Below are positions 1 to 64,000 of a stretch of 64,000 nt of DNA, piece by piece (positions within the stretch are counted from its first letter, which is position 1; the number at the start of each line of letters is the position of its first letter). The notes under the pieces were generated by a model that searched no databases, was not told the DNA's origin, and saw nothing but the letters and a program-made list of their open reading frames with translations. The position numbers were made by a program, and so were the translations under genes. The DNA is from Polymorphobacter multimanifer (GTDB lineage: Bacteria; Pseudomonadota; Alphaproteobacteria; Sphingomonadales; Sphingomonadaceae): contig NZ_JACIIV010000003.1 of NCBI RefSeq assembly GCF_014205635.1, positions 62,001-126,000 on the forward strand, read 5' to 3'.

Positions 1-15
1 TGCGAATCTCCGGGG

Positions 16-1410
16 TCAGGCAAAGCGGTCGGGTGTGGGACCGCGGCGCGCGTCGTGCAGCGTGATGTCATCTACGGCCGAGCGCCATGCGGCTGCAGCA
101 GGGGGGGGTGGCTCGCGGCGGCTTCGGCCGTCCGGGGTGTTGCCATGCTGGCCTGACATGTCCTGAAGGCGTGGCCGACCCGTGTCTTCTCCGTTGTTTG
201 GGGCCGTTTCCTGAGACGGCGTGAGAGATACGAGCAAGGTGTCGAGGCGCAGTCCCTGGGCTTGCAGGGCTTCTGCAAGGGCAGTCCGGCCGGCTTCCAG
301 CGGAGGGGCGGCGCTGGGTTGGACCTGCATCCTGACGCTCACGGTACCCTCCCCGCCGCTTTCGACCGCCAGGCGGATGGAGCCGAGGCGTTCGGTTTCG
401 ACTGTTGCGCTCGGGGGCGCTTCGGCGATGACGGGGCGTGCTGGTGGCGGCAGGATTTCGGCCGGCGCTGCGCGTGGCGCGGGGGCTGGCATGGGGTCGG
501 GTGGCAGCGGCGTGGGGGTGTCGACCTGCTGTGCGGGCTGGATGGTTTCCGTTGCAATGGCAATTGCTTGCGGAGGTTTCTTTTCAGGTTCGGAAGGATG
601 GGGCGGCAGGATTGTCGGCGCTTCGAAGCGAGGCTGTGGGGGGTTTTGCGCGGACGGGATTTCGGACGCGAACAGGGGCGACTGGGTGGCGGGGAGCGGC
701 TGGTCGCGGGGGGCTGGGACGGCCTGGGGAACGACCGGCATTGCGGGCTTGTCCTGCCGGATTGTGGCTGGTTGCTGTTGTTGCGGGATTGGCTGGTCGA
801 GGGGCACGAACGGCATGGCGAGGGTCGGCGCGGGCGGCTCGGCGGGGTCGTCGAGGGGTGTCCGGGGGGCTGGCGCGGGCGCTTTAGCGGGCGCTTTCGG
901 GGATGCGAAAGGCAGCACGATCTCGGCTTCGGGCAACGGACGTGATCGTTGCGGACGGGTGGCTGGCGGCGGACTGAGGGGGTCCGCTGACGGTGCTTCG
1001 GGGTCGGCTTCAGGGGTCGTGGAAGGGGTGTCGAGGGGCACCCGGAGGGTGGTTTCGGGTGCTGTCGGGACAGGTGTGTCGGCGTCGCGCGGGGTCGGCT
1101 GCAAAACCGGCGCCGGCCCGCTGCCAGAATGGATGTCGGCGCGGGTGAGCATTGGTGCAGGTTCGCGTGGCTGGGGGATATCTGGCGGGACAATCGGGAG
1201 TTGGGCGGCGGGCGCCTGGACGGGTGCGGGTATGGCCGCCAGCAGTGCCATGGCGAACGGCGATGCGGCGGGCGGAGCCTGGGGTGCCGGGGGCAGCATC
1301 GGACTGGCAGGCGGAAGCATCGCCGGCGGACCGGCAGGCGGAAGGATGGCCGGCGGACTGGCGGGGGGTTGCGCGAGGCCGGGCAGCAGCAGCGCTGTCA
1401 GTGCTGTCAT
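16..1410 (-). CDS. fliK: Flagellar hook-length control protein FliK
   Basis: 464-residue protein that would set hook length and switch export specificity during flagellar assembly. Residues 1 to about 330 are a low-complexity Pro/Ala-rich region, as expected of the FliK 'ruler'. Residues about 342-395 resemble the conserved FliK C-terminal domain (Flg_hook): a short beta pair (LGSIRLAVE, TVSVRMQV) followed by an amphipathic helix ending QGLRLDTLLVS. Its ATG overlaps the fliJ stop by four bases, so it is the last gene seen of the fliE-to-fliK operon. The Pro-rich part cannot be aligned to family members by eye; the call rests on the C-terminal domain and on position. Confidence 0.82.
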   Translation of the reverse strand: MTALTALLLPGLAQPPASPPAILPPAGPPAMLPPASPMLPPAPQAPPAASPFAMALLAAIPAPVQAPAAQLPIVPPDIPQPREPAPMLTRADIHSGSGPAPVLQPTPRDADTPVPTAPETTLRVPLDTPSTTPEADPEAPSADPLSPPPATRPQRSRPLPEAEIVLPFASPKAPAKAPAPAPRTPLDDPAEPPAPTLAMPFVPLDQPIPQQQQPATIRQDKPAMPVVPQAVPAPRDQPLPATQSPLFASEIPSAQNPPQPRFEAPTILPPHPSEPEKKPPQAIAIATETIQPAQQVDTPTPLPPDPMPAPAPRAAPAEILPPPARPVIAEAPPSATVETERLGSIRLAVESGGEGTVSVRMQVQPSAAPPLEAGRTALAEALQAQGLRLDTLLVSLTPSQETAPNNGEDTGRPRLQDMSGQHGNTPDGRSRREPPPPAAAAWRSAVDDITLHDARRGPTPDRFA

Positions 1411-1769
1411 CGCTCGGCGCCTCCGGTTTCGGCTTCGCGCTCAGCGCGGCGCTCGACGGCGGCATCGAGGGCGGCGCGGGCGCGGCCAAGGGCTTCGCCG
1501 AGCCGGGCGCGCTCCTCGGTCGAGCCGCCGAGGCGGCGGCTGACATCTTCGGCGAGGCGGGCCAGCATGGCGTCGCTCGCCACCCGCGCCTTGAGCTCGG
1601 CGGCACCGATCGGGCCGGGCCGGGTACCGCCCTCCACGAGCAGGGTGCGGACGCGGGCGAGCAGGCCGGCTTCGCTGAGCTGGCGGGCCTGCACCCGGCC
1701 GAGCGCCGCCATGGCGGACCGGGTGCGCACACGGCGGACGCGGACGATGCGATCGAGCGGCGCGCTCAT
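1407..1769 (-). CDS. fliJ: FliJ-like flagellar export chaperone
   Basis: 120-residue, highly charged, Ala/Arg/Glu-rich helical protein, probably a two-helix coiled coil like FliJ, which couples the export ATPase FliI to the export gate. The start MSAPLDRIVRVRRVR is chosen because its ATG overlaps the fliI stop, and the protein is then of usual FliJ size. FliJ diverges fast, so the assignment depends mainly on its place between fliI and fliK. A longer open frame runs upstream over fliI and fliH but has only shadow-type composition. Confidence 0.72.
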   Translation of the reverse strand: MSAPLDRIVRVRRVRTRSAMAALGRVQARQLSEAGLLARVRTLLVEGGTRPGPIGAAELKARVASDAMLARLAEDVSRRLGGSTEERARLGEALGRARAALDAAVERRAEREAETGGAER

Positions 1770-3079
1770 GCTGCCACCAGCGTGCACAGGGCTGCGAGGC
1801 TTTCGTCCCAGCCGGCAGCCTGGTCGCGCGGCTGGCAGCGATAGGCTTCGAGGCCGGGGGCGAGGAGCAGCGCGGCATCGAGCTCGGGGTCGGCGCCGGG
1901 GGCATAGGCGCCCATCAGCACGAGATCGCGATTGTCCTCGATCAGCGCGTTGAGCCGGCGGAAGCGCGCCGCAGCAGCGACATGGCCGGCGTCGGTGACA
2001 TCGTGCATCACCCGGCTCGCCGAGGCGGAAAGGTCGATGGCGGGGAAGCTGCCGCGGCCGGCGAGCTTGCGGCTGAGCACGATGTGCCCGTCCATGACGC
2101 CGCGTGCCGCATCGACGACCGGGTCGCCGCTGTCGTCGCCCTCCTGCAGCACGGTCATGATCGCGGTGATGGCGCCGCCGGCGCGGGCACCGCCGGCGCG
2201 TTCGGCGAGTGAGGCGATGAGCGCCATGGCGGACGGCGGATAGCCGCGGCCACCGGCATTCTCGCCGCGCGTGAGGGCGACTTCGCGGGCGCCATGGACG
2301 ACGCGGCTGAGGCTGTCGAGGATCAGCAGCACATGGGCACCCTGGTCCCGGAAGTGCTCGGCGATGGCCAGCGCACGCTCGGCACCGCGGACGCGGAGCA
2401 GCGGCGCGTCGCCGGCGGGCACCGCCAGCGTGACGGTGCGGGCGCGCGCCGGGCCGGCAAGCTCGGTCTCGATGAAATCGGTGATCTCGCGGCCGCGCTC
2501 GCCGATGAGCGCCACCACCACCACATCGGCGTGCGCCCAGCGCGCGATCTGGCCGAGCAGCACCGATTTGCCCACGCCCGTGCCGGCCATGATGCCGACC
2601 CGCTGGCCGCGCCCCAGCGTGAGCAGGCCATCGAGGGCGCGGACGCCGGTGGCGAGCGGCAGCTGCACGCGGGCGCGCGCCGCCGGCGCCAGCGCCTGGC
2701 CGGCGAGCGGGCGCACGGCATCGGTGAGCACAGGCCCCAGCCCGTCGAGCGGACGACCGAGGCCATCGATCACGCGGCCGAGCAGGGCCTCGCCGACCGC
2801 CACATCGGCGGCGCGCCCCGAGCCCCAGACCGGCGCACCCGGCGGAATGGCGGCGAGCGGGGAGAGGCCCATGAGCAGTGCCCGGCCATCGCGGAAGCCG
2901 ATGATTTCGGCGTCCTGCCGGGCCTCGCCGACCTGCGCCTGGCCGCCGACCACGGCTTCGAGGCCGACCGCCTCCAAGGTGGTGCCATCGAAGGCCATCA
3001 CGCGGCCGGCGCGGCGCACCGGCAGCAAGGGCGGGCGCGCGGCGGCGATGAGTGCCTGCAGGGCGGCGGTGGCGGTCAT
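1766..3079 (-). CDS. fliI: Flagellum-specific ATPase FliI
   Basis: 437-residue ATPase that energises and feeds the flagellar type III export apparatus. Walker A is AGTGVGKS at residues 165-172, the GERGRE signature of F1/type III ATPases lies at 193-198, and Walker B is LLILD at 251-255. An N-terminal beta-barrel region and a C-terminal helical domain fill out the usual length. The ATG at 3077-3079 overlaps the fliH stop by four bases, and starting here gives the expected FliI length; the in-frame extension upstream is not FliI-like. It works at the inner-membrane base with FliH and FliJ, its operon neighbours. Confidence 0.95.
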   Translation of the reverse strand: MTATAALQALIAAARPPLLPVRRAGRVMAFDGTTLEAVGLEAVVGGQAQVGEARQDAEIIGFRDGRALLMGLSPLAAIPPGAPVWGSGRAADVAVGEALLGRVIDGLGRPLDGLGPVLTDAVRPLAGQALAPAARARVQLPLATGVRALDGLLTLGRGQRVGIMAGTGVGKSVLLGQIARWAHADVVVVALIGERGREITDFIETELAGPARARTVTLAVPAGDAPLLRVRGAERALAIAEHFRDQGAHVLLILDSLSRVVHGAREVALTRGENAGGRGYPPSAMALIASLAERAGGARAGGAITAIMTVLQEGDDSGDPVVDAARGVMDGHIVLSRKLAGRGSFPAIDLSASASRVMHDVTDAGHVAAAARFRRLNALIEDNRDLVLMGAYAPGADPELDAALLLAPGLEAYRCQPRDQAAGWDESLAALCTLVAA

Positions 3080-3651
3080 GCGAGGGTCGCCATTGCTTCG
3101 TCGAGGCGGGCGGCGAGGCTCGCGTTGACGAGGAAGGTCGGGCCTTCGAGGCTGAAGCTTTCCGGGCGCATTGCCGGATCGGGTTGCACGGCGAGGCCGG
3201 CGAGATGGCCCTCGAGGGCAGCGAGCGTATCGGGGTGGGCGCGGAGCACCGGGGCGGCGTCGGGGACGAGTTCGGCCAGGGCTGCTTCGACGAGCGGCAG
3301 CAGCACGGTGGCTCCGGTGGCGAGCTCGGCGGCGAGAACGCGCTCGGCGATCGCGCGGACGAGGGCTGCGAGCGGCGTGCGGAGTGCTGCGGGATCGATG
3401 CTGCACGCGGCGATGAGCACTTCGGCGGCGGCTTCGAGGGCGGTGCGGTGCGGCAGCAGTGCGGCAGCGGCGGCAGCCTCGCCCTCGGCGAAGCCTTTGG
3501 CATGGGCTTCGGCGCGCACGTCCTCGATCGACACCTGCGGCTCCGGATCGGCCTCGGGTTCGGCTTGCGGCGGCTCGGCGCAGACAATTGGCTGTAGCGC
3601 GCAGAGCAGGCCGGCGAGGCCGGTGCTGCGCATGAGGCTGACTTCAGACAT
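3076..3651 (-). CDS. fliH: Flagellar assembly protein FliH
   Basis: 191-residue FliH-type regulator that binds and restrains FliI. After a Glu/Pro-rich segment (residues about 25-40) comes the helical stretch AHAKGFAEGEAAAA, the spaced-glycine pattern typical of FliH/YscL stalks. The C-terminal half has the family pattern with a conserved 'ALVRAIAERVLAAEL' helix. It overlaps fliG upstream (8 bases) and fliI downstream (4 bases), which suggests translational coupling and fits the stable FliH-FliI complex. Confidence 0.88.
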   Translation of the reverse strand: MSEVSLMRSTGLAGLLCALQPIVCAEPPQAEPEADPEPQVSIEDVRAEAHAKGFAEGEAAAAAALLPHRTALEAAAEVLIAACSIDPAALRTPLAALVRAIAERVLAAELATGATVLLPLVEAALAELVPDAAPVLRAHPDTLAALEGHLAGLAVQPDPAMRPESFSLEGPTFLVNASLAARLDEAMATLA

Positions 3652-4681
3652 AGCCGGTGGCTCCCGGCATCATCACCGTACCCGCCTCGCCGAGCCGGCG
3701 AACGAGCGCGCAGACCTCGGCCTGGGCAGCGGCGACATCGGCCTTTTTGGTGGGACCGGTTTCGGCAAGCTGGTCCCGCAACTGGTCGGCGGCACGGCTC
3801 GACATGGCGGCGAAGACGAGTTCGCGTAGGCTGGGGGTGGCGCCCTTGAGCGCCACGGTGAGCACCGCCTGGTCGAGCTCGCGCAGCACGAGCTGCAGCT
3901 CGCGCGGGGCCAGCTTCGACAGGTCGTTGAAGCCGAAGCTGCTCTCGGCAATTGCGCCGGCAAGATCGGCATCGACGGCGGCAAGGGCTGCGATCAGGGC
4001 GGCCTGGTTGGCGGAGAGGTTGACGAGGGCGGCGGTGAAATCCTTGCCCGCCAGCCGCACAGCACCCTCGCTGCGGGTGCGCTCGGCGAGCTTGGCATCG
4101 AGATCGGCTTCCAGCGCAGCCACTTCGGCGGGGGCGACGGGACCCAGTGTGGCGAGGCGCAGCACGGCATCGGTCTGCAGGGTCGCGGGCAGCGCATCGA
4201 GGACGGCGGCGGCGCGTGCCGTCTCCAGATGCGCCAGCACCACGGCGACAACCTGGGGGTGCTCATCGGCGATGAGGCCGGCGACGGCGGCTGAATCGAG
4301 CCAGTCGAGCCCGGCCAGCCGCTTGACGGCGGCGGGTGGACCGATTGCCTCGATGACGCGCTCGGCGCGGGGGCTGCCGAGCGCCAGCCCGATGCGGGCG
4401 CGTGCCTCGCGGCCCTGGGCATCGAGCGCCTCGACGGTGCGGGTGCGCGCCAGAAACTCGTCGAGAACCGCATCGACGGTCGCAGGGGCGATCTCGGCGA
4501 CGGTGAGCATCGCCTCGCCGACCGAGCGGACCTCGGCGGCGCTGAGGCGGCGGAGCAGCTCGGCAGCCTGCGCTTCTTCGAGGAGCAGCAGCAAGATGGC
4601 GCATTTCTGCGCGCCGGTGAGCACGGCGGCGGGGGGTGGTGCTGTACCATCGGCGAGCATCTGGGCGAGGGCAGCACTCAT
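3644..4681 (-). CDS. fliG: Flagellar motor switch protein FliG
   Basis: 345-residue C-ring protein that transmits torque and binds FliF, FliM and MotA. The N-terminal segment TGAQKCAILLLLLEE is the typical FliG opening. The middle domain contains EHPQVVAVVLAHL, matching the conserved EHPQ motif of armadillo-like FliG domains. The C-terminal domain contains the charged helix region FNDLSKLAPRELQLVLRELD. Its stop overlaps the fliH start and its ATG overlaps the fliF stop by four bases. All three FliG domains are present at normal length. Confidence 0.95.
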   Translation of the reverse strand: MSAALAQMLADGTAPPPAAVLTGAQKCAILLLLLEEAQAAELLRRLSAAEVRSVGEAMLTVAEIAPATVDAVLDEFLARTRTVEALDAQGREARARIGLALGSPRAERVIEAIGPPAAVKRLAGLDWLDSAAVAGLIADEHPQVVAVVLAHLETARAAAVLDALPATLQTDAVLRLATLGPVAPAEVAALEADLDAKLAERTRSEGAVRLAGKDFTAALVNLSANQAALIAALAAVDADLAGAIAESSFGFNDLSKLAPRELQLVLRELDQAVLTVALKGATPSLRELVFAAMSSRAADQLRDQLAETGPTKKADVAAAQAEVCALVRRLGEAGTVMMPGATGYV

Positions 4682-6387
4682 GATGTCGCCTCGGCTTCGG
4701 GTTCGGCCCCGTCATCGGCGAGCATCATCCGCGCCACAGCCGTGGCGCGGTCGGTGTCGCCATCGACCAGCTCGCGGGTGGCGCCGAGCTTGCCCTGGTA
4801 ATCGAGCAGCGGCGGCAGCCCGGCGGCGGCGAGGGCGGCGGTGCGCTTTTCGTTGGGGGTTTGGGAGTCTGCGGCGTCGGCCCCCGCTGGGGGGGCGGCT
4901 GCGAGATCGCCGCCATCGACGCGGTCGGGCTGGGAGGGACCGATGGCGGCGGCAAGGGCGGCAGCGGCGCGGGCCTTGCGAATCCTGCGGAGCCGCCATG
5001 CGAACCAGCCTGCGGCACCCAGCGCCAGCACGCCGGCCAGCGCCATCAGCACCAGCGGCCAATTGTCCTTGACCGCGGGCGACTGGAACCAGGTGGTATC
5101 CGGCTCCTCGGGCGGGGGGGCGAAGCGGCGCAGCACGACCTCGATGCGGTCGCCGCGCCGGGCATCCTCGCCGATGGCGCCGGCGATGATGCGGCGCAGG
5201 CTTTCGAGCTCGCCGGCGGGGACCTTGCCATCACGCGCGATGGCATCGCGGTCGATGACCACCGCCACCGACAGGCGGCGGAGCGCGGGGGCGCCGCCGC
5301 GCGAGACGCGGACATCCTTGCCGATCTCCCAGGCGCGGTTGGTGGTCTCGTTGGTGATCTGCTGCGGCGAGGTCCCGGCGGCGGCGGTGTCGGCAGGCGG
5401 CGTGCCCGCGACCTGGGCAGCGGCGGGTGCTGTATTGCTGAGCGCACCGGGGATGCCGCGCGCCGGCGGCGGTGCGGCTTCGAGGCTGCGGCTCGCCTGC
5501 TCGGAGCGCAGCACCGAACCTTCGCGTTCGAAGCGCTCGGAGGCGGACTGGTTCTCGCTGAAATCGACGTCGGCGGTGACTTCGGCGGTGAAGCGGCCCT
5601 GGCCGAGCAAGGGGGTCAGCAGCTTGGCGAGGCGCTCGCGGACCTGGGCTTCGAGGCGGGCCTGATAGCCGAGCTGGGCCGCCTCCCCGGCGGCGACGCC
5701 GGCCGAGAGGAGTGCGCCGGACTGGTCGACGACGCTGACGCGTTCCGGGGCGAGGCCGGCGACACTCGAGCTGATGAGCCAGACGATGGCGCGGACCTGC
5801 GCCTCCCCGAGCACGCGGCCGGGGGCGAGAGTGACGAAGACCGAGGCCGAGGCGGGGACCCGGTCGCGGACGAAGACGCTGGGCTCGGGAAGGGCGACAT
5901 GGACGGTGGCGCGCTTGACTCCGTCGATGGCTTCGATCGAGGCGGCGAGCTCGCCGGCGAGTGCGGACTTGAGGCGGGCGGCCTCGACAGCGCGGCTCAT
6001 GCCAAGCGGCATGTCCCCCACCGGATCGAGCGCGCGGGCGGACTTGGGAAGGCCTTGGCCGGCAAGGAGAATCCGCGCGGCGGCGACATCGGCATCGGGG
6101 ACTTCGACGCCGCCGGTGGCGGGGTTGATACGCGCCGTGTAGTTGCCGCCTTGCAGCGCTTCGAGGACTGCGGATTTGTCCCCATCCGAAAGCTCCGCAT
6201 AGAGCGGGCGCCAGGCAGGCTCGCGCAGCATCGACCAGCCGGCAAGCGCCAGCAGCAGGGCGGCGGCGGCGATGATGGCGGGGCGGATCGCGGCGATGGC
6301 GGGATTTTCCCACGCGTCGCGGAGCTGCTGCGGCAGCAGCGCCTTGGCGCCGCCGGCGGATACGTCGATGATCGCCGTTTCAGCCAT
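4678..6387 (-). CDS. fliF: Flagellar MS-ring protein FliF
   Basis: 569-residue integral membrane protein that forms the MS ring on which the C ring and export gate assemble. It has one transmembrane helix near residues 35-57 (AAAALLLALAGWSML), the YscJ/FliF periplasmic domain (LYAELSDGDKSAVLEALQ, typical of ring-building motif 1) and a second transmembrane helix near residues 440-465 (WPLVLMALAGVLALGAAGW). A cytoplasmic tail for FliG binding follows. It starts 15 bases downstream of the fliE stop and overlaps fliG by four bases. Confidence 0.95.
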   Translation of the reverse strand: MAETAIIDVSAGGAKALLPQQLRDAWENPAIAAIRPAIIAAAALLLALAGWSMLREPAWRPLYAELSDGDKSAVLEALQGGNYTARINPATGGVEVPDADVAAARILLAGQGLPKSARALDPVGDMPLGMSRAVEAARLKSALAGELAASIEAIDGVKRATVHVALPEPSVFVRDRVPASASVFVTLAPGRVLGEAQVRAIVWLISSSVAGLAPERVSVVDQSGALLSAGVAAGEAAQLGYQARLEAQVRERLAKLLTPLLGQGRFTAEVTADVDFSENQSASERFEREGSVLRSEQASRSLEAAPPPARGIPGALSNTAPAAAQVAGTPPADTAAAGTSPQQITNETTNRAWEIGKDVRVSRGGAPALRRLSVAVVIDRDAIARDGKVPAGELESLRRIIAGAIGEDARRGDRIEVVLRRFAPPPEEPDTTWFQSPAVKDNWPLVLMALAGVLALGAAGWFAWRLRRIRKARAAAALAAAIGPSQPDRVDGGDLAAAPPAGADAADSQTPNEKRTAALAAAGLPPLLDYQGKLGATRELVDGDTDRATAVARMMLADDGAEPEAEATS

Positions 6388-6402
6388 GCCGGATTACCGC
6401 AA

Positions 6403-6732
6403 TCATAGCGGCATGCTCATCACGTCCTTGTAGGCGCCGAGCAGGCGGTTGCGCGCTTGCAGCGTGGCTTCGAAGGCAAGGCTGGCCTTTTGGCGGGCGA
6501 TCATCACCGCGGCGAGATCCTGTGTCTCGCCGCGCTCGAAGGCAGCAGATCGGGCGCCGGCATCGTCCTGCACCTGGCTCACCGCCTTGAGGGCATCGCT
6601 CATCGCCGATTCGAAGGGGACGGCGGGTTTCGGGGCATCTGCCGTGCGTGACAGCGCGCCCAGCTGCTCGGACTGGGCGAGGATGCGCGCCCTGAGCGCC
6701 ATCACCGACGAGGCATCGACCGGCGGCAACAT
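6403..6732 (-). CDS. fliE: Flagellar hook-basal body protein FliE
   Basis: 109-residue rod adaptor between the MS ring and the rod. The C-terminal half (VMIARQKASLAFEATLQARNRLLGAYKDVMSMPL) has the FliE signature of a long helix with LAFEATLQVRNKLLDAYKEIMRMPI-like spacing. The middle part contains SAMSDALKAVSQVQDDA, also typical. The start codon abuts the flbD stop codon with no gap, so the activator and the structural genes share one transcript. Confidence 0.93.
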   Translation of the reverse strand: MLPPVDASSVMALRARILAQSEQLGALSRTADAPKPAVPFESAMSDALKAVSQVQDDAGARSAAFERGETQDLAAVMIARQKASLAFEATLQARNRLLGAYKDVMSMPL

Positions 6733-7986
6733 CTACTGGAGCCGCATCTCGCGGGGGAAGCCTGGGCTGCGCGACGCGATGCCGGCCATCTTGTAGCGCA
6801 GCGTGCGCTCGCTGATGCCGAGGCGGGCGGCGGCGGCGCGCCGGGTGGGGGCTTCGGCGAGAGCGCAGGCGATGCTGCGCTCCTCCTGGGCGCGGACGGC
6901 CCCGGTCAGCGCAGGGTTGTGAGGGGGGTGCTGGAGGGGTCGTGGAAGGGCATTGCGGGGCTGGAAGGGGGTGTCGAAGGTCAGGTCGTGAGTGTCGATC
7001 GTGGTGCCGTCTCCCATCACCAGCGCCCGGTCGAGGACGTTGCCAAGCTCGCGGACGTTGCCGGGCCAGGGGTGGGCGATGAGCGCGGCGACGGTGGATG
7101 GGGTGAGCCAGCCGATGGGGACGGTGGCGGTGCCGTGGCACGCCTCGCGGGCGCGGCGGAGCAGCAGGGCGGCGGCGATGGCGGGCAGATCCTCGATGCG
7201 CTCGGCGAGCGGCAGGGTGCGCAGCGGAAAGACGGCGAGGCGATAGTAGAGATCGGCGCGGAAGCGGCCGCAAGCGACGTCGGCGGCAAGATCGCGGTTG
7301 CCGGCGGCGATGAGGCGGACATCGACCTTGACGGGCCGGGTGGCGCCGACGGGCATGACCTCGCGCTCCTGCAGGGCGCGGAGCAGCTTGGCCTGCAGCG
7401 GCAGCGGCAGCTCGGCGACTTCATCGAGGAAGAGCGTGCCGCCATCGGCCTCGCGGAACAGGCCGCGGCCGGCGGCGACGGCGCCGGTAAAGGCGCCGCG
7501 CTCATGGCCGAACAATGTTGCTTCCAACATGGCCTCCGGGAGCGCGGCGCAGTTTACCGCGACCAGGGATGCATCGCGGCGAGGGGAAAGCTGGTGGATG
7601 AGGCGGGCAAGCCCTTCCTTGCCGGTGCCGGTGGCGCCCTCGATGAGCACCGACACATCGCGCGGCGCGACGCGGGCGGCGAGGGCGAGGAGCGCGCGGC
7701 TGGCGGGCGCGGTGGCGGCCGGGGTGGTTTCGGGAGCCAGGAAGGCGGCGATCAGCGCCAGCGCATGTCCCTCGTCGCCGGGGGCGAGGTGGAGCGCCAG
7801 TCCGTGCGGGCCGAGGGTGGCGGCGGAACGGCGGGCAGGAAGGCGGGGAGCGGCCCCGATGTAAACATGCGGGCAGGACGGTCGTTCTCCAGTCCAGACG
7901 ACGGGAATGGTGAATGGCGGCAGGGTTGCCAGCAGCGCCGGCAGTGCTGGCCAGAAGACGGGGGGCGGAGGGGGCGCGTTGATCAT
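6733..7986 (-). CDS. flbD: Sigma-54-dependent flagellar transcriptional activator, FlbD-like
   Basis: 417-residue AAA+ enhancer-binding protein that would drive sigma-54 promoters of flagellar genes. It lacks a phosphorylatable receiver domain: the first 95 residues are Pro/Ala-rich and divergent. The AAA+ core has Walker A GATGTGKE (117-124), the sigma-54 contact loop GAFTGA (164-169) and Walker B GTLFLDEV (183-190). A Fis-type helix-turn-helix ends the protein (RAAAARLGISERTLRYKM). It heads the flagellar operon, with a sigma-54 promoter just upstream at 7998-8014, so positive autoregulation is likely. The Caulobacter name is applied by function and context; FleQ or FlgR naming is also possible. 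Confidence 0.88.
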   Translation of the reverse strand: MINAPPPPPVFWPALPALLATLPPFTIPVVWTGERPSCPHVYIGAAPRLPARRSAATLGPHGLALHLAPGDEGHALALIAAFLAPETTPAATAPASRALLALAARVAPRDVSVLIEGATGTGKEGLARLIHQLSPRRDASLVAVNCAALPEAMLEATLFGHERGAFTGAVAAGRGLFREADGGTLFLDEVAELPLPLQAKLLRALQEREVMPVGATRPVKVDVRLIAAGNRDLAADVACGRFRADLYYRLAVFPLRTLPLAERIEDLPAIAAALLLRRAREACHGTATVPIGWLTPSTVAALIAHPWPGNVRELGNVLDRALVMGDGTTIDTHDLTFDTPFQPRNALPRPLQHPPHNPALTGAVRAQEERSIACALAEAPTRRAAAARLGISERTLRYKMAGIASRSPGFPREMRLQ

Positions 7987-7997
7987 GGCCGGCGCTG

Positions 7998-8014
7998 TGC
8001 AAGGGGTGTGCCAA
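7998..8014 (-). promoter_or_regulatory. Sigma-54 promoter of the flbD-fliE-fliK operon
   Basis: On the minus strand the sequence reads TTGGCACACCCCTTGCA: TGGCAC, five bases, TTGCA, an exact match to the -24/-12 consensus core. The -12 GC is at 8000-7999, which puts the expected start of transcription near 7987, one base before the flbD ATG at 7986. The downstream gene encodes a sigma-54 activator with GAFTGA, which supports function. Confidence 0.8.
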
Positions 8015-8131
8015 GCGGGGCGGCCAAGGCGGCGGGGGTGCGCGTGTCAAGGATTTGACGGCGGTGGCTGTCGGATTATTGACGCCTGTCAAATGGTTGA
8101 CGCGTAATTCTACTGCATTCTCATAGTGTTG

Positions 8132-9250
8132 CTAATTCGTTAACGGGGCGCGCGTTCGCGCGATGACGCCGCCGCCGAGCACGCGGCTGCCGGCGTAGAG
8201 AACGGCGGCCTGGCCGGGTGCGACGCCTTGCTGGGGGGTGTCGAAAACCAGCGTGGTGTCTTCGACATGCGCCGGGGCAAGGGCGGCGAGCGAGCGGACC
8301 TTGGCTTCGACCTGGCCGGCCCAGGCGCCGAGCCGGTTGCAATCTTCGAGGACGGCGGCGCCGACCGCGAGGGCTGTGCGAGGGCCGACGATCACCCGGG
8401 CGGCTTCGGCGTCGATAGCCGTGACATAGAGCGGCTCGGTGGCGCCGCCGAGCTCGAGCCCGCGGCGTTGACCGACGGTGAACTTGTGGATGCCGGCATG
8501 GCGCCCGAGCACCCTTCCGGCGGCGTCGACGATCTCGCCGCCGGCGGCAAGCTCGGGGTGGAGCCGCTCGACGATGGCGGCATAGTCCCCGCCGCCGACG
8601 AAGCAGATATCCTGGCTGTCGGGCTTGTTGGCGACGACCAGCCCCAGCGTGTCCGCGAGGCTGCGGACTCGGCGCTTTTCAAGTCCGCCGAGCGGGAAGC
8701 GCAGATAATCGAGCTGGGCCTGTGTGGTGGCCCACAGAAAATAGCTCTGGTCCTTGGCGGGATCGCGCCCGCGGTGGAGCTCGGGGCCGTCGGCACCTTC
8801 GATGCGGCGGACATAATGGCCGGTGAGCAGCGCCTCGGCGCCGAGGCTGCGGGCAAGATCGAGCAGATCGTGGAACTTGACGGTCTTGTTGCACTCGACG
8901 CACGGCACCGGGGTGCGGCCGGCGGCATAGCTGTCGGCGAAGTGCTGGATGACGCTGTCCTGGAAGCGGGCTTCCATGTCGATGACATAGTGCGCGAAGC
9001 CCATGCGGTCGGCGACGGCGCGGGCATCGCGGATGTCGGCACCGGCACAACAGGCACCCGGCCGGCTCGGCGTGGCGCCGCCGCCATAGAGCTGCAGGGT
9101 GACGCCGACCACTTCGGCGCCGGCGGCATGGGCCAAGGCGGCGACGACCGAGGAATCGACGCCGCCCGACATCGCCACCGCGACGCGGCGGCCGGCGAGG
9201 CCATCGAGGCCTTCGACGCCGGCCGTATCGAGTGTGTCGAGCGCTATCAT
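8132..9250 (-). CDS. mnmA: tRNA-specific 2-thiouridylase MnmA
   Basis: 372-residue enzyme that thiolates U34 of tRNAs for Lys, Glu and Gln in the cytoplasm. The PP-loop is SGGVDSS at residues 28-34. The thiol-carrying cysteine lies in PCVEC (Cys117) and the second catalytic cysteine in DSQDICF (Cys216), the two residues required by the family. The start [11 protein letters not shown] is preferred over an in-frame Met 25 codons upstream because family members begin shortly before the PP-loop; the longer form would add a Cys-containing tail with no family match. It is divergent from sciP across a gap of about 190 bases. Confidence 0.93.
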
Positions 9251-9436
9251 GCTGGGGGGCGCATCGGTCCGGCTCGCGTCCGCGTCAACCCCTCCAGCGT
9301 AGATGCAGGCGGCAAATTTAAACAAGTGTTGGCCTTAAGGGATGCTTTCTCGCCGTTTACCAAGGCCGATGCTTAGCTCTGGCGACAAATGGCCGTCATC
9401 GCTTTCAGGAACCGGATGCAACCAAAGGTTTGAATC

Positions 9437-9715
9437 ATGGAGGCCAAGCGCATTTCGAGCAACGATCTCTCCGACCTGCCGTCGCCTGACACGCAGCGCT
9501 GGGTCATCCGCCGCAAGGCGCAGGTGCTTGCAGCGATCGAATCCGGTCGGATCAGCCGGGCGGAAGCCTGCGCCCGCTACCGGATCAGCGAGGCGGAACT
9601 GCGGCTCTGGGAGCGCGCCATCACCTGTGCGGGCGTTCCCGGCCTGCGGGTGACGCGGGTGCAGATCTATCGGCCGGTGTTCGAGGCGGGCGAAATCCTG
9701 CCGTCGGCGAAGTGA
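9437..9715 (+). CDS. sciP: CtrA inhibitor SciP (DUF1153 family)
   Basis: 92-residue helix-turn-helix protein matching SciP, which in Caulobacter binds CtrA and blocks CtrA-activated promoters after cell division. The family signature is clear: [20 protein letters not shown] near the N-terminus, a helix-turn-helix around [20 protein letters not shown], and the ending [11 protein letters not shown]. Its ATG follows directly after a GAATC sequence (9432-9436), which fits the CcrM methylation motif GANTC. It lies 151 bases upstream of ctrA on the same strand, so inhibitor and target are encoded together. Confidence 0.9.
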
Positions 9716-9866
9716 TCCGTTAATGGACGCTTCAGCATCAATAAGTAGGGTTTATGGGCACACTACCAATACGGATGCTCTTTACAATTTACGACAATTG
9801 GAGTTAACCATTCCAGTCAGCGTCGGTCACCACTCTGGTCGCCGGAGCTCACGGGAGGCTAGTGCT
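9716..9866 (+). promoter_or_regulatory. Upstream region of ctrA with a CtrA-type half-site
   Basis: The gap between sciP and ctrA is more AT-rich than its surroundings. It contains GTTAACCATT at 9803-9812, close to the CtrA half-site (A/T)TTAACCAT known from Caulobacter, and a TTAA at 9719-9723. A ribosome-binding site GGGAGG lies at 9853-9858. This is consistent with a separate, autoregulated ctrA promoter. No convincing -35/-10 pair is visible, and there is no GANTC site in the gap. Confidence 0.4.
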
Positions 9867-10568
9867 ATGCGCGTATTGCTTGTTGAAGATGACCGTTTGA
9901 TGGCCCGCAGTGTCGAACTTATTCTCGATGAAGCCGGCCTGGACCATGAAACTGCCGCCAGTGGCGAAGCTGCACTCGAATACGCACGTAGTTACGAATT
10001 CGATGTTGTGCTGCTCGATCTGACCTTGCCCGATATTTCTGGTCATGAAGTGTTGCGGCAGCTGCGCCAATTGCGAATCACCACGCCAGTATTGATTCTT
10101 TCGGGTGATGCCGAAACCGGGACCAAGGTGACAGGCTTCGGCGCCGGCGCCGATGATTATGTGACCAAGCCGTTCGACAAGGCGGAACTGCTGGCGCGCA
10201 TTCATGCGCTGGTGCGTCGCAGCCAGGGCCATGCCCAGTCGCTGATCGTCACCGGGCCGATGAGCATCGATCTCGCAGCGCGCACGGTTTCGGTCGATGG
10301 CCGGCGCGTGTCGCTGACCGGCAAGGAATATGCGATTCTGGAAATGCTTTCGCTCCGCAAGGGGATGACGCTGACCAAGGAGATGTTCCTGACGCATCTC
10401 TATGGCGGCCGCGACGAGCCCGAACTCAAGATCATCGATGTGTTCGTGTGCAAGCTGCGCAAGAAGCTGCATCTTGCAGGCGCACCGGCCTCGGGCTGCA
10501 TCGAGACCGTGTGGGGCCGTGGCTACGCGCTGCGGGACCCGCAGGCGGAGCATGACAAGGTCGCTTGA
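9867..10568 (+). CDS. ctrA: Cell-cycle response regulator CtrA
   Basis: 233-residue OmpR-family master regulator. The receiver has the acidic pair EDD at residues 7-9, the phospho-acceptor Asp51 in [10 protein letters not shown] and Lys101 in [10 protein letters not shown]. The winged-helix domain contains the characteristic CtrA segment [24 protein letters not shown] and ends in [14 protein letters not shown]. The start at 9867 has GGGAGG eight bases upstream; an in-frame start 48 codons earlier lies within the regulatory gap and adds unrelated sequence. In alphaproteobacteria CtrA controls division, polar and flagellar genes, which fits its place beside sciP and the flagellar operon. Confidence 0.95.
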
Positions 10569-10590
10569 GCGGGGTTGACTCGAATTGCGT

Positions 10591-10620
10591 TGCCCGGCCG
10601 CTGCCATGGCGGGCCGGGCA
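10591..10620 (+). terminator. Hairpin downstream of ctrA
   Basis: TGCCCGGCC pairs perfectly with GGCCGGGCA (nine base pairs) around a 12-base loop, 22 bases after the ctrA stop. No T-run follows, so it could be an imperfect terminator or a 3'-end stabilising hairpin. Confidence 0.45.
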
Positions 10621-10671
10621 CGCTGGCCTTTGTGGCTTTCCTAATTCCACCTCGAACCCTATTCGGAGCGC

Positions 10672-11433
10672 ATGAGCGTCTTCGCCACTCTTGCCGGCGC
10701 AGCGGCCGGCTTTGTCGTCGGCGGGCCACTGGGCGTGTTGTTGGGCGCGATGACCGGCGGGCTCAGCGTGCTGATCCGCGGCAAGGCTGCTCCGGCCGAC
10801 CGGCCCGTGGCTTTCACGATTGCCGCGATCGCGCTGGCGGCGAAGATGGCGGGTGTCGATGGTGATGCCACCCAGGCCGAATTCCGCACCTTCCAGCGGC
10901 TGTTCCGTGTCGACCCCAAGGAGGCGGAGAATGTGCGCCGCTTCTACGACATGGCCAAGCGCAGCACGGCGGGCTTCGAAGCCTATGCGGCACAGGCAGC
11001 ACAACTGCTCGGCCCTGGATCGCCGCTGCTCGAGGATCTGCTCGAGGCGCTGTGGCTGATTGCCGCAACCGATGGCTTCCACCCGGCGGAACTGCCCTAT
11101 CTGGCGGTGGTGGCGGAGCAGTTCGGCATCTCCCCGGCAATGGCGGCTGCCATTCGCGCCCGGCACATCGCATCGCCTGAAGAGGACCCCTGGGCGATCT
11201 TGGGTGTGGCGCGCGATGCCGACCGGTCCGCGCTGAAAAAGGCTTATCTCGCGCTGGTGAAGCAATATCACCCCGACCGGCACCTGGCTGAAGGCATGCC
11301 GTCCGAATTCATCCGCGTCGCTGAAGCGCGGATGGCGGCGATCAACGGTGCCTATGCCGTGCTCGCCGGGCGACCGAGCCGCGGCGGGCCGGCAGAGACG
11401 GGCACGGCGGAGTCGGGCATGGCGCGCGCATGA
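10672..11433 (+). CDS. TerB/J-domain protein, DjlA-like DnaK cochaperone
   Basis: 253 residues. Residues 1-35 are glycine-rich and hydrophobic and may associate with the membrane, as in DjlA. Residues about 45-165 form a TerB-like helical domain with the acidic patch GVDGDATQAE. Residues about 172-235 are a J domain with the DnaK-activating HPD tripeptide at 200-202 and DPWAILGV at its start. Domain order (hydrophobic N-terminus, TerB, C-terminal J domain) is that of DjlA. Its stop overlaps the start of the EamA transporter gene. Confidence 0.78.
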   Translation: MSVFATLAGAAAGFVVGGPLGVLLGAMTGGLSVLIRGKAAPADRPVAFTIAAIALAAKMAGVDGDATQAEFRTFQRLFRVDPKEAENVRRFYDMAKRSTAGFEAYAAQAAQLLGPGSPLLEDLLEALWLIAATDGFHPAELPYLAVVAEQFGISPAMAAAIRARHIASPEEDPWAILGVARDADRSALKKAYLALVKQYHPDRHLAEGMPSEFIRVAEARMAAINGAYAVLAGRPSRGGPAETGTAESGMARA

Positions 11434-12308
11434 CACCGCCGCATCTGGCGCTGATCCTGCTGATCGACCTCATCTGGGCCTTCAACATCGTGGCGGTAAA
11501 ATATGCGGTCGATGATGCCGGGCCGCTGACCGCCGTCACGCTGCGCTATGTGATCGTGCTGGCGGTGTGCCTGCCATGGCTGCGCTGGCTGCCGGGGCGG
11601 ATGAAGGCGGTGCTGGTGACCGGCGTGGTGGCGGGCGCGCTGTTCATGGGGCTGGGCGCGCTGAGCTTTGCGCTCGCGACGAACATTTCGGCGCTGGCGA
11701 TCACCGGACAGCTCGGGGTGCCGTTTTCGCTCATCCTGGCGGTGATCGTCTACAAGGAGAAGATCCGGCTGCCGCGGATCACCGCCGTGGTGCTGTCCTT
11801 TGCCGGGGTGGCGGTGATGGGGTTCGACCCGGCGATCGCGCGCGAGAGCATCGCCGTGTGGTTGACGGTGGCGGCGGCGTTCAGCTGGGCGGTGGGCAAT
11901 CTGTTGTTCCGGGCGCTGGCGGGGGTGCCGGTGATGACGACACACGCCTGGCTGGCGCTGGTGAGCGTGCCGCTGCTTGCGGCAACAGCGATGGTGTTCG
12001 AGCCGCAGGGGCTGGCGCGGGTCGGCGCGCTCAAGGCCTCGACCTGGGGGTGGCTCGGCTATTCGGCGATCCTGTCCTCGCTTGTCGGGCATGGCGGGAT
12101 GAGCTGGCTGTTCCAGCGCTATCCGGTGGCGGTCGTCTCGCCGCTGACGCTGCCGACGCCGCTTATTTCGGTGGTGATCGCGGTGCTGGTGTTCGGCAAT
12201 CCGGTGACGGCGCAGATGGTCGTCGGCGGCATCATCACGCTGGCCGGGGTTGCCATCATCACGCTGCGCACGGCACAAGCACGCGACAATCCGGACGGCA
12301 CGCCCTGA
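11430..12308 (+). CDS. EamA-family drug/metabolite transporter
   Basis: 292-residue inner-membrane protein with about ten hydrophobic helices in two EamA repeats. The first repeat opens with LILLIDLIWAFNIVAVKYAVD and the second with VAAAFSWAVGNLLFRALAG, both showing the family pattern of a helix with 'W..N' near its start. The likely role is export or uptake of small metabolites; the substrate cannot be told. Start overlaps the preceding stop (ATGA), and the stop lies 17 bases before the amidase start, so the three genes probably share a transcript. Confidence 0.85.
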   Translation: MTPPHLALILLIDLIWAFNIVAVKYAVDDAGPLTAVTLRYVIVLAVCLPWLRWLPGRMKAVLVTGVVAGALFMGLGALSFALATNISALAITGQLGVPFSLILAVIVYKEKIRLPRITAVVLSFAGVAVMGFDPAIARESIAVWLTVAAAFSWAVGNLLFRALAGVPVMTTHAWLALVSVPLLAATAMVFEPQGLARVGALKASTWGWLGYSAILSSLVGHGGMSWLFQRYPVAVVSPLTLPTPLISVVIAVLVFGNPVTAQMVVGGIITLAGVAIITLRTAQARDNPDGTP

Positions 12309-12324
12309 TGACGAAATCGCGACC

Positions 12325-13005
12325 ATGATGATCGAGCGCCCCTCCCCGAACCATGACGCGCGAAGTTTGCCGGTGTCGATGCTGATCCTGCACTATACCG
12401 GCATGAAATCTGCCGATGCGGCGCTGGCCTGGCTGACCAATCCGGCCGCCAAGGTGAGCGCGCATTATCTGATCGCCGAGGACGGCCAGACCTTCGCCAT
12501 GGTCGACGAGGGGCGCCGCGCCTGGCACGCCGGCATGAGCTGGTGGCGCACGACGACCGACATCAACAGCGCCAGCATCGGCATCGAGATTGCCAATCCG
12601 GGGCATGAATGGGGCTATGCGCCCTTCCCCGACGAGCAGATGACGGCGCTGGAGGACCTGATGCGCGGCATCCTCGGGCGTCACAGCATCGCGCGGTCGA
12701 ACATCGTCGGGCATTCGAACATTGCGCCGCGGCGCAAGGCCGATCCGGGCGAGCTGTTTCCCTGGGCACGGCTGGCGGCGCAGGGGCTGGCGGTGCCGAT
12801 GCCCTCGGCGGAGATCGACCCGAACTGGTATGACGAGGGCTTTATCGCCGCACTCGGCCGCTATGGCTATGATGTGAGCTGGCCGAAGGAGGCAGTGATC
12901 GCCTTCCAGCGGCGGTTCCGGCCGGCAAATGTCTCGGGCGAGATCGACGCCGAGACCCGGGGCCTGCTGTTCTCGCTGCTCCGCCACCCGCAGGCGTTTG
13001 CATGA
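12325..13005 (+). CDS. N-acetylmuramoyl-L-alanine amidase with peptidoglycan-binding tail
   Basis: 226-residue amidase_2 (AmpD/AmiD-type) zinc enzyme cleaving the muramyl-L-alanine bond. Predicted zinc ligands are His23 (ILHYTG), His130 (IVGHSNIAP) and Asp140 (RKADPG), with catalytic Glu88 (IGIEIAN). The C-terminal 60 residues resemble a PG_binding_1 repeat (AVIAFQRRFRP, GEIDAETRGLL). No signal peptide is visible from the chosen start, so it is probably a cytoplasmic, AmpD-like recycling enzyme even though the binding tail recalls AmiD. The start is one of two adjacent ATGs (12325, 12328). Confidence 0.88.
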   Translation: MMIERPSPNHDARSLPVSMLILHYTGMKSADAALAWLTNPAAKVSAHYLIAEDGQTFAMVDEGRRAWHAGMSWWRTTTDINSASIGIEIANPGHEWGYAPFPDEQMTALEDLMRGILGRHSIARSNIVGHSNIAPRRKADPGELFPWARLAAQGLAVPMPSAEIDPNWYDEGFIAALGRYGYDVSWPKEAVIAFQRRFRPANVSGEIDAETRGLLFSLLRHPQAFA

Positions 13006-14561
13006 CCAAGCAGGACGTCGTGCGCCCGCCGCTCGTCGCCCGACTGCAGCGCTGGTGGCGGCGCGACGTGGTGGGCGACATTGCGCACGCCGAGATTGCT
13101 TCACGGATCGACGCGGACGCCGACTGGTCGCTGCGCTACGCCTTCATGGTCCTGATGTCGGCGGGCATCGCCATCCTCGGGCTGTTGCAATCATCGCCGG
13201 CGGTGGTGATCGGCGCGATGCTGATCTCGCCGCTGATGGGGCCGATCATCGGGCTGGGGTTTGCGCTGGCGGTGTTCGACTGGCGCGAGGTGCGGACCTC
13301 GCTGACAGCGCTGGCGCTCGGCAGCCTGCTCGGCGTCGGCATTGCCGCGATCATCGTGCTCGCCTCGCCGCTGCAGGGGGTGACGCCCGAGATCTTGGCG
13401 CGCACCCGGCCCAATCTGTTCGACCTGCTGGTGGCGATCTTTTCGGCGCTGGCAGGCACCTATGCGACGATTCGCGGCCAGGGGGCGACGGTGGTGGGGG
13501 TGGCGATCGCCACGGCGCTGATGCCGCCGCTGGCGGTGGTGGGCTATGGGCTGGCGACGCTCAATGTGGCGATCTTTGCCGGGGCGCTGGCGCTGTTCTT
13601 CACCAACTTCATCGCGATTGCGCTTTCGGCCGCGCTGATGGCGCGCCTCTATGGCTTTGCGCAGGACCTGACGCCGCGGCAGACAAACGGGCAGACGCTG
13701 CTGATTTCCGGTGTTTTCCTGGTGATGGCGGTGCCGCTGGCGTTCTCGTTGCGGCAGATTGCCGAGGAATCGATCGTGACCCGGCAGTTGAGGAGCGCGA
13801 TCGTCGACGCCTTGCCCGAGGGCAGCCGGATTTCGCAGCTCGACATCAACCATGGCGCCGAGCCGGTGAGCGCTTCGGCGGTAGTGATCACGCCGCGGTT
13901 CACGCCGGCGGCCGAGGCGCGGATCGCGGCGGCATGGACGGGCATTGCGCACCGCGATTCGAGCTTTGCGCTGACGCAGCTGGTCGCCAACCAGGATTTG
14001 CCGCGGCTGGAGCAGGAGCGCGCAGCACTGGCGGAGAGCGGGCGGGCGGCGGCGAGCAACGCCACGGCGACGGGGCTGGTGGAAGCGGTGTCTTTGGCAA
14101 CCGGCACGCCCGAGGCGGACATCCTGATCTACCCGGCGCTGCGGCGGCTGGTGGCGAATGCGCGGCCCGGCACGCCGCTGGAAACGCTGTACCGGACCGA
14201 ACGACAGCTGGCCGAGCGGCATCCGGACTGGACGATCAGGTTGGTGCCGCCGCCGACGACGCGGCTGGTGGTGCGCTTTGCCGCCGGCAGCGCCGAGCCG
14301 CAGGGGCTGGCGCCGGTGCAATGGGCGCTGGGGCGCTGGAACATCACCCGGGCGACGGCGACCGGGCGGGTGGCGATTGCCGACGATGGGCCGGCAGCAC
14401 TTGCCGAGGCGCGGGCCAATGCGGTGGGCGCCGTGCTGGCGGCCGGCGGGATCAATGTGGCGGTGCGGACCGACCTGCCGGGGCCGATCCAGCGTGCCGC
14501 CGAGCGCGAGGCGGGGCCGGACGGCTTCCGGACGGTGACGGTGGAGCTGGGCGAACCTTGA
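13002..14561 (+). CDS. DUF389 membrane protein
   Basis: 519-residue protein. Residues about 45-250 hold several transmembrane helices with the DUF389 signature (SSPAVVIGAMLISPLMGPIIG, and LASPLQGVTPEILARTRPN). Residues about 265-515 are soluble, contain three similar alpha/beta segments and look like a large extra domain found in sphingomonad members. Function is unknown. Start overlaps the amidase stop by four bases. The gene converges on the NMT1-like gene, with seven bases between the stops. Confidence 0.82.
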   Translation: MTKQDVVRPPLVARLQRWWRRDVVGDIAHAEIASRIDADADWSLRYAFMVLMSAGIAILGLLQSSPAVVIGAMLISPLMGPIIGLGFALAVFDWREVRTSLTALALGSLLGVGIAAIIVLASPLQGVTPEILARTRPNLFDLLVAIFSALAGTYATIRGQGATVVGVAIATALMPPLAVVGYGLATLNVAIFAGALALFFTNFIAIALSAALMARLYGFAQDLTPRQTNGQTLLISGVFLVMAVPLAFSLRQIAEESIVTRQLRSAIVDALPEGSRISQLDINHGAEPVSASAVVITPRFTPAAEARIAAAWTGIAHRDSSFALTQLVANQDLPRLEQERAALAESGRAAASNATATGLVEAVSLATGTPEADILIYPALRRLVANARPGTPLETLYRTERQLAERHPDWTIRLVPPPTTRLVVRFAAGSAEPQGLAPVQWALGRWNITRATATGRVAIADDGPAALAEARANAVGAVLAAGGINVAVRTDLPGPIQRAAEREAGPDGFRTVTVELGEP

Positions 14562-14568
14562 TGCGAGG

Positions 14569-15408
14569 TTAGAACATCGCTTCGTAAGTGCTTGCATCGA
14601 CAACATCGCCGCCGTGATCGGCCATGTAGCGCCACATCGGGCGCCAGCGAGCGGCATCGGCGCGGACGGGGGCGACGAGGCGACGCAGCGTGTCGGCGAC
14701 GATCGCGTCCGTGGTGGCGGATTCGGGTTCGGTGCTCGCGCGGTACCAGAGGGTGCGGGCGGCTTGCGGGTTGGCGATGAGCTGGGGGATGACGCGGTCG
14801 AGCGACTCCCTGAGGGCAGCGATGGCGGCGAGATCGGCTTGCGCGGCGTCGGCGCGGCCGATGAGTTCGAGGGCGGAGAATTCGGGGAGGCCGGCTTCTG
14901 CGGTGGTGACCATCACCGTGTCGAGGCCGCGCAGCCGGGCATCGACGCCCTCGACATTGGCGAAGGCGAGCCAGGCGCCATCGAAGCCGGCGGCGATGTT
15001 GTCGACATGCGCGAAGCCGGCGGATTCGATGGTGACCTGGCCCTCGCCCAGTGGGCGGCCGAGCCAGCCGGCGAGGATGTCGCGGCAGAGCGCGTCGGTG
15101 GTGGCGCCGCTGACGGGCGAGGCGATGCGGATGGCGGCGCCGGCCTTGAGGGCATCGAGGGCGGTGCGGCGGATGAGGACGCCGCCTTCGGTGGAGAAGA
15201 AGGTGCCGTGCGCGCGGAGCTTGAGGGGGCGGGATTCGACGAGGTGGAGGGGTTCGTTGACGACGAGGGTGACGTCGCCGGCGGCGAGGGCCTCGAAGCC
15301 GTCATAATGATCGTCGGGGGCGATGAGGGTGAGATCGACGCCGGCTTCGCGGGCGGCGAGCAGCGGCAGGTGATCGGGGTTGAGATACCATTCGAGGGCG
15401 ATTTTCAT
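14569..15408 (-). CDS. NMT1/THI5-like substrate-binding-fold protein
   Basis: 279-residue protein of the periplasmic-binding-protein type II fold. The opening MKIALEWYLNPDHLPLLAA and the segments APDDHYDGFEALAAGDVTLV and EPLHLVES follow the NMT1/THI5 pattern of proteins that bind or form hydroxymethylpyrimidine precursors. It has no signal peptide and no visible lipobox, so it looks cytoplasmic, and no ABC permease or ATPase lies nearby. It also lacks the CCCFC motif of yeast THI5, so HMP-P synthase activity is not supported. It is translationally coupled to the upstream DUF6522 gene (four-base overlap). Confidence 0.68.
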   Translation of the reverse strand: MKIALEWYLNPDHLPLLAAREAGVDLTLIAPDDHYDGFEALAAGDVTLVVNEPLHLVESRPLKLRAHGTFFSTEGGVLIRRTALDALKAGAAIRIASPVSGATTDALCRDILAGWLGRPLGEGQVTIESAGFAHVDNIAAGFDGAWLAFANVEGVDARLRGLDTVMVTTAEAGLPEFSALELIGRADAAQADLAAIAALRESLDRVIPQLIANPQAARTLWYRASTEPESATTDAIVADTLRRLVAPVRADAARWRPMWRYMADHGGDVVDASTYEAMF

Positions 15409-15665
15409 GGGGTTCTCCCGAAATCGACGACCGAGCGGGTGACGATGGCGCCGGTGGCGTCGACGACCAGCCGCAGCCGGCGGCCATTGTGGTTGAAGGT
15501 GAGGCGCCAGCGGCCTTCGTCGTCGCCGACGCCCTCTTCGGAGAGCGTCTTGATGCTGCCTGCGCGGAGCAGGCCGGGGACGTCGGCGGGGGCGAGGTGG
15601 AGGGCGGTGGCGATGACCTCGGCGGCCACCACGAAATCCTCGCCGTCTCGGGTGATGTCGGCCAT
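15405..15665 (-). CDS. DUF6522 family protein
   Basis: 86-residue protein with the pattern I recognise as DUF6522: a helical N-terminal part (VIATALHLAPADVPGLLRAGSIKTLSEEG) and a beta-rich end (RWRLTFNHNGRRLRLVVDATG) closing with RSVVDFG. No catalytic motif is visible, and function is unknown. It sits between the 2OG oxygenase gene and the NMT1-like gene with two-base and overlapping junctions, so the three are probably one operon. Confidence 0.72.
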   Translation of the reverse strand: MADITRDGEDFVVAAEVIATALHLAPADVPGLLRAGSIKTLSEEGVGDDEGRWRLTFNHNGRRLRLVVDATGAIVTRSVVDFGRTP

Positions 15666-15667
15666 GG

Positions 15668-16267
15668 TCAGCTGTAGTTGAAGCTGATGGAAATGCGGTC
15701 GGATTTGCCGCGTCCGGCCGGGACTTCGTGGCGGAGCCAGCTTTCCCAGAGGAAGACGCGGCCGGGGGCGGGGGCCATGTAGACGAAGGGGCGGCTCTCT
15801 TCGGGGGCGTCGTCGGTGCGGGTGGGGGCGGCCATCATCAGCGGCAGCCGCGGGTCTTCGAGCTTGAGGCCGCCCGCACCTTCGGGGACGATGACATAGA
15901 AGGTGCCCGAGACGACCGAATGCGGGTGGATGTGGCCGCTGTGGGTGCCGCCGGGCTTGAGGATGTTGACCCAGAAGGAATCGAGCTTGAGCTTGCGCGG
16001 CAGGTCCATGAAGCTGGCCGCGGCGAACGCCGCGACCTGGCGATCGAGCAGGCGCTTGAGATCCGCGAAGGCGGGATCGCGCACGGGCAAATCATCGAGC
16101 GAGGCGTAGGAGGTGTAGCCGGGATAGCCCTGCTCACGGCACCAGCGGCGGCCGGCGGTATCGTCCTGCGCCAGCGCGCGGCAGCTGGCTTCGAGATCGG
16201 CCAGCAGGGCGGGGGAGCCGATCGCCTCTTCGAAGAAGCGGGTGACGAAGAGCGGGCGGACGGGCAT
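15668..16267 (-). CDS. 2OG-Fe(II) oxygenase, TIGR02466-type
   Basis: 199-residue double-stranded beta-helix protein. The iron site is suggested by the HIHPH cluster at residues 112-116 (SGHIHPHSVVSGTFYV) and by the distal His180 in WLRHEVPAG, with Arg191 (SDRISISFN) for the 2-oxoglutarate carboxylate. These segments match the family of putative 2OG-Fe(II) oxygenases known as TIGR02466. Substrate unknown. It leads a three-gene minus-strand operon; rnpB starts 52 bases away on the other strand. Confidence 0.82.
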   Translation of the reverse strand: MPVRPLFVTRFFEEAIGSPALLADLEASCRALAQDDTAGRRWCREQGYPGYTSYASLDDLPVRDPAFADLKRLLDRQVAAFAAASFMDLPRKLKLDSFWVNILKPGGTHSGHIHPHSVVSGTFYVIVPEGAGGLKLEDPRLPLMMAAPTRTDDAPEESRPFVYMAPAPGRVFLWESWLRHEVPAGRGKSDRISISFNYS

Positions 16268-16319
16268 CGCGCTGCTTCAACACCTATCGCTCGCGGGCCG
16301 CAACCCCTATGGTGGTGGC

Positions 16320-16695
16320 GTGGTCAGGTGATCGGGCGGCCGCTGGAGCGATCCAGAGGAAAGTCCGGGCTCCACGGAACACGGTGCCGGGTAATTCCCG
16401 GCGGGGGTGACCCCAGGGACAGTGCCACAGAGAGCAGACCGCCGATGGACCGAAAGGTCACAGGCAAGGGTGAAAGGGTGCGGCAAGAGCGCACCGCGCT
16501 TCCGGCAACGGCAAGCGGCATGGCAAACCCCACCGGGAGCAAGACCGAATAGGGGCAGCACGAGCAGCAATGCTCAGGGCAGGAACCGGCCCCGCTGCCC
16601 GGGTTGGTTGCACGAGGCGGCTGGCGACAGCCGTCCCAGATGAATGGTCGCCCCCCGAAAGGGGACAGAACCCGGCTTACAGATCACCTGACCAC
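16320..16695 (+). ncRNA. rnpB: RNase P RNA, class A
   Basis: Catalytic RNA that trims 5' leaders of pre-tRNAs. Conserved blocks are present: GAGGAAAGTCCGGGCTCC after the P4 5' strand, ACAGAGAGCAGACCGCC, GATGGACCGAAAGGTCACAG, and the closing ACAGAACCCGGCTTACAG. The ends GTGGTCAGGTGATC (16320-16333) and GATCACCTGACCAC (16682-16695) are exact reverse complements and form a 14-base-pair P1 helix, which fixes the boundaries. Length of 376 bases fits the alphaproteobacterial type. Confidence 0.95.
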
Positions 16696-16711
16696 GCTTC
16701 TTCGTTGAGGA

Positions 16712-17167
16712 CTACCCCGGCCAGGCGACCCATGTTTCGGCGTCGAGGGCGGCGCGGCGTGCGGGGGGGAGTTGCTGTTCGAGGCGCTTTGCGAGTTGGG
16801 CGGCCTGGGCGCCGACGGGACCGCCGGCGGCTTCGGCGCGGCGGGCCCAGGACCAGGCGGCGGCAGGATCCTGCGAGACGCCGCGGCCATCGGCCATGGC
16901 GCGGGCGAGGGCGAGCTGGGCGGGGGCATAGCCGCGATGCGCGGCGCGGAGCCACCAGGCGGCGGCGGCGGCGGGATCGCGGCGCACACCCTGCCCGCGC
17001 GCAGCCATGCCGCCGAGCAGGGTTTCGGCGGCGGCAGAGCCCTGGGCGGCGAGCGGCTTGAGGGCGGCGCGAGCGGCGGCATAATCGCCGCGCTCGTGTG
17101 CATCGACGCCGGCCTGCAACAGGCTTGCGGCGGTTGCTGCCATCAAAAGGCTCGCGAAAAGGCCCAT
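16712..17167 (-). CDS. Sel1-like repeat protein, secreted
   Basis: 151 residues: a short hydrophobic N-terminus (MGLFASLLMAATAASLLQ) that looks like a signal peptide, then TPR/Sel1-like repeats. Recognisable units are GDYAAARAALKPLAAQGSAAAETLLGG, DPAAAAAWWLRAAHRGYAPAQLALA and DPAAAWSWARRAEAAGG, with alpha/alpha spacing of about 36 residues. It probably works in the periplasm as a protein-interaction scaffold; the partner is unknown. It starts five bases after the recG stop, so it is likely cotranscribed with recG. Confidence 0.75.
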   Translation of the reverse strand: MGLFASLLMAATAASLLQAGVDAHERGDYAAARAALKPLAAQGSAAAETLLGGMAARGQGVRRDPAAAAAWWLRAAHRGYAPAQLALARAMADGRGVSQDPAAAWSWARRAEAAGGPVGAQAAQLAKRLEQQLPPARRAALDAETWVAWPG

Positions 17168-17171
17168 CAGC

Positions 17172-19238
17172 TCATCCCGACCGCAGCAAGGCGACTCCGG
17201 CCTCGCGTTCGAAAAGATAGAGCAGGACGCGCGCGGCTGCACCCCTGGGACCTTCGAGGCCGCCGTCGCGATCGAGCAGCAGCCGGGCATCGTCGTGCGC
17301 CATGCCGACGAGGCGGGCGACGGCCTCGGGGTCGGCGAGCTTGAAGGCGGCCTCGCCGGACTGGCGGGTGCCCAGGATTTCGCCCGCACCCCGCAGCTTG
17401 AGATCTTCCTCGGCGATGCGGAAGCCGTCATTGGTTTCGCGCATGAGCGCCAGGCGCGCGCGGGCGGTCTCGGTGAGATCGCCGCTGCGGAGCAGGACGC
17501 AGACCGATTTGCCCGCGCCGCGCCCGACACGGCCACGAAGCTGGTGGAGCTGGGCGAGGCCGAAACGCTCGGCGGCTTCGACGATCATCAGCGTGGCATT
17601 GGGGACATCGACACCGACTTCGATGACGGTGGTGGCCACAAGCAGCCCGATTTCGCGCGCGGCGAAGGCGGCCATCACGGCGTCCTTTTCGGCGGGCTTC
17701 ATGCGACCATGGACGAGGCCGATTTTGGCATCCGGCATGCGGCCCTTCAAAAACGCGGCACGCAGTTCGGCGGCGGCTTCGTCGCCGTCTTCGCTGCCGC
17801 TGACGAGCGGGCAGACCCAATAGGCCTGACCGCCGCCCGAGAGGTGGCGTTCAAGGCCTTCGACGAGCGCATCGAAACGATCGGGCGCCATGACGCGGGT
17901 TTCGATCGGCTGGCGGCCGGGGGGGAGTTCGTCGATGCGGCTCGAGTCCATTTCGCCAAAGTTGGTGAGCTCGAGGGTGCGCGGGATGGGGGTGGCGGTC
18001 ATCGCCAGCAGGTGCGGCGTGGCCCGGGCCTTGGCGGCGAGCATGAGGCGCTGGGCGACGCCGAAGCGGTGCTGCTCATCGACCACGACCAGCCCGAGAT
18101 CGTGATAGGCGACCTCCTCCTGAAAGATGGCATGGGTGCCGACGAGGATGTCGAGCTCGCCCGACTTGAGCGCTGCGAGAAGCTCCTTGCGGCCCCTGCC
18201 CTTGTCGCGCCCGGTCAGCACGCCGAGATTGACCGGCATGCCTTCGAGCATCCCGGCCAGCGTGGCGGCGTGCTGGCGGGCGAGGATTTCGGTGGGGGCG
18301 AGGAGGCAGGCCTGGGCGCCGGCCTCGACTGCACTCAGCATCGCCATCAGCGCCACCAGCGTCTTGCCGCTGCCGACATCGCCTTGCAGCAGTCGCAGCA
18401 TGGGGGCAGCCTGCGCCATGTCCCCGGCGATTTCGGCACCGACGCGGGACTGGGCGGCCGTGAGGACAAAGGGCAGCCTGGCTTTCAGTGCATCGGTGAG
18501 GCGGCCATCGCCGACGAGTGCCCTGCCCTTTCTCGTGCGCGTGTCCCGCCGCACGAGCAGGAGTGCCAACTGGTTGGCGAGGACTTCGTCATAGGCGAGC
18601 CGCTCCTGGGCTTGCGGGCCGCCGGTGACGGCGTGGGCCTGGCGCAGCGCATCGCCGAAGCTGGGCCAGCCGTGCTTGGTGAGGACGCTGGGCTCGACCC
18701 ACTCCGCGAGCCCGGGCAGGCGCTTGAGGGCATTTGCTGCGAGGCCGGCGAGGCGGCGGTTGGTGAGCCCTTCGGTGAGCGGATAGACGGGCTCGCGCAT
18801 CGGCAGGCGCGCGGCCTGATGTGGGGCGAGGACATCGGGATGGCTCATGCGCAGGCTCTGGCCGAAGCGATCGAGCTTGCCCGCCACGATCTTGGGCTCC
18901 CCCAGGGGCATCAGCCGCTTTGCCCAGGCGCCGGTCTGGCCGAACCAGACGAGCTCGACCACGGTGCCGGCGGCATCGGCGGCGAGCACGCGCAGCGGCC
19001 GCTTGCCATAGCCCTCCTCGACGTTCTGCGCGGTGAGCGTCGTGACCACCGGGCGGCCGACGAGGGTTTCATCGAGCCGGTCGGTGACGACGCGCTCGAT
19101 CGCCATGACGGGGAGGTGCCAGAGCAGATCGACGACGCGGTTGATCTTCAGCCGCGCCAATTGCCGCACCAGGGCGGGCCCCACGCCTTCGAGGCTTGAG
19201 CTTTCCGCAAACAGCGCGTTGAGGATGGAGGGCCGCAT
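17172..19238 (-). CDS. recG: ATP-dependent DNA helicase RecG
   Basis: 688-residue branch-migration helicase that remodels stalled forks and Holliday junctions. The N-terminal wedge domain (about residues 1-230) includes an OB-fold. Walker A GDVGSGKT lies at residues 286-293 and the DEQHRFG box replaces DEAD. The motif TATPIPRTLEL and the C-terminal helicase motif HQLRGRVGRG are present, as is the TRQSGEAAF segment typical of RecG. Length is standard. It diverges from sdhE across 79 bases. Confidence 0.96.
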   Translation of the reverse strand: MRPSILNALFAESSSLEGVGPALVRQLARLKINRVVDLLWHLPVMAIERVVTDRLDETLVGRPVVTTLTAQNVEEGYGKRPLRVLAADAAGTVVELVWFGQTGAWAKRLMPLGEPKIVAGKLDRFGQSLRMSHPDVLAPHQAARLPMREPVYPLTEGLTNRRLAGLAANALKRLPGLAEWVEPSVLTKHGWPSFGDALRQAHAVTGGPQAQERLAYDEVLANQLALLLVRRDTRTRKGRALVGDGRLTDALKARLPFVLTAAQSRVGAEIAGDMAQAAPMLRLLQGDVGSGKTLVALMAMLSAVEAGAQACLLAPTEILARQHAATLAGMLEGMPVNLGVLTGRDKGRGRKELLAALKSGELDILVGTHAIFQEEVAYHDLGLVVVDEQHRFGVAQRLMLAAKARATPHLLAMTATPIPRTLELTNFGEMDSSRIDELPPGRQPIETRVMAPDRFDALVEGLERHLSGGGQAYWVCPLVSGSEDGDEAAAELRAAFLKGRMPDAKIGLVHGRMKPAEKDAVMAAFAAREIGLLVATTVIEVGVDVPNATLMIVEAAERFGLAQLHQLRGRVGRGAGKSVCVLLRSGDLTETARARLALMRETNDGFRIAEEDLKLRGAGEILGTRQSGEAAFKLADPEAVARLVGMAHDDARLLLDRDGGLEGPRGAAARVLLYLFEREAGVALLRSG

Positions 19239-19317
19239 GTTAGAGGCTCATAGCGTTCATGCGCCCGCTGTCCAAACCGGCCAGCGGGTTGGCTGCTATT
19301 TTTTTGGAGGCTGCGCG

Positions 19318-19611
19318 ATGACCGATCCGACTCACGAACAGCACCGGCTGCGCAAGCTGCGGTTCCGCGCCGACCACAGGGGCACGCGCGAGGCGGACTA
19401 CATCATCGGCGGCTTTGCGCGGAAATATGCCGACGGCTGGAACGAGGACGAGTTGCAATGGTTCGAGGCCGTGCTCGATGAGCAGGATGTCGATGTGATG
19501 GGCTGGGCGCTGGGGACAATTCAAGCGCCGGAACGCTTCCGCGGGCCGATGCTCGACGCGTTGCAGAAGCTCGACTTCATCGAGACGCCCAGTACTGAAG
19601 AGAAGCTCTGA
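19318..19611 (+). CDS. sdhE: FAD assembly factor SdhE
   Basis: 97-residue helical protein that promotes covalent attachment of FAD to the succinate dehydrogenase flavoprotein. The diagnostic RGxxE motif is RGTREAD at residues 21-27, followed by the family segments EADYIIGGFA and QWFEAVLDEQDVDVMGWALG. The start at 19318 is supported by TTGGAGG seven to eight bases upstream; upstream in-frame codons overlap the 5' end of recG and are unlikely to be used. It is coupled to mfd (one-base gap). Confidence 0.93.
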   Translation: MTDPTHEQHRLRKLRFRADHRGTREADYIIGGFARKYADGWNEDELQWFEAVLDEQDVDVMGWALGTIQAPERFRGPMLDALQKLDFIETPSTEEKL

Positions 19612-19612
19612 C

Positions 19613-22600
19613 TTGCTCGATATCACCACCCTGACCAAGGCGCGGCGGCCGCTGACGCTGGCGCGCGCGGCACCGGGCTTTCTGCCGTGGTTGCTCGCCG
19701 ATGCGGCGCGGGCGGTGGCTGGCAAGTCGCGCGCGGTGTTCATCGCTGCCGATGATGCGCAGGCGCGCGCTGTTGCGGATGCTGCGCAGTTCTTCGCGCC
19801 CGAGCTGACGACGATCCAGGTGCAGGCGTGGGACTGCCTGCCCTACGACCGTGCCTCGCCGAGCCTGCGGGCGGCGGCCGAGCGGCTGGCGGGGCTGGCG
19901 GCGTTGCTTCAGCCGATCAAGGGTGCCGAGCTGGTGGTGACGACGGTGGCGGCGGCGAGCCAGCGCACCTTGCCACCCAAGCGGCTGGCGAAGCTCGCGG
20001 CGCATCTCGCACCGGGCACCGCGATCGACCGCGATGCACTGGCGGCGAAGCTGGCGGCGAACGGCTATGTGCGGACCGATACGGTGGTGGAGCCGGGCGA
20101 GTATTCGGTGCGTGGCGCGCTGCTGGACCTGATGCCGGCGGGGAGCGAGCACGGGCTTCGGCTCGACTTCTTCGGTGACGAGATCGAGACGATGCGGCGG
20201 TTCGACCCTGCTACGCAGCGGAGCCTGGGCTTGGCCGAGCCGTTCACGCTGCTGCCGGTGAGCGAAGTGCTGCTCGACGAGGCGAGGGTGAAGACATTTC
20301 GGCAGGGCTGGCTGGCGGCGTTCGGAGCATCGGCAACCTCCGATCCGCTTTACGAAGCCGTGTCGGACGGGCGGCGGCAGGCGGGGATGGAGCATTGGCT
20401 GCCGCTGTTCGAGCCCGAGCTTTCGACGCTGTTCGATTATCTGGCGGAGGATTGCACGATCGTCCGCGATGGCGGCACCGATGCGGCCGCCGAAAGCCGG
20501 TTCGAGGCGATCAGCGATTATCATGGCAATCGGGCGGCGGTGCTTGCCGAGCCGCCGGCCAAGCGCAAGGCCGGGCCGCGCAGCAACCCCTATCGGCCAC
20601 TGCCGCCCGAGGCCTTGTATCTGCAGCCGGCGGAATGGGCGGGGCTTTTGAAGGCGCGGGGCGTCCATACCGCGACGCCGCACGACGTGCCCGATGGCAC
20701 GTTGCAGACGATCGATTGCGCGGTGCTGGCCCCGCGCGATTTCACGCCCGAGCGGGTAGCGCAGGCGAACGGGGGGCCGCCGGTGTATGCCGCGATCTGC
20801 GCGCACATCCGTGAAGCGCAGGCCGCGGGCACGCGGCTGGTGCTGGCGAGCTATTCGGCCGGCAGTCGCGACCGGCTGGGCGGGCTGCTGCTCGACGAGG
20901 GGCTTTCCGGCCTGTTCCCGGCCGATGATTGGCAGGCAGCGCAGGCGGCGACGGCCAAGGGGCAGGTGGCGCTGGTGGTGCTGCCGCTCGACCATGGTTT
21001 TACGCGATTGGACGCGCCCAGAAAAGGTTATGGGGGCACGCTGCAACTGCTCACCGAGCAGGACATGCTCGGCGACCGGCTGGTGCGGCGGCGGCGCTCG
21101 GCGCGCAAGGCGGACAGCTTCATGGCCGAGCTTTCGAGCCTGGCGCCGGGCGACCTGGTGGTGCACCGCGAGCATGGCATCGGCCGCTATGACGGGCTGA
21201 TCACGCTCGAGATCAGCAAGCGGCCGCATGAGTGCGTGGCGCTGACCTATGATGGCGGCACCAAGCTCTATGTGCCGGTGGAAAACCTCGATGTGCTGAG
21301 CCGCTATGGCTCGGACAGCGAGGGGATTGCGCTCGACAAGCTGGGCGGGGTGGCCTGGGCGACACGGCGCGGCAAGATGAAGGACCGCATCCGCGAGATT
21401 GCGGGCGAGTTGCTGAAGACCGCCGCCGAGCGCGCCCTTCGGCAGGGCGAGCCGGCGATCCCCGATGCGCATGATGCGGCGCAGTTTGCCGACCGCTTCC
21501 CCTATTCGGAAACCGACGACCAGCTGCGCGCGATCGAGGATGTGCTCGAGGATCTGGCGTCGGGGCGGCCGATGGACCGGCTGGTGTGCGGCGATGTGGG
21601 GTTCGGCAAGACCGAGGTGGCGCTGCGCGCGGCGCATGCGGCCGCGATGTCGGGCCTGCAGGTGGCGGTGGTGTGCCCGACGACGCTGCTCGCGCGCCAG
21701 CATTTCGCAGGCTTTTCGGAGCGTTTTTCCGGGCTCCCGGTGCGGGTGCATCATCTGAGCCGGCTGGTAACGGCGGGCGATGCCAGGGCGACGCGCGAGG
21801 GGCTGGCGGATGGTACGGTCGACATTGTGGTGGGCACGCATGCGCTGCTGTCCAAATCGGTCGAGTTCAAGCGGCTGGGGCTGGTGATCGTCGATGAGGA
21901 GCAGCGCTTCGGGGTGGTGCACAAGGAGCGGCTGAAGGCGCTCAAGGCCGATGTGCATGTGCTGACACTGACCGCCACGCCGATCCCGCGCACGCTGCAG
22001 ATGGCGCTGACGGGGCTTCGCGAAATGTCGATCATTGCCACCCCGCCGGTCGACCGGCTGGCGGTGCGGACCTATGTGATGCCGTTCGACGAGGTGGTGA
22101 TCCGCGAGGCGCTGCTGCGCGAGCATTATCGCGGCGGCCAGAGCTTCATCGTGGTGCCGCGGATTGCCGACCTACCCGAGATCGAGGAATTTCTGCATGC
22201 GCATGTGCCCGAGGTGCGGCCGGTGACGGCGCATGGGCAGATGAGCCCGACGCAGGTCGAGGAGCGGATGTCGGGCTTTGTCGACAAGCGGTACGATGTG
22301 CTGCTGGCGACGACGATCATCGAGAGCGGGCTGGATATTCCGGCAGCGAACACGCTGATCGTTCACCGCGCCGACCGCTTCGGGCTGGCGCAGCTCTACC
22401 AGATCAGGGGCCGGGTGGGCCGTGCCAAGACGCGCGCCTATGCCTATCTGACGACGCCTGCCGACCAGGTGGTGAGCGAGACGGCGGAGAAAAGGCTGCA
22501 GGTGCTGAGCGCCCTCGACACGCTCGGCGCGGGGTTTCAGCTGGCCAGCCATGATCTCGACCAGCGCGGGGCGGGCAATCTGCTCGGTGACGAGCAATCG

Positions 22601-23260
22601 GGGCATATCAAGGAAATCGGCTTCGAGCTGTACCAGTCGATGCTCGAGGACGCGATCATGGAGGCGCGGGCGACTGCCAGCGGAGCCAAGCCGCCCGAGG
22701 AGGCGTATTCGCCGCAGATTTCGGTGGAGCTGCCGATTCTCATTCCCGAAGACTATGTGCCCGACCTGAATGTGCGGATGGCGCTGTATCGGCGGCTGAA
22801 CGAGCTGCGCGACCGGCCCGACATCGACGGCTTTGCCGCCGAGATCATCGATCGCTTCGGGCCGCTGCCGGGCGAGTTCCAGAACTTGCTTGCGGTTATT
22901 GAGATCAAGCTGGCGTGCCTGAAGGCCGGCGTGTCCAAGCTCGAGGCCGGGCAGAAGGGGGCGCTGGTCACGCTGAAGGACGACAGCTTTGCCAACCCCG
23001 ACGGGCTGATGGCGTGGATCGAGAAGCTGGGGGCGCGCGCGAGGCTGCGGCCGGACCAGAAGCTGTTCGTGGCGGCGGACTGGGGGCATGACCAGGCGCG
23101 GTTGAAAGGGGCGCTGCAGATCGCGACGAGCCTGGCGAAGCTGGCGGCGGGGGCGAACATCAGGCCGGCGGCCGCGAAGCCCGTGGCGACCCGGCCGGCA
23201 CCCGCCAAGCCGCTTCCTGCACGGCCCGGCGTGTTCAACAGCAAGATCCGCAGCCGCTGA
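19613..23260 (+). CDS. mfd: Transcription-repair coupling factor Mfd
   Basis: 1215-residue translocase that removes RNA polymerase stalled at lesions and recruits UvrA. The UvrB-homology region fills the first 300 residues (WDCLPYDRASPS, TVVEPGEYSVRG). A CarD/RID-type RNA polymerase-interacting domain lies around residues 500-580 (LAPGDLVVHREHGIGRY). Walker A GDVGFGKTE is near residue 662 and the DEEQRFG box near 761; the C-terminal TRCF domain follows. The start codon is TTG, two bases after sdhE. The last 40 residues are Ala/Pro/Lys-rich. Confidence 0.95.
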   Translation: MLDITTLTKARRPLTLARAAPGFLPWLLADAARAVAGKSRAVFIAADDAQARAVADAAQFFAPELTTIQVQAWDCLPYDRASPSLRAAAERLAGLAALLQPIKGAELVVTTVAAASQRTLPPKRLAKLAAHLAPGTAIDRDALAAKLAANGYVRTDTVVEPGEYSVRGALLDLMPAGSEHGLRLDFFGDEIETMRRFDPATQRSLGLAEPFTLLPVSEVLLDEARVKTFRQGWLAAFGASATSDPLYEAVSDGRRQAGMEHWLPLFEPELSTLFDYLAEDCTIVRDGGTDAAAESRFEAISDYHGNRAAVLAEPPAKRKAGPRSNPYRPLPPEALYLQPAEWAGLLKARGVHTATPHDVPDGTLQTIDCAVLAPRDFTPERVAQANGGPPVYAAICAHIREAQAAGTRLVLASYSAGSRDRLGGLLLDEGLSGLFPADDWQAAQAATAKGQVALVVLPLDHGFTRLDAPRKGYGGTLQLLTEQDMLGDRLVRRRRSARKADSFMAELSSLAPGDLVVHREHGIGRYDGLITLEISKRPHECVALTYDGGTKLYVPVENLDVLSRYGSDSEGIALDKLGGVAWATRRGKMKDRIREIAGELLKTAAERALRQGEPAIPDAHDAAQFADRFPYSETDDQLRAIEDVLEDLASGRPMDRLVCGDVGFGKTEVALRAAHAAAMSGLQVAVVCPTTLLARQHFAGFSERFSGLPVRVHHLSRLVTAGDARATREGLADGTVDIVVGTHALLSKSVEFKRLGLVIVDEEQRFGVVHKERLKALKADVHVLTLTATPIPRTLQMALTGLREMSIIATPPVDRLAVRTYVMPFDEVVIREALLREHYRGGQSFIVVPRIADLPEIEEFLHAHVPEVRPVTAHGQMSPTQVEERMSGFVDKRYDVLLATTIIESGLDIPAANTLIVHRADRFGLAQLYQIRGRVGRAKTRAYAYLTTPADQVVSETAEKRLQVLSALDTLGAGFQLASHDLDQRGAGNLLGDEQSGHIKEIGFELYQSMLEDAIMEARATASGAKPPEEAYSPQISVELPILIPEDYVPDLNVRMALYRRLNELRDRPDIDGFAAEIIDRFGPLPGEFQNLLAVIEIKLACLKAGVSKLEAGQKGALVTLKDDSFANPDGLMAWIEKLGARARLRPDQKLFVAADWGHDQARLKGALQIATSLAKLAAGANIRPAAAKPVATRPAPAKPLPARPGVFNSKIRSR

Positions 23261-23321
23261 GGCTTGCCTTTCGGCGGGTTTGCGGCGAGTTTGCGGCGGG
23301 GGCTGAAGGAGTCGAACGACC

Positions 23322-23666
23322 ATGCGCCGCAGCCTCATTGCCCTGATCCTTGCCACGCTCCCGACCGCGGTGCTCGCGCACCATGGCTGGAGCAGCTATG
23401 ATGCGACCAAGCCGATCAAGCTTACCGCACCCGTGACGGCGGTGAGCTGGGGCAATCCGCACGGTACCGCCAAGGTGAGCTACCAGGGCAAGACCTGGGA
23501 TGTGGTGCTGGCGCCGACCTCGCGGATGGAGGCGCGCGGGCTGGAGAAGGATGCGCTGAGCAAGGCGCGCGCGGTGACGCTGGAAGGCTATCCGCGCAGC
23601 GACGGCACGACGGAGATGCGGATCGAGCGGGTGACGCTGGGCGACAAGACGATCGAGCTTCGCTGA
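23322..23666 (+). CDS. DUF6152 family secreted protein
   Basis: 114 residues with a clear signal peptide (MRRSLIALILATLPTAVLA) cut before HHGWSSYDATKPI. The mature part, with SWGNPHGTAKVSYQGKTWDVVLAP and a Met-Glu-Arg-rich middle, matches DUF6152, small periplasmic proteins of unknown function often found beside a DUF6644 membrane protein, as here. The double His at the mature N-terminus could bind a metal such as copper, but that is inference. A GAAGGAG Shine-Dalgarno precedes the ATG. Confidence 0.8.
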   Translation: MRRSLIALILATLPTAVLAHHGWSSYDATKPIKLTAPVTAVSWGNPHGTAKVSYQGKTWDVVLAPTSRMEARGLEKDALSKARAVTLEGYPRSDGTTEMRIERVTLGDKTIELR

Positions 23667-23667
23667 G

Positions 23668-24129
23668 TTGATCACCGGCCTCATCGACTGGCTGTCGGCA
23701 TCGGGCATCAGTGCCTGGGCCGGCGGTGGCGGCGTTTATCCGACCGCCAATGTGCTGCATCTGCTCGGGCTGGTGCTGCTGCTGGGCAGCATCGGGATCG
23801 TGGACCTGCGGATCATGGGGGCGTTCCGGGCGCTGCCGGCGGATGCGTTGTCGCGGGCGCTGACGCCGCTGGGCGTGGTGGGGCTGGTGATCCTCGTGCT
23901 GAGCGGGGCGACGCTGTTTGCGGCCGATGCGGCATCGGTGGCGGCATCGATGGTGTTCCGCTGGAAGCTGGTGACGATCGTGCTGGCGCTGGCCAATGCA
24001 GCGGCGTTTCGCTGGTGGCTGCGGCCGGGATCGGCGCCGATCGGGCTGCGGCGGCAGATGGCAGCAGCGGTGTCCCTCTTCGCCTGGCTCGCCACGGCGA
24101 CGCTGGGACGGATGATCGCCTATAGTTGA
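23668..24129 (+). CDS. DUF6644 family membrane protein
   Basis: 153-residue inner-membrane protein with about four transmembrane helices (LHLLGLVLLLGSIGIVDLRI, VGLVILVLSGATLFAAD, LVTIVLALANAAAF and a C-terminal helix). The single His in LHLLG at the first helix is typical of this family. The start is TTG one base after the DUF6152 stop, so the two are translated together. Its 3' end overlaps the convergent EAL gene by ten bases. Confidence 0.72.
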   Translation: MITGLIDWLSASGISAWAGGGGVYPTANVLHLLGLVLLLGSIGIVDLRIMGAFRALPADALSRALTPLGVVGLVILVLSGATLFAADAASVAASMVFRWKLVTIVLALANAAAFRWWLRPGSAPIGLRRQMAAAVSLFAWLATATLGRMIAYS

Positions 24130-25904
24130 CGCCTGGACGTGGCAGCGAGCGAGGCCTTGGTCCAGGTGCCGACGAAGCCGGCGAGGGCTGCCACATCGAG
24201 CGGCGGCGCCACGCGGTAGCCCTGGACCGAATCGGCGCCGGCGTGGCGGGCGGCGGCCATTTGCGCATCATCCTCCACACCTTCGACGACGACCGACAGG
24301 CCGAGGCGCTTGCTGAGCGAGACCAGGGTTTCCACCACCAGCCGCTCGCGCGCCGAGGCGGTGAGGCCGAGGGTGAAAGAGCGATCGAACTTGATCGTGT
24401 CGATGGGCAGCCGCGCCAGCCAGGAGAGCGAGGAGAAGCCGGTGCCGAAATCGTCGAGCGCCACGCGCAGGCCGCTGGCGCGCAGGCCTTCGAGCATCCG
24501 GGCGGCACCGCGGACATCGTCGATGAGCGCGCCTTCGGTCACTTCGAGCACCAGACGATCGCGCGCGAGGCCCGAGTTGCCGAGCGCCATTTCGAGCGCC
24601 TGCTGGAAGCGCGGATCGGCGAGATCGGCGGCGGTGACGTTGACCGAAATGCTCAGGCCTGCGAGGGCGCCGGTCCAGCGGGCGGCCTGCTGCATGGCGC
24701 GGGCGCGGATGTGGCGGCCGAGCCGCACCGCGAGCTCGGCCGAGGCGGCGGTTTCGAGCACGGTTTCGGCGGGCAGCAGGCCGAGCACCGGATGCTCCCA
24801 GCGCACCAGCGCCTCGACGGCGATGATGGTGCCGGTGGCGAGGCACATCTGCGGCTGGAAGAGCAGGTTGATGCCGCCCTCGTTGATGGCACGGTGGAGA
24901 TCGGCTTCGAGATTGGCCATGCGGGTGAGCGGATCACCGGCGGGATCGAGCTTGAACAGCGATACGGTGCCGGCCTCCTGCGTGCGGGCATGGGCGAGCG
25001 CCGAGGCGGCACGGCGGAGCAGCGTGGCTGCCATCTCGCGGCTGCTCATCGGGCCGATCGTGTCCATGCGGGCGATGCCGGCGCGACCCGAGAGATGGAT
25101 GACATGATCCCCGATGACGAAGGGCAGTGCGAGTGCGGCCGACATCGCCGCTGCCAGCGTTTCGGTGTCTTCGAGTTTGGCCGAGGTGGCCATGCCCAGC
25201 GCGAATTCGGCCGCTGCAAGGCGCGCCAGCAGGCGCAGCTCGTGGCGTGGGGCGCTGCTGTTGCGCTGGGCAACGATCTGGGTGAGCCGCTCCGCCACAG
25301 CACTCAGGACCTGATCGGCGACATCGCGGCCATAGGCGGCGTTGATGGGGGCGAGGCGGCCGACACCGAGCGCGATGACCACCATCGGCTGCGGCAGCGG
25401 CGCTGCGAGAAGCCCGGCCAGCCAGCGCTCGAGTTGCTCCCCGGTGGCTAGGCCGGTCAGCCGATCCTGTGCGCCGAATTCGGGGCCGCCTTCGCCGCCC
25501 TCCCCCACCGCAGCCGCCGCATCGGCGAGACGCTGGGCCTGGCGGGCGGTCAGGCGCAGCGCATTGACCAGCGCATCGCGGCCGAACGGGCTGATGAGAA
25601 CCGACGTGGCACCGGCATCATGCGCTGCCAGAGCGGCATCCCCATCGGTGCGCGAGAGCAGCATGAGCAGCGTGCCCAGCCGCGCCTGCACCGTCGGGCC
25701 GAGCGCGCGGGCGATGGCAAGGCCCTGGGTGAGCGCGCCGCGGGCATCGACGACGACCATGCGAAGAGGCTCGGCTTCGATTTGCGCCACACTTTCCTCG
25801 GGGCGACGCACGGGGATGGCACGGAAGCCGGCTTCGTTCACCACGGCAGCCACATCCTCGGCATAGCGGGGCGACACGACCAAGACCGGATCTGCCGGTT
25901 GCAT
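24120..25904 (-). CDS. EAL-domain cyclic-di-GMP phosphodiesterase with degenerate GGDEF
   Basis: 594 residues. Residues 1-125 look like a receiver fold without the phosphorylation site. Residues about 140-305 are a GGDEF-type domain (DRLTGLATGEQLERWL) whose active-site loop reads AAAEFA instead of GGDEF, so no cyclase activity is expected. Residues about 335-585 are an EAL domain with key motifs kept: EALVRW near 363, ENVTAADL-like NVTAAD, LEVTE and DDFGTGFSS near 480, and VVVEGVED. Breakdown of c-di-GMP is therefore likely. The ATG at 25904 has AGGAGA five bases upstream. It diverges from moaA. Confidence 0.87.
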   Translation of the reverse strand: MQPADPVLVVSPRYAEDVAAVVNEAGFRAIPVRRPEESVAQIEAEPLRMVVVDARGALTQGLAIARALGPTVQARLGTLLMLLSRTDGDAALAAHDAGATSVLISPFGRDALVNALRLTARQAQRLADAAAAVGEGGEGGPEFGAQDRLTGLATGEQLERWLAGLLAAPLPQPMVVIALGVGRLAPINAAYGRDVADQVLSAVAERLTQIVAQRNSSAPRHELRLLARLAAAEFALGMATSAKLEDTETLAAAMSAALALPFVIGDHVIHLSGRAGIARMDTIGPMSSREMAATLLRRAASALAHARTQEAGTVSLFKLDPAGDPLTRMANLEADLHRAINEGGINLLFQPQMCLATGTIIAVEALVRWEHPVLGLLPAETVLETAASAELAVRLGRHIRARAMQQAARWTGALAGLSISVNVTAADLADPRFQQALEMALGNSGLARDRLVLEVTEGALIDDVRGAARMLEGLRASGLRVALDDFGTGFSSLSWLARLPIDTIKFDRSFTLGLTASARERLVVETLVSLSKRLGLSVVVEGVEDDAQMAAARHAGADSVQGYRVAPPLDVAALAGFVGTWTKASLAATSRRQL

Positions 25905-26131
25905 CAATTCTCCTGTCGCTCCCTTTCAGTGGCAGCGTTGATTGTGTTCCCCCTGTATCACGTCCGCGTCCATAGATTAATGCATAGTTTTTTACTAAAA
26001 TGCCTTATGAATTGTAAAGTTTGCTATGCCTGCATCGGGGTGAGCTGGCCCAACCAGGGTCTGGACAGCGGCGGCGGCTGCGGCCACGGTGCGCGGCGAT
26101 GCGCAGTCCCCTCCTTGTTGCACCGCCAGTG

Positions 26132-27127
26132 ATGGCAGCGCCGCTGATCGATCCGTTCGGACGAGCGATCAGCTATCTGCGCGTGTCGGTGACCGACCGC
26201 TGCGATTTCCGCTGCCGCTACTGCATGTCCGAGAGCATGACCTTCCTGCCGCGCGACCAGGTGCTGAGCTTCGAGGAGATCGACCGGCTGGCGAGTGCCT
26301 TCATCCGCCGGGGCCTGCGCAAGCTCAGGCTCACCGGCGGCGAGCCGCTGGTGCGGCGCGGGATCATCGATCTCGTGCAGAGCCTGGGCCGGCATGTGCG
26401 GTCGGGAGCGCTGGAGGAATTGACGCTGACGACCAACGGCAGCCAGCTGGCGCGCTTTGCCGGTGACCTGGCGGCGGCAGGGGTGCGGCGGATCAATGTG
26501 AGCCTCGACACGCTCGATGCGGAGAAGTTTGCGCATATCACCCGCTGGGGTCGGCTGGAGCAGGTGCTGGGCGGGATTGCCGCGGCCAGGGAGGCGGGGC
26601 TGCATGTGAAGCTCAACATGGTGGCGCTGGCGGGGCTGAACGAGGACGAGATCGTGCCGATGCTGGCGTTTGCTGCAGCACATGGCCATGACCTGACGCT
26701 GATCGAGACGATGCCGATGGGCGAGATCGATGAAGACCGCACCGACCGCTACCTGCCGCTGTCGCGGGTGCGGGCCGGGCTGGCGCAGCGGTTCACGCTC
26801 ACCGACCTGCCCGAGCGCACCGGCGGGCCGGCGCGCTATCTGCGGATCGAGGAGACCGGGCAGAAGCTGGGGCTTATCACGCCGCTGACGCACAATTTCT
26901 GCGAGAGCTGCAACCGGGTGCGGCTGACGGCGACCGGCCGGCTCTTCATGTGCCTGGGCCAGGACGACCAGGCCGATCTGCGCAGCGTGATCCGGGGCAG
27001 TTCCGATGATGCCGCGCTCGATGCAGCGCTTGTCGAGGCGATCGGCCGCAAACCCCGGGGGCATGACTTCGAGATTGCGCGGGCGGCGCCGGCGGTGGCG
27101 CGGCACATGAGCGTGACGGGGGGCTGA
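26132..27127 (+). CDS. moaA: GTP 3',8-cyclase MoaA
   Basis: 331-residue radical SAM enzyme for the first step of molybdenum cofactor synthesis. The N-terminal 4Fe-4S site is Cys24, Cys28 and Cys31 in [12 protein letters not shown]; the second cluster is held by Cys257, Cys260 and Cys274 ([16 protein letters not shown]). The SAM-binding TGGEPLVR motif follows the first cluster. The start [11 protein letters not shown] is chosen from family length; an in-frame ATG at 26099 would add 11 residues, and neither has a good ribosome-binding site. The C-terminal GG (TGG) needed by the family is present. Confidence 0.92.
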
Positions 27128-27901
27128 GTGGCCGAACCCAGGCTTGCCCTGCTGCATTCCGAAACGCATGTGGCGGCCGCGGCGGCGCGGCGGCTGCGCG
27201 ATCGCTATGCCTTTGTGGCGGTGCGCGATGCCGATGTGGTGGTCGTGCTCGGCGGTGACGGCTTTCTGCTGCAGACGCTGCACGAGGCGATGCAGGCGGC
27301 GGACCCCAAGCCGGTGTTCGGAATGAACCGCGGCACCGTGGGCTTCATGATGAACGACTGGAAGGAGGCGCATCTGCCGACGCGGGTGGGAGCCGCGCTG
27401 GCGGTGACGCTGCACCCGCTGCAGATGCTGGCGGTGGATGCGAACGGAGCGCGGTTCAGTTCGCCGGCGATCAACGAGGTATCGCTGCTGCGCGAGACGC
27501 GGCAGGCGGCGAAGATCGCCATCACCATCGACGGCAAGGTGCGGATGGAGGAATTGATCTGCGACGGGGTGCTGGTGGCGACACCTGCGGGCAGCACGGC
27601 GTATAATCTTTCGGCGCATGGGCCGATCCTGCCGCTGCAATCGGACCTGCTGGCACTGACGCCGATAAGCCCGTTTCGCCCGCGGCGCTGGCGCGGGGCG
27701 CTGCTGCCGCAGGCTAGCACGATCACCTTCACGGTGCTGGAGGCCGGCAAGCGCCCGGTTTCGGCGGTGGCGGACCAGTTCGAGGTGCGCGACGTGGCGC
27801 AGGTGACGGTGAGCACCGACAAGTCGATCAGCCTGTCGATGCTGTTCGATCCGGACTATGCGCTCGACGACCGGATCGTGGCCGAACAGTTTTGCGTCTG
27901 A
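27128..27901 (+). CDS. nadK: NAD kinase
   Basis: 257-residue enzyme that makes NADP from NAD. The conserved GGDG motif is at residues 42-45 (VVLGGDGFLLQTLH), followed by FGMNRGTVGFMMN and the NE motif in SPAINEVSLLRE. The segment DGVLVATPAGSTAYNLSAHGP is the diagnostic NAD-binding loop. GTG start immediately after the moaA stop, so the two genes are cotranscribed. The length is normal for the short alphaproteobacterial form. Confidence 0.94.
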   Translation: MAEPRLALLHSETHVAAAAARRLRDRYAFVAVRDADVVVVLGGDGFLLQTLHEAMQAADPKPVFGMNRGTVGFMMNDWKEAHLPTRVGAALAVTLHPLQMLAVDANGARFSSPAINEVSLLRETRQAAKIAITIDGKVRMEELICDGVLVATPAGSTAYNLSAHGPILPLQSDLLALTPISPFRPRRWRGALLPQASTITFTVLEAGKRPVSAVADQFEVRDVAQVTVSTDKSISLSMLFDPDYALDDRIVAEQFCV

Positions 27902-27954
27902 AGGGGTTGCTTGGGCCCATGGCGCTCGCTATAGGCCCGGTTCCGCCCGCGCAT

Positions 27955-28026
27955 TCCTCGGTAGCTCAGCGGTAGAGCATTCGACTGTTAATCGAATGGT
28001 CGCAGGTTCGAATCCTGCCCGGGGAG
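27955..28026 (+). tRNA. tRNA-Asn (GTT)
   Basis: 72-base cloverleaf. The acceptor stem TCCTCGG pairs with CCGGGGA (one T-G wobble), with discriminator G. D arm GCTCAGCGGTAGAGC, anticodon stem TTCGA/TCGAA around loop CTGTTAA (anticodon GTT), and T arm GCAGGTTCGAATCCTGC are all present. CCA is not encoded. It follows nadK by 53 bases and is followed at once by a repeat element. Confidence 0.95.
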
Positions 28027-28033
28027 CGCGCAG

Positions 28034-28147
28034 GGCGGCAAAGATTAGCGGCGCTAATCTGAGACTCGCCCAAGCGCGGCCAGCGAGGCGGCTGGCCCTT
28101 TGCCAGCCGAACTCATCTGACGTCAGCCGCGGGCTTTGCCCGCGGCC
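28034..28147 (+). repeat. Three-hairpin intergenic repeat, copy 1
   Basis: Seven bases after tRNA-Asn. Hairpin 1: AGATTAGC (28042-28049), three-base loop, GCTAATCT. Hairpin 2: CGGCTGGC (28089-28096), five-base loop, GCCAGCCG. Hairpin 3: GCCGCGGGC (28126-28134), loop TTT, GCCCGCGGC. Spacers GACTCGCC and GACGTCAGCC are shared with copy 2 at 38932-39042. Stem sequences differ between copies, yet pairing is kept. Confidence 0.75.
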
Positions 28148-28215
28148 GCAGCGCAGCACGCCCCTCCCAAGCGCAGCCCTTGCTTTCTTCCCCCATTCGT
28201 TCATTCGGCAACCAG

Positions 28216-29280
28216 ATGCCGATGCAGAACAACCTCCCCCAGGGCGCCGACCTTTTCGGCGACATCGAGCCCTCGCCGCGCGTCCGCGCCCGCGACAACA
28301 TCCCCGGCCTCATCGTCGCCGGCCTCGCCACGCTCGCGGCGGCGGCACTTGCCAGCCGCTACGGCGCGCCCTTGACCTTGCTGGCGCTGCTGATCGGCCT
28401 CAGCCTCAACTTCCTGAGCTCCGACAAGCGGCTTGCCCCCGGGCTGGGGCTGGCGGCGCGCGAGCTGCTGCGCTTTGCCATCGTGCTGATCGGTGCGCGG
28501 ATCACCTTTGCGCAGATCGGCGCGCTCGGGCCGGAGGCACTGGCGATGGTGAGCGTGACGGTGCTGGCGACGCTCGGCACCGGCGTGGTGGTGGCGCGCA
28601 GCCTCGGGCTGAGCCCTTCGCGCGGGGTGCTCGCCGGCGGGGCGGTGGCGATTTGCGGCGGCTCGGCGGCACTGGCGCTTTCGGCGACGCTCGGCGAGCG
28701 ACGGGTGAGCCAGTCCGACGTGACGCTGACGCTGGTGGGCATCTCGATCATGAGTGCGGCGGCGCTGATGCTGTATCCGGTGCTGGCGCTGACGCTGGGG
28801 CTTTCCGACGCGCAGGCCGGCTATTTCCTCGGCGGATCGGTGCATGACGTGGCGCAGGCGGTGGGGGCTGGCTATGCCTTCAGCGAGCCGGCGGGCGAAA
28901 CGGCGACGATCGTAAAGCTGGCGCGGGTGGCGCTGCTGGCGCCGGTGCTGGCGCTGGTGGGGCTGGCGTTTCCGGTGCGGGCGGAGGCGGGCGACGAACC
29001 CGATGCAAAACCGGCGAAGGCACCGCTGCTGCCATGGTTCGTGGTGGGGTTCTTCGTGGTGGCGGGGATCAATTCGCTCGGCTTCATCCCCGCCGTGGCG
29101 TCGACGGTTGCGGGCAATGCCGCAACCGCGCTGCTGGCGTTGTCGGTTGCTGCCACCGCCATCCGCACACCGGTGGCGGACATCATGAAGGCCGGGCCGC
29201 GCCCGCTGATCGTGATCGCCGCGTCGACGCTGGTGACGCTGGCGCTGGCGCTCGGCTACGCGATGCTGCGCATCGACTAG
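28216..29280 (+). CDS. YeiH-family putative sulfate exporter
   Basis: 354-residue membrane protein with about ten helices, matching the UPF0324/YeiH family (PSE): LLALLIGLSLNFLS, RFAIVLIGARITFAQI, GGAVAICGGSAALALS and the signature FLGGSVHDVAQAVGAGYAF are all family landmarks. Family members are annotated as putative sulfate or sulfite exporters, though the substrate is not proven here. The start MPMQNNLPQG is preferred to a Met 12 codons upstream that lies next to the repeat element. The stop overlaps that of the convergent cytochrome gene within CTAG. Confidence 0.82.
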   Translation: MPMQNNLPQGADLFGDIEPSPRVRARDNIPGLIVAGLATLAAAALASRYGAPLTLLALLIGLSLNFLSSDKRLAPGLGLAARELLRFAIVLIGARITFAQIGALGPEALAMVSVTVLATLGTGVVVARSLGLSPSRGVLAGGAVAICGGSAALALSATLGERRVSQSDVTLTLVGISIMSAAALMLYPVLALTLGLSDAQAGYFLGGSVHDVAQAVGAGYAFSEPAGETATIVKLARVALLAPVLALVGLAFPVRAEAGDEPDAKPAKAPLLPWFVVGFFVVAGINSLGFIPAVASTVAGNAATALLALSVAATAIRTPVADIMKAGPRPLIVIAASTLVTLALALGYAMLRID

Positions 29281-29669
29281 CGCTCGCCGCGTGTGGGCGC
29301 AGCGACGCCGCTCTCCGCCACCATCGCAGCGGTCACCTTGCCGCCGGGGCCCTTGTTGTAGCGGTTGCCGAAGTTGCCGCGCACATAGTCGATCACATCG
29401 GCGATCTCCTGGTCGGTAAGCTGGCCGCGGAACCAGGGCATGGCGCCCTTGCCGCCGGTGACGACGCTGATCGGATATTCGGGATATTGCAGGTTGGGGT
29501 TCCTGGCGAGTGCGGTGATGCGCCCGGCGCCGACCGCCCCCATGGCGTTGGCCATGTGGCACGCCTGGCAGACGTTCTGATAGACTTCGGCACCGGGATG
29601 CGGAACCGCTGGCTTAGGGGCGGCGATGGCCGGGGCGGCGATGAGCAGGCTGAGGATGAGGATTCGCAT
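29277..29669 (-). CDS. Periplasmic mono-heme cytochrome c
   Basis: 130 residues with a signal peptide (MRILILSLLIAAPAIAA) and one heme site CQACH at residues 34-38. The likely distal ligand is the Met in GGKGAMPWF near residue 76, as in class I cytochromes c. The tail (QLTDQEIADVIDYVRGNFGNRYN) is typical of the last helix of such domains. It starts two bases after the stop of the flavin oxidase gene and probably serves as its electron acceptor, as in other paired flavoprotein/cytochrome units (inference). Confidence 0.85.
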   Translation of the reverse strand: MRILILSLLIAAPAIAAPKPAVPHPGAEVYQNVCQACHMANAMGAVGAGRITALARNPNLQYPEYPISVVTGGKGAMPWFRGQLTDQEIADVIDYVRGNFGNRYNKGPGGKVTAAMVAESGVAAPTRGER

Positions 29670-29671
29670 GT

Positions 29672-31324
29672 TCAGGCCTCCAGGGCGCGCTTGTGGAGCC
29701 GGGTGACGGCATCGAGCGAGGAGAGCAGAGCCCCCTCCATCCAGCATCCGATATAGGAGGCATGCTCGCCGGCCAGCACGATGCGGTCATCGACCGCAAC
29801 CAGTGTCTGGTAATGCTCCTCGCGCGTTTCCTCGTTCCATTGGGCGCAGCAGCCGAGCGTGTAGGGCACGCGGCTCCATGCGACGGAAGCGCCGGCGGTG
29901 AACTGCTCCTTGTAGCGGCCGGGGTGGAACACCGAGCCCATTTCGAGGACGGTGCGGACGCGCTCGTCGGGCGACATGCCGGCGAACTTGTAGGAGGCGG
30001 CGCCGAAGGTATAGGCGCCGAGGATGACGCCGGGGCCATCCGAATGCATCCCGCCCGAGGGGTAGGAGATCATCGAGATCGGCCGGTCGGTGAAGCTGAT
30101 GCCGCCGTAGATGGCATTCTCCTCCTCCCAGAAGCGGGTCTTCATCTCGAGACCGACCTTGACCGAGTTGGAATAGGGCACCGCGGCGATGGCGGCGAGC
30201 ATGCCGCCCGAAGCATCGAGCTCGATCTGGCTGAGGATGCCGAGCGGGATGGTGCAGACGCAGTAATCGGCCTTGGCCTCCTTGACCGCGCCGGTGGCGG
30301 TGTCGGTGTAGGTGGCAGTGACAGCACCGCCGGCCTGCGAGATCTTGGTCACCTTGGCGTTGAAGGTGACGAGCCCTTCCACCTGCTTGCCGAAGGCCTT
30401 GCCGATCATGCCCATGCCGCCGACGGGCTGGAACATCGTCGTCTGGTGGTCGATCGACATGTGCTGCGAGATGACAGCCCAGACGCCTGAATCGAGCACA
30501 TCCTTGAACGGCAGCGGATCCGACGGGATGGGCGAGCCGTCGACGCCGCCGCCCGACGGCCGCTCGAACCCGCGGCGACGCGACGAGCGATTGCCCTTCA
30601 CATAGCGCATGTCCTTGTCGAGCAGGCCCCAGGTGCGCAGCGCCTCCTTGAGCTTGTCCTGATCTTCGGCGGAGAACTGCGAATCGAGGCCGCGATTGTC
30701 GATGGCTTTGCCGAGCAGCTCGGCGACATTGCCCTCGAAATCGGCGGAGAGATCGCGATAGGGCATCGGCTTGCCGCCAAAGGCCTTGCTGTTGTGGACG
30801 AGCGCCTGGTGGTTGAGCTGGATGAAGGGCTCGAGCGCCACGCCGAAGGCCTTGCAATAATGCAGCAGGGTGCGGTGGTGATAGGGGATGCGCCACGGGC
30901 CGGGGTTGAGATAGTTGCCGGGCGCGAATCCGACCTTCTGCGTCTCCCCGCCGAGCTCGGTGTAGGTGTCCCCGCCGTAAAGCGACCAGTTGCGGCCGCC
31001 GGGGCGATTGTTGTATTCGAGGATCTGCACCTTGTAGCCGGCCTTGCGCAGCTCGAAGGCGGCGAGCATGCCGGCGAGGCCGGCGCCGAGCACGAGCACC
31101 GAGGCGCCGGCGGGAGCGCCCGACAGCTTGGGCGGGCCGGCGAACTGCGTTTCCTTGGCGTGTCCCAGCACTTCCATCGCCTGGTACAGCGCCAGCGAGC
31201 CGCCGATCATTCCGATGGTTCGCAACACTTCGCGCCGCGTTGGCGCTCGACCGGTTCCTGCAATCAACCCACGTCCCCCATCATCGTCAAAGGCGATCCT
31301 CCCCAGGACGCGACGACATGTCAT
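29672..31324 (-). CDS. FAD-dependent flavin amine oxidase, Tat-exported
   Basis: 550-residue amine-oxidase-family flavoprotein. An Arg-Arg pair in TRREVLRTIG (about residues 29-38) with the following hydrophobic GMIGGSLALYQ suggests Tat export. The FAD dinucleotide-binding motif VLVLGAGLAG is near residue 76-85, with NNRPGGRNWSL as the second FAD loop, and the C-terminal AGEHASYIGCWMEGAL closes the FAD site. Substrate unknown. Coupled to the cytochrome c gene downstream. An in-frame Met 18 codons upstream (31378) is equally possible; neither start has a clear ribosome-binding site. Confidence 0.82.
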   Translation of the reverse strand: MTCRRVLGRIAFDDDGGRGLIAGTGRAPTRREVLRTIGMIGGSLALYQAMEVLGHAKETQFAGPPKLSGAPAGASVLVLGAGLAGMLAAFELRKAGYKVQILEYNNRPGGRNWSLYGGDTYTELGGETQKVGFAPGNYLNPGPWRIPYHHRTLLHYCKAFGVALEPFIQLNHQALVHNSKAFGGKPMPYRDLSADFEGNVAELLGKAIDNRGLDSQFSAEDQDKLKEALRTWGLLDKDMRYVKGNRSSRRRGFERPSGGGVDGSPIPSDPLPFKDVLDSGVWAVISQHMSIDHQTTMFQPVGGMGMIGKAFGKQVEGLVTFNAKVTKISQAGGAVTATYTDTATGAVKEAKADYCVCTIPLGILSQIELDASGGMLAAIAAVPYSNSVKVGLEMKTRFWEEENAIYGGISFTDRPISMISYPSGGMHSDGPGVILGAYTFGAASYKFAGMSPDERVRTVLEMGSVFHPGRYKEQFTAGASVAWSRVPYTLGCCAQWNEETREEHYQTLVAVDDRIVLAGEHASYIGCWMEGALLSSLDAVTRLHKRALEA

Positions 31325-31461
31325 GGCATCGGTGATGGAAAAGCGGGCGTCTTGCAAGCCCTTCCCGCGCGAGCGCATTGACGCGGTCGCTTTTGCGGCA
31401 TTCAGCCTGACGAAAGCAACCCGGGCGCACTGGCTTGTTCACACTCCGAAGGGATTTGCCC

Positions 31462-32961
31462 ATGGCCACCCGCACCGCTTTTCGCCTGAATTCGCTGGTG
31501 CTGCCGCTGGCGGCGGTGGCGCTGGCAGGGTGCGCCTATGACGGCGTTTCCGGACAGGCGCCGCGCTACGACCAGGGTTCGGACTACGCCTATGGCGCGG
31601 ACGGCTATGATGACCAGGGCGAGCAAGGCTATGACGGCCAGTGGAACCCGGCGTGGACGGGCGTGGAGCAGCCCGGCGACCTGTTCGGCGGCGAGGATGT
31701 GGCTTCGGTGGATGTCTTTTACGAGCCGCTGGCCCCTTATGGCCGCTGGATCGAGACGCAATGGGGCCGGGCGTTTGCGCCCGATGTCGACCGCGGCTGG
31801 CGGCCCTATACCAATGGTCGCTGGACCGAATATCGGCTATGGATCAGCGACGATCCCTGGGGCTGGGCGACCGACCATTATGGCCGCTGGGCGCATGACG
31901 ACCGCATCGGCTGGGTGTGGGTGCCCGATACGCGCTGGGGGCCGCATTGGGTGGCGTTCCGCGAGAACGAGCAATATGCCGGCTGGGCGCCGATTCCGCC
32001 GCAGGTGGCCTATGACATCGGGGTCGGCTTCGGTGGCGGATATGGCGGCGGCTTCGGGGGTGGCGGCTTCGGGGGCGGGGGCTTCGGGGGTGGCGGCTTC
32101 GGGGGTGGCGGCTTCGGCTATGACGACTTCAACAGCTGGTATGGCCCGAGCTGGGTGTGGGCGCCGGTGGGGGCCATGTTCCTGCCGGGGCTGAACCGCC
32201 GCATCCTGCCCTATGGTGGCGGGCGCAACTATTGGCAGGCGACGCGCTGGCAGCACTGGACCCCCTGGACGCGGAACCGTGGCTGGGTGGGAGCGCCGGG
32301 GCGCAACTATTGGCGTGGGGCCAGCCCGATCAGCAACCGGATTGGTGGCAGTCTGGGAGCACGTCCCGGGTTCGGCCAGCCCTATGGCGGTGGCTATCGC
32401 CGGCCGCAGCAGGGGTGGAACGGCCAGCCGGGCTTGCAGCGCCCGCGGGGTGACGGGCGGCCCGGCTTCCAGCGTCCTGTCGGTGATGGGCGGCAGGGGT
32501 GGCAGGATCGGCGCGGCCAGCGGCCGGATGGCGCTGCGCCGAACTTCGGCAACCGGCCGCCACGGGCCGAGCGCCCGGCACCGGGCAATCGCCCGGACCG
32601 GGTGGGCGGCTATGTACCGCGGCCGGCCTATGCGAATGGCGGGGTAGCGCAGCCGGCGCCGCGTGCCGACTGGCGCGGCGGGGGTCGGCAGCCGGGAATG
32701 GGTGGCGGCAATCGCGGCGCGCCCGGAGCTGGCAATGCGGTGATCGGCAATGCGATCGGCGGTAGCCTTGGTGCGCGGCCGGAGCGGCAGGCGCGGCCAC
32801 AGGTGCAGGTGCAGCCCCGGCAGATGGCGGCGCCAGCGCCCATGGCCCGGCAGGAAGCGCCGCGGCCGGCACCGCAGGCCAGGGCCGAGCGCCCTGCCCC
32901 CAGTTCCGGTCCGGGCAGCGATGGTGGTCGGCGCGACTATGGCCGGCGCGATGAAAATTAG
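31462..32961 (+). CDS. DUF6600-type Gly/Arg-rich lipoprotein
   Basis: 499 residues. A lipoprotein signal ends in the lipobox LAGC with Cys at residue 24. Residues about 80-175 hold Trp-rich repeats (WRPYTNGRWTEYRLW, DPWGWATDHYGRWAHDDRIGWVW) that match DUF6600. A tandem FGGGG block follows at about residues 196-220. The C-terminal half is rich in Arg, Pro and Gly and probably disordered. Likely an outer-membrane or cell-envelope protein; function unknown. Start supported by GAAGGGA seven bases upstream. Its stop overlaps that of the convergent DsrE gene. Confidence 0.78.
   Translation: MATRTAFRLNSLVLPLAAVALAGCAYDGVSGQAPRYDQGSDYAYGADGYDDQGEQGYDGQWNPAWTGVEQPGDLFGGEDVASVDVFYEPLAPYGRWIETQWGRAFAPDVDRGWRPYTNGRWTEYRLWISDDPWGWATDHYGRWAHDDRIGWVWVPDTRWGPHWVAFRENEQYAGWAPIPPQVAYDIGVGFGGGYGGGFGGGGFGGGGFGGGGFGGGGFGYDDFNSWYGPSWVWAPVGAMFLPGLNRRILPYGGGRNYWQATRWQHWTPWTRNRGWVGAPGRNYWRGASPISNRIGGSLGARPGFGQPYGGGYRRPQQGWNGQPGLQRPRGDGRPGFQRPVGDGRQGWQDRRGQRPDGAAPNFGNRPPRAERPAPGNRPDRVGGYVPRPAYANGGVAQPAPRADWRGGGRQPGMGGGNRGAPGAGNAVIGNAIGGSLGARPERQARPQVQVQPRQMAAPAPMARQEAPRPAPQARAERPAPSSGPGSDGGRRDYGRRDEN
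32047..32121 (+). repeat. In-frame 15-base tandem repeat coding for FGGGG
   Basis: Nearly five units of GGCGGCTTCGGGGGT-type sequence (units starting at 32047, 32062, 32077, 32092 and 32107), differing only at third positions or single bases. A 15-base unit keeps the reading frame, so copy-number slippage would lengthen or shorten the Gly-rich linker without breaking the gene. Confidence 0.85.
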
Positions 32962-33497
32962 TCCTGGATGACGGCGTAGCCCTGGAGCTGGAGGGTGGCC
33001 ATGGTGGTGATGGCCGCCACGTCCACCTTCACGTCGGGGTTGAGCTCGGCCTTGGTGTAGCCGCCCGACACCATCGACTGGCCGCACAGGCGGAAGCTGA
33101 CGCCGGCCCCGGTGAGCTGGCGGATGAGCTCGGCATCGGGGTTGGCTGCTCCCTTGAAGCGGGCGGCAAAGGCCTGCGGGGTGAGGGTCGTGGGCACGGC
33201 GGCGCCGTGGATGGTGACGACGATGTCGGCGGGCTGCAGCTTGACGCCGTGCCGGTTGAGGAGATTGACCATGCGCGCCACGCGCTCGAGGCCCTGGTGG
33301 ATGCTGCCCGGGGTGCGCGCCGGCTGCGAGACATCGAACACCACCTTGTAGCGCATTGCGGGATCGGGCTTGAGATAGGGATCGGGCACTTCCTGGTAGC
33401 GGCCGTAGTCGGGGACAAGTTTGGGCGGGATCTGCGCCAGCGCCGGGGTGGCGGCGAGCGCCAGGGCGGCGCCGAGGGGAAAGAGCAGCTTCTGCAT
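32958..33497 (-). CDS. Periplasmic DsrE-family protein
   Basis: 179 residues with a signal peptide (MQKLLFPLGAALALAATPALA). The mature protein has the DsrE/TusD-type alpha/beta fold: YKVVFDVSQPA, HQGLERVARMVNLLNRHGV, DIVVTIHGAAVP, and the cysteine segment FRLCGQSMVSGGY. The Cys aligns with the position used for sulfur transfer in DsrE/TusD proteins. It is divergent from the diheme cytochrome gene, with 92 bases between the starts, a pairing that suggests a joint role in sulfur chemistry (inference). Confidence 0.78.
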   Translation of the reverse strand: MQKLLFPLGAALALAATPALAQIPPKLVPDYGRYQEVPDPYLKPDPAMRYKVVFDVSQPARTPGSIHQGLERVARMVNLLNRHGVKLQPADIVVTIHGAAVPTTLTPQAFAARFKGAANPDAELIRQLTGAGVSFRLCGQSMVSGGYTKAELNPDVKVDVAAITTMATLQLQGYAVIQD

Positions 33498-33589
33498 CCG
33501 ATTGTCCTTTTGTCTGGCCACGGCTACGCACGCTGCATGTTCCACAGCTGCTGCAATCCGCAAAGCCGCATTTTGCCTGAGGCCTGCCG

Positions 33590-34522
33590 ATGCGGGTGAC
33601 CATGGCCTTGCTCGGCGGGTTGGGCCTTGGCGCCATGATCGGCGCGGGGGCGATGCTGGCACTGCGCCCGGCGCCTGCTGCTCCGCCCAGGCCGGAGGTC
33701 GCCGGCTTTGTGGCACCGCTGGCCACCACAGCACCCGCGGGCGCCGAGGGCGATGCGATCCGGCTGGGGGCAAGGCTGATCACCGACACGGCGCGCGAGG
33801 CGCCGGACCATGTCGGCAACGGGCTGGCGTGCCGCAACTGCCATCTCGATGCTGGCGCCAAGGCGGGGGCGGCGCCGCTGTGGGCGGCGTTCGTGAACTT
33901 TCCGGCGTTCCGCAAGAAGAACGGCGAGATCAACAGCTTCCAGAAACGTGTGCAGGACTGCTTTCTTTACAGCATGAACGGCGATCCGCCCGCACTCGGC
34001 AGCCGCGAGCTGCTGGCGATCGAAAGCTATGCCGCCTTCATGGCGCGCGGGCTGCCGAGCGGCATGTCACCGGCCGGGCGTGGCTTCCCCAGGCTCGATG
34101 CCCCTGCCCTGCCGCCCGACGATGCGCGGGGCGAGGCGGTGTATGCGGCGCAGTGCAGCGCCTGCCATGGTGCCGAGGGTGCGGGGCAGATTGTCGATGG
34201 CGTGCAGGCGTTTCCGCCGCTGTGGGGGGCGCGGAGCTACAATTGGGGAGCGGGCATGGCGACGATCGACAAGGCCGCCGCCTTCATCCACGCCAATATG
34301 CCGCAGGGCAATGAGGGCAGCCTGACCCCGCAAGCGGCGTGGGATGTGGCGCATTACATCGATGGCAAGCTGCGCCCGCAGGATCCGCGCTTCCGGACCT
34401 CGGCGGAGGCGACGCGCGCCCGGCACCATGACCAGCCCTTCTCGCGCTATGGCACGATGGTGGGCGGCGAGCGTCTGGGTGATCTGGTGTCGACCCCCCC
34501 GGCGGGGCGGGCAACCGGCTGA
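33590..34522 (+). CDS. Diheme c-type cytochrome, TsdA-like
   Basis: 310 residues with an N-terminal signal or anchor (residues 5-25). Two heme sites: CRNCH at 81-85 and CSACH at 189-193. The surroundings of the first, NGLACRNCHLDAGAKAGAAPLW, and the later segment with Cys124 in VQDCFLYSMNG follow thiosulfate dehydrogenase TsdA, where a cysteine at that place is an axial heme ligand. Thiosulfate oxidation to tetrathionate (or the reverse) is the suggested reaction. It could instead be a generic diheme cytochrome, but the matched cysteine argues for TsdA. Confidence 0.74.
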   Translation: MRVTMALLGGLGLGAMIGAGAMLALRPAPAAPPRPEVAGFVAPLATTAPAGAEGDAIRLGARLITDTAREAPDHVGNGLACRNCHLDAGAKAGAAPLWAAFVNFPAFRKKNGEINSFQKRVQDCFLYSMNGDPPALGSRELLAIESYAAFMARGLPSGMSPAGRGFPRLDAPALPPDDARGEAVYAAQCSACHGAEGAGQIVDGVQAFPPLWGARSYNWGAGMATIDKAAAFIHANMPQGNEGSLTPQAAWDVAHYIDGKLRPQDPRFRTSAEATRARHHDQPFSRYGTMVGGERLGDLVSTPPAGRATG

Positions 34523-34626
34523 GGCCTGGCCGCAAAAATGCACATATCTGTGCCACGGCTCTTGCACTTTTGTTTCCAGCCAGCACTATCGCATTGCAAC
34601 AACTTGGATGGAGGCTGCTCGCCGGC

Positions 34627-36099
34627 ATGGCAGGGATCGACGCTTTTGACGAAATGTTCGGATCGAGCGCTGCCTATAATGGTGGTGCGGGGCCGCTGTT
34701 CGGCGAGGCGACGGCGATCAACACCGCCTATCGCTGGATACGCGACTGGCTCGACAATTCGCCCGCCGATGTGATGGCGGCGCGGCGGCGGCAGGCCGAG
34801 CTGTTCTTTCGCCGCATCGGAATCACCTTTGCCGTCTATGGCGACCCGGATGCCGCCGAGCGGTTGATCCCGTTCGACATCGTACCGCGCATCTTGGCGC
34901 GGGCGGAATGGAACCGGCTTGAAAAGGGGCTGGTGCAGCGGGTGAATGCGCTCAACGCCTTTCTGGGCGATGTCTATGGCAATCGCGAGATCCTGCGCGC
35001 CGGCATCGTGCCTGAGGACCTGGTGCTGCAGAACCCCGGCTATTGCCTGCACATGGCGGGGCGCAAGCCGCCGGGCGGCATCTGGACGCATATTGCCGGC
35101 ATCGACCTGGTGCGCACCGGGCCGGACGAGTTCTTCGTGCTTGAGGACAATGCGCGGACGCCTTCGGGCGTGTCGTACATGCTCGAGAACCGCGAGGTGA
35201 TGCTGAAGCTGGTCCCTGAGCTTTTCGAACATGTGAAAGTGGCGCCGGTCGAGACCTATCCCGAGATGCTGCTGGAAACGCTGGGCAGCGTGTCCCCGCG
35301 CGGCGACGGGGCGCCGGTGATCGTGCTGCTGACGCCGGGCCGCCACAACAGTGCCTTTTACGAGCACAGCTTCCTGGCCGACAAGCTGGGCATCGAGCTG
35401 GTGGAGGGCTCAGACCTCTTCGTGCGCGACGATGTGGTGTACATGCGCACGACGCAGGGACCGGAGCGGGTGGATGTGATCTACCGCCGGATCGATGACG
35501 ATTTCATCGATCCGCTGGTGTTCAACCCGGCCTCGATGCTCGGCGTGCCGGGGCTGATGGCGGCCTATGCGCAAGGCAATGTGACGCTGGCCAATGCGGT
35601 GGGCACGGGCATTGCCGATGACAAGGCGATCTACAGCTACATGCCCGAGATCGTGAAATTCTACACCGGCGAGGAGCCGATCCTGAAGAATGTGCCGACC
35701 TGGCGATGCCGCGAGCCCGAAGCGCTGGGCTATGTGCTCGACAATCTGGCGCAGCTGGTGGTCAAGGAAGTCGATGGCTCGGGAGGCTATGGCATGCTGA
35801 TCGGGCCGCACGCGCCGGCAGCCACGCTCGCGGCCTTTGCCGCCAAGCTGAAGGCGATGCCGGAAAAGTTCATCGCCCAGCCGACGCTGGCGCTGAGCAC
35901 GTGCCCGACCGCGGTGGACAGCGGCATTGCGCCACGCCATGTCGACCTGCGTCCGTTCGTGCTTTCAGGCCGCAATGGCGTGAACATCGTGCCGGGCGGG
36001 CTGACGCGGGTGGCGATGACACAGGGATCGCTGGTGGTGAACAGCTCACAGGGTGGCGGGACCAAGGACACCTGGGTGGTGGATGACTGGGATGCGTAG
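34627..36099 (+). CDS. Circularly permuted ATP-grasp protein (DUF407/CP_ATPgrasp)
   Basis: 490 residues. Landmarks of the circularly permuted ATP-grasp family are FFRRIGITFAVYGD near the start, RVNALNAFLGDVYGNREIL, the signature LEDNARTPSGVSYMLENRE, and the ATP-binding KEVDGSGGYGMLIGP. The family is predicted to form amide or peptide bonds. The start MAGIDAFDEMFG is chosen from family pattern; GGAGG lies about 13 bases upstream, somewhat far. It is the first gene of the Anbu-associated cluster; a repeat element separates it from the alpha-E gene. Confidence 0.86.
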   Translation: MAGIDAFDEMFGSSAAYNGGAGPLFGEATAINTAYRWIRDWLDNSPADVMAARRRQAELFFRRIGITFAVYGDPDAAERLIPFDIVPRILARAEWNRLEKGLVQRVNALNAFLGDVYGNREILRAGIVPEDLVLQNPGYCLHMAGRKPPGGIWTHIAGIDLVRTGPDEFFVLEDNARTPSGVSYMLENREVMLKLVPELFEHVKVAPVETYPEMLLETLGSVSPRGDGAPVIVLLTPGRHNSAFYEHSFLADKLGIELVEGSDLFVRDDVVYMRTTQGPERVDVIYRRIDDDFIDPLVFNPASMLGVPGLMAAYAQGNVTLANAVGTGIADDKAIYSYMPEIVKFYTGEEPILKNVPTWRCREPEALGYVLDNLAQLVVKEVDGSGGYGMLIGPHAPAATLAAFAAKLKAMPEKFIAQPTLALSTCPTAVDSGIAPRHVDLRPFVLSGRNGVNIVPGGLTRVAMTQGSLVVNSSQGGGTKDTWVVDDWDA

Positions 36100-36139
36100 C
36101 GCGGCGCACACGAGATGCTTATGCGGGATGTTTGTCCTC

Positions 36140-36235
36140 GCCGCGGCAAAGCCGCGTCTTCGTCGGACAGGCTCGGCGGGTGGACAACCCGCCGCCCCGC
36201 CGGCCGGGCTTGCGCCTCTCGGCGCGCGGCCCGCG
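36140..36235 (-). repeat. Three-hairpin intergenic repeat, copy 3 (inverted, diverged)
   Basis: In the 156-base gap between the ATP-grasp and alpha-E genes. Read on the minus strand it ends with hairpin 3, CGCGGC, loop TTT, GCCGCG (36142-36156), and has hairpin 2, CGGCGGGT paired with ACCCGCCG (36174-36194, loop of five). A GC-rich hairpin with loop GAGA replaces hairpin 1. The left boundary of the element is not clear. Confidence 0.55.
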
Positions 36236-36255
36236 TGCACGGGGCGCTGCGCCTG

Positions 36256-37197
36256 ATGCTGAGCAGGACCGCCTCCAACCTCTACTGGATGGGCCGCTAC
36301 CTCGAGCGCGCCGACTTCACCGCCCGGCTGATCGAAGCGACGCAGCGGCTGGCGTCGCTGCCATCGTCCTATGGCGGCGCCGTGAATGCCTGGGAATCGG
36401 CGATTGCGGCGAGTTGGATGACGCATGCGTTTTCCGCGACCGAGCTGCCGATCACCGAGACCAATGTGAGCGAATTCCTGACGCTGGCGCCGGGCAATTC
36501 CTCGTCGATCCGCTCGTGCCTGGAGACGGCGCGCGCCAATGCCCGCAGCGTGCGCACCGCGCTGACCGAAGAGGCCTGGGAGGCGATCAATGCCGCCTGG
36601 CTGGAAATGTCCAAGCTCGGGCCGCACCTTGCCGGGCGCGATGCGCTGGGGTCGATCCTCGAGATGGTGAAGCATGCGGTGTCGGCGTTCGAGGGTGCCG
36701 CCCAGCGGACGATGCTGCGCGGCGATGCCTTCTGGTTCATCAACCTCGGCTCGAGCATCGAGCGGGCGGACAATTCGGCGCGGCTGCTCGATGTGAAATA
36801 CCATCTGCTGCTGCCGCGCGGCGAAAGCGTGGGCGGCAGCCTCGACTATTTTCAGTGGACGACGATCCTGCGCACGGTATCGGCGATGACCGCCTATCGC
36901 TGGGTGTACCGGGACAGCGTGAAGCCCTGGCTGGTGGCCGACCTGCTGATTCTCAACCGCCAGATTCCGCGCAGCCTCGCCTCCTGCTATGACGAGATCA
37001 GGCGGCATCTCGACCTGCTGGCGAGCCAGACCGGCCGGCGCGGCCCGGCGCACCGGCTGGCGGCGACGGGCCATGCGCGGCTGGCCAACACCAATATCGA
37101 CAACATCTTTGCCGATGGCCTGCACGAGTTCCTGACCGGATTCATTTATGACAACAACCGTCTGGGTGATGCCATAGCCGAACAGTATCTGTTCTGA
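36256..37197 (+). CDS. Alpha-E domain protein (DUF403)
   Basis: 313-residue all-helical protein. The opening MLSRTASNLYWMGRYLERAD is the conserved alpha-E start, and ELPITETNVSEFLTL plus RTMLRGDAFWFINLGSSIERAD are further family blocks. Alpha-E proteins occur almost only with circularly permuted ATP-grasp and transglutaminase-like genes and are thought to be part of the same peptide-modifying system. The in-frame extension upstream runs through the repeat element and is not credible. The stop overlaps the next start (TGATG). Confidence 0.88.
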   Translation: MLSRTASNLYWMGRYLERADFTARLIEATQRLASLPSSYGGAVNAWESAIAASWMTHAFSATELPITETNVSEFLTLAPGNSSSIRSCLETARANARSVRTALTEEAWEAINAAWLEMSKLGPHLAGRDALGSILEMVKHAVSAFEGAAQRTMLRGDAFWFINLGSSIERADNSARLLDVKYHLLLPRGESVGGSLDYFQWTTILRTVSAMTAYRWVYRDSVKPWLVADLLILNRQIPRSLASCYDEIRRHLDLLASQTGRRGPAHRLAATGHARLANTNIDNIFADGLHEFLTGFIYDNNRLGDAIAEQYLF

Positions 37198-38048
37198 TGC
37201 GCATCCGCGTCGCCTATACCACCATCTATGACTATGCCACGCTGGCGAGCGACGTGGTGCAGCTGCTGCGGATCGAGCCGCATGCGACGGCGGGGCAGCA
37301 TGTTCTCCACTGGCGGCTCGACACCGACACCGACGGCCATCTGCGGCGGACGAGCGATGTGTATGGCAATGTGGCGCACATGTTTTACGCCGATGCGCCG
37401 CTGCGGCGGCTGACGCTGCATGTATCGGGCGAGGTGGATACCGACGAGACGCATGGCCTGGTGGCGGGGGCGTCCGAGCCGCTGCCGCCGGCGGTGTTCC
37501 TGCGGCCGACGCCGCTGAGCATGCCCGATGCGGCGATCCGGGCCTTTGCCGCCGACTGCCGTGCGGAGACGGCGCTGGACACGCTGCACGGCATCAACAC
37601 CGCGCTCTTCGAGATGATGAGCTTCGATGCCGATGTGACGCACGCCTCCACCGGCGCCACCCATGCCTTTGCGCTGAAGGCGGGCGTTTGCCAGGATTAC
37701 AGCCATATCTTCATCGCGGCGGCGCGGAGCCTGGGCATTCCGGCGCGCTATGTGTCGGGGCATCTGGTGCGCGCCGACGGGCTGATCACCCAGCCCGCGG
37801 CGCATGCCTGGGCGGAGGCGCATATCGAGGATTTCGGCTGGGTGGGGTTCGATCCGACCAACGGCATTTCCACCACCGAGGCGCATCTGAGGGTGTCGGT
37901 GGGGCTGGACTATCTGGAAGCGGCGCCGGTGCGCGGCGCGCGGCGCGGTGGCGGGGCGGAGACGCTCAATGTGACGGTGACAACCCACAGCCCCGACCAG
38001 GAGGTGCCGAAGCGGGTGGACGCCGGGCAATCGCAGATGCAATCATGA
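37197..38048 (+). CDS. Transglutaminase-like peptidase
   Basis: 283-residue cysteine peptidase of the bacterial transglutaminase superfamily. The N-terminal beta domain (RVAYTTIYDYATLASDVVQLLRI) is the usual BTLCP-type extension. The catalytic triad is Cys165 (KAGVCQDYSH), His203 (AAHAWAEAHI) and Asp219 (VGFDPTNG). In this context it is predicted to hydrolyse or transfer amide bonds made by the ATP-grasp partner. It shares one base with the alpha-E stop. Confidence 0.9.
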   Translation: MRIRVAYTTIYDYATLASDVVQLLRIEPHATAGQHVLHWRLDTDTDGHLRRTSDVYGNVAHMFYADAPLRRLTLHVSGEVDTDETHGLVAGASEPLPPAVFLRPTPLSMPDAAIRAFAADCRAETALDTLHGINTALFEMMSFDADVTHASTGATHAFALKAGVCQDYSHIFIAAARSLGIPARYVSGHLVRADGLITQPAAHAWAEAHIEDFGWVGFDPTNGISTTEAHLRVSVGLDYLEAAPVRGARRGGGAETLNVTVTTHSPDQEVPKRVDAGQSQMQS

Positions 38049-38145
38049 ACGGCACGACACGGCCGCCCTTGTGAAGCAGGGACCGGAGGTACCAGCTGGC
38101 GACCAGGAATCGCTCTGGTCGAACATCTGGGGGGAGAAGGCAGGC

Positions 38146-38925
38146 ATGACCTATTGCGTGGGGATTCTGGTTCGTGAGGGACTGGTGATGATGGCCGACA
38201 CCCGCACCAATGCGGGCGTGGACAATATCTCCAGCTACCGGAAGCTCAGGGTGATGGACACCAGCCCCAACCGGGTGATCGCGGTGTGTTCGGCGGGGTC
38301 GCTTTCGGTGACGCAATCGGCGCTGAGCCGGGTGCAGGAAGGGATCATGATGCCCGACCGCGCCGGCACCGAGGGGCAGGAGCTGGAGACGCTCGACAAC
38401 GCACCCTCGGTATTCCGCGCGGCGCAGATCATGGGACAGGCGCTGCACGACGCCAAGCGGGGCATCGACAAGGTGGTGGAGGGCAATCGGGTTTCGACCG
38501 GCTCGACGCTGCTGCTCGCCGGGTCGATCGACGGGCGACGGCCGCGGCTTTTCCTGATCTATGGCGAGGGCAATTTCATCGAATGCCAGTCGGACACGCC
38601 GTTCCTGCAGATCGGCGAGCACAAATATGGCAAGCCGATGCTCGACCGCATGATCACCTATGAAACGCCGCTCGCCGAGGCGGTGAAGATCGGGCTCATT
38701 TCGTTCAACGCGACGATGCGCTCCAATCTGGCGGTGGGGCTGCCGATCGACCTGATCACGGTGCGCTCGGGTGTGTCGCAGATCGAGGTGCTGCACCGGA
38801 TCGACACCGATGATGCCTATTACAGCGAAATGAACGACCGCTGGTCGAATGCGCTGCGCGCTGCGGCGGCGGCGATTCCGTTGCCGGGCTATGCGAGCGC
38901 GCCGGACGAGATGCCGCCGGATTAA
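38146..38925 (+). CDS. Anbu proteasome-like peptidase
   Basis: 259-residue Ntn-hydrolase related to HslV and proteasome beta subunits, of the Anbu type. The sequence begins MTYCVGILV, so removal of Met would expose the catalytic Thr. The Lys in SSYRKLRVMD matches the active-site lysine region, and AVCSAGSLSVTQ follows the proteasome beta-strand pattern. The start at 38146 has GGGGAGAAGG five bases upstream and puts Thr at position 2; a GTG 25 codons upstream would bury it. It closes the ATP-grasp/alpha-E/transglutaminase cluster. Confidence 0.88.
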   Translation: MTYCVGILVREGLVMMADTRTNAGVDNISSYRKLRVMDTSPNRVIAVCSAGSLSVTQSALSRVQEGIMMPDRAGTEGQELETLDNAPSVFRAAQIMGQALHDAKRGIDKVVEGNRVSTGSTLLLAGSIDGRRPRLFLIYGEGNFIECQSDTPFLQIGEHKYGKPMLDRMITYETPLAEAVKIGLISFNATMRSNLAVGLPIDLITVRSGVSQIEVLHRIDTDDAYYSEMNDRWSNALRAAAAAIPLPGYASAPDEMPPD

Positions 38926-38931
38926 AGCCAA

Positions 38932-39042
38932 GGCGGCCCAAGATAGCGCAGCTATCGTGGGACTCGCCGAAGGCCCGGCCGGGCTGGCGCTGAACAAAGT
39001 TCAGCGAACAGCTTCGACGTCAGCCGCGGCTTTGCCGCGGCC
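38932..39042 (+). repeat. Three-hairpin intergenic repeat, copy 2
   Basis: Between the converging Anbu and MFS genes. Hairpin 1: GATAGC/GCTATC (38942-38956, three-base loop, extended by outer pairs with one mismatch). Hairpin 2: CGCTGAAC/GTTCAGCG (38988-39006, loop AAA). Hairpin 3: GCCGCGGC/GCCGCGGC (39023-39041, loop TTT). The whole element is bracketed by AGCCAAGG (38926-38933) and its complement CCTTGGCT (39052-39059), which could pair at the base. It may also end both transcripts. Confidence 0.75.
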
Positions 39043-39057
39043 CCTTCTTTACCTTGG

Positions 39058-40242
39058 CTAAGCCGCCACCGCCGCCGGCGCTCGCCGCGTCCACAGCATC
39101 ACCGCCAGCACCAGCCCGATGCCGGCGACCCCGGTCATTGCCAGGTAGCCCGGCGCGCCGAGGCGATCGTAGAGCGGGCCGGAGATGAGGACGGCGGCGG
39201 CGTAGGTGGGGGCGTTGGCGAGCCCCATGTAGATCATCTGCGCGGTGGGGGCGCGATCATCGCCGTGGATGGTCTGGATGAAGCGCATGCCGCCGAGGAA
39301 GGTGGCGGCGAAGCTCAGGGCGTGGAGGAGTTGCAGCGGCACCAGCAGCCAGAAGGATGGCAGGGAGGCCAATGCCGTCCAGCGTAGGACGGCGCCGATG
39401 CCGCCGGCGACGATGAGCGTTTCCGGGCGAAAGCGCGCCGACCAGTTGCCGAGGAACATCAGGAAGCCGACTTCGGCCAAGGTGCCGACGTTCCAGAGCA
39501 TCGAGATTTCCTTCGACGACATGCCCTGCTCGTTGGCCCAGACCAGCGAGCCCGAGGTGTAGAGGAAGCCGGCACTTGCCTGGATGAGGCCGGCGGCGAA
39601 GATGAACAGGCTGAAATTGGCGTTGCGGAGCATGCCGAGGCCGGAGGAGAGGCGCTCCCCGAAGGGCTGGGCGATCTCGGCGCGGGCGAGGACGGGCTCG
39701 CGCGGCATCCAGGCGCTGCCGCCGATCATCAGCGCCGAAATGACGAGCATGAAGCCCCAGATCGGCCAGAAGGCGCCCGACCAATCGTTGAGGACGCCGA
39801 CGACGGTTGTGCCGATGACGAAGGCCGCCGAGGCGAGGCCGCGGGCGACGCCATAGGTGGGCTTGCCGGTGCGGGTGAGCCGCAGCAACGCTGTTTCGAC
39901 CACGGGAAGCAGGCCCCAATAGGCGATGTCGAGGATGAGGATCACCGCGAAGACGGCGACGAAGCTTTCGAGGAAGTAGAGCACCGCGAAGCCTACGGTT
40001 AGCAGGATGGTGAACATGAAGAGCGGCGCGCGGCGATCGCTGCGGCCATCGGCCCATGCGGCGGTGAGCGGGCCGGCGAGCGCGCGGCTGAAGCCGGCGA
40101 TGGCGAGCACGACGCCGATTTCGGCACCGCTGAAGCCGTGCACCTTTTCCAGCCACAGCGGCAGGAACGGGATGAGGCAGCCGAAGCCTGCGAAGAACAG
40201 ACAGGCGAGGAGGGTCGAGCGGACGGCGGGCGAAGCGTTCAA
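39058..40242 (-). CDS. MFS transporter, PPP/HcaT-like
   Basis: 394-residue inner-membrane protein with twelve predicted helices. Features such as LLACLFFAGFGCLIPFLPLWL at the start, DGRSDRRAPLFMF after helix 2, and FLGGMRFIQTIHGDDRAPTAQMIYMG in the C-terminal half recall the phenylpropionate (HcaT, MFS_1_like) branch of the major facilitator superfamily. Substrate unknown. A TTG start at 40242 is chosen because CGGAG lies eight bases upstream; a GTG at 40284 would add a polar 14-residue tail. It diverges from the SDR gene. Confidence 0.75.
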   Translation of the reverse strand: MNASPAVRSTLLACLFFAGFGCLIPFLPLWLEKVHGFSGAEIGVVLAIAGFSRALAGPLTAAWADGRSDRRAPLFMFTILLTVGFAVLYFLESFVAVFAVILILDIAYWGLLPVVETALLRLTRTGKPTYGVARGLASAAFVIGTTVVGVLNDWSGAFWPIWGFMLVISALMIGGSAWMPREPVLARAEIAQPFGERLSSGLGMLRNANFSLFIFAAGLIQASAGFLYTSGSLVWANEQGMSSKEISMLWNVGTLAEVGFLMFLGNWSARFRPETLIVAGGIGAVLRWTALASLPSFWLLVPLQLLHALSFAATFLGGMRFIQTIHGDDRAPTAQMIYMGLANAPTYAAAVLISGPLYDRLGAPGYLAMTGVAGIGLVLAVMLWTRRAPAAVAA

Positions 40243-40320
40243 GTTTCTGCTCCGGGGCTCAGAGCTTGCCCCCTGGCCCCTCACTCGCCTACCACTGCTG
40301 CAAAATCAAGGGAGGCCACC

Positions 40321-41097
40321 ATGAACCAGCCGGCACTTTTCGACCTGAGCGGCCAGACCGCGCTCATCACCGGCTCGTCGCGGGGAATCGGCAAGGCGAT
40401 TGCCCACAGGATGGCCGAGCACGGTGCCAATGTGATCGTCTCCAGCCGCAAGTCCGATGCGTGCGAGGCGGCGGTGGCCGAGATCAACGCCGCGGTGGGC
40501 CGCGAAGCTGCCGTGTCGATTCCGGCCAACATCGCCGACAAGGCGAGCCTGGAGGCGCTGGTGGCGCGGACGATCGAGCGCTTCGGGCAGATCGATGCGC
40601 TGGTGTGCAATGCCGCGAGCAACCCCTATTTCGGGCCGATGGCCGGAATCACCGACGACCAGTTCAACAAGATCTTGCAGAACAACATCATGGCCAACCA
40701 CTGGCTGGTGAACATGGTGGCGCCGGCGATGCGGGCGCGCAAGGCAGGGTCGATCACCATCATCTCGTCGCTGGGCGGGCTGAAGGGCAGCACGGTGATC
40801 GGCGCCTATTGCGTTTCGAAAGCCGCCGACATGCAGCTGGCGCGCAACCTGGCGTGCGAATTCGGGCCGGACAATGTGCGGGTGAACTGCATCGCGCCCG
40901 GGCTCATCAAGACCGATTTCGCCAAGGCGCTGTGGGACGACCCCGAGATCCTGAAGTCGGCAACGCGTACCGCTCCGCTTCAACGCATCGGCCAGCCGGA
41001 CGAGATTGCCGGCATGGCGGTGCTGCTGGCGAGCCCGGCCGGCGCCTTCATCACCGGGCAGAGCATCCCCATCGACGGGGGCGTTTCGATAAGTTAG
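40321..41097 (+). CDS. Short-chain dehydrogenase/reductase
   Basis: 258-residue classical SDR. Cofactor motif TGSSRGIG at residues 17-24, NAAS at 97-100, and catalytic Ser150, Tyr163 and Lys167 (GAYCVSKAAD). The C-terminus PIDGGVSIS is of the common 'DGG' type. Arg21 in the cofactor loop and Arg43 after the second strand hint at NADP preference. Substrate unknown; closest in pattern to fabG-like dehydrogenases outside fatty acid synthesis. GGGAGG precedes the ATG by seven bases. Ten bases separate it from the desaturase gene. Confidence 0.88.
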   Translation: MNQPALFDLSGQTALITGSSRGIGKAIAHRMAEHGANVIVSSRKSDACEAAVAEINAAVGREAAVSIPANIADKASLEALVARTIERFGQIDALVCNAASNPYFGPMAGITDDQFNKILQNNIMANHWLVNMVAPAMRARKAGSITIISSLGGLKGSTVIGAYCVSKAADMQLARNLACEFGPDNVRVNCIAPGLIKTDFAKALWDDPEILKSATRTAPLQRIGQPDEIAGMAVLLASPAGAFITGQSIPIDGGVSIS

Positions 41098-41107
41098 TCT
41101 GGCCGCC

Positions 41108-42028
41108 ATGACTGAGCTCTGGCACGGCTTGATGACGTTGCTTTCCGGGGAGAATGGCTTCTTCCTGGTACTCGTCAGTTATGTGGCGATGATCCTGATC
41201 GAGCGGCTGGGCCATGCGCTCGAGGGCAGCGGCCGCTGGAACGAGCGCGACGCACGCGTAAACATCGTCAATTCGTCGGTGACCGCGATCGGCGATGCGC
41301 TGATCGGCAGCGCCATCTTCTTCGGCCTCTACACCGCGATCCATGCCAACCTGCGACTGTTCGACATGCCGCTTACGGGATGGGGCTTTCTCGCGGCCTT
41401 CCTGCTCCGCGACCTCGCCTATTATGTCGATCATCGCATTGCGCACCGAACCGGGCTGTTCTGGGCGTTTCACATCCCGCACCACAGCAGCCGCGAGATG
41501 AACCTGACGGTCAGCTCGCGTGGCAGTGTGTTCGGGCTCGCCGGCACGGTGTCGCCGGCCTATTTCGTGCTGCCGCTGCTCGGCGTTTCGTTCCCGATGT
41601 TCGTGGCGGTTGCATTTATCGGCAATTTGTGGGGCATCTTCAACCACACCCGGCTCGTTCGCCGGATGGGCTGGCTCGACGAGGTGCTCGCCACGCCCGC
41701 CAACCACCGCGTCCATCATGGCATCGAAGCCAAGTATCTCGACCGGAATTATGGCCAGACGCTGATCCTCTGGGACCGACTGTTCGGCACCTTCCAGCGC
41801 GAGGAGGAGGAGCCAAGCTACGGCCTCGTCAAGCAGCTGGAAAGCGACCGCATATGGGACATCCAGACCTCGGGGCTGACCTGGCTGGCGACCCAGCTCC
41901 GCTCGGCGCCGCGCTGGCAGGACAAGCTGCGCTACCTGGCGATGCCGCCGGGCTGGCGGCATGACGGTTGCCCGCAAACCAGCGAGGCGATCCGCGCGGG
42001 CGCGCCCGGCTGCCTCGCCGGCAGCTGA
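41108..42028 (+). CDS. Sterol desaturase-family diiron hydroxylase
   Basis: 306-residue membrane protein. The histidine clusters of the fatty acid hydroxylase superfamily are complete: HRIAH at residues 109-113, HIPHH at 122-126 and NHRVHHG near 196-202. Two or three hydrophobic helices precede and separate them. Such enzymes hydroxylate or desaturate lipids or carotenoids in the inner membrane; the substrate is not evident. It is probably cotranscribed with the SDR upstream. It converges on the SIMPL gene. Confidence 0.85.
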   Translation: MTELWHGLMTLLSGENGFFLVLVSYVAMILIERLGHALEGSGRWNERDARVNIVNSSVTAIGDALIGSAIFFGLYTAIHANLRLFDMPLTGWGFLAAFLLRDLAYYVDHRIAHRTGLFWAFHIPHHSSREMNLTVSSRGSVFGLAGTVSPAYFVLPLLGVSFPMFVAVAFIGNLWGIFNHTRLVRRMGWLDEVLATPANHRVHHGIEAKYLDRNYGQTLILWDRLFGTFQREEEEPSYGLVKQLESDRIWDIQTSGLTWLATQLRSAPRWQDKLRYLAMPPGWRHDGCPQTSEAIRAGAPGCLAGS

Positions 42029-42051
42029 GGGCGGTTGCCTGCGAGCGACCG

Positions 42052-42777
42052 CTATTGCAGCTCGAAGCGCACCGTGAGCCGCACGCCGAGGTTGACTTCG
42101 CCGGGGGCCACCGGTGGCGCGGCATCGGCCATTTCGGCCTTGGCGGCGCGCATGAGCATCGGCTGGGGATCGGGAGTGCCGAGATCCCCGGCTTCCGAGA
42201 TCGACTCGATGCGCTTGACGGTCATGCCGGCGGCCTGGGCGTAGAGCGTGGCGCGCGCGCGGGCGGTTGTCACTGCCTGCACCCGGGCTTCGTCGAGGGC
42301 GGCTTCGGGCTTGTCGAGGCGGAAGCTGGGGCCGCTGATCTGGTTGGCGCCGGCCTTGACGAGCGCATCGAGCAGCGTGCCGGCCTTGGCGATATCGCGC
42401 AGCCGAAGCGCCACGGTGTTGGTGGCCTGATAGCCGGTGAGGCGCTGCTGGCGCTCTTCATAGCTGTAGGTGGCCTGCAGCCCGAGTCCGCGCGTCTGGA
42501 TATCGCGCTCGGCGACGCCGGCAGCGCGCAGGGCGGCGACAACCGCCGTCATGGCGCGAGCATTGGCCGCCATTGCGGCGGCCGCCGTGGGGGCGGTGGT
42601 GACGACACCTCCGGAAAGCTCGGCGACATCGGGGATGCGGGTGACCTCGCCTTCCGCCACAACAGTCAGGAAGGTCGCGGCGGTGGGCACGGTCGTCGGC
42701 ACCGCTGTCGGCACCTGGGCGAGGGCCGGGGCGGCAAGCAGGCAGGCGAGCGTCGCGGCAGCAGCGAGCTTGGTCAT
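42052..42777 (-). CDS. SIMPL-domain periplasmic protein
   Basis: 241 residues with signal peptide MTKLAAAATLACLLAAPALA. The SIMPL (DUF541) pattern is clear: FLTVVAEGEVTRIPDVAELSGGV, RDIQTRGLGLQATYSYEERQQR, GYQATNTVALRLRD and ARATLYAQAAGMTVKRI. Function unknown; family members have been linked to oxidative-stress resistance and outer-membrane integrity. The start at 42777 has AAGGA seven bases upstream; a Met five codons earlier is less likely. Confidence 0.86.
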   Translation of the reverse strand: MTKLAAAATLACLLAAPALAQVPTAVPTTVPTAATFLTVVAEGEVTRIPDVAELSGGVVTTAPTAAAAMAANARAMTAVVAALRAAGVAERDIQTRGLGLQATYSYEERQQRLTGYQATNTVALRLRDIAKAGTLLDALVKAGANQISGPSFRLDKPEAALDEARVQAVTTARARATLYAQAAGMTVKRIESISEAGDLGTPDPQPMLMRAAKAEMADAAPPVAPGEVNLGVRLTVRFELQ

Positions 42778-42818
42778 CGAAAATTCCTTCATGGGCGGCA
42801 TGGCCGAGAGATTGCGAT

Positions 42819-43070
42819 TCAATTGCGGTTGCCGACGAGACGCAGCAGCGACAGCAGCGCCACGGCACCGATGATCGACGCGAGGAAGCCGGCGTTCTGG
42901 CCTTCGCTGTAAAGTCCCATCCAGCGGCCTGCCCAGGTGGCGAAGACGGCGCCGGCAATACCGACGACAATGGTGAGCAAGCATCCCGAAGGCGCCCGGC
43001 CTGGTGCGAGCCATCCGGCGATGAGGCCTGCAAAGAAGCCGATGATGATCGAACCGATCAAGCTGAACAT
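42819..43070 (-). CDS. GlsB/YeaQ/YmgE family membrane protein
   Basis: 83-residue hydrophobic protein with three predicted helices. The pattern GSIIIGFFAGLIAGWLAPGRAPSG followed by a Gly-rich helix (VVGIAGAVFATWAG) is typical of the transglycosylase-associated GlsB/YeaQ/YmgE stress-response family. Divergent from the RND adaptor gene and 41 bases upstream of the SIMPL gene. Confidence 0.87.
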   Translation of the reverse strand: MFSLIGSIIIGFFAGLIAGWLAPGRAPSGCLLTIVVGIAGAVFATWAGRWMGLYSEGQNAGFLASIIGAVALLSLLRLVGNRN

Positions 43071-43121
43071 GGCTTGATTTCCCCCTGTATTGCTGTGCTC
43101 TGCACTTGTTCATGCGGCGCA

Positions 43122-43236
43122 CCACCTATATGGTGGGTGAACATTGGGGTCACAATGCCACGGCATCGGCGATTTTCGACCAACGACCGCAAGCCAATTC
43201 CGAAAACTGTGGAAGACTCAGTTTGCATACGGTATG
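43122..43236. promoter_or_regulatory. Divergent regulatory region with two palindromes (GlsB-like / RND adaptor)
   Basis: The 226-base gap contains CCACC-TATAT-GGTGG at 43122-43136 and CATAC-G-GTATG at 43226-43236. Both are perfect short inverted repeats of operator type; the second sits about 60 bases before the adaptor start, and a further GTATG recurs at 43256. No regulator gene is adjacent, so this is a suggestion only. Confidence 0.3.
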
Positions 43237-43296
43237 AGCGGCTTGCAGGCAGTGACGTATGGTTGTAATACAGTCCTTGCCACAAGGACGATGAGT

Positions 43297-44532
43297 ATGA
43301 ACATGCACAAGTCGCTGCCCGATACCGACAGCGCGGCGGCCTTCCCCTACGGTGCCGAGAGCACCGCGCGGTCCGGCCGCAAGCGCTGGATGATCGTGGC
43401 TGGCGTCGTGCTCGTCGTGGTGGCGGCGCTGGTAGGCTGGCGCATGTTCGGTAGCGAGCCGGTTGCTGCGCCACCTGTCGCGGTGCCTTCGGTGACCGTC
43501 GTGGTGCCGGGCACGACCGAAGTGACCGAGATGGTGACGGCGCCTGGCTCGATTGCGGCGCGGCGTGATGACGGCGTCGGTGTGCAGGGCGACGGCGGGC
43601 GGGTGACCGCGGTGCTGGTGGAGCCGGGGCAGCGGGTGCAGCGCGGGCAGGTGCTGGCGCGGATCGACCGCTCGATCCAGACGCAGCAGGCCAACCGGCT
43701 TGCTGCGGAAATCCGGGCCACCGAGGCCGATGCTGCGCTTGCCGATGCCAATCTCGGCCGCGCGCAGGCGCTTGTCGAGCGCGGCTTCATCTCCAAGGCG
43801 GACATCGACCAGCGCACGGCGTCGCGTGATGGCGCAAGGGCCCGGGTGGGCGTTGCACGTGCGCAGCTTGCCGAATTGAATGCACGCATCGCGATGCTCG
43901 ATGTGCGGTCGCCGGCCAACGGGCTGATCTTGGCGCGCAACGTGGAGACCGGGCAGGTTGTCGGTCCCGGCACGGCGGCGCTGTTCCGGCTGGCGGAAAA
44001 CGGCGTGCTCGAGATGCGGGCTCAGGTGGCCGAGCAGGACATGGCGCGGCTGAAGCCCGGCATGAGTGCCGAAGTGACGCCGGTCGGCTCGACCGAAAGC
44101 TATCGCGGGCAGATTTGGCTGCTCGATCCGGTGATCGACGCCGTCAGCCGCCAGGGGATTGCGCGCATCGCCCTGCCCTATTCGCCGGGCTTGCGCGTGG
44201 GGGCTTTTGCCCGTGCGCGGGTGCAGGCCGGCACTGGGGTGCGCCCGGTGCTGCCGCAGTCCGCCATCCAGAGCGATGCTCGAGGCAGTTTTGTCTATGT
44301 CATCGGTGCCGACAACAAGGTTGCGCGCCGCGACGTGACCGTTGGCACGGTGAGCGACCAGGGCGTTTCGATCGCTTCGGGGCTTGTCGGCAGCGAGCGG
44401 GTCGTGGTGAGCGCCGGCGCGTTCCTGCGGCCGGGTGAGACGGTGAAGCCGGTGCTGGAAGGCGCTGCGGCTGCGCCCGCTCCCGCAACCGCACCCGTAT
44501 CCGCACCCGTATCCGCACCCGTTCAGGGCTGA
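43297..44532 (+). CDS. RND efflux periplasmic adaptor (HlyD/AcrA type)
   Basis: 411 residues: one N-terminal transmembrane helix (MIVAGVVLVVVAALVGW), then the membrane-fusion-protein domains in order. Lipoyl half-motifs are GRVTAVLVEPGQRVQRGQVLARID and IAMLDVRSPANGLILARNVETGQVV, with the hairpin region (residues about 140-210) between them. It links the inner-membrane RND pump to an outer-membrane channel. Three ATGs occur within 12 bases; 43297 lies eight bases after AAGGA. The tail is an Ala/Pro repeat. The next gene starts five bases after its stop. Confidence 0.88.
   Translation: MNMHKSLPDTDSAAAFPYGAESTARSGRKRWMIVAGVVLVVVAALVGWRMFGSEPVAAPPVAVPSVTVVVPGTTEVTEMVTAPGSIAARRDDGVGVQGDGGRVTAVLVEPGQRVQRGQVLARIDRSIQTQQANRLAAEIRATEADAALADANLGRAQALVERGFISKADIDQRTASRDGARARVGVARAQLAELNARIAMLDVRSPANGLILARNVETGQVVGPGTAALFRLAENGVLEMRAQVAEQDMARLKPGMSAEVTPVGSTESYRGQIWLLDPVIDAVSRQGIARIALPYSPGLRVGAFARARVQAGTGVRPVLPQSAIQSDARGSFVYVIGADNKVARRDVTVGTVSDQGVSIASGLVGSERVVVSAGAFLRPGETVKPVLEGAAAAPAPATAPVSAPVSAPVQG
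44491..44522 (+). repeat. 12-base tandem repeat at the adaptor C-terminus
   Basis: About 2.7 copies of GCACCCGTATCC, coding for APVSAPVSAPV just before the stop. The unit is a multiple of three bases, so slippage would only change tail length. Confidence 0.8.
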
Positions 44533-44537
44533 CACCG

Positions 44538-47500
44538 ATGCGCAATATCTCCAGCTGGTCGATCAAGAACCCGATCCCGCCGATCGTCGCCTTCATCATG
44601 CTGACGCTGGCGGGAATCGTCAGCTTCATCCAGCTCGATGTGAACAACAACCCGGACGTCGATTTTCCGGCAGCGCAGGTGATCGTCAGCCAGCCGGGTG
44701 CGGCGCCGACCGAGCTTGAAACCCAGGTGACGCAGCGCGTCGAAGCCGCGGTGCGCAGCATCAACGGCGTCGACGAGATCAGCTCTTTCGTTTCCGAAGG
44801 CGTGTCGCGCACCACGGTGCAGTTCGCCATCGGCACGCCGCTCGACCGCGGTGTCAACGATGTGCGCGATGCCGTCGCCAACATCCGCTCGGAACTGCCC
44901 GCGGGCATCCTGCAGCCGCAGGTGCAGCGCATCGATGCAGTGGGCGGACCGATTGCCTTCTTCTCGGTGGAAGCCGTCGACATGACGCTCGAGGAGCTGA
45001 GCTGGTATGTCGACGATACCGTTGCCAAGAAGCTGCTGCAGATCCCCGGCATGGCGGCGGTGCGGCGCAGCGGCGGGGTGAGCCGCGAAATTCGCGTGAT
45101 CCTCGATCCTGGCCGGATGCAGGCCTATGGGATCACGGCATCGGACATCAATGACCAGCTTCGGCTCGTCAACCTGAACGCGGCAGGTGGGCGCACCGAG
45201 ATTGCCGGCTCCGAGCAGTCGGTGCGCGTGCTGGGCAATGCTGCCGATGCCAATGGCCTGGCGGAGACGCAGATTTCGGTGCGCGGCGGCCGTACGATCC
45301 GGCTCGGCGATGTGGCCGAGGTTCGCGATCTTTTTGCCGAGCAGCGCGCCTTTTCGATGATGGACGGGCGGCAGGTGCTGAGCTTCAGCATCGAGAAGTC
45401 CCGCGGGTCGTCCGACGTCACGGTCTATGATGCGGCGGCGGCGGCGATCGAGCAGCTGAAGAAGGACAATCCCAAGGTCAAGTTCACGCTGCTGTTCACC
45501 ACGGTCGATTACACCAAGGTGCAGTTCAATTCGGCCATCGAGGCGATGATCGAGGGGGCGGTGCTGGCGGTGCTGGTGGTCTTCATCTTCCTGCGCGACT
45601 GGCGGGCGACGGTGATTTCCGCACTTGCCATTCCGCTTTCGGCGATCCCGACCTTCTTCTTTCTCGACCTGCTGGGCTTTTCGCTCAACGGGCTGAGCCT
45701 GCTGGCGCTGAGTCTGGTCGCGGGTGTACTTGTCGATGATGCGATCGTGGAGATCGAGAATATCGTGCGGCACATGCGGATGGGCAAATCGCCCTATCAG
45801 GCCGCAATGGACGCGGCCGACGAGATCGGGCTGGCGGTGGTTGCCACCACCATGGCGATCGTGGCGGTGTTCCTGCCGGTGGGGCTGATGCCGGGCATTT
45901 CGGGGCAGTTCTTCAAGAATTTCGGCTTTACCGTTGTCATTGCTGTGCTGCTGAGCCTTGCCGTGGCCCGGCTGGTGACGCCGATGCTTGCGGCCTTCTT
46001 CCTGAAGAGCCATGGCGCTGCCGAGCATGGCGAGGGGCGCTGGGTGCACCAGTATATGCGTGTGCTGCGCTGGTCGCTGCGCAACCGCTGGAAGACGATG
46101 GGGCTGGGCGCGCTGGCGCTGGTGGCGACGGTCGTGAGTTTCGCGACGCTGCCGGTCACGTTCCAGCCAACGATCGACACCGACTACAGCCAGGTGCGGA
46201 TCGAACTGCCGCCGGGGGCGACGCTCGCCCAGACGGCGGCGGTTTCCAACCAGGCGGTTTCCATGCTTGAAGCGTCGCCGGTGGTGGAAGCGGCTTTTTC
46301 CGATGTCGAAATCGGCCGGGGCAACATCTATCTGACGCTGCGCAAGGACCGGCCGACGAGCAGCGTGGAGTTCGAGCGCGAGTTTGCACCGCGACTGGCG
46401 GCAATTGCCGATGCGCGGGTCTCCTTCCAGTCGCAGAACGGTGGCGGCGGCGCCGGGCGGGACCTGACCGTGGTCATCGCCGGCAGCGATCCGGCCCAGC
46501 TCGAAGCGACCGCGATCAAGATCGTTGACGAGATGCGCGGGTTGACGGAAGTGCGGCAGCCGCGGATCGAGGGCGACAACCGCCGGCCGGAGATCACCAT
46601 CCGCCCGCGGTTCGACCTGGCGGCACAGATGGGTGTGACGACGGCGGCGCTTTCGGAGACGATCCGCATCGCGACGCTGGGCGACATCGACCAGAATGTG
46701 GCGAAATTCAGCCTGTCCGACCGGCAGATCCCGATCCGGGTGGCGCTGGCCGAGGATTCGCGCCGCAGCATCGCGACGCTGGAAAATCTGCCGGTGCCCA
46801 CCGCGATGGGCACGTCGGTGCCGCTGAAGGTGATTGCCGACATCAGCTTCGGCGCCGGGACGACCGAGATCCGCCGCTACAACCAGCAACGCCGCGTGCT
46901 GATCGGCGCCGACCTGGCGCCCGGGCTGGTGAGCGGCGAAGCGCAGAGCAAGATCAACGAACTGCCGACGCTGAAGAACCTGCCCGATGGCATCGAGAAG
47001 ATCGCGTTCGGCATGGACAAGTGGCAGATGGAGCTGTTCGAGAATTTCATCATCGCGGTGATTGCCGGTGTGCTGCTGGTGTTTGCGGTGCTGATCCTGC
47101 TCTACAAGCGCGTGCTGCCGCCGTTCGTGAACATGGGCTCGCTGCTGTTGGCGCCGCTGGGTGGCGGGCTTGCGCTGCACCTGACCGGCAATGTGATCTC
47201 CATGCCGGTGTTCATCGGGCTGCTGATGCTGCTCGGCATTGTTGCGAAGAACTCGATTTTGCTGGTCGACATGGCGATCGAGGAAATGACCCACGGGGCC
47301 GAGCGCACGGCGGCGATCCTTGAAGCCGGGCACAAGCGCGTCCAGCCGATCGTGATGACGACCATCGCCATGGTGGCGGGCATGATGCCGATTGCGCTGT
47401 CGCTTTCAGGCGACTCGGCGTGGCGGGCGCCGATGGGCGTTGTCGTCATCGGCGGGCTGATCATGTCGACGGCTCTGACGCTAGTGATCGTGCCGGCAAG

Positions 47501-47627
47501 CTTCAGTCTGGCGATCGGTGCCGAGGAATGGCTCGCGCCGCGGCTGCGTCGCTGGTTCACCAATGGCGATGGGGCTGCTACGCTGCCGCCACCCGCGACA
47601 CCACTCCGGCCGTCGCCGGCGGAGTAA
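44538..47627 (+). CDS. RND-family multidrug/solute efflux permease
   Basis: 1029-residue inner-membrane transporter with twelve helices and two large periplasmic loops, of the AcrB/HAE1 type. The start MRNISSWSIKNPIPPIVAF and the pore-domain blocks (NPDVDFPAAQVIVSQPGAAP) are typical. The proton-relay aspartate pair is in GVLVDDAIVEIEN, and GLLMLLGIVAKNSILLVD matches the second half. With the adaptor upstream it forms an efflux pump; no outer-membrane factor is in this cluster. Substrate not predictable. Confidence 0.93.
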   Translation: MRNISSWSIKNPIPPIVAFIMLTLAGIVSFIQLDVNNNPDVDFPAAQVIVSQPGAAPTELETQVTQRVEAAVRSINGVDEISSFVSEGVSRTTVQFAIGTPLDRGVNDVRDAVANIRSELPAGILQPQVQRIDAVGGPIAFFSVEAVDMTLEELSWYVDDTVAKKLLQIPGMAAVRRSGGVSREIRVILDPGRMQAYGITASDINDQLRLVNLNAAGGRTEIAGSEQSVRVLGNAADANGLAETQISVRGGRTIRLGDVAEVRDLFAEQRAFSMMDGRQVLSFSIEKSRGSSDVTVYDAAAAAIEQLKKDNPKVKFTLLFTTVDYTKVQFNSAIEAMIEGAVLAVLVVFIFLRDWRATVISALAIPLSAIPTFFFLDLLGFSLNGLSLLALSLVAGVLVDDAIVEIENIVRHMRMGKSPYQAAMDAADEIGLAVVATTMAIVAVFLPVGLMPGISGQFFKNFGFTVVIAVLLSLAVARLVTPMLAAFFLKSHGAAEHGEGRWVHQYMRVLRWSLRNRWKTMGLGALALVATVVSFATLPVTFQPTIDTDYSQVRIELPPGATLAQTAAVSNQAVSMLEASPVVEAAFSDVEIGRGNIYLTLRKDRPTSSVEFEREFAPRLAAIADARVSFQSQNGGGGAGRDLTVVIAGSDPAQLEATAIKIVDEMRGLTEVRQPRIEGDNRRPEITIRPRFDLAAQMGVTTAALSETIRIATLGDIDQNVAKFSLSDRQIPIRVALAEDSRRSIATLENLPVPTAMGTSVPLKVIADISFGAGTTEIRRYNQQRRVLIGADLAPGLVSGEAQSKINELPTLKNLPDGIEKIAFGMDKWQMELFENFIIAVIAGVLLVFAVLILLYKRVLPPFVNMGSLLLAPLGGGLALHLTGNVISMPVFIGLLMLLGIVAKNSILLVDMAIEEMTHGAERTAAILEAGHKRVQPIVMTTIAMVAGMMPIALSLSGDSAWRAPMGVVVIGGLIMSTALTLVIVPASFSLAIGAEEWLAPRLRRWFTNGDGAATLPPPATPLRPSPAE

Positions 47628-47683
47628 ACCCTGCCCTGAAACGCTTCAAACCTTTCAGACTTCCCGAAACGCCGTTTCATCAG

Positions 47684-48913
47684 ATGCGATTGGCGGCGAC
47701 CCTGCTGCTTGTTCTGATGGGCTGTGTGTTTGCGGCCATGCTCTACATCGGCGATGTGCATCCGGCGGTGCCATGGGTGCGGTCCTTTGCCGAGGCGGCG
47801 ATGGTGGGCGGGCTGGCGGACTGGTTTGCGGTGACAGCGCTGTTCCGCCATCCGCTCGGGCTGCCGATCCCGCATACAGCGATCATCCCCGCCAACAAGG
47901 ACCGGATCGGCGAGAGCCTGGCCAGCTTCCTGAAGGACAATTTCCTCACCCCCTCGGTGGTGGCGCGCCAGCTCGAGGGCGTGGACATGGCCGGGGCGGC
48001 GGCGCGCTGGCTGGCGACCCCGGCGACGCGTGGTGGTGGTGGCGGAGGTGGCCGGCGCAGCGGCATCGGCCCGATGCTGGCGCAGATCATCGGGCTGCTC
48101 GATGATCCGCGGATCGGCGAGATGGTGCGCACGGCCGCCGCCGACCGGATGCGCGCGATGGCACTCTCCCCGGTGGTGGCCGATGCCGTCGATGCCACGC
48201 TCGACAAGCGGCGCCATGAGCCGCTGCTCGATGCGGCAATCGACTGGGCGCTGATGACGCTCGACGACCAGCAATCGACGATCCGCGCGATGGTGAAGGG
48301 CCGGACGAACTGGCTGCTGCGCGCGATCAGCGTGGATACCCAGGTGTCGGAATCGCTCATCAACGGGGTGCGCAGCCTGTTGTACGAGGTGCGCAGCGAT
48401 CCTTTCCATTCGCTTCGCGGCAAGCTGGAGACGGGATTGCGCAACTGGGCGTTCGACCTCCGGCATTTTCCCGATTCGCAGGGGCCGGTGGAGACGTTCA
48501 AGGCCGATCTCATCGACAATCCCGCACTTGGCGGCTGGATCTCGGGGCTGTGGGACAGTGCGCGCGCCGGCATCGTCCGGAGGCTTTCGGCGCCGGCTTC
48601 GGGCGAGGGCGGCGATGATCGGCTGGGGTCGGCCCTTGCGGCGCTTGGCCAGCGGATCGAGGGCGATGCGGCACTGCGCCACTCGCTCAACCTGCAGCTG
48701 CGGCGGCTGCTCGTGGGACTGGTCAACCGCTACGGCGAGGATATCGTGGCGCTGGTGTCCAACACCGTGCGGAGCTGGGATGCCTCGACGGTGACCGAGA
48801 AGCTGGAAACCGCAGTGGGGCGCGACCTGCAGTTCATCCGGATCAACGGCACGCTGATCGGCGGCACGATCGGGCTGGCGATCCATGCCGTGCGGCTGTC
48901 GATCGAAGGGTGA
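47684..48913 (+). CDS. DUF445 membrane protein
   Basis: 409 residues. One or two helices at the N-terminus (LAATLLLVLMGCVFAAMLYI) lead into the DUF445 signature FAEAAMVGGLADWFAVTALFRHPLGLPIPHTAIIP. A poly-Gly stretch near residues 120-130 is a sequence-specific insertion. A last hydrophobic segment (LIGGTIGLAIHAV) ends the protein. Function unknown. The ATG at 47684 lies 56 bases after the RND stop; a CTG 17 codons upstream is also in frame. Confidence 0.85.
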   Translation: MRLAATLLLVLMGCVFAAMLYIGDVHPAVPWVRSFAEAAMVGGLADWFAVTALFRHPLGLPIPHTAIIPANKDRIGESLASFLKDNFLTPSVVARQLEGVDMAGAAARWLATPATRGGGGGGGRRSGIGPMLAQIIGLLDDPRIGEMVRTAAADRMRAMALSPVVADAVDATLDKRRHEPLLDAAIDWALMTLDDQQSTIRAMVKGRTNWLLRAISVDTQVSESLINGVRSLLYEVRSDPFHSLRGKLETGLRNWAFDLRHFPDSQGPVETFKADLIDNPALGGWISGLWDSARAGIVRRLSAPASGEGGDDRLGSALAALGQRIEGDAALRHSLNLQLRRLLVGLVNRYGEDIVALVSNTVRSWDASTVTEKLETAVGRDLQFIRINGTLIGGTIGLAIHAVRLSIEG

Positions 48914-48955
48914 GCCTCCGGCGGCTGGGGCCTCGGGCCCCAGACCCCATTTTTT
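48914..48955 (+). terminator. Terminator element downstream of the DUF445 gene
   Basis: Directly after the stop codon. CTGGGGCC (48925-48932), loop TCG, GGCCCCAG (48936-48943), then ACCCCA and six T (48950-48955). It has the form of a rho-independent terminator, and the flanking GCCTCCGGCGGC and GACCCCATT are shared with the inverted element at 49001-49041. Confidence 0.8.
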
Positions 48956-49000
48956 AGAGCCTGCCCACGCACCCGGAAGCTGTTGCCTCCGCGAAAGCCC

Positions 49001-49041
49001 AAGAATGGGGTCCGGGGCCCAAGGCCCCGGCCGCCGGAGGC
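49001..49041 (-). terminator. Terminator element downstream of asd, inverted copy
   Basis: On the minus strand it reads GCCTCCGGCGGC, then CCGGGGCC, loop TTG, GGCCCCGG, then ACCCCATTCTT. The stem differs from its partner at 48914-48955 by a compensated pair (C-G in place of T-A). The T-run is weaker than in the partner. Confidence 0.75.
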
Positions 49042-49046
49042 CCTTC

Positions 49047-50087
49047 TTACGCTGCCTTCTTCAGATGCCTGCGCCCGAGCAGCTCGGCGATCTGGACGGC
49101 GTTGAGGGCGGCGCCCTTGCGGAGGTTGTCCGAGACGCACCAGAGCGCCAGGCCGTTGTCCACGGTGGGATCACGGCGCAGGCGGCTGATGAAGGTGGCA
49201 TAATCGCCGACGCATTCGACCGGGGTGACGTAGCCGCCGTCCTCGCGCTTGTCGACGAGCATGATGCCGGGGGATTCGCGCAGGATGGCGCGGGCTTCAG
49301 CGACCGAGATGGGCTTTTCGAACTCGATGTTGATGGCTTCTGAGTGGCCGACAAACACCGGAACGCGGACGCAGGTGGCGGTCACCTCGATCTCGGGATC
49401 GAGGATCTTCTGGGTTTCGCGCGTCATCTTCAACTCTTCGGCGGTATAGCCTTCATAGGCGCCGTTCTCGAGGAAATCGCCGATGTGCGGGATGACGTTG
49501 AAGGCGATCTGCTTGGTGAATTTTTCCGGCGTCGACTGATCGCCGACGAAGATGCCGCGCGACTGCTCGAAGAGCTCGTCCATGCCCGCCTTGCCGGCGC
49601 CCGAGACTGATTGGTAGGTGCTGACGACGACGCGGCGGATGATGGCGACATCGTGGAGCGGCTTCAGGGCCACCACCATCTGCGCGGTGCTGCAGTTGGG
49701 GTTGGCGATGATGTTCTTCTTGCGATAGCCGTCGATGGCGTGCGGATTGACCTCGGGCACGATGAGCGGGACATCGGGGTCCATGCGGTAGAGCGAGCTG
49801 TTGTCGATGACGGTGCAGCCGGCGGCGGCGGCGCGGGGGGCGTGGATTTTCGTCGGGCCCGAGCCGGCGGCGAACAGGGCGATATCCCAGCCGGAAAAGT
49901 CGAAATTCTCGATGTTCTGGACCTTCAATTCGCGGCCGGAATCGCCGAAATCGATGATGTCTCCCTGGCTGCGGGCGCTGGCGACCGCGGCGATGTCTGC
50001 AATGGGAAACTGCCGCTCGGCGAGGATGTTGAGCATTTCGCGCCCGACATTGCCGGTGGCGCCGACGACGACGACTTTATAGGCCAT
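49047..50087 (-). CDS. asd: Aspartate-semialdehyde dehydrogenase
   Basis: 346-residue enzyme that reduces aspartyl phosphate to the semialdehyde, on the way to lysine/diaminopimelate, threonine and methionine. The NADP motif is GATGNVG at residues 9-15; the catalytic cysteine is Cys132 in NPNCSTAQ. The His and Arg of the substrate site lie in later segments (SRLRRDPT and neighbouring). The start at 50087 has CAGGAG with good spacing. It is the last gene of a minus-strand operon after leuB, DUF502 and the symporter. Confidence 0.96.
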   Translation of the reverse strand: MAYKVVVVGATGNVGREMLNILAERQFPIADIAAVASARSQGDIIDFGDSGRELKVQNIENFDFSGWDIALFAAGSGPTKIHAPRAAAAGCTVIDNSSLYRMDPDVPLIVPEVNPHAIDGYRKKNIIANPNCSTAQMVVALKPLHDVAIIRRVVVSTYQSVSGAGKAGMDELFEQSRGIFVGDQSTPEKFTKQIAFNVIPHIGDFLENGAYEGYTAEELKMTRETQKILDPEIEVTATCVRVPVFVGHSEAINIEFEKPISVAEARAILRESPGIMLVDKREDGGYVTPVECVGDYATFISRLRRDPTVDNGLALWCVSDNLRKGAALNAVQIAELLGRRHLKKAA

Positions 50088-50118
50088 TTGATATCTCCTG
50101 AGGGCGCCGGGCTTTCGC

Positions 50119-51375
50119 TCAGACGGGCTCGTTGTCAAGTTTTTCGTGGTCGGGCGGTTCGTTGCGGGCGAGCACCGCGGTGGCGGCGACGTCGGCGGTG
50201 ACATTGCCGAAGGTGCGGAAGATATCGGGCAGCATCTCGACGGCGATGAGCAGCGGCAAGGCCTCGAGCGGGATGCCCATGGCGATGCAGATGGGGCCGA
50301 CCGAGGTGATGAAGCTGACCTGCCCCGGCAGGCCGACGGCGGCGACCGACACCGCGAAGGCAACTGCGGCGCCGGCGACGAGCGTGGCGAGCCCCAGCTC
50401 CATGCCGTTGAGATGCGCCACATAAAGGGCAACGGCGAGATTGGCCGGGGCGCTGGTATAGCGGAAAACCGCCACTGCCATCGGCAGCACGAGCTTGGCG
50501 ACGGGTGCGGGCACCCGCAGCGGACCGGTGGCGGCGGTGACCATGGCGGGCAGCGAGGCGATGCTCGACTGGGTGCTGACGGCGACGACCTGTGCGGGCA
50601 GTACGCCGCGGGCGAAGCCGATGAGGCCGGTGCGGGTGAACAGGGCAAGCCCGTAGAGTGCCACGATAAGGATGATCTGGGTGAGGCTGACGACGGCGAC
50701 ATAATGGGCGAGGACGCCGATGGCATCGAGCCCGGCGCGGATGCCGACCTGGGCGGAGAGGGCGAAAACGCCGATGGGGCCGAGCCACAGCACCCAGTTG
50801 ACCAGCGTGAGCATGGCGCCGGTGAGGCCATTGAAGATGCCAACGAGCGCCTTGCGCTGTTCATCGGGGAGCTTGGTGGCAGCCAGCGCGAACAGGCCGG
50901 TGAACACCACGAGCTGCAGCATGTTCGCCTCGGCGAGCGCCTTGAACGGATTGGTGGTGATGAAGCTGCGCAGCCAGGCGCCGAGATCGAGGCTGGTGGC
51001 GGCGGGCGGCGCGGCCTCCGCGCCGATGATCGCCTGGGCGGCATCGAGCGAGGCCGGCCAGACCGACAGCAGCCAGGGCACGAAAACCGCGCCGAAGATG
51101 GCAGTGGCGGCGATGAGCGTGGCGAAGAGCAGGAGCGCACGGCCGGCGAGGCGGCTGGTACGGGCGGTGCCGGCGGCATCGGCGATGCCGGTGAACAACA
51201 GCCCGATGACGAGCGGGATGACGACCATCTGCAGCGCATCGAGCCAGAGACCGCCGATGGGGGCGAGCACATCACCGATGGCGGTGGCGGTGTCGGGCGT
51301 GGCGAAGGCGGCGAGGGCGGCGCCGGTGGCGAGGCCGGCGACGAGCGACAGGAAGATGCGAAGCGTGAGGCTCAA
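50119..51375 (-). CDS. Dicarboxylate/amino acid:cation symporter (DAACS family)
   Basis: 418-residue membrane protein. The family pattern is visible: LWLDALQMVVIPLVIGLLFTGI near helix 2-3, the re-entrant loop STQSSIASLPAMV that stands in for the serine-rich motif, and TSAPANLAVALYVAHLNG in the transport domain. Substrates in the family are aspartate, glutamate and C4-dicarboxylates. It lies directly before asd in the same operon, which may point to aspartate supply (inference). Confidence 0.86.
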   Translation of the reverse strand: MSLTLRIFLSLVAGLATGAALAAFATPDTATAIGDVLAPIGGLWLDALQMVVIPLVIGLLFTGIADAAGTARTSRLAGRALLLFATLIAATAIFGAVFVPWLLSVWPASLDAAQAIIGAEAAPPAATSLDLGAWLRSFITTNPFKALAEANMLQLVVFTGLFALAATKLPDEQRKALVGIFNGLTGAMLTLVNWVLWLGPIGVFALSAQVGIRAGLDAIGVLAHYVAVVSLTQIILIVALYGLALFTRTGLIGFARGVLPAQVVAVSTQSSIASLPAMVTAATGPLRVPAPVAKLVLPMAVAVFRYTSAPANLAVALYVAHLNGMELGLATLVAGAAVAFAVSVAAVGLPGQVSFITSVGPICIAMGIPLEALPLLIAVEMLPDIFRTFGNVTADVAATAVLARNEPPDHEKLDNEPV

Positions 51376-52025
51376 GGCATCACCTGGCCGAGGCCGGCAG
51401 GAGCGATCGTGCCCATCGAGACATAGAATTTCGCCATGTCGTCGACGCCGAGCTGCGGGATCAACCTGACGGCATCGACACTGACGAACATCAGCGCGCC
51501 GCCGATGGGCACCGGGGCGGTGGGGAGCATGACGAGATGCTGCGGCCCCTGCCCCAGATCATAGATCTGCGGCGTGGCGAGCAGGCCCATGATCTCGACT
51601 TCGGGGCCGAAGCGGATGAGCGCCACCGCCATGCCCTGCAATTCGCCCGACGGCGCCTTGCCGACCATGCGGACGATCTGCGCCAGCGGGCGATAGACGC
51701 CGCCGACGATCGGCAGGCGGCCGAGGAGCCTATCGAACCGGCTCTGCAGGCTGGCGGCGCGCGACTGGACGAGGAGACCGAACACCCAGATGATGGCGAG
51801 CGCCAGCCCGAGGCCGAACACGAAGGCAAGTTGCGGAATGCGGGTGAACAGCATGCCCGAACTGGCGAAGAGGCCGCCGATGAGCGTGTCCGGCCCCAGC
51901 AGCGCCACCACATAGCCGGCGACCCACTGGATGAGGATGATGGTGATGAGCACCGGCGCCAGGAACACCAGCCCGGTGAGAAACGGGCCGATGATCCGCG
52001 AGGTCAGGGACTGGGGCCCGTGCAT
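51372..52025 (-). CDS. DUF502 membrane protein
   Basis: 217 residues. Two transmembrane helices (IIGPFLTGLVFLAPVLITIILIQWV and IPQLAFVFGLGLALAIIWVFGLL) are followed by a soluble domain with the DUF502 motifs PIVGGVYRPLAQIV, ALIRFGPEVEIMGLL and LPTAPVPIGGALMFVSVDAV. Function unknown. Its start codon shares a base with the leuB stop, and its stop overlaps the symporter start, so it is firmly part of this operon. Confidence 0.85.
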   Translation of the reverse strand: MHGPQSLTSRIIGPFLTGLVFLAPVLITIILIQWVAGYVVALLGPDTLIGGLFASSGMLFTRIPQLAFVFGLGLALAIIWVFGLLVQSRAASLQSRFDRLLGRLPIVGGVYRPLAQIVRMVGKAPSGELQGMAVALIRFGPEVEIMGLLATPQIYDLGQGPQHLVMLPTAPVPIGGALMFVSVDAVRLIPQLGVDDMAKFYVSMGTIAPAGLGQVMP

Positions 52026-53092
52026 CAGCCGAGTTTGGCGAGGACGGCGTCCCCCATCGCAGCCGTGCTCATGGTGCCGCCGAGATCGGGTGTGCGGGCG
52101 CCGGCATCAAGGGCTGCCGACACAGCCGCCTCTACCCGGTCGGCCAGATCGGCGCGGCCGAGGCTGTAGCGCAGCGCCATGGCGAAGCTGAGGATGGCAG
52201 CACTCGGGTTGGCGACGCCGCGGCCGGCAATGTCCGGCGCCGAGCCATGGATCGGCTCGTAGAGACCGGGCTTCCCGGCATCGCCGATGGCGGCGCTGGG
52301 CAGCATGCCGAGCGAACCGGTGAGCATGGCCGCCTGGTCCGACAGGATATCGCCGAACAGGTTGTCGGTGAGGATGAGATCGAACTGGCGAGGGTTCTTC
52401 ACGAGCTGCATCGCCATGTTGTCGGCGAGCATGTGGCTGAGCTTGATGTCGGGATATTCGGCGTCGCGAAGCGCCTGCACCTCCTCGCGCCAGAGCAGGC
52501 CGGCCTCCATGACATTGCCTTTCTCGGCCGAGACGACTTCGTTCTTGCGGGTGCGCGCCAGCTCGAAGGCGGCGCGCGCCACGCGGCGGATCTCGCTGCT
52601 CGTGTAGACATGGGTGTTGACGCCGCGGCGCTCGCCGTTTTCGAGCGTCTCGATCCCGCGCGGCTCCCCGAAATAGACGCCCCCGGTGAGCTCGCGAACG
52701 AACATGATGTCGAGCCCCTCGACGAAGATGCGCTTGAGGCTGGAGGCATCGGCAAGGGCGGCGAAGCAGCGCGCCGGGCGGAGGTTGGCATAGACGTTCA
52801 TCGCGGCGCGCAGCTTGAGCAGACCGGCCTCGGGGCGATTGTCGAAAGGCTGGTCGACCCAGGCGGGGCCACCGACGGCGCCCATCAGCACCGCATCGGC
52901 GGCCTTGGCACGGGCGATGGTCTCGTCCGAAATCGGAGCGCCTTCGGCATCGATGGCGGCGCCGCCGAACAGCGCATCCTCGACCTGGAGGGCGAGGCCC
53001 TGCGCGATCAGCCGGCCCGCCACCCGGCGCGCGACGGCAGTGACTTCGGGGCCGATGCCGTCACCGGGGAGGAGGAGCAGGGTTTTTGTCAT
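52025..53092 (-). CDS. leuB: 3-isopropylmalate dehydrogenase
   Basis: 355-residue NAD-dependent decarboxylating dehydrogenase for leucine synthesis. Family landmarks are [12 protein letters not shown] at the start, [10 protein letters not shown], the substrate region [32 protein letters not shown], the lysine-tyrosine region with SAEKGNVME and the metal site [19 protein letters not shown]. The last part has [14 protein letters not shown]. It is first in the leuB-DUF502-symporter-asd operon; leuD lies upstream on the same strand, 594 bases away. Confidence 0.96.
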
Positions 53093-53686
53093 CCCTGCGG
53101 CATAATGGGGAAATGCGGCGCTGCCAATCCGCGACCGCCTGTGCCGACGAGAAGGCGGCTGGCGAGGCTGAACGCTGGCGTTTCGCGTTTGCCGAGCGCC
53201 GTTGCATGCAAGGAGAATCGGAGCGACCGTACCGACCAGTCTTTGGCCGACATTCGCATATCGACCGGGCGGGCGGCTGCCCGATACGATCGCTCCGCCA
53301 GGCCGTGATCAGGCGGCCCGGGAACCGTTGCACCTCTCGGTGCCGACCGGGACGCTGTGCCAGCTCATTGGCAGCACGAGCGCTGTTCCTGATCGTTGCA
53401 GCGGCGGTGTGCCAGCGAAAGCACGATGCCATTGCAAGGCGGCTGATCAATTGCCTGATCTTCCCGTGTGCCCCCGATCAATCGTACCGGCATGAGGAAA
53501 ATCAGGAAGTCTGCTGAAGTCTTCCAAGGTTCCAGCTCGTCGTTGCAACGCCGGTGAGGGCGTTGGGCTGGACGTTCGAATTACCGAACAAAAGCATGTT
53601 ACGATGATGTGACACCGCATTGCACTCTATAATCATGTTATGGCTTGCATGGCTGCCATGCACCAGGCGCATGGCTCGCATGTTGG
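53093..53686. other. 594-base gap between leuD and leuB with no gene I can support
   Basis: Open frames on both strands (for example 53202-53495 plus and 53061-53450 minus) give Arg/Cys-rich translations with no family pattern and no convincing ribosome-binding site. The right part (about 53570-53650) is clearly richer in A and T, with TATAAT at 53628-53633. It may hold the leuB promoter, a degraded gene or a small RNA. Confidence 0.5.
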
Positions 53687-54265
53687 TCAGATCCAGGGGC
53701 GGTCGGTTGCAAGCCGGCTTTCATGGGCGGCGATGGCAGGGGCCATGCCGATTGTCAGCCCGATTTCGTCGAGGCCATTGACGAGGCAATGCTTGCGGAA
53801 CGGATCGACCGGAAAGGTGAACCGGTCCTGGAAGGGTGTCGTCACGGTCTGGTTTTCGAGATTGATGGTGACGGGGTGCTCGGTGGCGACTTCCAGCAAT
53901 CGGTCGATCGCCTCCTGCGGCAATTGCACGAGCAGGATGCCGTTCTTGAAGGCATTGCCCGAGAAGATGTCGGCAAAGCCGGGCGCGATGACGACGCGGA
54001 TGCCCATGTCCGCCAGTGCCCAGGGCGCGTGTTCGCGGCTGGAGCCGCAGCCGAAATTGTCGCCGGCGATGAGGATGGGGGCGCCGCTGTTGCGCGGGCT
54101 GTCGAAGATGTTGGCAGGGTCTTCCCGCAGCGTGGTGAACGCGAACTTGCCGAGGCCTGCGCGGCTGATCGTCTTCAGGAAGCGCGCCGGAATGATGACA
54201 TCGGTATCGACATTCTCGAGGCCGAAGGGGATGGCGGTGCCGGTGAGCGTGGTGAAGGCTTGCAT
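53687..54265 (-). CDS. leuD: 3-isopropylmalate dehydratase small subunit
   Basis: 192-residue swivel subunit that pairs with LeuC to isomerise isopropylmalate. Characteristic segments: the opening [19 protein letters not shown] followed by [11 protein letters not shown], the active-site loop [16 protein letters not shown], and [20 protein letters not shown]. leuC is not in the window. It is divergent from polA across 70 bases. Downstream toward leuB is an unassigned gap, so whether the two leu genes share a transcript is uncertain. Confidence 0.95.
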
Positions 54266-54335
54266 GGTGATGGCGATGCCAGAAGTGGACGCCGCGCGCT
54301 ACCCTTTCGCCGCGCTGGCTGCTAGGCCGTTTTGC

Positions 54336-57092
54336 ATGGGCAAACCGCATCTCTATCTCGTCGATGGCTCGGGGTTCATCTTCCGTGCCTATCATCGCCT
54401 GCCGCCGCTCACCGATCCGCAAGGGACGCCGGTGGGAGCGGTCTATGGCTTCACTGCGATGCTGTGGAAGCTGGTCAACGAGCTCAATGCCGCCGAGGCG
54501 CCGAGCCATCTGGCGGTGGTGCTCGATGCCGGCAGCCACACCTTCCGCAACGACATGTATGCCGATTACAAGGCCAACCGGCCGCCGCCGCCCGAAGACC
54601 TGCTGCCGCAGTTTCCGCTGATCCGCGATGCGGTGCGGGCCTTCTCGATTCCGTGCATCGAGGAAGCCGGGGTGGAGGCCGATGACATCATTGCCAGCTA
54701 TGCCAAGGTGGCGCTGGCGGCCGGCTATGACGTGACGATCGTAAGCTCGGACAAGGACCTGATGCAGCTCGTCGAGCCCGGGCTCGACCTTTACGACACC
54801 ATGGCCAACAAGCGGATCGACCGCGAGGCGGTGATCGAGAAGTTCGGCGTGCCGCCCGAGAAGGTGGGCGAGGTGCTGGCATTGATGGGCGACACCGCGG
54901 ACAATATTCCCGGGGTGCGCGGCGTGGGGCCGAAGACGGCGGCCGAACTGATCGTGCAGTTCGGCGATGTCGAGGGGGTGATAGCCGGCATCGAGGCGAT
55001 CAGGAAGCCCAAGCTGAAGGCGACGCTTGCGGAATCGATCAACATGGCGCGGTTGTCTCGCGAGCTGGTACGGCTGAAGGATGATGTGCCGCTCGCCGAG
55101 CCGCTCGATGCGCTCGGGCTGCGGCCGCCGCCGCCGGCACCGCTCGCGGCGTTTCTCGGCAAGCATGGCTTCAAGGCGATGCTCGCCAAGCTGAGCCGCG
55201 AGGGCGGCGATGAGGGCCGGGCGGCAACCGCCGCGGTGCAGGCCGAGCAGCCGAAATTCGTCCATGCCGATTACGAGACGGTGACGACGGCCGAGCGGCT
55301 GCACGCCTGGATCATGGATGCCCGGGCAGTCGGCGTTGTGGCGATCGACACCGAGACCGACAGTGTGGACCAGATGCGCGCGCGGCTGGTGGGTGTGTCG
55401 CTGGCCACCGCGCCCGGCTGCGCCTGCTATATCCCGGTCGACCATCGCTCGGGGGATGGGCTGCTCGCCGAGAAGGTCGACCAGCTGGGTTTGTCCGAAG
55501 TGCTGGAGGCGTTGCGGCCGCTGCTGGCCGATCCGGCGGTGCTCAAGGTCGGGCAGAACCTGAAGTATGACATGGTGGTGCTGCGCCAGCATGGCATCGA
55601 GCTGCTGGCGCCCTTCGACGACACGATGCTGCTCTCCTATGCGCTCGATGCCGGGCGGGGGCATCATGGCATGGACGAGCTTTCGGCGAAGCATCTCGGC
55701 CATACGCCGATCAGCTTCAAGATGGTGACGGGCGGGGTGGCCTCGGCCAAGGCGGACTTTTCGCAGGTGCCGCTGCGTGCCGCCACCGACTATGCCGCCG
55801 AGGATGCCGATGTGACGCTGCGGCTGCACACGGTCTTCAAGGACCGGCTGTGGCGTGAGCAGGTGACGCGCATCTATGAGCAGGTCGACCGGCCGCTGCT
55901 GCCGGTGGTTGCGTCGATGGAGATCGCCGGCATCCGGGTCGATCGCGCTGCCCTGGCCGGGCTGTCGGCTGCGTATGAAATCGAGATCGCGCGGCTGGAG
56001 GGCGAAATCCATGAGGCGGCCGGCGGGCCCTTTACCATCGGCAGCCCCAAGCAGCTGGGCGAAGTGCTGTTCGAGCGGATGAAGCTGCCTTCTGGGCGCA
56101 AGAGCAGCAAGACGGGGGCCTGGGCGACCGATGTGACCGAGCTCGAGCGGCTGGCCGAGAGCGGCATCGAGGTGGCGGCCAAGGTGCTCGAATGGCGGCA
56201 GCTTTCCAAGCTCAAGAGCACTTATACCGATGCGCTTCAGGCGCAGATCAACCCGAAGACGGACCGGGTGCACACCAACTTCGCGCTTGCGGCAACGACC
56301 ACCGGGCGGCTGTCTTCCAACGACCCCAATTTGCAGAACATCCCGATCCGCACCGAGCTTGGCCGGCGCATTCGCCATGCTTTTGTGGCCGCCCCCGGCC
56401 ATGTGCTGATGGCGGCGGACTACAACCAGATCGAGCTGCGCCTGGTGGCGCATGTTGCCGATGTGCCCGAGCTGAAGGCGGTCTATGCGGAAGGGGGCGA
56501 TGTCCATGCGCTCACCGCGCGCGAGGTGTTCGGCGAGGTCAATCGCGACACCCGGGCGCGGGCGAAGACGATCAACTTCTCGATCATCTATGGCATTTCC
56601 GCGTTCGGGCTGGCGCAGCGGCTCGGCATCGATCGCGGCGAGGCGGCGCGCTACATCGACCTGTATTTCAGCCGCTTCCCCGGCATCCGCAACTATATGG
56701 CCGAGACGATCAACGCCGCGAAGGACAAGGGCTTCGTCACCACGCTGTTCGGCCGCAAATGCCACGCGCCGCTCATCACATCCAGGAACCAGGGCGAGCG
56801 GCAGTTCGCCGAGCGCGCCGTGGTCAATGCCCGCATCCAGGGCACGGCGGCCGACATCATCAAGCGCGCGATGGTGGCGATGCCCCCTGCCCTCGCGGCC
56901 GGCGGGCTGGGTGCGAGGATGCTGCTGCAGGTGCATGACGAACTGGTGTTCGAAGTGCCCGAGGGCGAGGTGGAGGCGACGACGGCGGTCGTGCGGGGGG
57001 TGATGGAGAATGCGCACCGGCCGCTCGTCGAGCTTTCGGTGCCGCTGGGGGTCGAGGTCGGCACCGGGATTTCGTGGGGCGACGCGCATTGA
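54336..57092 (+). CDS. polA: DNA polymerase I
   Basis: 918-residue repair and Okazaki-processing polymerase with three domains. The 5'-3' exonuclease starts at LYLVDGSGFIFRAYHRLP. The 3'-5' exonuclease looks active: DTETDS (first Asp and Glu), VGQNLKYDM and DYAAEDAD are all kept. The polymerase domain has DPNLQNIPIRT, motif A AADYNQIELR, finger helix RAKTINFSIIYG and motif C LLQVHDELVFE. The start at 54336 opens the exonuclease domain; the reading frame stays open upstream across leuD but that part is a shadow. Confidence 0.96.
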   Translation: MGKPHLYLVDGSGFIFRAYHRLPPLTDPQGTPVGAVYGFTAMLWKLVNELNAAEAPSHLAVVLDAGSHTFRNDMYADYKANRPPPPEDLLPQFPLIRDAVRAFSIPCIEEAGVEADDIIASYAKVALAAGYDVTIVSSDKDLMQLVEPGLDLYDTMANKRIDREAVIEKFGVPPEKVGEVLALMGDTADNIPGVRGVGPKTAAELIVQFGDVEGVIAGIEAIRKPKLKATLAESINMARLSRELVRLKDDVPLAEPLDALGLRPPPPAPLAAFLGKHGFKAMLAKLSREGGDEGRAATAAVQAEQPKFVHADYETVTTAERLHAWIMDARAVGVVAIDTETDSVDQMRARLVGVSLATAPGCACYIPVDHRSGDGLLAEKVDQLGLSEVLEALRPLLADPAVLKVGQNLKYDMVVLRQHGIELLAPFDDTMLLSYALDAGRGHHGMDELSAKHLGHTPISFKMVTGGVASAKADFSQVPLRAATDYAAEDADVTLRLHTVFKDRLWREQVTRIYEQVDRPLLPVVASMEIAGIRVDRAALAGLSAAYEIEIARLEGEIHEAAGGPFTIGSPKQLGEVLFERMKLPSGRKSSKTGAWATDVTELERLAESGIEVAAKVLEWRQLSKLKSTYTDALQAQINPKTDRVHTNFALAATTTGRLSSNDPNLQNIPIRTELGRRIRHAFVAAPGHVLMAADYNQIELRLVAHVADVPELKAVYAEGGDVHALTAREVFGEVNRDTRARAKTINFSIIYGISAFGLAQRLGIDRGEAARYIDLYFSRFPGIRNYMAETINAAKDKGFVTTLFGRKCHAPLITSRNQGERQFAERAVVNARIQGTAADIIKRAMVAMPPALAAGGLGARMLLQVHDELVFEVPEGEVEATTAVVRGVMENAHRPLVELSVPLGVEVGTGISWGDAH

Positions 57093-57135
57093 CGGTGATT
57101 GACACGCCTGGCCGGCGCCGACAGGAGCTTGCCGC

Positions 57136-58137
57136 ATGATCCGGATCAACACCCCCAATGGCATTCCGGTCGATGTGCCCGAAACCGACGCCGAAGATGT
57201 GTCGCCGAAGTTTGCGCCCGACCAGCTCGACGCGGCGCGCGACTATTATGAGGCGGAGGGTTATGTCGTCTTCCGAGGGCTTGTCGACACGGCGGCGTGC
57301 GACCGCATTCGGGCGCTGTGGGAGGCCGAGGTCAAGCCCTTCGATGGGCCGATGTACCGCCAGGCGACGGCCAAGGCCGAGCGGCATGTGAAGAACGGCC
57401 AGGGCTGGATCATGAATCCGATCCTCAACCTGCAGAGCGTCGACCCGACGCATTTTCCGGGCTTTCGCAGTTTCGCTGTCGAGAAGATCCTGACCGACCA
57501 CCAGCTCGTCACGGTCGCGCGGCACTTTCTCGGTGATGCGCCCAAGATCGTGCAATCGATGTATTTCGAGGGCAATTCCGCGACCTGGGAACATCAGGAC
57601 AGCTATTATCTCGATTCCGAAAAGGTTGGCAGCATGATGGCGGCATGGATTGCGGTGGAGGATATTTCCGCCACTGCCGGCCGCTTCTTCATCTGCCCGC
57701 GCTCGCACAGGATCGATCTGGGCGAGCAGGACATCTACACCAACATCGCCGACAACCATGACGTGTATATCGGCAAGGTCGTCGATGTGATCCGCCAGCG
57801 CGCCATGGAAATCCGGGCACCCCGGCTCATCAAGGGCGATGTGCTGATCTGGAATGCCTGGACGATCCATGGATCGCTCGCCAGCCATGACGCCGAGGCG
57901 GCGCGCAGCTCGATCACCTGCCACATGATCGCGGCACACGACCGGTTCCTGCAGCTGCAGACGCGGCATCTCGACCTGCCGACCGACGCGGTGGGAGGGG
58001 CGCAGGTGTTTCGGCCCAAGGACCAGGCGAGTGCTGCAAACCGCGCCATCCTCTGGGCGGAGAGCAGCTTCCCAGGCCCCTTCTACTGGCTCAAGCGGCA
58101 GGCGGTGAAGGCGGCGATCCGCGCCAAGGGGCGTTGA
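57136..58137 (+). CDS. Phytanoyl-CoA dioxygenase (PhyH) family protein
   Basis: 333-residue 2-oxoglutarate/Fe(II) oxygenase-type protein. The iron ligands are His153 and Asp155 in WEHQDSYY and the distal His245 in WTIHGS. The N-terminal DYYEAEGYVVFRGLVD is the usual PhyH opening. Substrate unknown; members act on lipids, halogenated or natural-product intermediates. AGGAG precedes the ATG by about eight bases. It follows polA by 43 bases and converges on the flippase gene. Confidence 0.84.
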   Translation: MIRINTPNGIPVDVPETDAEDVSPKFAPDQLDAARDYYEAEGYVVFRGLVDTAACDRIRALWEAEVKPFDGPMYRQATAKAERHVKNGQGWIMNPILNLQSVDPTHFPGFRSFAVEKILTDHQLVTVARHFLGDAPKIVQSMYFEGNSATWEHQDSYYLDSEKVGSMMAAWIAVEDISATAGRFFICPRSHRIDLGEQDIYTNIADNHDVYIGKVVDVIRQRAMEIRAPRLIKGDVLIWNAWTIHGSLASHDAEAARSSITCHMIAAHDRFLQLQTRHLDLPTDAVGGAQVFRPKDQASAANRAILWAESSFPGPFYWLKRQAVKAAIRAKGR

Positions 58138-58140
58138 GGG

Positions 58141-59655
58141 TCAGGCCTTGTCGACGGCAACCGCGTCGTCGGTCGGAAAGTCCTTGCCGCGCAGCGATCG
58201 GGCGAAGAGCAGCCGATCGGCGCCCTTGAAGCCGAAGCGCCAGATGAGGCCGGCGAAGGTGCCGAGGATGGCGATGAGGCCGATGGAGAGCTGCACCGGC
58301 TCGGGGGTGCGCAGGACGAGCAGGCCGATGGCGAAGGCGGGCAGGCCGGCGAGGAGCAGCGACCAGCGCCAGCCTGCCACAGGATGATCGAGCAGCTTCG
58401 CCAGCAGGCGCGACTTGGCGACCGACAGGATGAGCACCGAAGCCGCGAGCGCTGCGGCGGCGCCTTCCCCGCCGAAGCGCGGGACGAGCAGCAGCGAAAG
58501 CCCGGCCTGGATGGTGATGCCGGCGAGCGACCAGCCGAAGTTGCGCCCGCGGGCGACATAGACAAGCGCCGACTCGGCGACGGCGGCCTGGGCGGCGAAC
58601 AGCTCGGCCAGAAGCAGCAGCGCGAGGATGATGGCACCGCCGGCGAACACCGGCCCGAACAGTCCCATGCCGGCCTGGCCGGTGATGCCGAGCGCCAGCA
58701 CCACGCCGAGCTGTGCGGCACTTACCCAGAAGCCGACCTGGCGGATGTGCAGCGCCACCTTGGCGGTGCGGCCGGCGGCGAGATTGGTCGTGAGGACGGG
58801 TGCGAGGATCGGGTCGAAGCTCGATTTGAGGCGTTGCGGCAGCGAGGCGATCTGCTGTGCCACATAATAGATGCCGACGATTTCGGGGGGTGCAAAGCGG
58901 CCGAGGATGAAGATATCGAGGCGGCGCGCACCCCATTCGATGATGTCCGCCCCGGCGAGTGCCATGTTGCGGCGGGCAAGCGTCCAGAGCCGGTCGATAT
59001 CGAGCCGCCAGTTGGCGGGCGGCCCGAAGGCGCGCCATGCCGGCACCAGGCTGGCAACCACGGCGGCGATCATCGACAGCAGATAGGCGATGATGAGCCC
59101 ATCGGGCTTGAGAAGGGTGAAGGCGAAGGCAAGGGCTGCAATGCTGAGGACCCAGGGCTCGACCAGCGAGCGGGCGCGCACCGTGGCGGCAATGTCGTGG
59201 CGGAAGGCCAGCGCGGCGAGGCTGATATCCGACAGCACGATCGCCGGGATGATGAGCGGGAACCAGCGCTCGAGCGATGCGTCCCCGCCGCTGGTGGGGA
59301 AGACGATCTGCGGCACGGCGACGAGGAGCAGGCTCCCGAGCAGGCCCGCGATGAGGCAGACGAGAAGGCTGTCGTAAAGCGTCGCCGTCTCCTCGCCCTC
59401 GCGCGCTGCCATGGCTTCGGCGAGGCCGCGCTTGAGCCCCAACGTGGCGAACATCGCCACCAGCTCGACCACCATCGTGGCATAGGCGAAGCGGCCGAGC
59501 GCCTCGGCGCCGTAAAGGCGGCCGGCGATGAACAGGAAGGGGAAGCGCGCCGCCAGCCGAAGCACATAACCGATGAAGCTGGTGCGGCCGCCACGAGCGA
59601 GGGCCGCGGTTTCCTGCGCTTCCTGCGCCGCGGTCCGCGGATCAGCTGCCGACAT
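58141..59655 (-). CDS. Polysaccharide/lipid flippase of the MATE/MVF (Wzx-like) type
   Basis: 504-residue inner-membrane protein with about 12-14 helices. The pattern of RFPFLFIAGRLYGAEALGRFAYATMVVELVAMF at helices 1-2 and the mid-protein RRLDIFILGRFAPPEIVGIYYVAQQIASLP match lipopolysaccharide or polysaccharide flippases. No glycosyltransferase or other polysaccharide gene is close, so its cargo is not known. The start MSAADPRT lies inside the flavin reductase 3' end (14-base overlap). Confidence 0.84.
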   Translation of the reverse strand: MSAADPRTAAQEAQETAALARGGRTSFIGYVLRLAARFPFLFIAGRLYGAEALGRFAYATMVVELVAMFATLGLKRGLAEAMAAREGEETATLYDSLLVCLIAGLLGSLLLVAVPQIVFPTSGGDASLERWFPLIIPAIVLSDISLAALAFRHDIAATVRARSLVEPWVLSIAALAFAFTLLKPDGLIIAYLLSMIAAVVASLVPAWRAFGPPANWRLDIDRLWTLARRNMALAGADIIEWGARRLDIFILGRFAPPEIVGIYYVAQQIASLPQRLKSSFDPILAPVLTTNLAAGRTAKVALHIRQVGFWVSAAQLGVVLALGITGQAGMGLFGPVFAGGAIILALLLLAELFAAQAAVAESALVYVARGRNFGWSLAGITIQAGLSLLLVPRFGGEGAAAALAASVLILSVAKSRLLAKLLDHPVAGWRWSLLLAGLPAFAIGLLVLRTPEPVQLSIGLIAILGTFAGLIWRFGFKGADRLLFARSLRGKDFPTDDAVAVDKA

Positions 59656-60148
59656 CGAGACGCCGGTAGCGGCCATGGGCATAGAGGAGCGACTCGCGCG
59701 ACGGCTCGAGCCCGAAGCGCATGATCCGGCCGACCAGGATGCGATGATCGCCGCCATCATGGTCGGCATGCAGGGTGCAGGCAAAGGCCGCCTTGGCTTC
59801 GGCGAGCACCGGCACGCCGTCCCACTCCAGCCAATCGGCATCGGCGAAGCGATCGATGCCGCGCCGGGCGAAGCGGTCGGCGACCGGGCGGCTCGGTTCG
59901 GCCAGCACGTTGACGGCGAAGCGCCCCGAGGCACGGATGCCGGGCAATGCCGAGGCGTTGTTGGCAGGGCAGACCAGCAGCAGCGGCGGATCGAGGCTGA
60001 CGGACGTGAAGCTGTTGGCGGTGAGGCCGATGCGCTGGCCCTCGCCATCGACCGAGGTGACGATGGTGACGCCGGTGGCGAAGCAGCCGAAGGCATCGCG
60101 GAGCTGCCGGGGATCGAAAGGCGGGGGTGTGGGAATCATCCCGCCCAT
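59642..60148 (-). CDS. Flavin reductase family protein (FMN-binding split barrel)
   Basis: 168 residues with the flavin reductase fold. Signature segments are LRDAFGCFATGVTIVTSVDG, GLTANSFTSVSLDPPLLLVCP and FAVNVLAE, with GDHRILVGRI near the end. It reduces flavin with NAD(P)H, usually to supply a partner monooxygenase, but none is adjacent. A second Met three codons in (60139) is an alternative start. Divergent from the small secreted gene at 60225. Confidence 0.87.
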   Translation of the reverse strand: MGGMIPTPPPFDPRQLRDAFGCFATGVTIVTSVDGEGQRIGLTANSFTSVSLDPPLLLVCPANNASALPGIRASGRFAVNVLAEPSRPVADRFARRGIDRFADADWLEWDGVPVLAEAKAAFACTLHADHDGGDHRILVGRIMRFGLEPSRESLLYAHGRYRRLDVGS

Positions 60149-60224
60149 GTCCTAGGGAAAGTGGACGGCGGGTCAATGCCGGGGTTGCGAGGCTGCGCGC
60201 GGCAATTTTGCATGGGAGAGTGCG

Positions 60225-60680
60225 ATGTGGCGGATTATGGTTGCAGGGTTGGCAGCGATGATGGCGGCGCCAGTCGCAGCGCTGGGCGTTGGCCCGGCGA
60301 CACCGGTGCCGTTGGCGGTCGACGGGCTGGCGCGGCAAACACTGGCATGGATGGACCATGGCAAGGCACGGACGTGCGAAGGCGTCTGGCTGCGCGATGT
60401 TCTCGCCAAGGCTGGCGCACCAGCGGGCGAGGCGCTGCGAGGCGATGCCTTGCGGATGATGGTGCTGGTGGAGGCGGCGGATGGCTACCGGGTGGTGTTC
60501 AGCCTCGGCGAGCTGGATGCGAAGCTGGGCAATGCGCAGCTGCTGCTGGCCGATGCCTGCGACGGGACGCCACTGGATGAAGCCGATGGTCCGCACAGGC
60601 TTGTGGCCGCTGGCGAAGCGCGCGGTGCCCGTTCGGTACGGCAGGTGACGCGGATCTTGCTGGTGCCGCTGACCGACTGA
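60225..60680 (+). CDS. Secreted protein with a sulfite-oxidase-type molybdopterin-binding fold
   Basis: 151 residues with signal peptide MWRIMVAGLAAMMAAPVAA. The segment CEGVWLRDVLAKAGAP, then DGYRVVFSLGELDA and LADACDGTPLDEADGPHRLV, follow the pattern of short proteins related to the oxidoreductase molybdopterin-binding domain ('GVPLRDLLAAAG...DGY...F.L.EL'). It is too short for a complete molybdenum enzyme, and the residues that would hold Mo cannot be placed with confidence. Function unknown. Confidence 0.6.
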   Translation: MWRIMVAGLAAMMAAPVAALGVGPATPVPLAVDGLARQTLAWMDHGKARTCEGVWLRDVLAKAGAPAGEALRGDALRMMVLVEAADGYRVVFSLGELDAKLGNAQLLLADACDGTPLDEADGPHRLVAAGEARGARSVRQVTRILLVPLTD

Positions 60681-60832
60681 TCGGCGCCCCACAACTGCGA
60701 TCCGATCCCATACCGTCTTGCGCGTGGCAAAGATTGTAAAATCTTTGTGGCACCAATGTATCCCCCGCCCCGTAGCTGTTATTTGACAATTCGTTGGCGC
60801 TCCGTTCAAGGGGCGGCCGATACGGGGAGAAC

Positions 60833-61525
60833 ATGATGCGGCTGGCTGTTTTGGACGATGATCGCGAGCTTTGCGCGCAGGTTGCCAATGTGATGCGGGG
60901 GGCCGGTCATAATTGTTTCGAATTTCACCAGGGTGAGGCATTGCGTCGTGCGCTGCGGCGCGAGAGCTTCGATCTGCTGGTGATGGACTGGGAACTGCCC
61001 GATGTTTCGGGCGTCGAGCTGCTCGCCTGGACCAAGGCCAATCTTTCGCCGGCACCCCCGGTGATCATGCTGACCGGACGCACCGGCGACGACGACATCG
61101 TGCGCGGTCTCGATACCGGTGCAGATGATTATGTGACCAAGCCGCTGGTGCCGGCGGTGCTTCGCGCCCGGGTGGAAGCCCTCCTGCGCCGAAGCTATGG
61201 CGCCGGCGAGCAACCGAAGGTGGAGGAGTTCGGCGACCATCGCTTCGACCCGCTGACGATGACGGTGACCTTTCGCGGCGAACCGATCACGCTCACGGCC
61301 AAGGAGTTCGGACTGGCGCTCGTCCTGTTCCGGAACATGAACCGTCCGCTGTCGCGGGCGTATATCATGGAGACGGTGTGGGGGCGGAACCCGGACATTC
61401 CGAGCCGCACGCTCGATGCCCATGTTTCGCAGATCAGAAGCCGGTTGGCGCTGCGTCCTGACAATGGTCTCAGGCTGGCATCAGTGTATAGTTTCGGCTA
61501 TAGATTGGAGAGGTTGGAAGGATGA
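60833..61525 (+). CDS. OmpR-family response regulator
   Basis: 230 residues. Receiver: acidic cluster DDD at residues 8-10, phospho-acceptor Asp52 in LLVMDWELPD, and Lys near 102 in DDYVTKPLVP. The DNA-binding domain has LTAKEFGLALVLFRNMNRPLSRAYIMETVWG and SRTLDAHVSQIRSRL, typical of winged-helix Trans_Reg_C. GGGGAGA lies three bases before the first of two adjacent ATGs. The sensor kinase candidate is the CHASE2 gene at 62585, two genes downstream. Confidence 0.92.
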   Translation: MMRLAVLDDDRELCAQVANVMRGAGHNCFEFHQGEALRRALRRESFDLLVMDWELPDVSGVELLAWTKANLSPAPPVIMLTGRTGDDDIVRGLDTGADDYVTKPLVPAVLRARVEALLRRSYGAGEQPKVEEFGDHRFDPLTMTVTFRGEPITLTAKEFGLALVLFRNMNRPLSRAYIMETVWGRNPDIPSRTLDAHVSQIRSRLALRPDNGLRLASVYSFGYRLERLEG

Positions 61526-61531
61526 GTTAAT

Positions 61532-61560
61532 ACTCTTTAAGAGTTATAAACGAATTTTTT
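61532..61560 (+). terminator. Hairpin and T-run after the response regulator gene
   Basis: ACTCTT (61532-61537), one T, AAGAGT (61539-61544), then TATAAACGAA and six T. The stem is short and AT-rich and lies seven bases after the stop, so it may be a weak terminator, or an operator at a promoter for the next gene. Confidence 0.35.
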
Positions 61561-61593
61561 CTGACCTTGCCAAGTAACGGCGGGGAACCAGGG

Positions 61594-62478
61594 GTGGCAA
61601 AGGGGCGCGCAATTGCAGCGATAATGCTGCTGTCACTGCCGATGGCAGCGCCAGCACTGAACCAGGCGACTGTCGAGCAGCGCTGGGTCGATGTCGCGCC
61701 ACTGCGGTATGTCCTGCCATCAACCGGGACCTTTCACAGCATCGCGGCACAGGGGTTGATCGACCCCGGCGCGGCGCACCGTCTTGCCATGGCGAACGAC
61801 ATGCCGTTGGGCGCCAGGCTGCAGCGGGGCATGGTTGTCAGCGTCCCCGCGGCGCTGCTGCGGCATCAGGCGCTGCGTGCGCAGGTGATCGGTTTTGCCG
61901 GACAGGCGCGGCTGGGAAATGGCACGCCGCTCGTCCTCGGGATGATGCTGGCGGAAGGCGACATCGTCGAGACCGGCCCGAACAGCCATGTGCGCATCGA
62001 AATCGAGGGTGGCCGGCGGCTTTTGCTGCCGTCGCAATCAAGGGCAAGGATCGACGCGCTGCACCGGGTGGTGCTGACCGGCCAGATCAACCAGCGGCTC
62101 ACGCTGCTCGAGCAGCAGGACCGGGTCGATGACCCGGCGGGCTGGCGCGGGATGACCTTCGCAGGCTGGGATGACGCGAACTCGCCCGCTGTCGATGCGC
62201 CGGTGGCGGTGGCCTCGTCGCTCGCCGGCGATACCGCCGAGATGGTTGCCAGCGTGACCGGGACGGTGCTTCGCACGATCAAGGCCAGCCACCAGCCGGT
62301 CCGGCAACAGGCCGGCTTTCTGGCCACGCGATCGATCGCGACAGCCGCTGTGCCGGCAGACGCTGCGCTTGCGGCACCGGCGAACGAGCCGGCGGTGGAG
62401 GCGTCTCCGGCACCGTCATCGGGTGACGGCATGCCGCTGATCGAGACCGAAACCCTGACAGCGACCTGGTCTGAATGA
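61594..62478 (+). CDS. FecR-domain secreted protein
   Basis: 294 residues. A signal peptide (AIAAIMLLSLPMAAPAL) is followed by a variable region and a FecR-type beta domain around residues 115-170: FAGQARLGNGTPLVLGMMLAEGDIVETGPNSHVRIE is the typical pattern. The rest is Ala-rich. In other bacteria such proteins sit beside sensor or cyclase genes with CHASE2 domains, as here. The start is uncertain: GTG at 61594 follows GGGGAACCA; a TTG at 61567 would add nine residues. Confidence 0.72.
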   Translation: MAKGRAIAAIMLLSLPMAAPALNQATVEQRWVDVAPLRYVLPSTGTFHSIAAQGLIDPGAAHRLAMANDMPLGARLQRGMVVSVPAALLRHQALRAQVIGFAGQARLGNGTPLVLGMMLAEGDIVETGPNSHVRIEIEGGRRLLLPSQSRARIDALHRVVLTGQINQRLTLLEQQDRVDDPAGWRGMTFAGWDDANSPAVDAPVAVASSLAGDTAEMVASVTGTVLRTIKASHQPVRQQAGFLATRSIATAAVPADAALAAPANEPAVEASPAPSSGDGMPLIETETLTATWSE

Positions 62479-62584
62479 ACTGCCTCGCCGTAGCCGAACA
62501 GCGCCGTGGCTGGCAACGCGGCCACGCTCCGGGTCGCCGATGATCACAAATCTGGGGCGTGGTGGACCGGGAGGCGATGGGCCA

Positions 62585-64000
62585 ATGCATTTGCGAAGTC
62601 CGCTTGCCCAGATCGGTCCACTGTTGCGCGAGTGGCTGCTTGTGCTGACGCTGATGAGCTTCGCGGTGCTGGCGTTCGACAACAGCCGCGCACTGACGAG
62701 GCTCGACCAGGCCATCTACGATGCCACGCTGCAGATCATCTCGGTTCCATCGTCGCAGGATGTGCTGATCGTCGGCATCGATGATGCCAGCCTGGCCGAG
62801 CTTGGGCCCTGGCCCTGGCCTGCATCGCGGCACGGCGCCGCGATCGATGCCCTGGCCAAGGCAGGGCCCCGCGCGATCGGCTATGAGGTGATGTTCGACG
62901 GCAAGGTCGCCAGCGACGTGGTGTCGGCTGCCGTGCTGCGCGCACGGGCGGTGGGGGTTCCGGTTGCCATGCCGGTGCGTATTCGCGTGCCGGGCACCAA
63001 TGGCCGCGGCCATGATGCCGAGCTGCCGCCCGAAGGGGCGCTGGCCGGGCACAGCACGGTGCGCCAGGATATCGATGGAGTCGTGCGGCGGCTCGATCTG
63101 GCTCTGGATGGGGACCAGCGCTGGCCGCATATCTCCGCACTTGTCGCGGGCCCCATGGGCGATGCCGCGATTGCCGGGTTGCCGCCGCATGACGCCACCA
63201 ACGGCCGGCTCGAGCGGCGGGGCGAGCGGATGCTCGGCTTCCGCGGCCCGGCCGGCAGCTTCCAGGCGGTGCCGATCTCGGCCGTGCTTGCCGGCGAAGT
63301 GCCCGAGGAGTTCATCAAGGGCAGGGTCATCCTTGTCGGCGTGACGGCGGCAGGGCTCGGCGCGCAATTCTCGACGGCGGTGTCGGGACGCGGCGGGCCG
63401 ATGTCCGGCGTCGAGATCGACGCCACGCTGGCAGCGGACCTGATCGAGGGCCGGGTGATCCAGGCGACGGGCCCGGGCCGATCGCTGGCGCTGGCGCTGG
63501 TGCTGCTGTGGCTGGTGATGGTCGGCATGCTCATCCTGCGGCCGGGCGTGGCCGGGTTGTTCGGCTTCGGGCTGATGGTGCTGTTGCTGCTGCTCGCTGC
63601 CGCCGGGCTGGTGCTGACCGGGCGCTGGGCCGAGCCGGCCGCCGCGGCGGTGGCGCTGCTGGCGGCGCCACCGGTCTGGGCGTGGCGGCGGCTCGTGGTG
63701 GTGAACGACTGGATGACGCGCGAGCTCAACACGCTCGGCGATTTCGGGCTTCCGCATCGGCGGCGTTTCATTGCGTCCGACCCCGTGACGCGCACGACGG
63801 AAATGCTGGCGGCGACGATCGACCGGGTGGAAGAGCTGCGCCGGCTTGCCGATGCAGCCTTGCGCGGCCTGCCCGATGCCACCGTGCTGGTGAGCGAGGG
63901 CGGCGCCATCGTGGCTGCCAATGCAGCGGCCGAGGAGCTGTTCGGGCCGGAGCTGCACGGCGGCGCCGTTGATGCGGCCTTTGCCGACAATGACCTCCCG
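62585..64000 (+). CDS. CHASE2-domain sensor protein, cut by the window edge
   Basis: 472 residues seen, no stop. An N-terminal hydrophobic segment (LLVLTLMSFAVLAF) leads into a CHASE2 extracytoplasmic domain (DNSRALTRLDQAIYDATLQI, VLIVGIDDASLAELGPWPWPASRH, GRVILVGVTAAGL, RGGPMSGVEIDATLAADLIEGRVI). Three closely spaced helices follow (residues about 300-370), then a linker and the start of a PAS domain (LRGLPDATVLVSEGGAIVAANAAAEELFG). A histidine kinase end is expected beyond the window. GGGAGG lies about ten bases before the ATG. Confidence 0.85.
   Translation, partial: MHLRSPLAQIGPLLREWLLVLTLMSFAVLAFDNSRALTRLDQAIYDATLQIISVPSSQDVLIVGIDDASLAELGPWPWPASRHGAAIDALAKAGPRAIGYEVMFDGKVASDVVSAAVLRARAVGVPVAMPVRIRVPGTNGRGHDAELPPEGALAGHSTVRQDIDGVVRRLDLALDGDQRWPHISALVAGPMGDAAIAGLPPHDATNGRLERRGERMLGFRGPAGSFQAVPISAVLAGEVPEEFIKGRVILVGVTAAGLGAQFSTAVSGRGGPMSGVEIDATLAADLIEGRVIQATGPGRSLALALVLLWLVMVGMLILRPGVAGLFGFGLMVLLLLLAAAGLVLTGRWAEPAAAAVALLAAPPVWAWRRLVVVNDWMTRELNTLGDFGLPHRRRFIASDPVTRTTEMLAATIDRVEELRRLADAALRGLPDATVLVSEGGAIVAANAAAEELFGPELHGGAVDAAFADNDLP

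Follow-up and report, generated by a model that had tools for sequence, protein, structure and literature searches.

The window, the whole stretch of 64,000 nucleotides of DNA analysed here, contains three copies of an element of about 115 nt that consists of three hairpins, P1, P2 and P3 in that order. All three, which the first-pass annotation had described as sharing one architecture, are recovered by a whole-genome search with a covariance model, R1. The model was built from 17 sequences including copies 1 and 2, so that both match by construction; copy 3 is an independent match because it is absent from the training set. The copies, their parts and the adjoining tRNA gene are as follows.

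27955..28027, + strand: tRNA-Asn (gtt), by ARAGORN and Rfam RF00005
28032..28152, + strand: copy 1, whole model match (R1, E=7.5e-20; among the 17 building sequences)
28033..28071, + strand: copy 1 P1, outer stem GGGCG/CGCCC around hairpin 1 and GACTC (sequence, folds, pair counts)
28042-28049 pairing with 28053-28060, + strand: copy 1 hairpin 1, loop GGC (sequence, folds)
28063-28067, + strand: copy 1 GACTC motif, 3' side of hairpin 1 (sequence)
28081..28119, + strand: copy 1 P2, outer stem CAGCGAG, partner strand with a bulged T, G/AA internal loop (sequence, folds)
28089-28096 pairing with 28102-28109, + strand: copy 1 hairpin 2, CGGCTGGC/GCCAGCCG (sequence, folds)
28126..28146, + strand: copy 1 P3, GCCGCGGGC-TTT-GCCCGCGGC, a terminator-like hairpin (sequence)
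36133..36248, - strand: copy 3, whole model match (R1, E=2.2e-10; outside the training set)
36142..36156, - strand: copy 3 P3, CGCGGC-TTT-GCCGCG (sequence)
36174..36194, - strand: copy 3 hairpin 2, 5' arm CGGCGGGT on its own strand (sequence)
38930..39048, + strand: copy 2, whole model match (R1, E=1.0e-16; in the training set)
38988..39006, + strand: copy 2 hairpin 2, CGCTGAAC-AAA-GTTCAGCG (sequence)
39023..39041, + strand: copy 2 P3, GCCGCGGC-TTT-GCCGCGGC, then CCCTTCTTT (sequence)

The match of copy 1 begins 4 nt past the end of tRNA-Asn; the outer stem of its P2 has one C-A mismatch in the partner strand, and there is no T tract behind its P3. The gene ahead of copy 2 matches Pfam Proteasome; copy 2, whose hairpin 1 has 6 clean pairs at the apex, starts 4 nt past that gene's stop codon (38923-38925) and faces a convergent MFS-type gene. 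Copy 3 sits in antisense orientation between two genes, CP_ATPgrasp and Alpha-E, and has a degenerate hairpin 1 and again no T tract behind P3. The copies most similar to it occupy the corresponding locus of relatives and are sense there, so that copy 3 is inverted relative to them; it is the window's exception to the rule of sense copies at gene ends.

The earlier description of the hairpins and spacers holds, save that in hairpin 2 of copy 3 the strand given as the stem, ACCCGCCG, is the 3' arm and the 5' arm is the one listed above. It was also incomplete, as two outer helices had been missed. One, P1, encloses hairpin 1 and leaves two bases unpaired on its 3' side (the GACTC motif), and the other, P2a, lies beneath hairpin 2 with a G/AA internal loop and a bulged T. 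These features are common in the wider set of copies (alignments A3, A4 and A5), which takes in every model match at set E-values and comprises 171 matches, or 169 after removal of duplicates, including two doubtful copies that were kept (L107 and the second L106 match). G/AA is the commonest internal loop (90 of the 158 copies with a parsed P2), the bulged base is T in 137 of the same 158, and the apex of P3 is TTT in 130 of 151 parsed copies, in a parse that permitted only five 3-nt loops, so that loop length was not free. The unpaired motifs GACTC and GACGTCA are conserved between the variable stems.

A dispersed family of gene-end elements

A covariance-model search for further copies, proposed by the first-pass annotation, returned at least 42 R1 matches (E<=1e-4) in the genome that the window comes from. 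Across its taxonomic family 199 genomes were sampled, and 38 of them, from 23 of 96 genera, contain matches. Some of these genomes hold up to about 40 copies, and all per-genome counts are lower bounds (candidates scored: 18 per genome in the family survey, 150 in the copy-count survey). In a class-wide sample only 2 of 289 genomes match, both of the same taxonomic family. The element is a dispersed module of one bacterial family (Sphingomonadales, going by the named matches, of which Polymorphobacter glacialis is one). R1 matches of 13-20 bits (E 0.03-0.9) in L125, L128/L149 and L123/L151 were treated as noise; the weak match in L125 (1400-1511) starts just behind a gene end and by eye resembles another reading frame. 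A strict spacer pattern occurs 5 times in the own genome and its reversed control 4 times, so the spacer word alone is uninformative.

For 90 of 150 copies the nearest neighbour lies in the same genome, against 18.9 expected. Behind the gene of copy 2 the element is present in 1 of 22 genomes of the genus. The locus of copy 3 was read in 20 cases, 2 of them having <80 nt of upstream sequence (a further one, L163, was truncated and left out), and 5 of these 20 have the element. Presence and absence at the same site among relatives, a criterion for mobile elements (MITEs), is thus observed; loss from an older state would also generate patchiness. The empty sites are too diverged for defining the element junction.

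The first-pass annotation had placed the three copies after a tRNA, within an operon and between converging genes. These contexts are real, but the picture was incomplete: the element is a gene-end module, and the usual rule is a copy in sense orientation adjoining the 3' end of a gene. With gene calls from a purpose-made codon-score caller, 156 copies are flanked by genes on both sides, of which 131 are sense to the one at their 5' flank and 25 are not; the remaining 13 of the 169 are unclassed, 10 because they are incomplete and 3 because they overlap a called gene. Tandem contexts hold 57 sense and 12 antisense copies, and 74 of the 156 classed copies lie between converging genes. The start falls within -4..+6 nt of the stop codon in 93 of 136 sense copies. 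As a yardstick, 96 of 578 element-free gene ends have a perfect 8-bp hairpin within 120 nt, and 15 of these 96 ordinary hairpins start 0-6 nt past the stop, although this sets the model's first position against a hairpin start and is not a like-for-like control. The same abutment is seen at RNA genes, with 11 of 169 copies lying 4-10 nt past a same-strand tRNA and 7 of 30 RNase P RNA genes (rnpB) in carriers having the element directly after them by eye, one more being doubtful. The tail after P3 is on average T-rich and A-poor (699 T and 111 A in 1510 nt from 151 copies), and TTT occurs within 10 nt of P3 in 68 of the 151 copies overall; in the own genome P3 was parsed in 36 copies, and 17 of them show it.

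Covariation of the stems

The compensatory stem changes claimed by the first-pass annotation are borne out, and lie far above shuffled and slid pairings. Among 17 copies of the own genome, both sides changed in 89 cells; shuffling gave a mean of 28.3, and 0 of 500 shuffles reached 89. These counts lean to clean copies because the underlying alignment, A2, left out odd or partial copies (L006, L008, L015, L017, L019, L020, L023, L024, L025, L029), along with L027, L028 and L030, which were judged to be non-copies. In other genomes (95 matches, 94 distinct, selected as the highest-scoring and not at random, related copies not being independent) there are 630 both-side changes against 158.1 when shuffled, and 94.1% of cells are paired against 30-42% with the partners slid, in a model-fitted alignment that favours pairing. 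Neither an absence of further copies nor non-compensatory stems, the two outcomes named beforehand as refuting, was found.

Covariation by itself is no proof of RNA function, and concluding from it that RNA structure is under selection, one of the two options (RNA or cruciform DNA) in the first-pass annotation, is less secure than it seems. G-U is only mildly commoner than A-C among the 5505 element cells (107 and 84), as compared with 236 and 8 of 2807 in the RNase P RNA of carriers, and the distinct helices with one mismatch give 47 G-T and 19 A-C (p=0.0008) against 42 and 2 in RNase P RNA. Wobble pairs are rare, and RNA-level selection alone is therefore a poor fit. In the own genome, the similarities of the P1, P2 and P3 segments among 41 copies correlate weakly with each other (r 0.35, 0.10, 0.27), which is compatible with some exchange of parts and is not decisive.

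Known systems and interpretation of the element

The literature searched (titles and abstract openings, with few subscription papers) gave no description of this element, and the part of PMC4741004 consulted has nothing on it. The lack of a recognised named family also stands for Rfam 15: neither the whole window at gathering score nor 8 loci with copies at E<=1 gave a match overlapping the element, and a known Rfam family was rejected. As background, REPs prefer gene 3' ends, and the species N. aromaticivorans, S. chlorophenolicum and S. wittichii belong to the sphingomonads. These three species are named in the part of PMC3733652 consulted, which describes CGTC-tagged REPs as dispersed palindromes, mostly of alphaproteobacteria, with variable stems and no dedicated transposase; such REPs are single hairpins with 8-9 bp stems opening with AT pairs, loops of 4-5 and a CCA tail, defined by AT at stem positions one and two directly after a CGTC/TGTC/CCTC tag. 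The present element resembles them as a dispersed palindromic repeat with variable stems, but differs in its three hairpins, its length, its TTT apex and its tie to gene ends. In the aligned copies P3 follows a linker near GACGTCA and opens with G/C pairs, and its tail is T/C-rich with no CCA, so that membership was rejected on stem, loop and tail features. With the GTAG REPs of RAYT (Y1) transposases, as far as the same part of PMC3733652 describes them, it shares the dispersed imperfect palindromes; unlike that system, the own genome (G000) has 0 matches to the Y1 transposase (PF01797) and the aligned copies have no GTAG tag.

The element is also like intrinsic (Rho-independent) terminators, including the hairpin clusters downstream of stop codons in the available part of PMC8355165, in having a GC-rich hairpin followed, on average over the copies, by a T-rich stretch, in sense, after stops. 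Unlike them, it has a conserved two-helix module ahead of the hairpin and a sequence family common to many loci, and in many copies the T tract is weak or missing. Terminators of the kind related to DNA uptake signals reportedly consist of one fixed word in inverted pairs, whereas the stem sequences here vary freely. The likeness to these, going by the portion of PMC1852404 consulted, would be that of a dispersed repeat doubling as a terminator.

Because the element usually starts at a gene end, it is probably a spreading 3'-end or stop signal for transcription. We consider it reasonably probable that it is a transcribed 3'-end/terminator module, dispersed in one bacterial family and multiplying within genomes; from the sequence comparisons we infer its transcription, termination, stabilisation and copying. 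It would make up the final ~115 nt of transcripts, both of mRNAs and of the precursors of tRNAs and RNase P RNA. P1 and P2 would fold immediately after the stop codon or the end of the mature RNA, and P3, together with a pyrimidine- or T-rich tail, would act as an intrinsic-terminator-like hairpin. P1 and P2 probably insulate the gene 3' end, as an exonuclease barrier or a pause-promoting pre-terminator structure. Copies would multiply within genomes, which would explain why a given gene end carries the module in certain relatives and lacks it in others. More tentatively, it may be a self-spreading terminator, moved without a Y1/RAYT transposase or by some other enzyme and set exactly at gene ends (stop codons, tRNAs, RNase P RNA), where it becomes the gene's 3' end, its hairpins being renewed at the DNA level, as entire palindromes, and not by RNA-type wobble steps.

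Alternatively, though we think it unlikely, the element could be a REP/MITE-like selfish element recognised as ssDNA hairpins, for which 3' ends are merely tolerated and terminator features are incidental. Its dispersal, patchiness and within-genome clustering agree with this, as do the conserved unpaired bases in imperfect stems (G/AA and bulged T) and the few wobble pairs, which are expected of DNA hairpins; moreover, Y1_Tnp was found in 5 of 19 carriers tested (G020, G091, G101, G122, G155) against 1 of 11 non-carriers (G011). However, tolerance alone predicts neither the close abutment to stop codons nor the sense bias, and 7 of the 9 genomes with >=20 copies (G000, G003, G038, G063, G072, G163, G167) have no Y1_Tnp match, G020 and G101 having one each, on which grounds RAYT/Y1 mobilisation was rejected. 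Plasmid and phage records likewise hold no match to copy 1, the sole query, and an origin from either was rejected on this basis.

Less plausible still is a DNA-level structure, a cruciform or protein site between genes acting as a supercoiling sink or replication-transcription buffer, in which template switching and not RNA selection would keep the palindromes perfect. It would account for the scarcity of wobble intermediates in the palindromes (of 555 helix instances, 305 are perfect), for the many copies between converging genes and for the inverted copy 3. A cruciform would nevertheless be indifferent to strand, whereas the element is strand-specific in its sense bias and its T-rich, A-poor tail, and the mild excess of G-T over A-C also argues against it. 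A small regulatory RNA derived from the 3'UTR, or a protein-binding sponge that exposes the single strands GACTC and GACGTCA, is very improbable. The motifs conserved among variable stems would suit it, but the exact gene-end abutment would be left unexplained, and neither the window nor the 8 loci gave an Rfam match over the element.

What is new here is that the repeat is a gene-end module; its family is also larger than the three copies of the window. If the terminator-module reading is true, a propagating structured module rewrites the 3' ends of genes across a large bacterial family, and this supplies naturally matched genes that differ in having or lacking it. Two questions would then become testable: by what means small palindromic repeats spread when no transposase is known for them, and whether RNA selection or DNA palindrome renewal lies behind the covariation of repeats. 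Among 14 close pairs of copies (<=400 bp), 12 are convergent, 2 tandem and 0 divergent, and the convergent ones look as if each converging gene owns one element.

Structure, covariation and distribution of the element

The three-hairpin element is real and widely distributed. Sequences at all three window sites were inspected and then aligned:

28032-28152 (+), copy 1, behind tRNA-Asn
38930-39048 (+), copy 2, behind a gene with a Proteasome match
36133-36248 (-), copy 3, antisense between the CP_ATPgrasp and Alpha-E genes

When 30 BLAST-matched loci of the window's own genome (G000) were folded individually, most shared the three-hairpin plan, which was absent from L027, L028 and L030. In the folds and the alignment, the outer stem of the first helix (P1) has five pairs, typically GCGCG/CGCGC; its inner part adds two further pairs, with two unpaired bases on the 3′ side forming a GACTC motif, and encloses hairpin 1, commonly with ATAGC-GNN-GCTAT at its apex. 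A short AAGC-like linker leads to P2, which carries a bulged base in its outer stem, then an internal loop and, innermost, hairpin 2; of the 158 copies parsed, 137 have T as the bulged base and 90 have G against AA in the loop, the most frequent of many variants. After a linker near ACGTCA comes P3, a GC hairpin with apex GGC-TTT-GCC (with five triplets permitted by the parse, 130 of 151 have TTT) and a T/C-rich tail.

Among the copies listed, hairpin 1 is absent from L072 and much lengthened in copies from genomes G003 and G063, and in four copies (L101 and L106 in G000, L076 in G167, L082 in G106) hairpin 2 gives way to a long hairpin accompanied by runs of A and T. Such exchange of whole hairpins is compatible with structural constraint. 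The long GC hairpin between A and T runs at the P2 position of these four copies resembles a bidirectional terminator.

Our covariance model (R1) was trained on 17 own-genome copies, with window copies 1 and 2 in and copy 3 out. The first-pass annotation had proposed a repeated element with covarying stems, and both proposals held. In the 17-copy alignment, 90.9% of cells are paired and both sides have changed in 89 cells, against a shuffled mean of 28.3 (none of 500 shuffles reached 89) and at most 23 in slid pairings. In 95 matches from other genomes, as aligned by fitting to the model, there were 630 such changes; shuffling gave 158.1 and sliding no more than 144.

BLAST with copy 1 gave 44 matches in G000 (3.92 Mb, 72 contigs) at E<=10 and 22 at E<=1e-5; at E<=1e-4, R1 found at least 42 copies in G000, 38 in G038, 39 in G101 and 35 in G003, and zero in five genomes likewise empty in the first screen. 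Across the taxonomic family, where at most 18 candidates per genome were scored with stricter filters, 38 of the 199 genomes, spread over 23 of the 96 genera, had a match at E<=0.01. Only 2 of 289 genomes in a class sample matched at E<=0.001, both members of the element's own family, and this sample serves as a negative control for R1. A core pattern of 27 letters, 25 of them fixed bases, matched six named places: Polymorphobacter glacialis, alphaproteobacterium AAP81b and four in three Sphingomonadales MAGs.

Our literature searches found no prior description of the element. It resembles known kinds, namely dispersed palindromic repeats and intrinsic terminators; it shares the features of the latter in part only, and lacks the tested features of both REP classes. 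By eye, short single-hairpin palindromes inside an element copy (L059, 1501-1614, -) and downstream of the gene in a relative (L141) resemble the CGTC/TGTC type of REP, and would be a separate repeat class co-resident in element-bearing genomes. A sub-threshold match to RF02600 (Brucella sRNA CI27) lies at L036 2709-2867 (31.9 bits; cut-off 59.8).

Position behind genes and putative role

Genes were called with a codon-score caller trained on 40 window ORFs, and tRNA genes were looked up separately. Among 169 pooled model matches, 156 could be classed by orientation (10 of the others were incomplete and 3 overlapped a called gene), and 131 of these are sense to the gene on their 5′ side. Of the 156, 74 lie in a convergent and 13 in a divergent context, and of those between tandem genes 57 are sense and 12 antisense; the 14 copy pairs no more than 400 bp apart are convergent in 12 cases, tandem in 2 and divergent in none. 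The element begins between -4 and +6 nt from the stop codon in 93 of 136 sense copies; the others start earlier than -4 (9), at 7-20 (10), at 21-50 (8) or at more than 50 nt (16). Many copies start inside the stop codon or immediately 3′ of it. For rough comparison, 96 ordinary hairpins with a perfect 8-bp stem were taken behind gene ends, and 15 of them start at 0-6 nt.

RNA genes are also followed by the element. A same-strand tRNA (Asn, Lys, Arg, Ala, three Val, four Gly) lies 4-10 nt upstream of 11 of the 169 copies, including window copy 1. In 30 carrier genomes chosen from the family screen, inspection by eye of the 140 nt past the RNase P RNA gene revealed the element plan within a few nucleotides in seven (L253, L256, L258, L259, L262, L266, L268) and an apparent divergent element in L251; none was seen in these 140 nt in G000 (L255), whose gene is in the window:

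16324-16695, RNase P RNA gene (RF00010, 296.9 bits)

The 10 nt past P3 in 151 copies comprise 699 T and 111 A among 1510 positions, and TTT occurs there in 68 copies (17 of 36 in G000). The P3 tail of window copy 2 is CCCTTCTTT; on inspection, no T run follows P3 in window copy 1 or window copy 3. A canonical terminator is therefore common among copies and far from universal. We consider a putative 3′-end module to be the most likely role, with moderate confidence.

Selection on RNA or DNA

As a wobble control we used RNase P RNA from the 30 carrier genomes, paired by alignment consensus. The control has 236 G-U and 8 A-C in 2807 cells, the element 107 and 84 in 5505. Among distinct cases of helices with exactly one non-Watson-Crick pair, the element has 47 G-T, 19 A-C and 55 other, and RNase P RNA 42, 2 and 9. 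Alignment noise probably accounts for part of the A-C count in the element. The element genuinely leans to the sense strand, yet its wobble is far below that of the known RNA; we take this to mean a strict demand for pairing, DNA-level renewal of the palindromes, or both.

Spread, turnover and an apparent inversion

In genomes with at least five sampled copies, the nearest copy is in the same genome for 90 of 150 (expected, 18.9); the tendency is strongest in G038 (19/19), G163 (8/10) and G000 (34/44) and weak in G134 (1/12), G063 (1/8) and G020 (2/7). Y1_Tnp (PF01797) was found in 5 of 19 carriers versus 1 of 11 non-carriers among the genomes tested; G000 lacks it, and so do 7 of the 9 genomes holding at least 20 copies. 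Copy 1, as sole query, had zero matches in plasmid and phage records.

The gene preceding copy 2 is followed by the element in 1 of 22 genus genomes carrying it. At the copy 3 locus, G207, G211, G216 and G217 have an R1 hit between the two flanking genes, as does G000, and the other 15 of 20 loci have none (two of them with less than 80 nt upstream); G206 has an apparent remnant by eye. Copy 3 lies opposite in orientation to the same-locus copies L158, L149, L162 and L146. The simplest reading is that the ~115-bp element was inverted in place in the G000 lineage, the alternative being independent insertion of the same subtype at this locus. Ranked by closeness to copy 3, the same-locus copies come first, second, fourth and seventh of the 172 compared.
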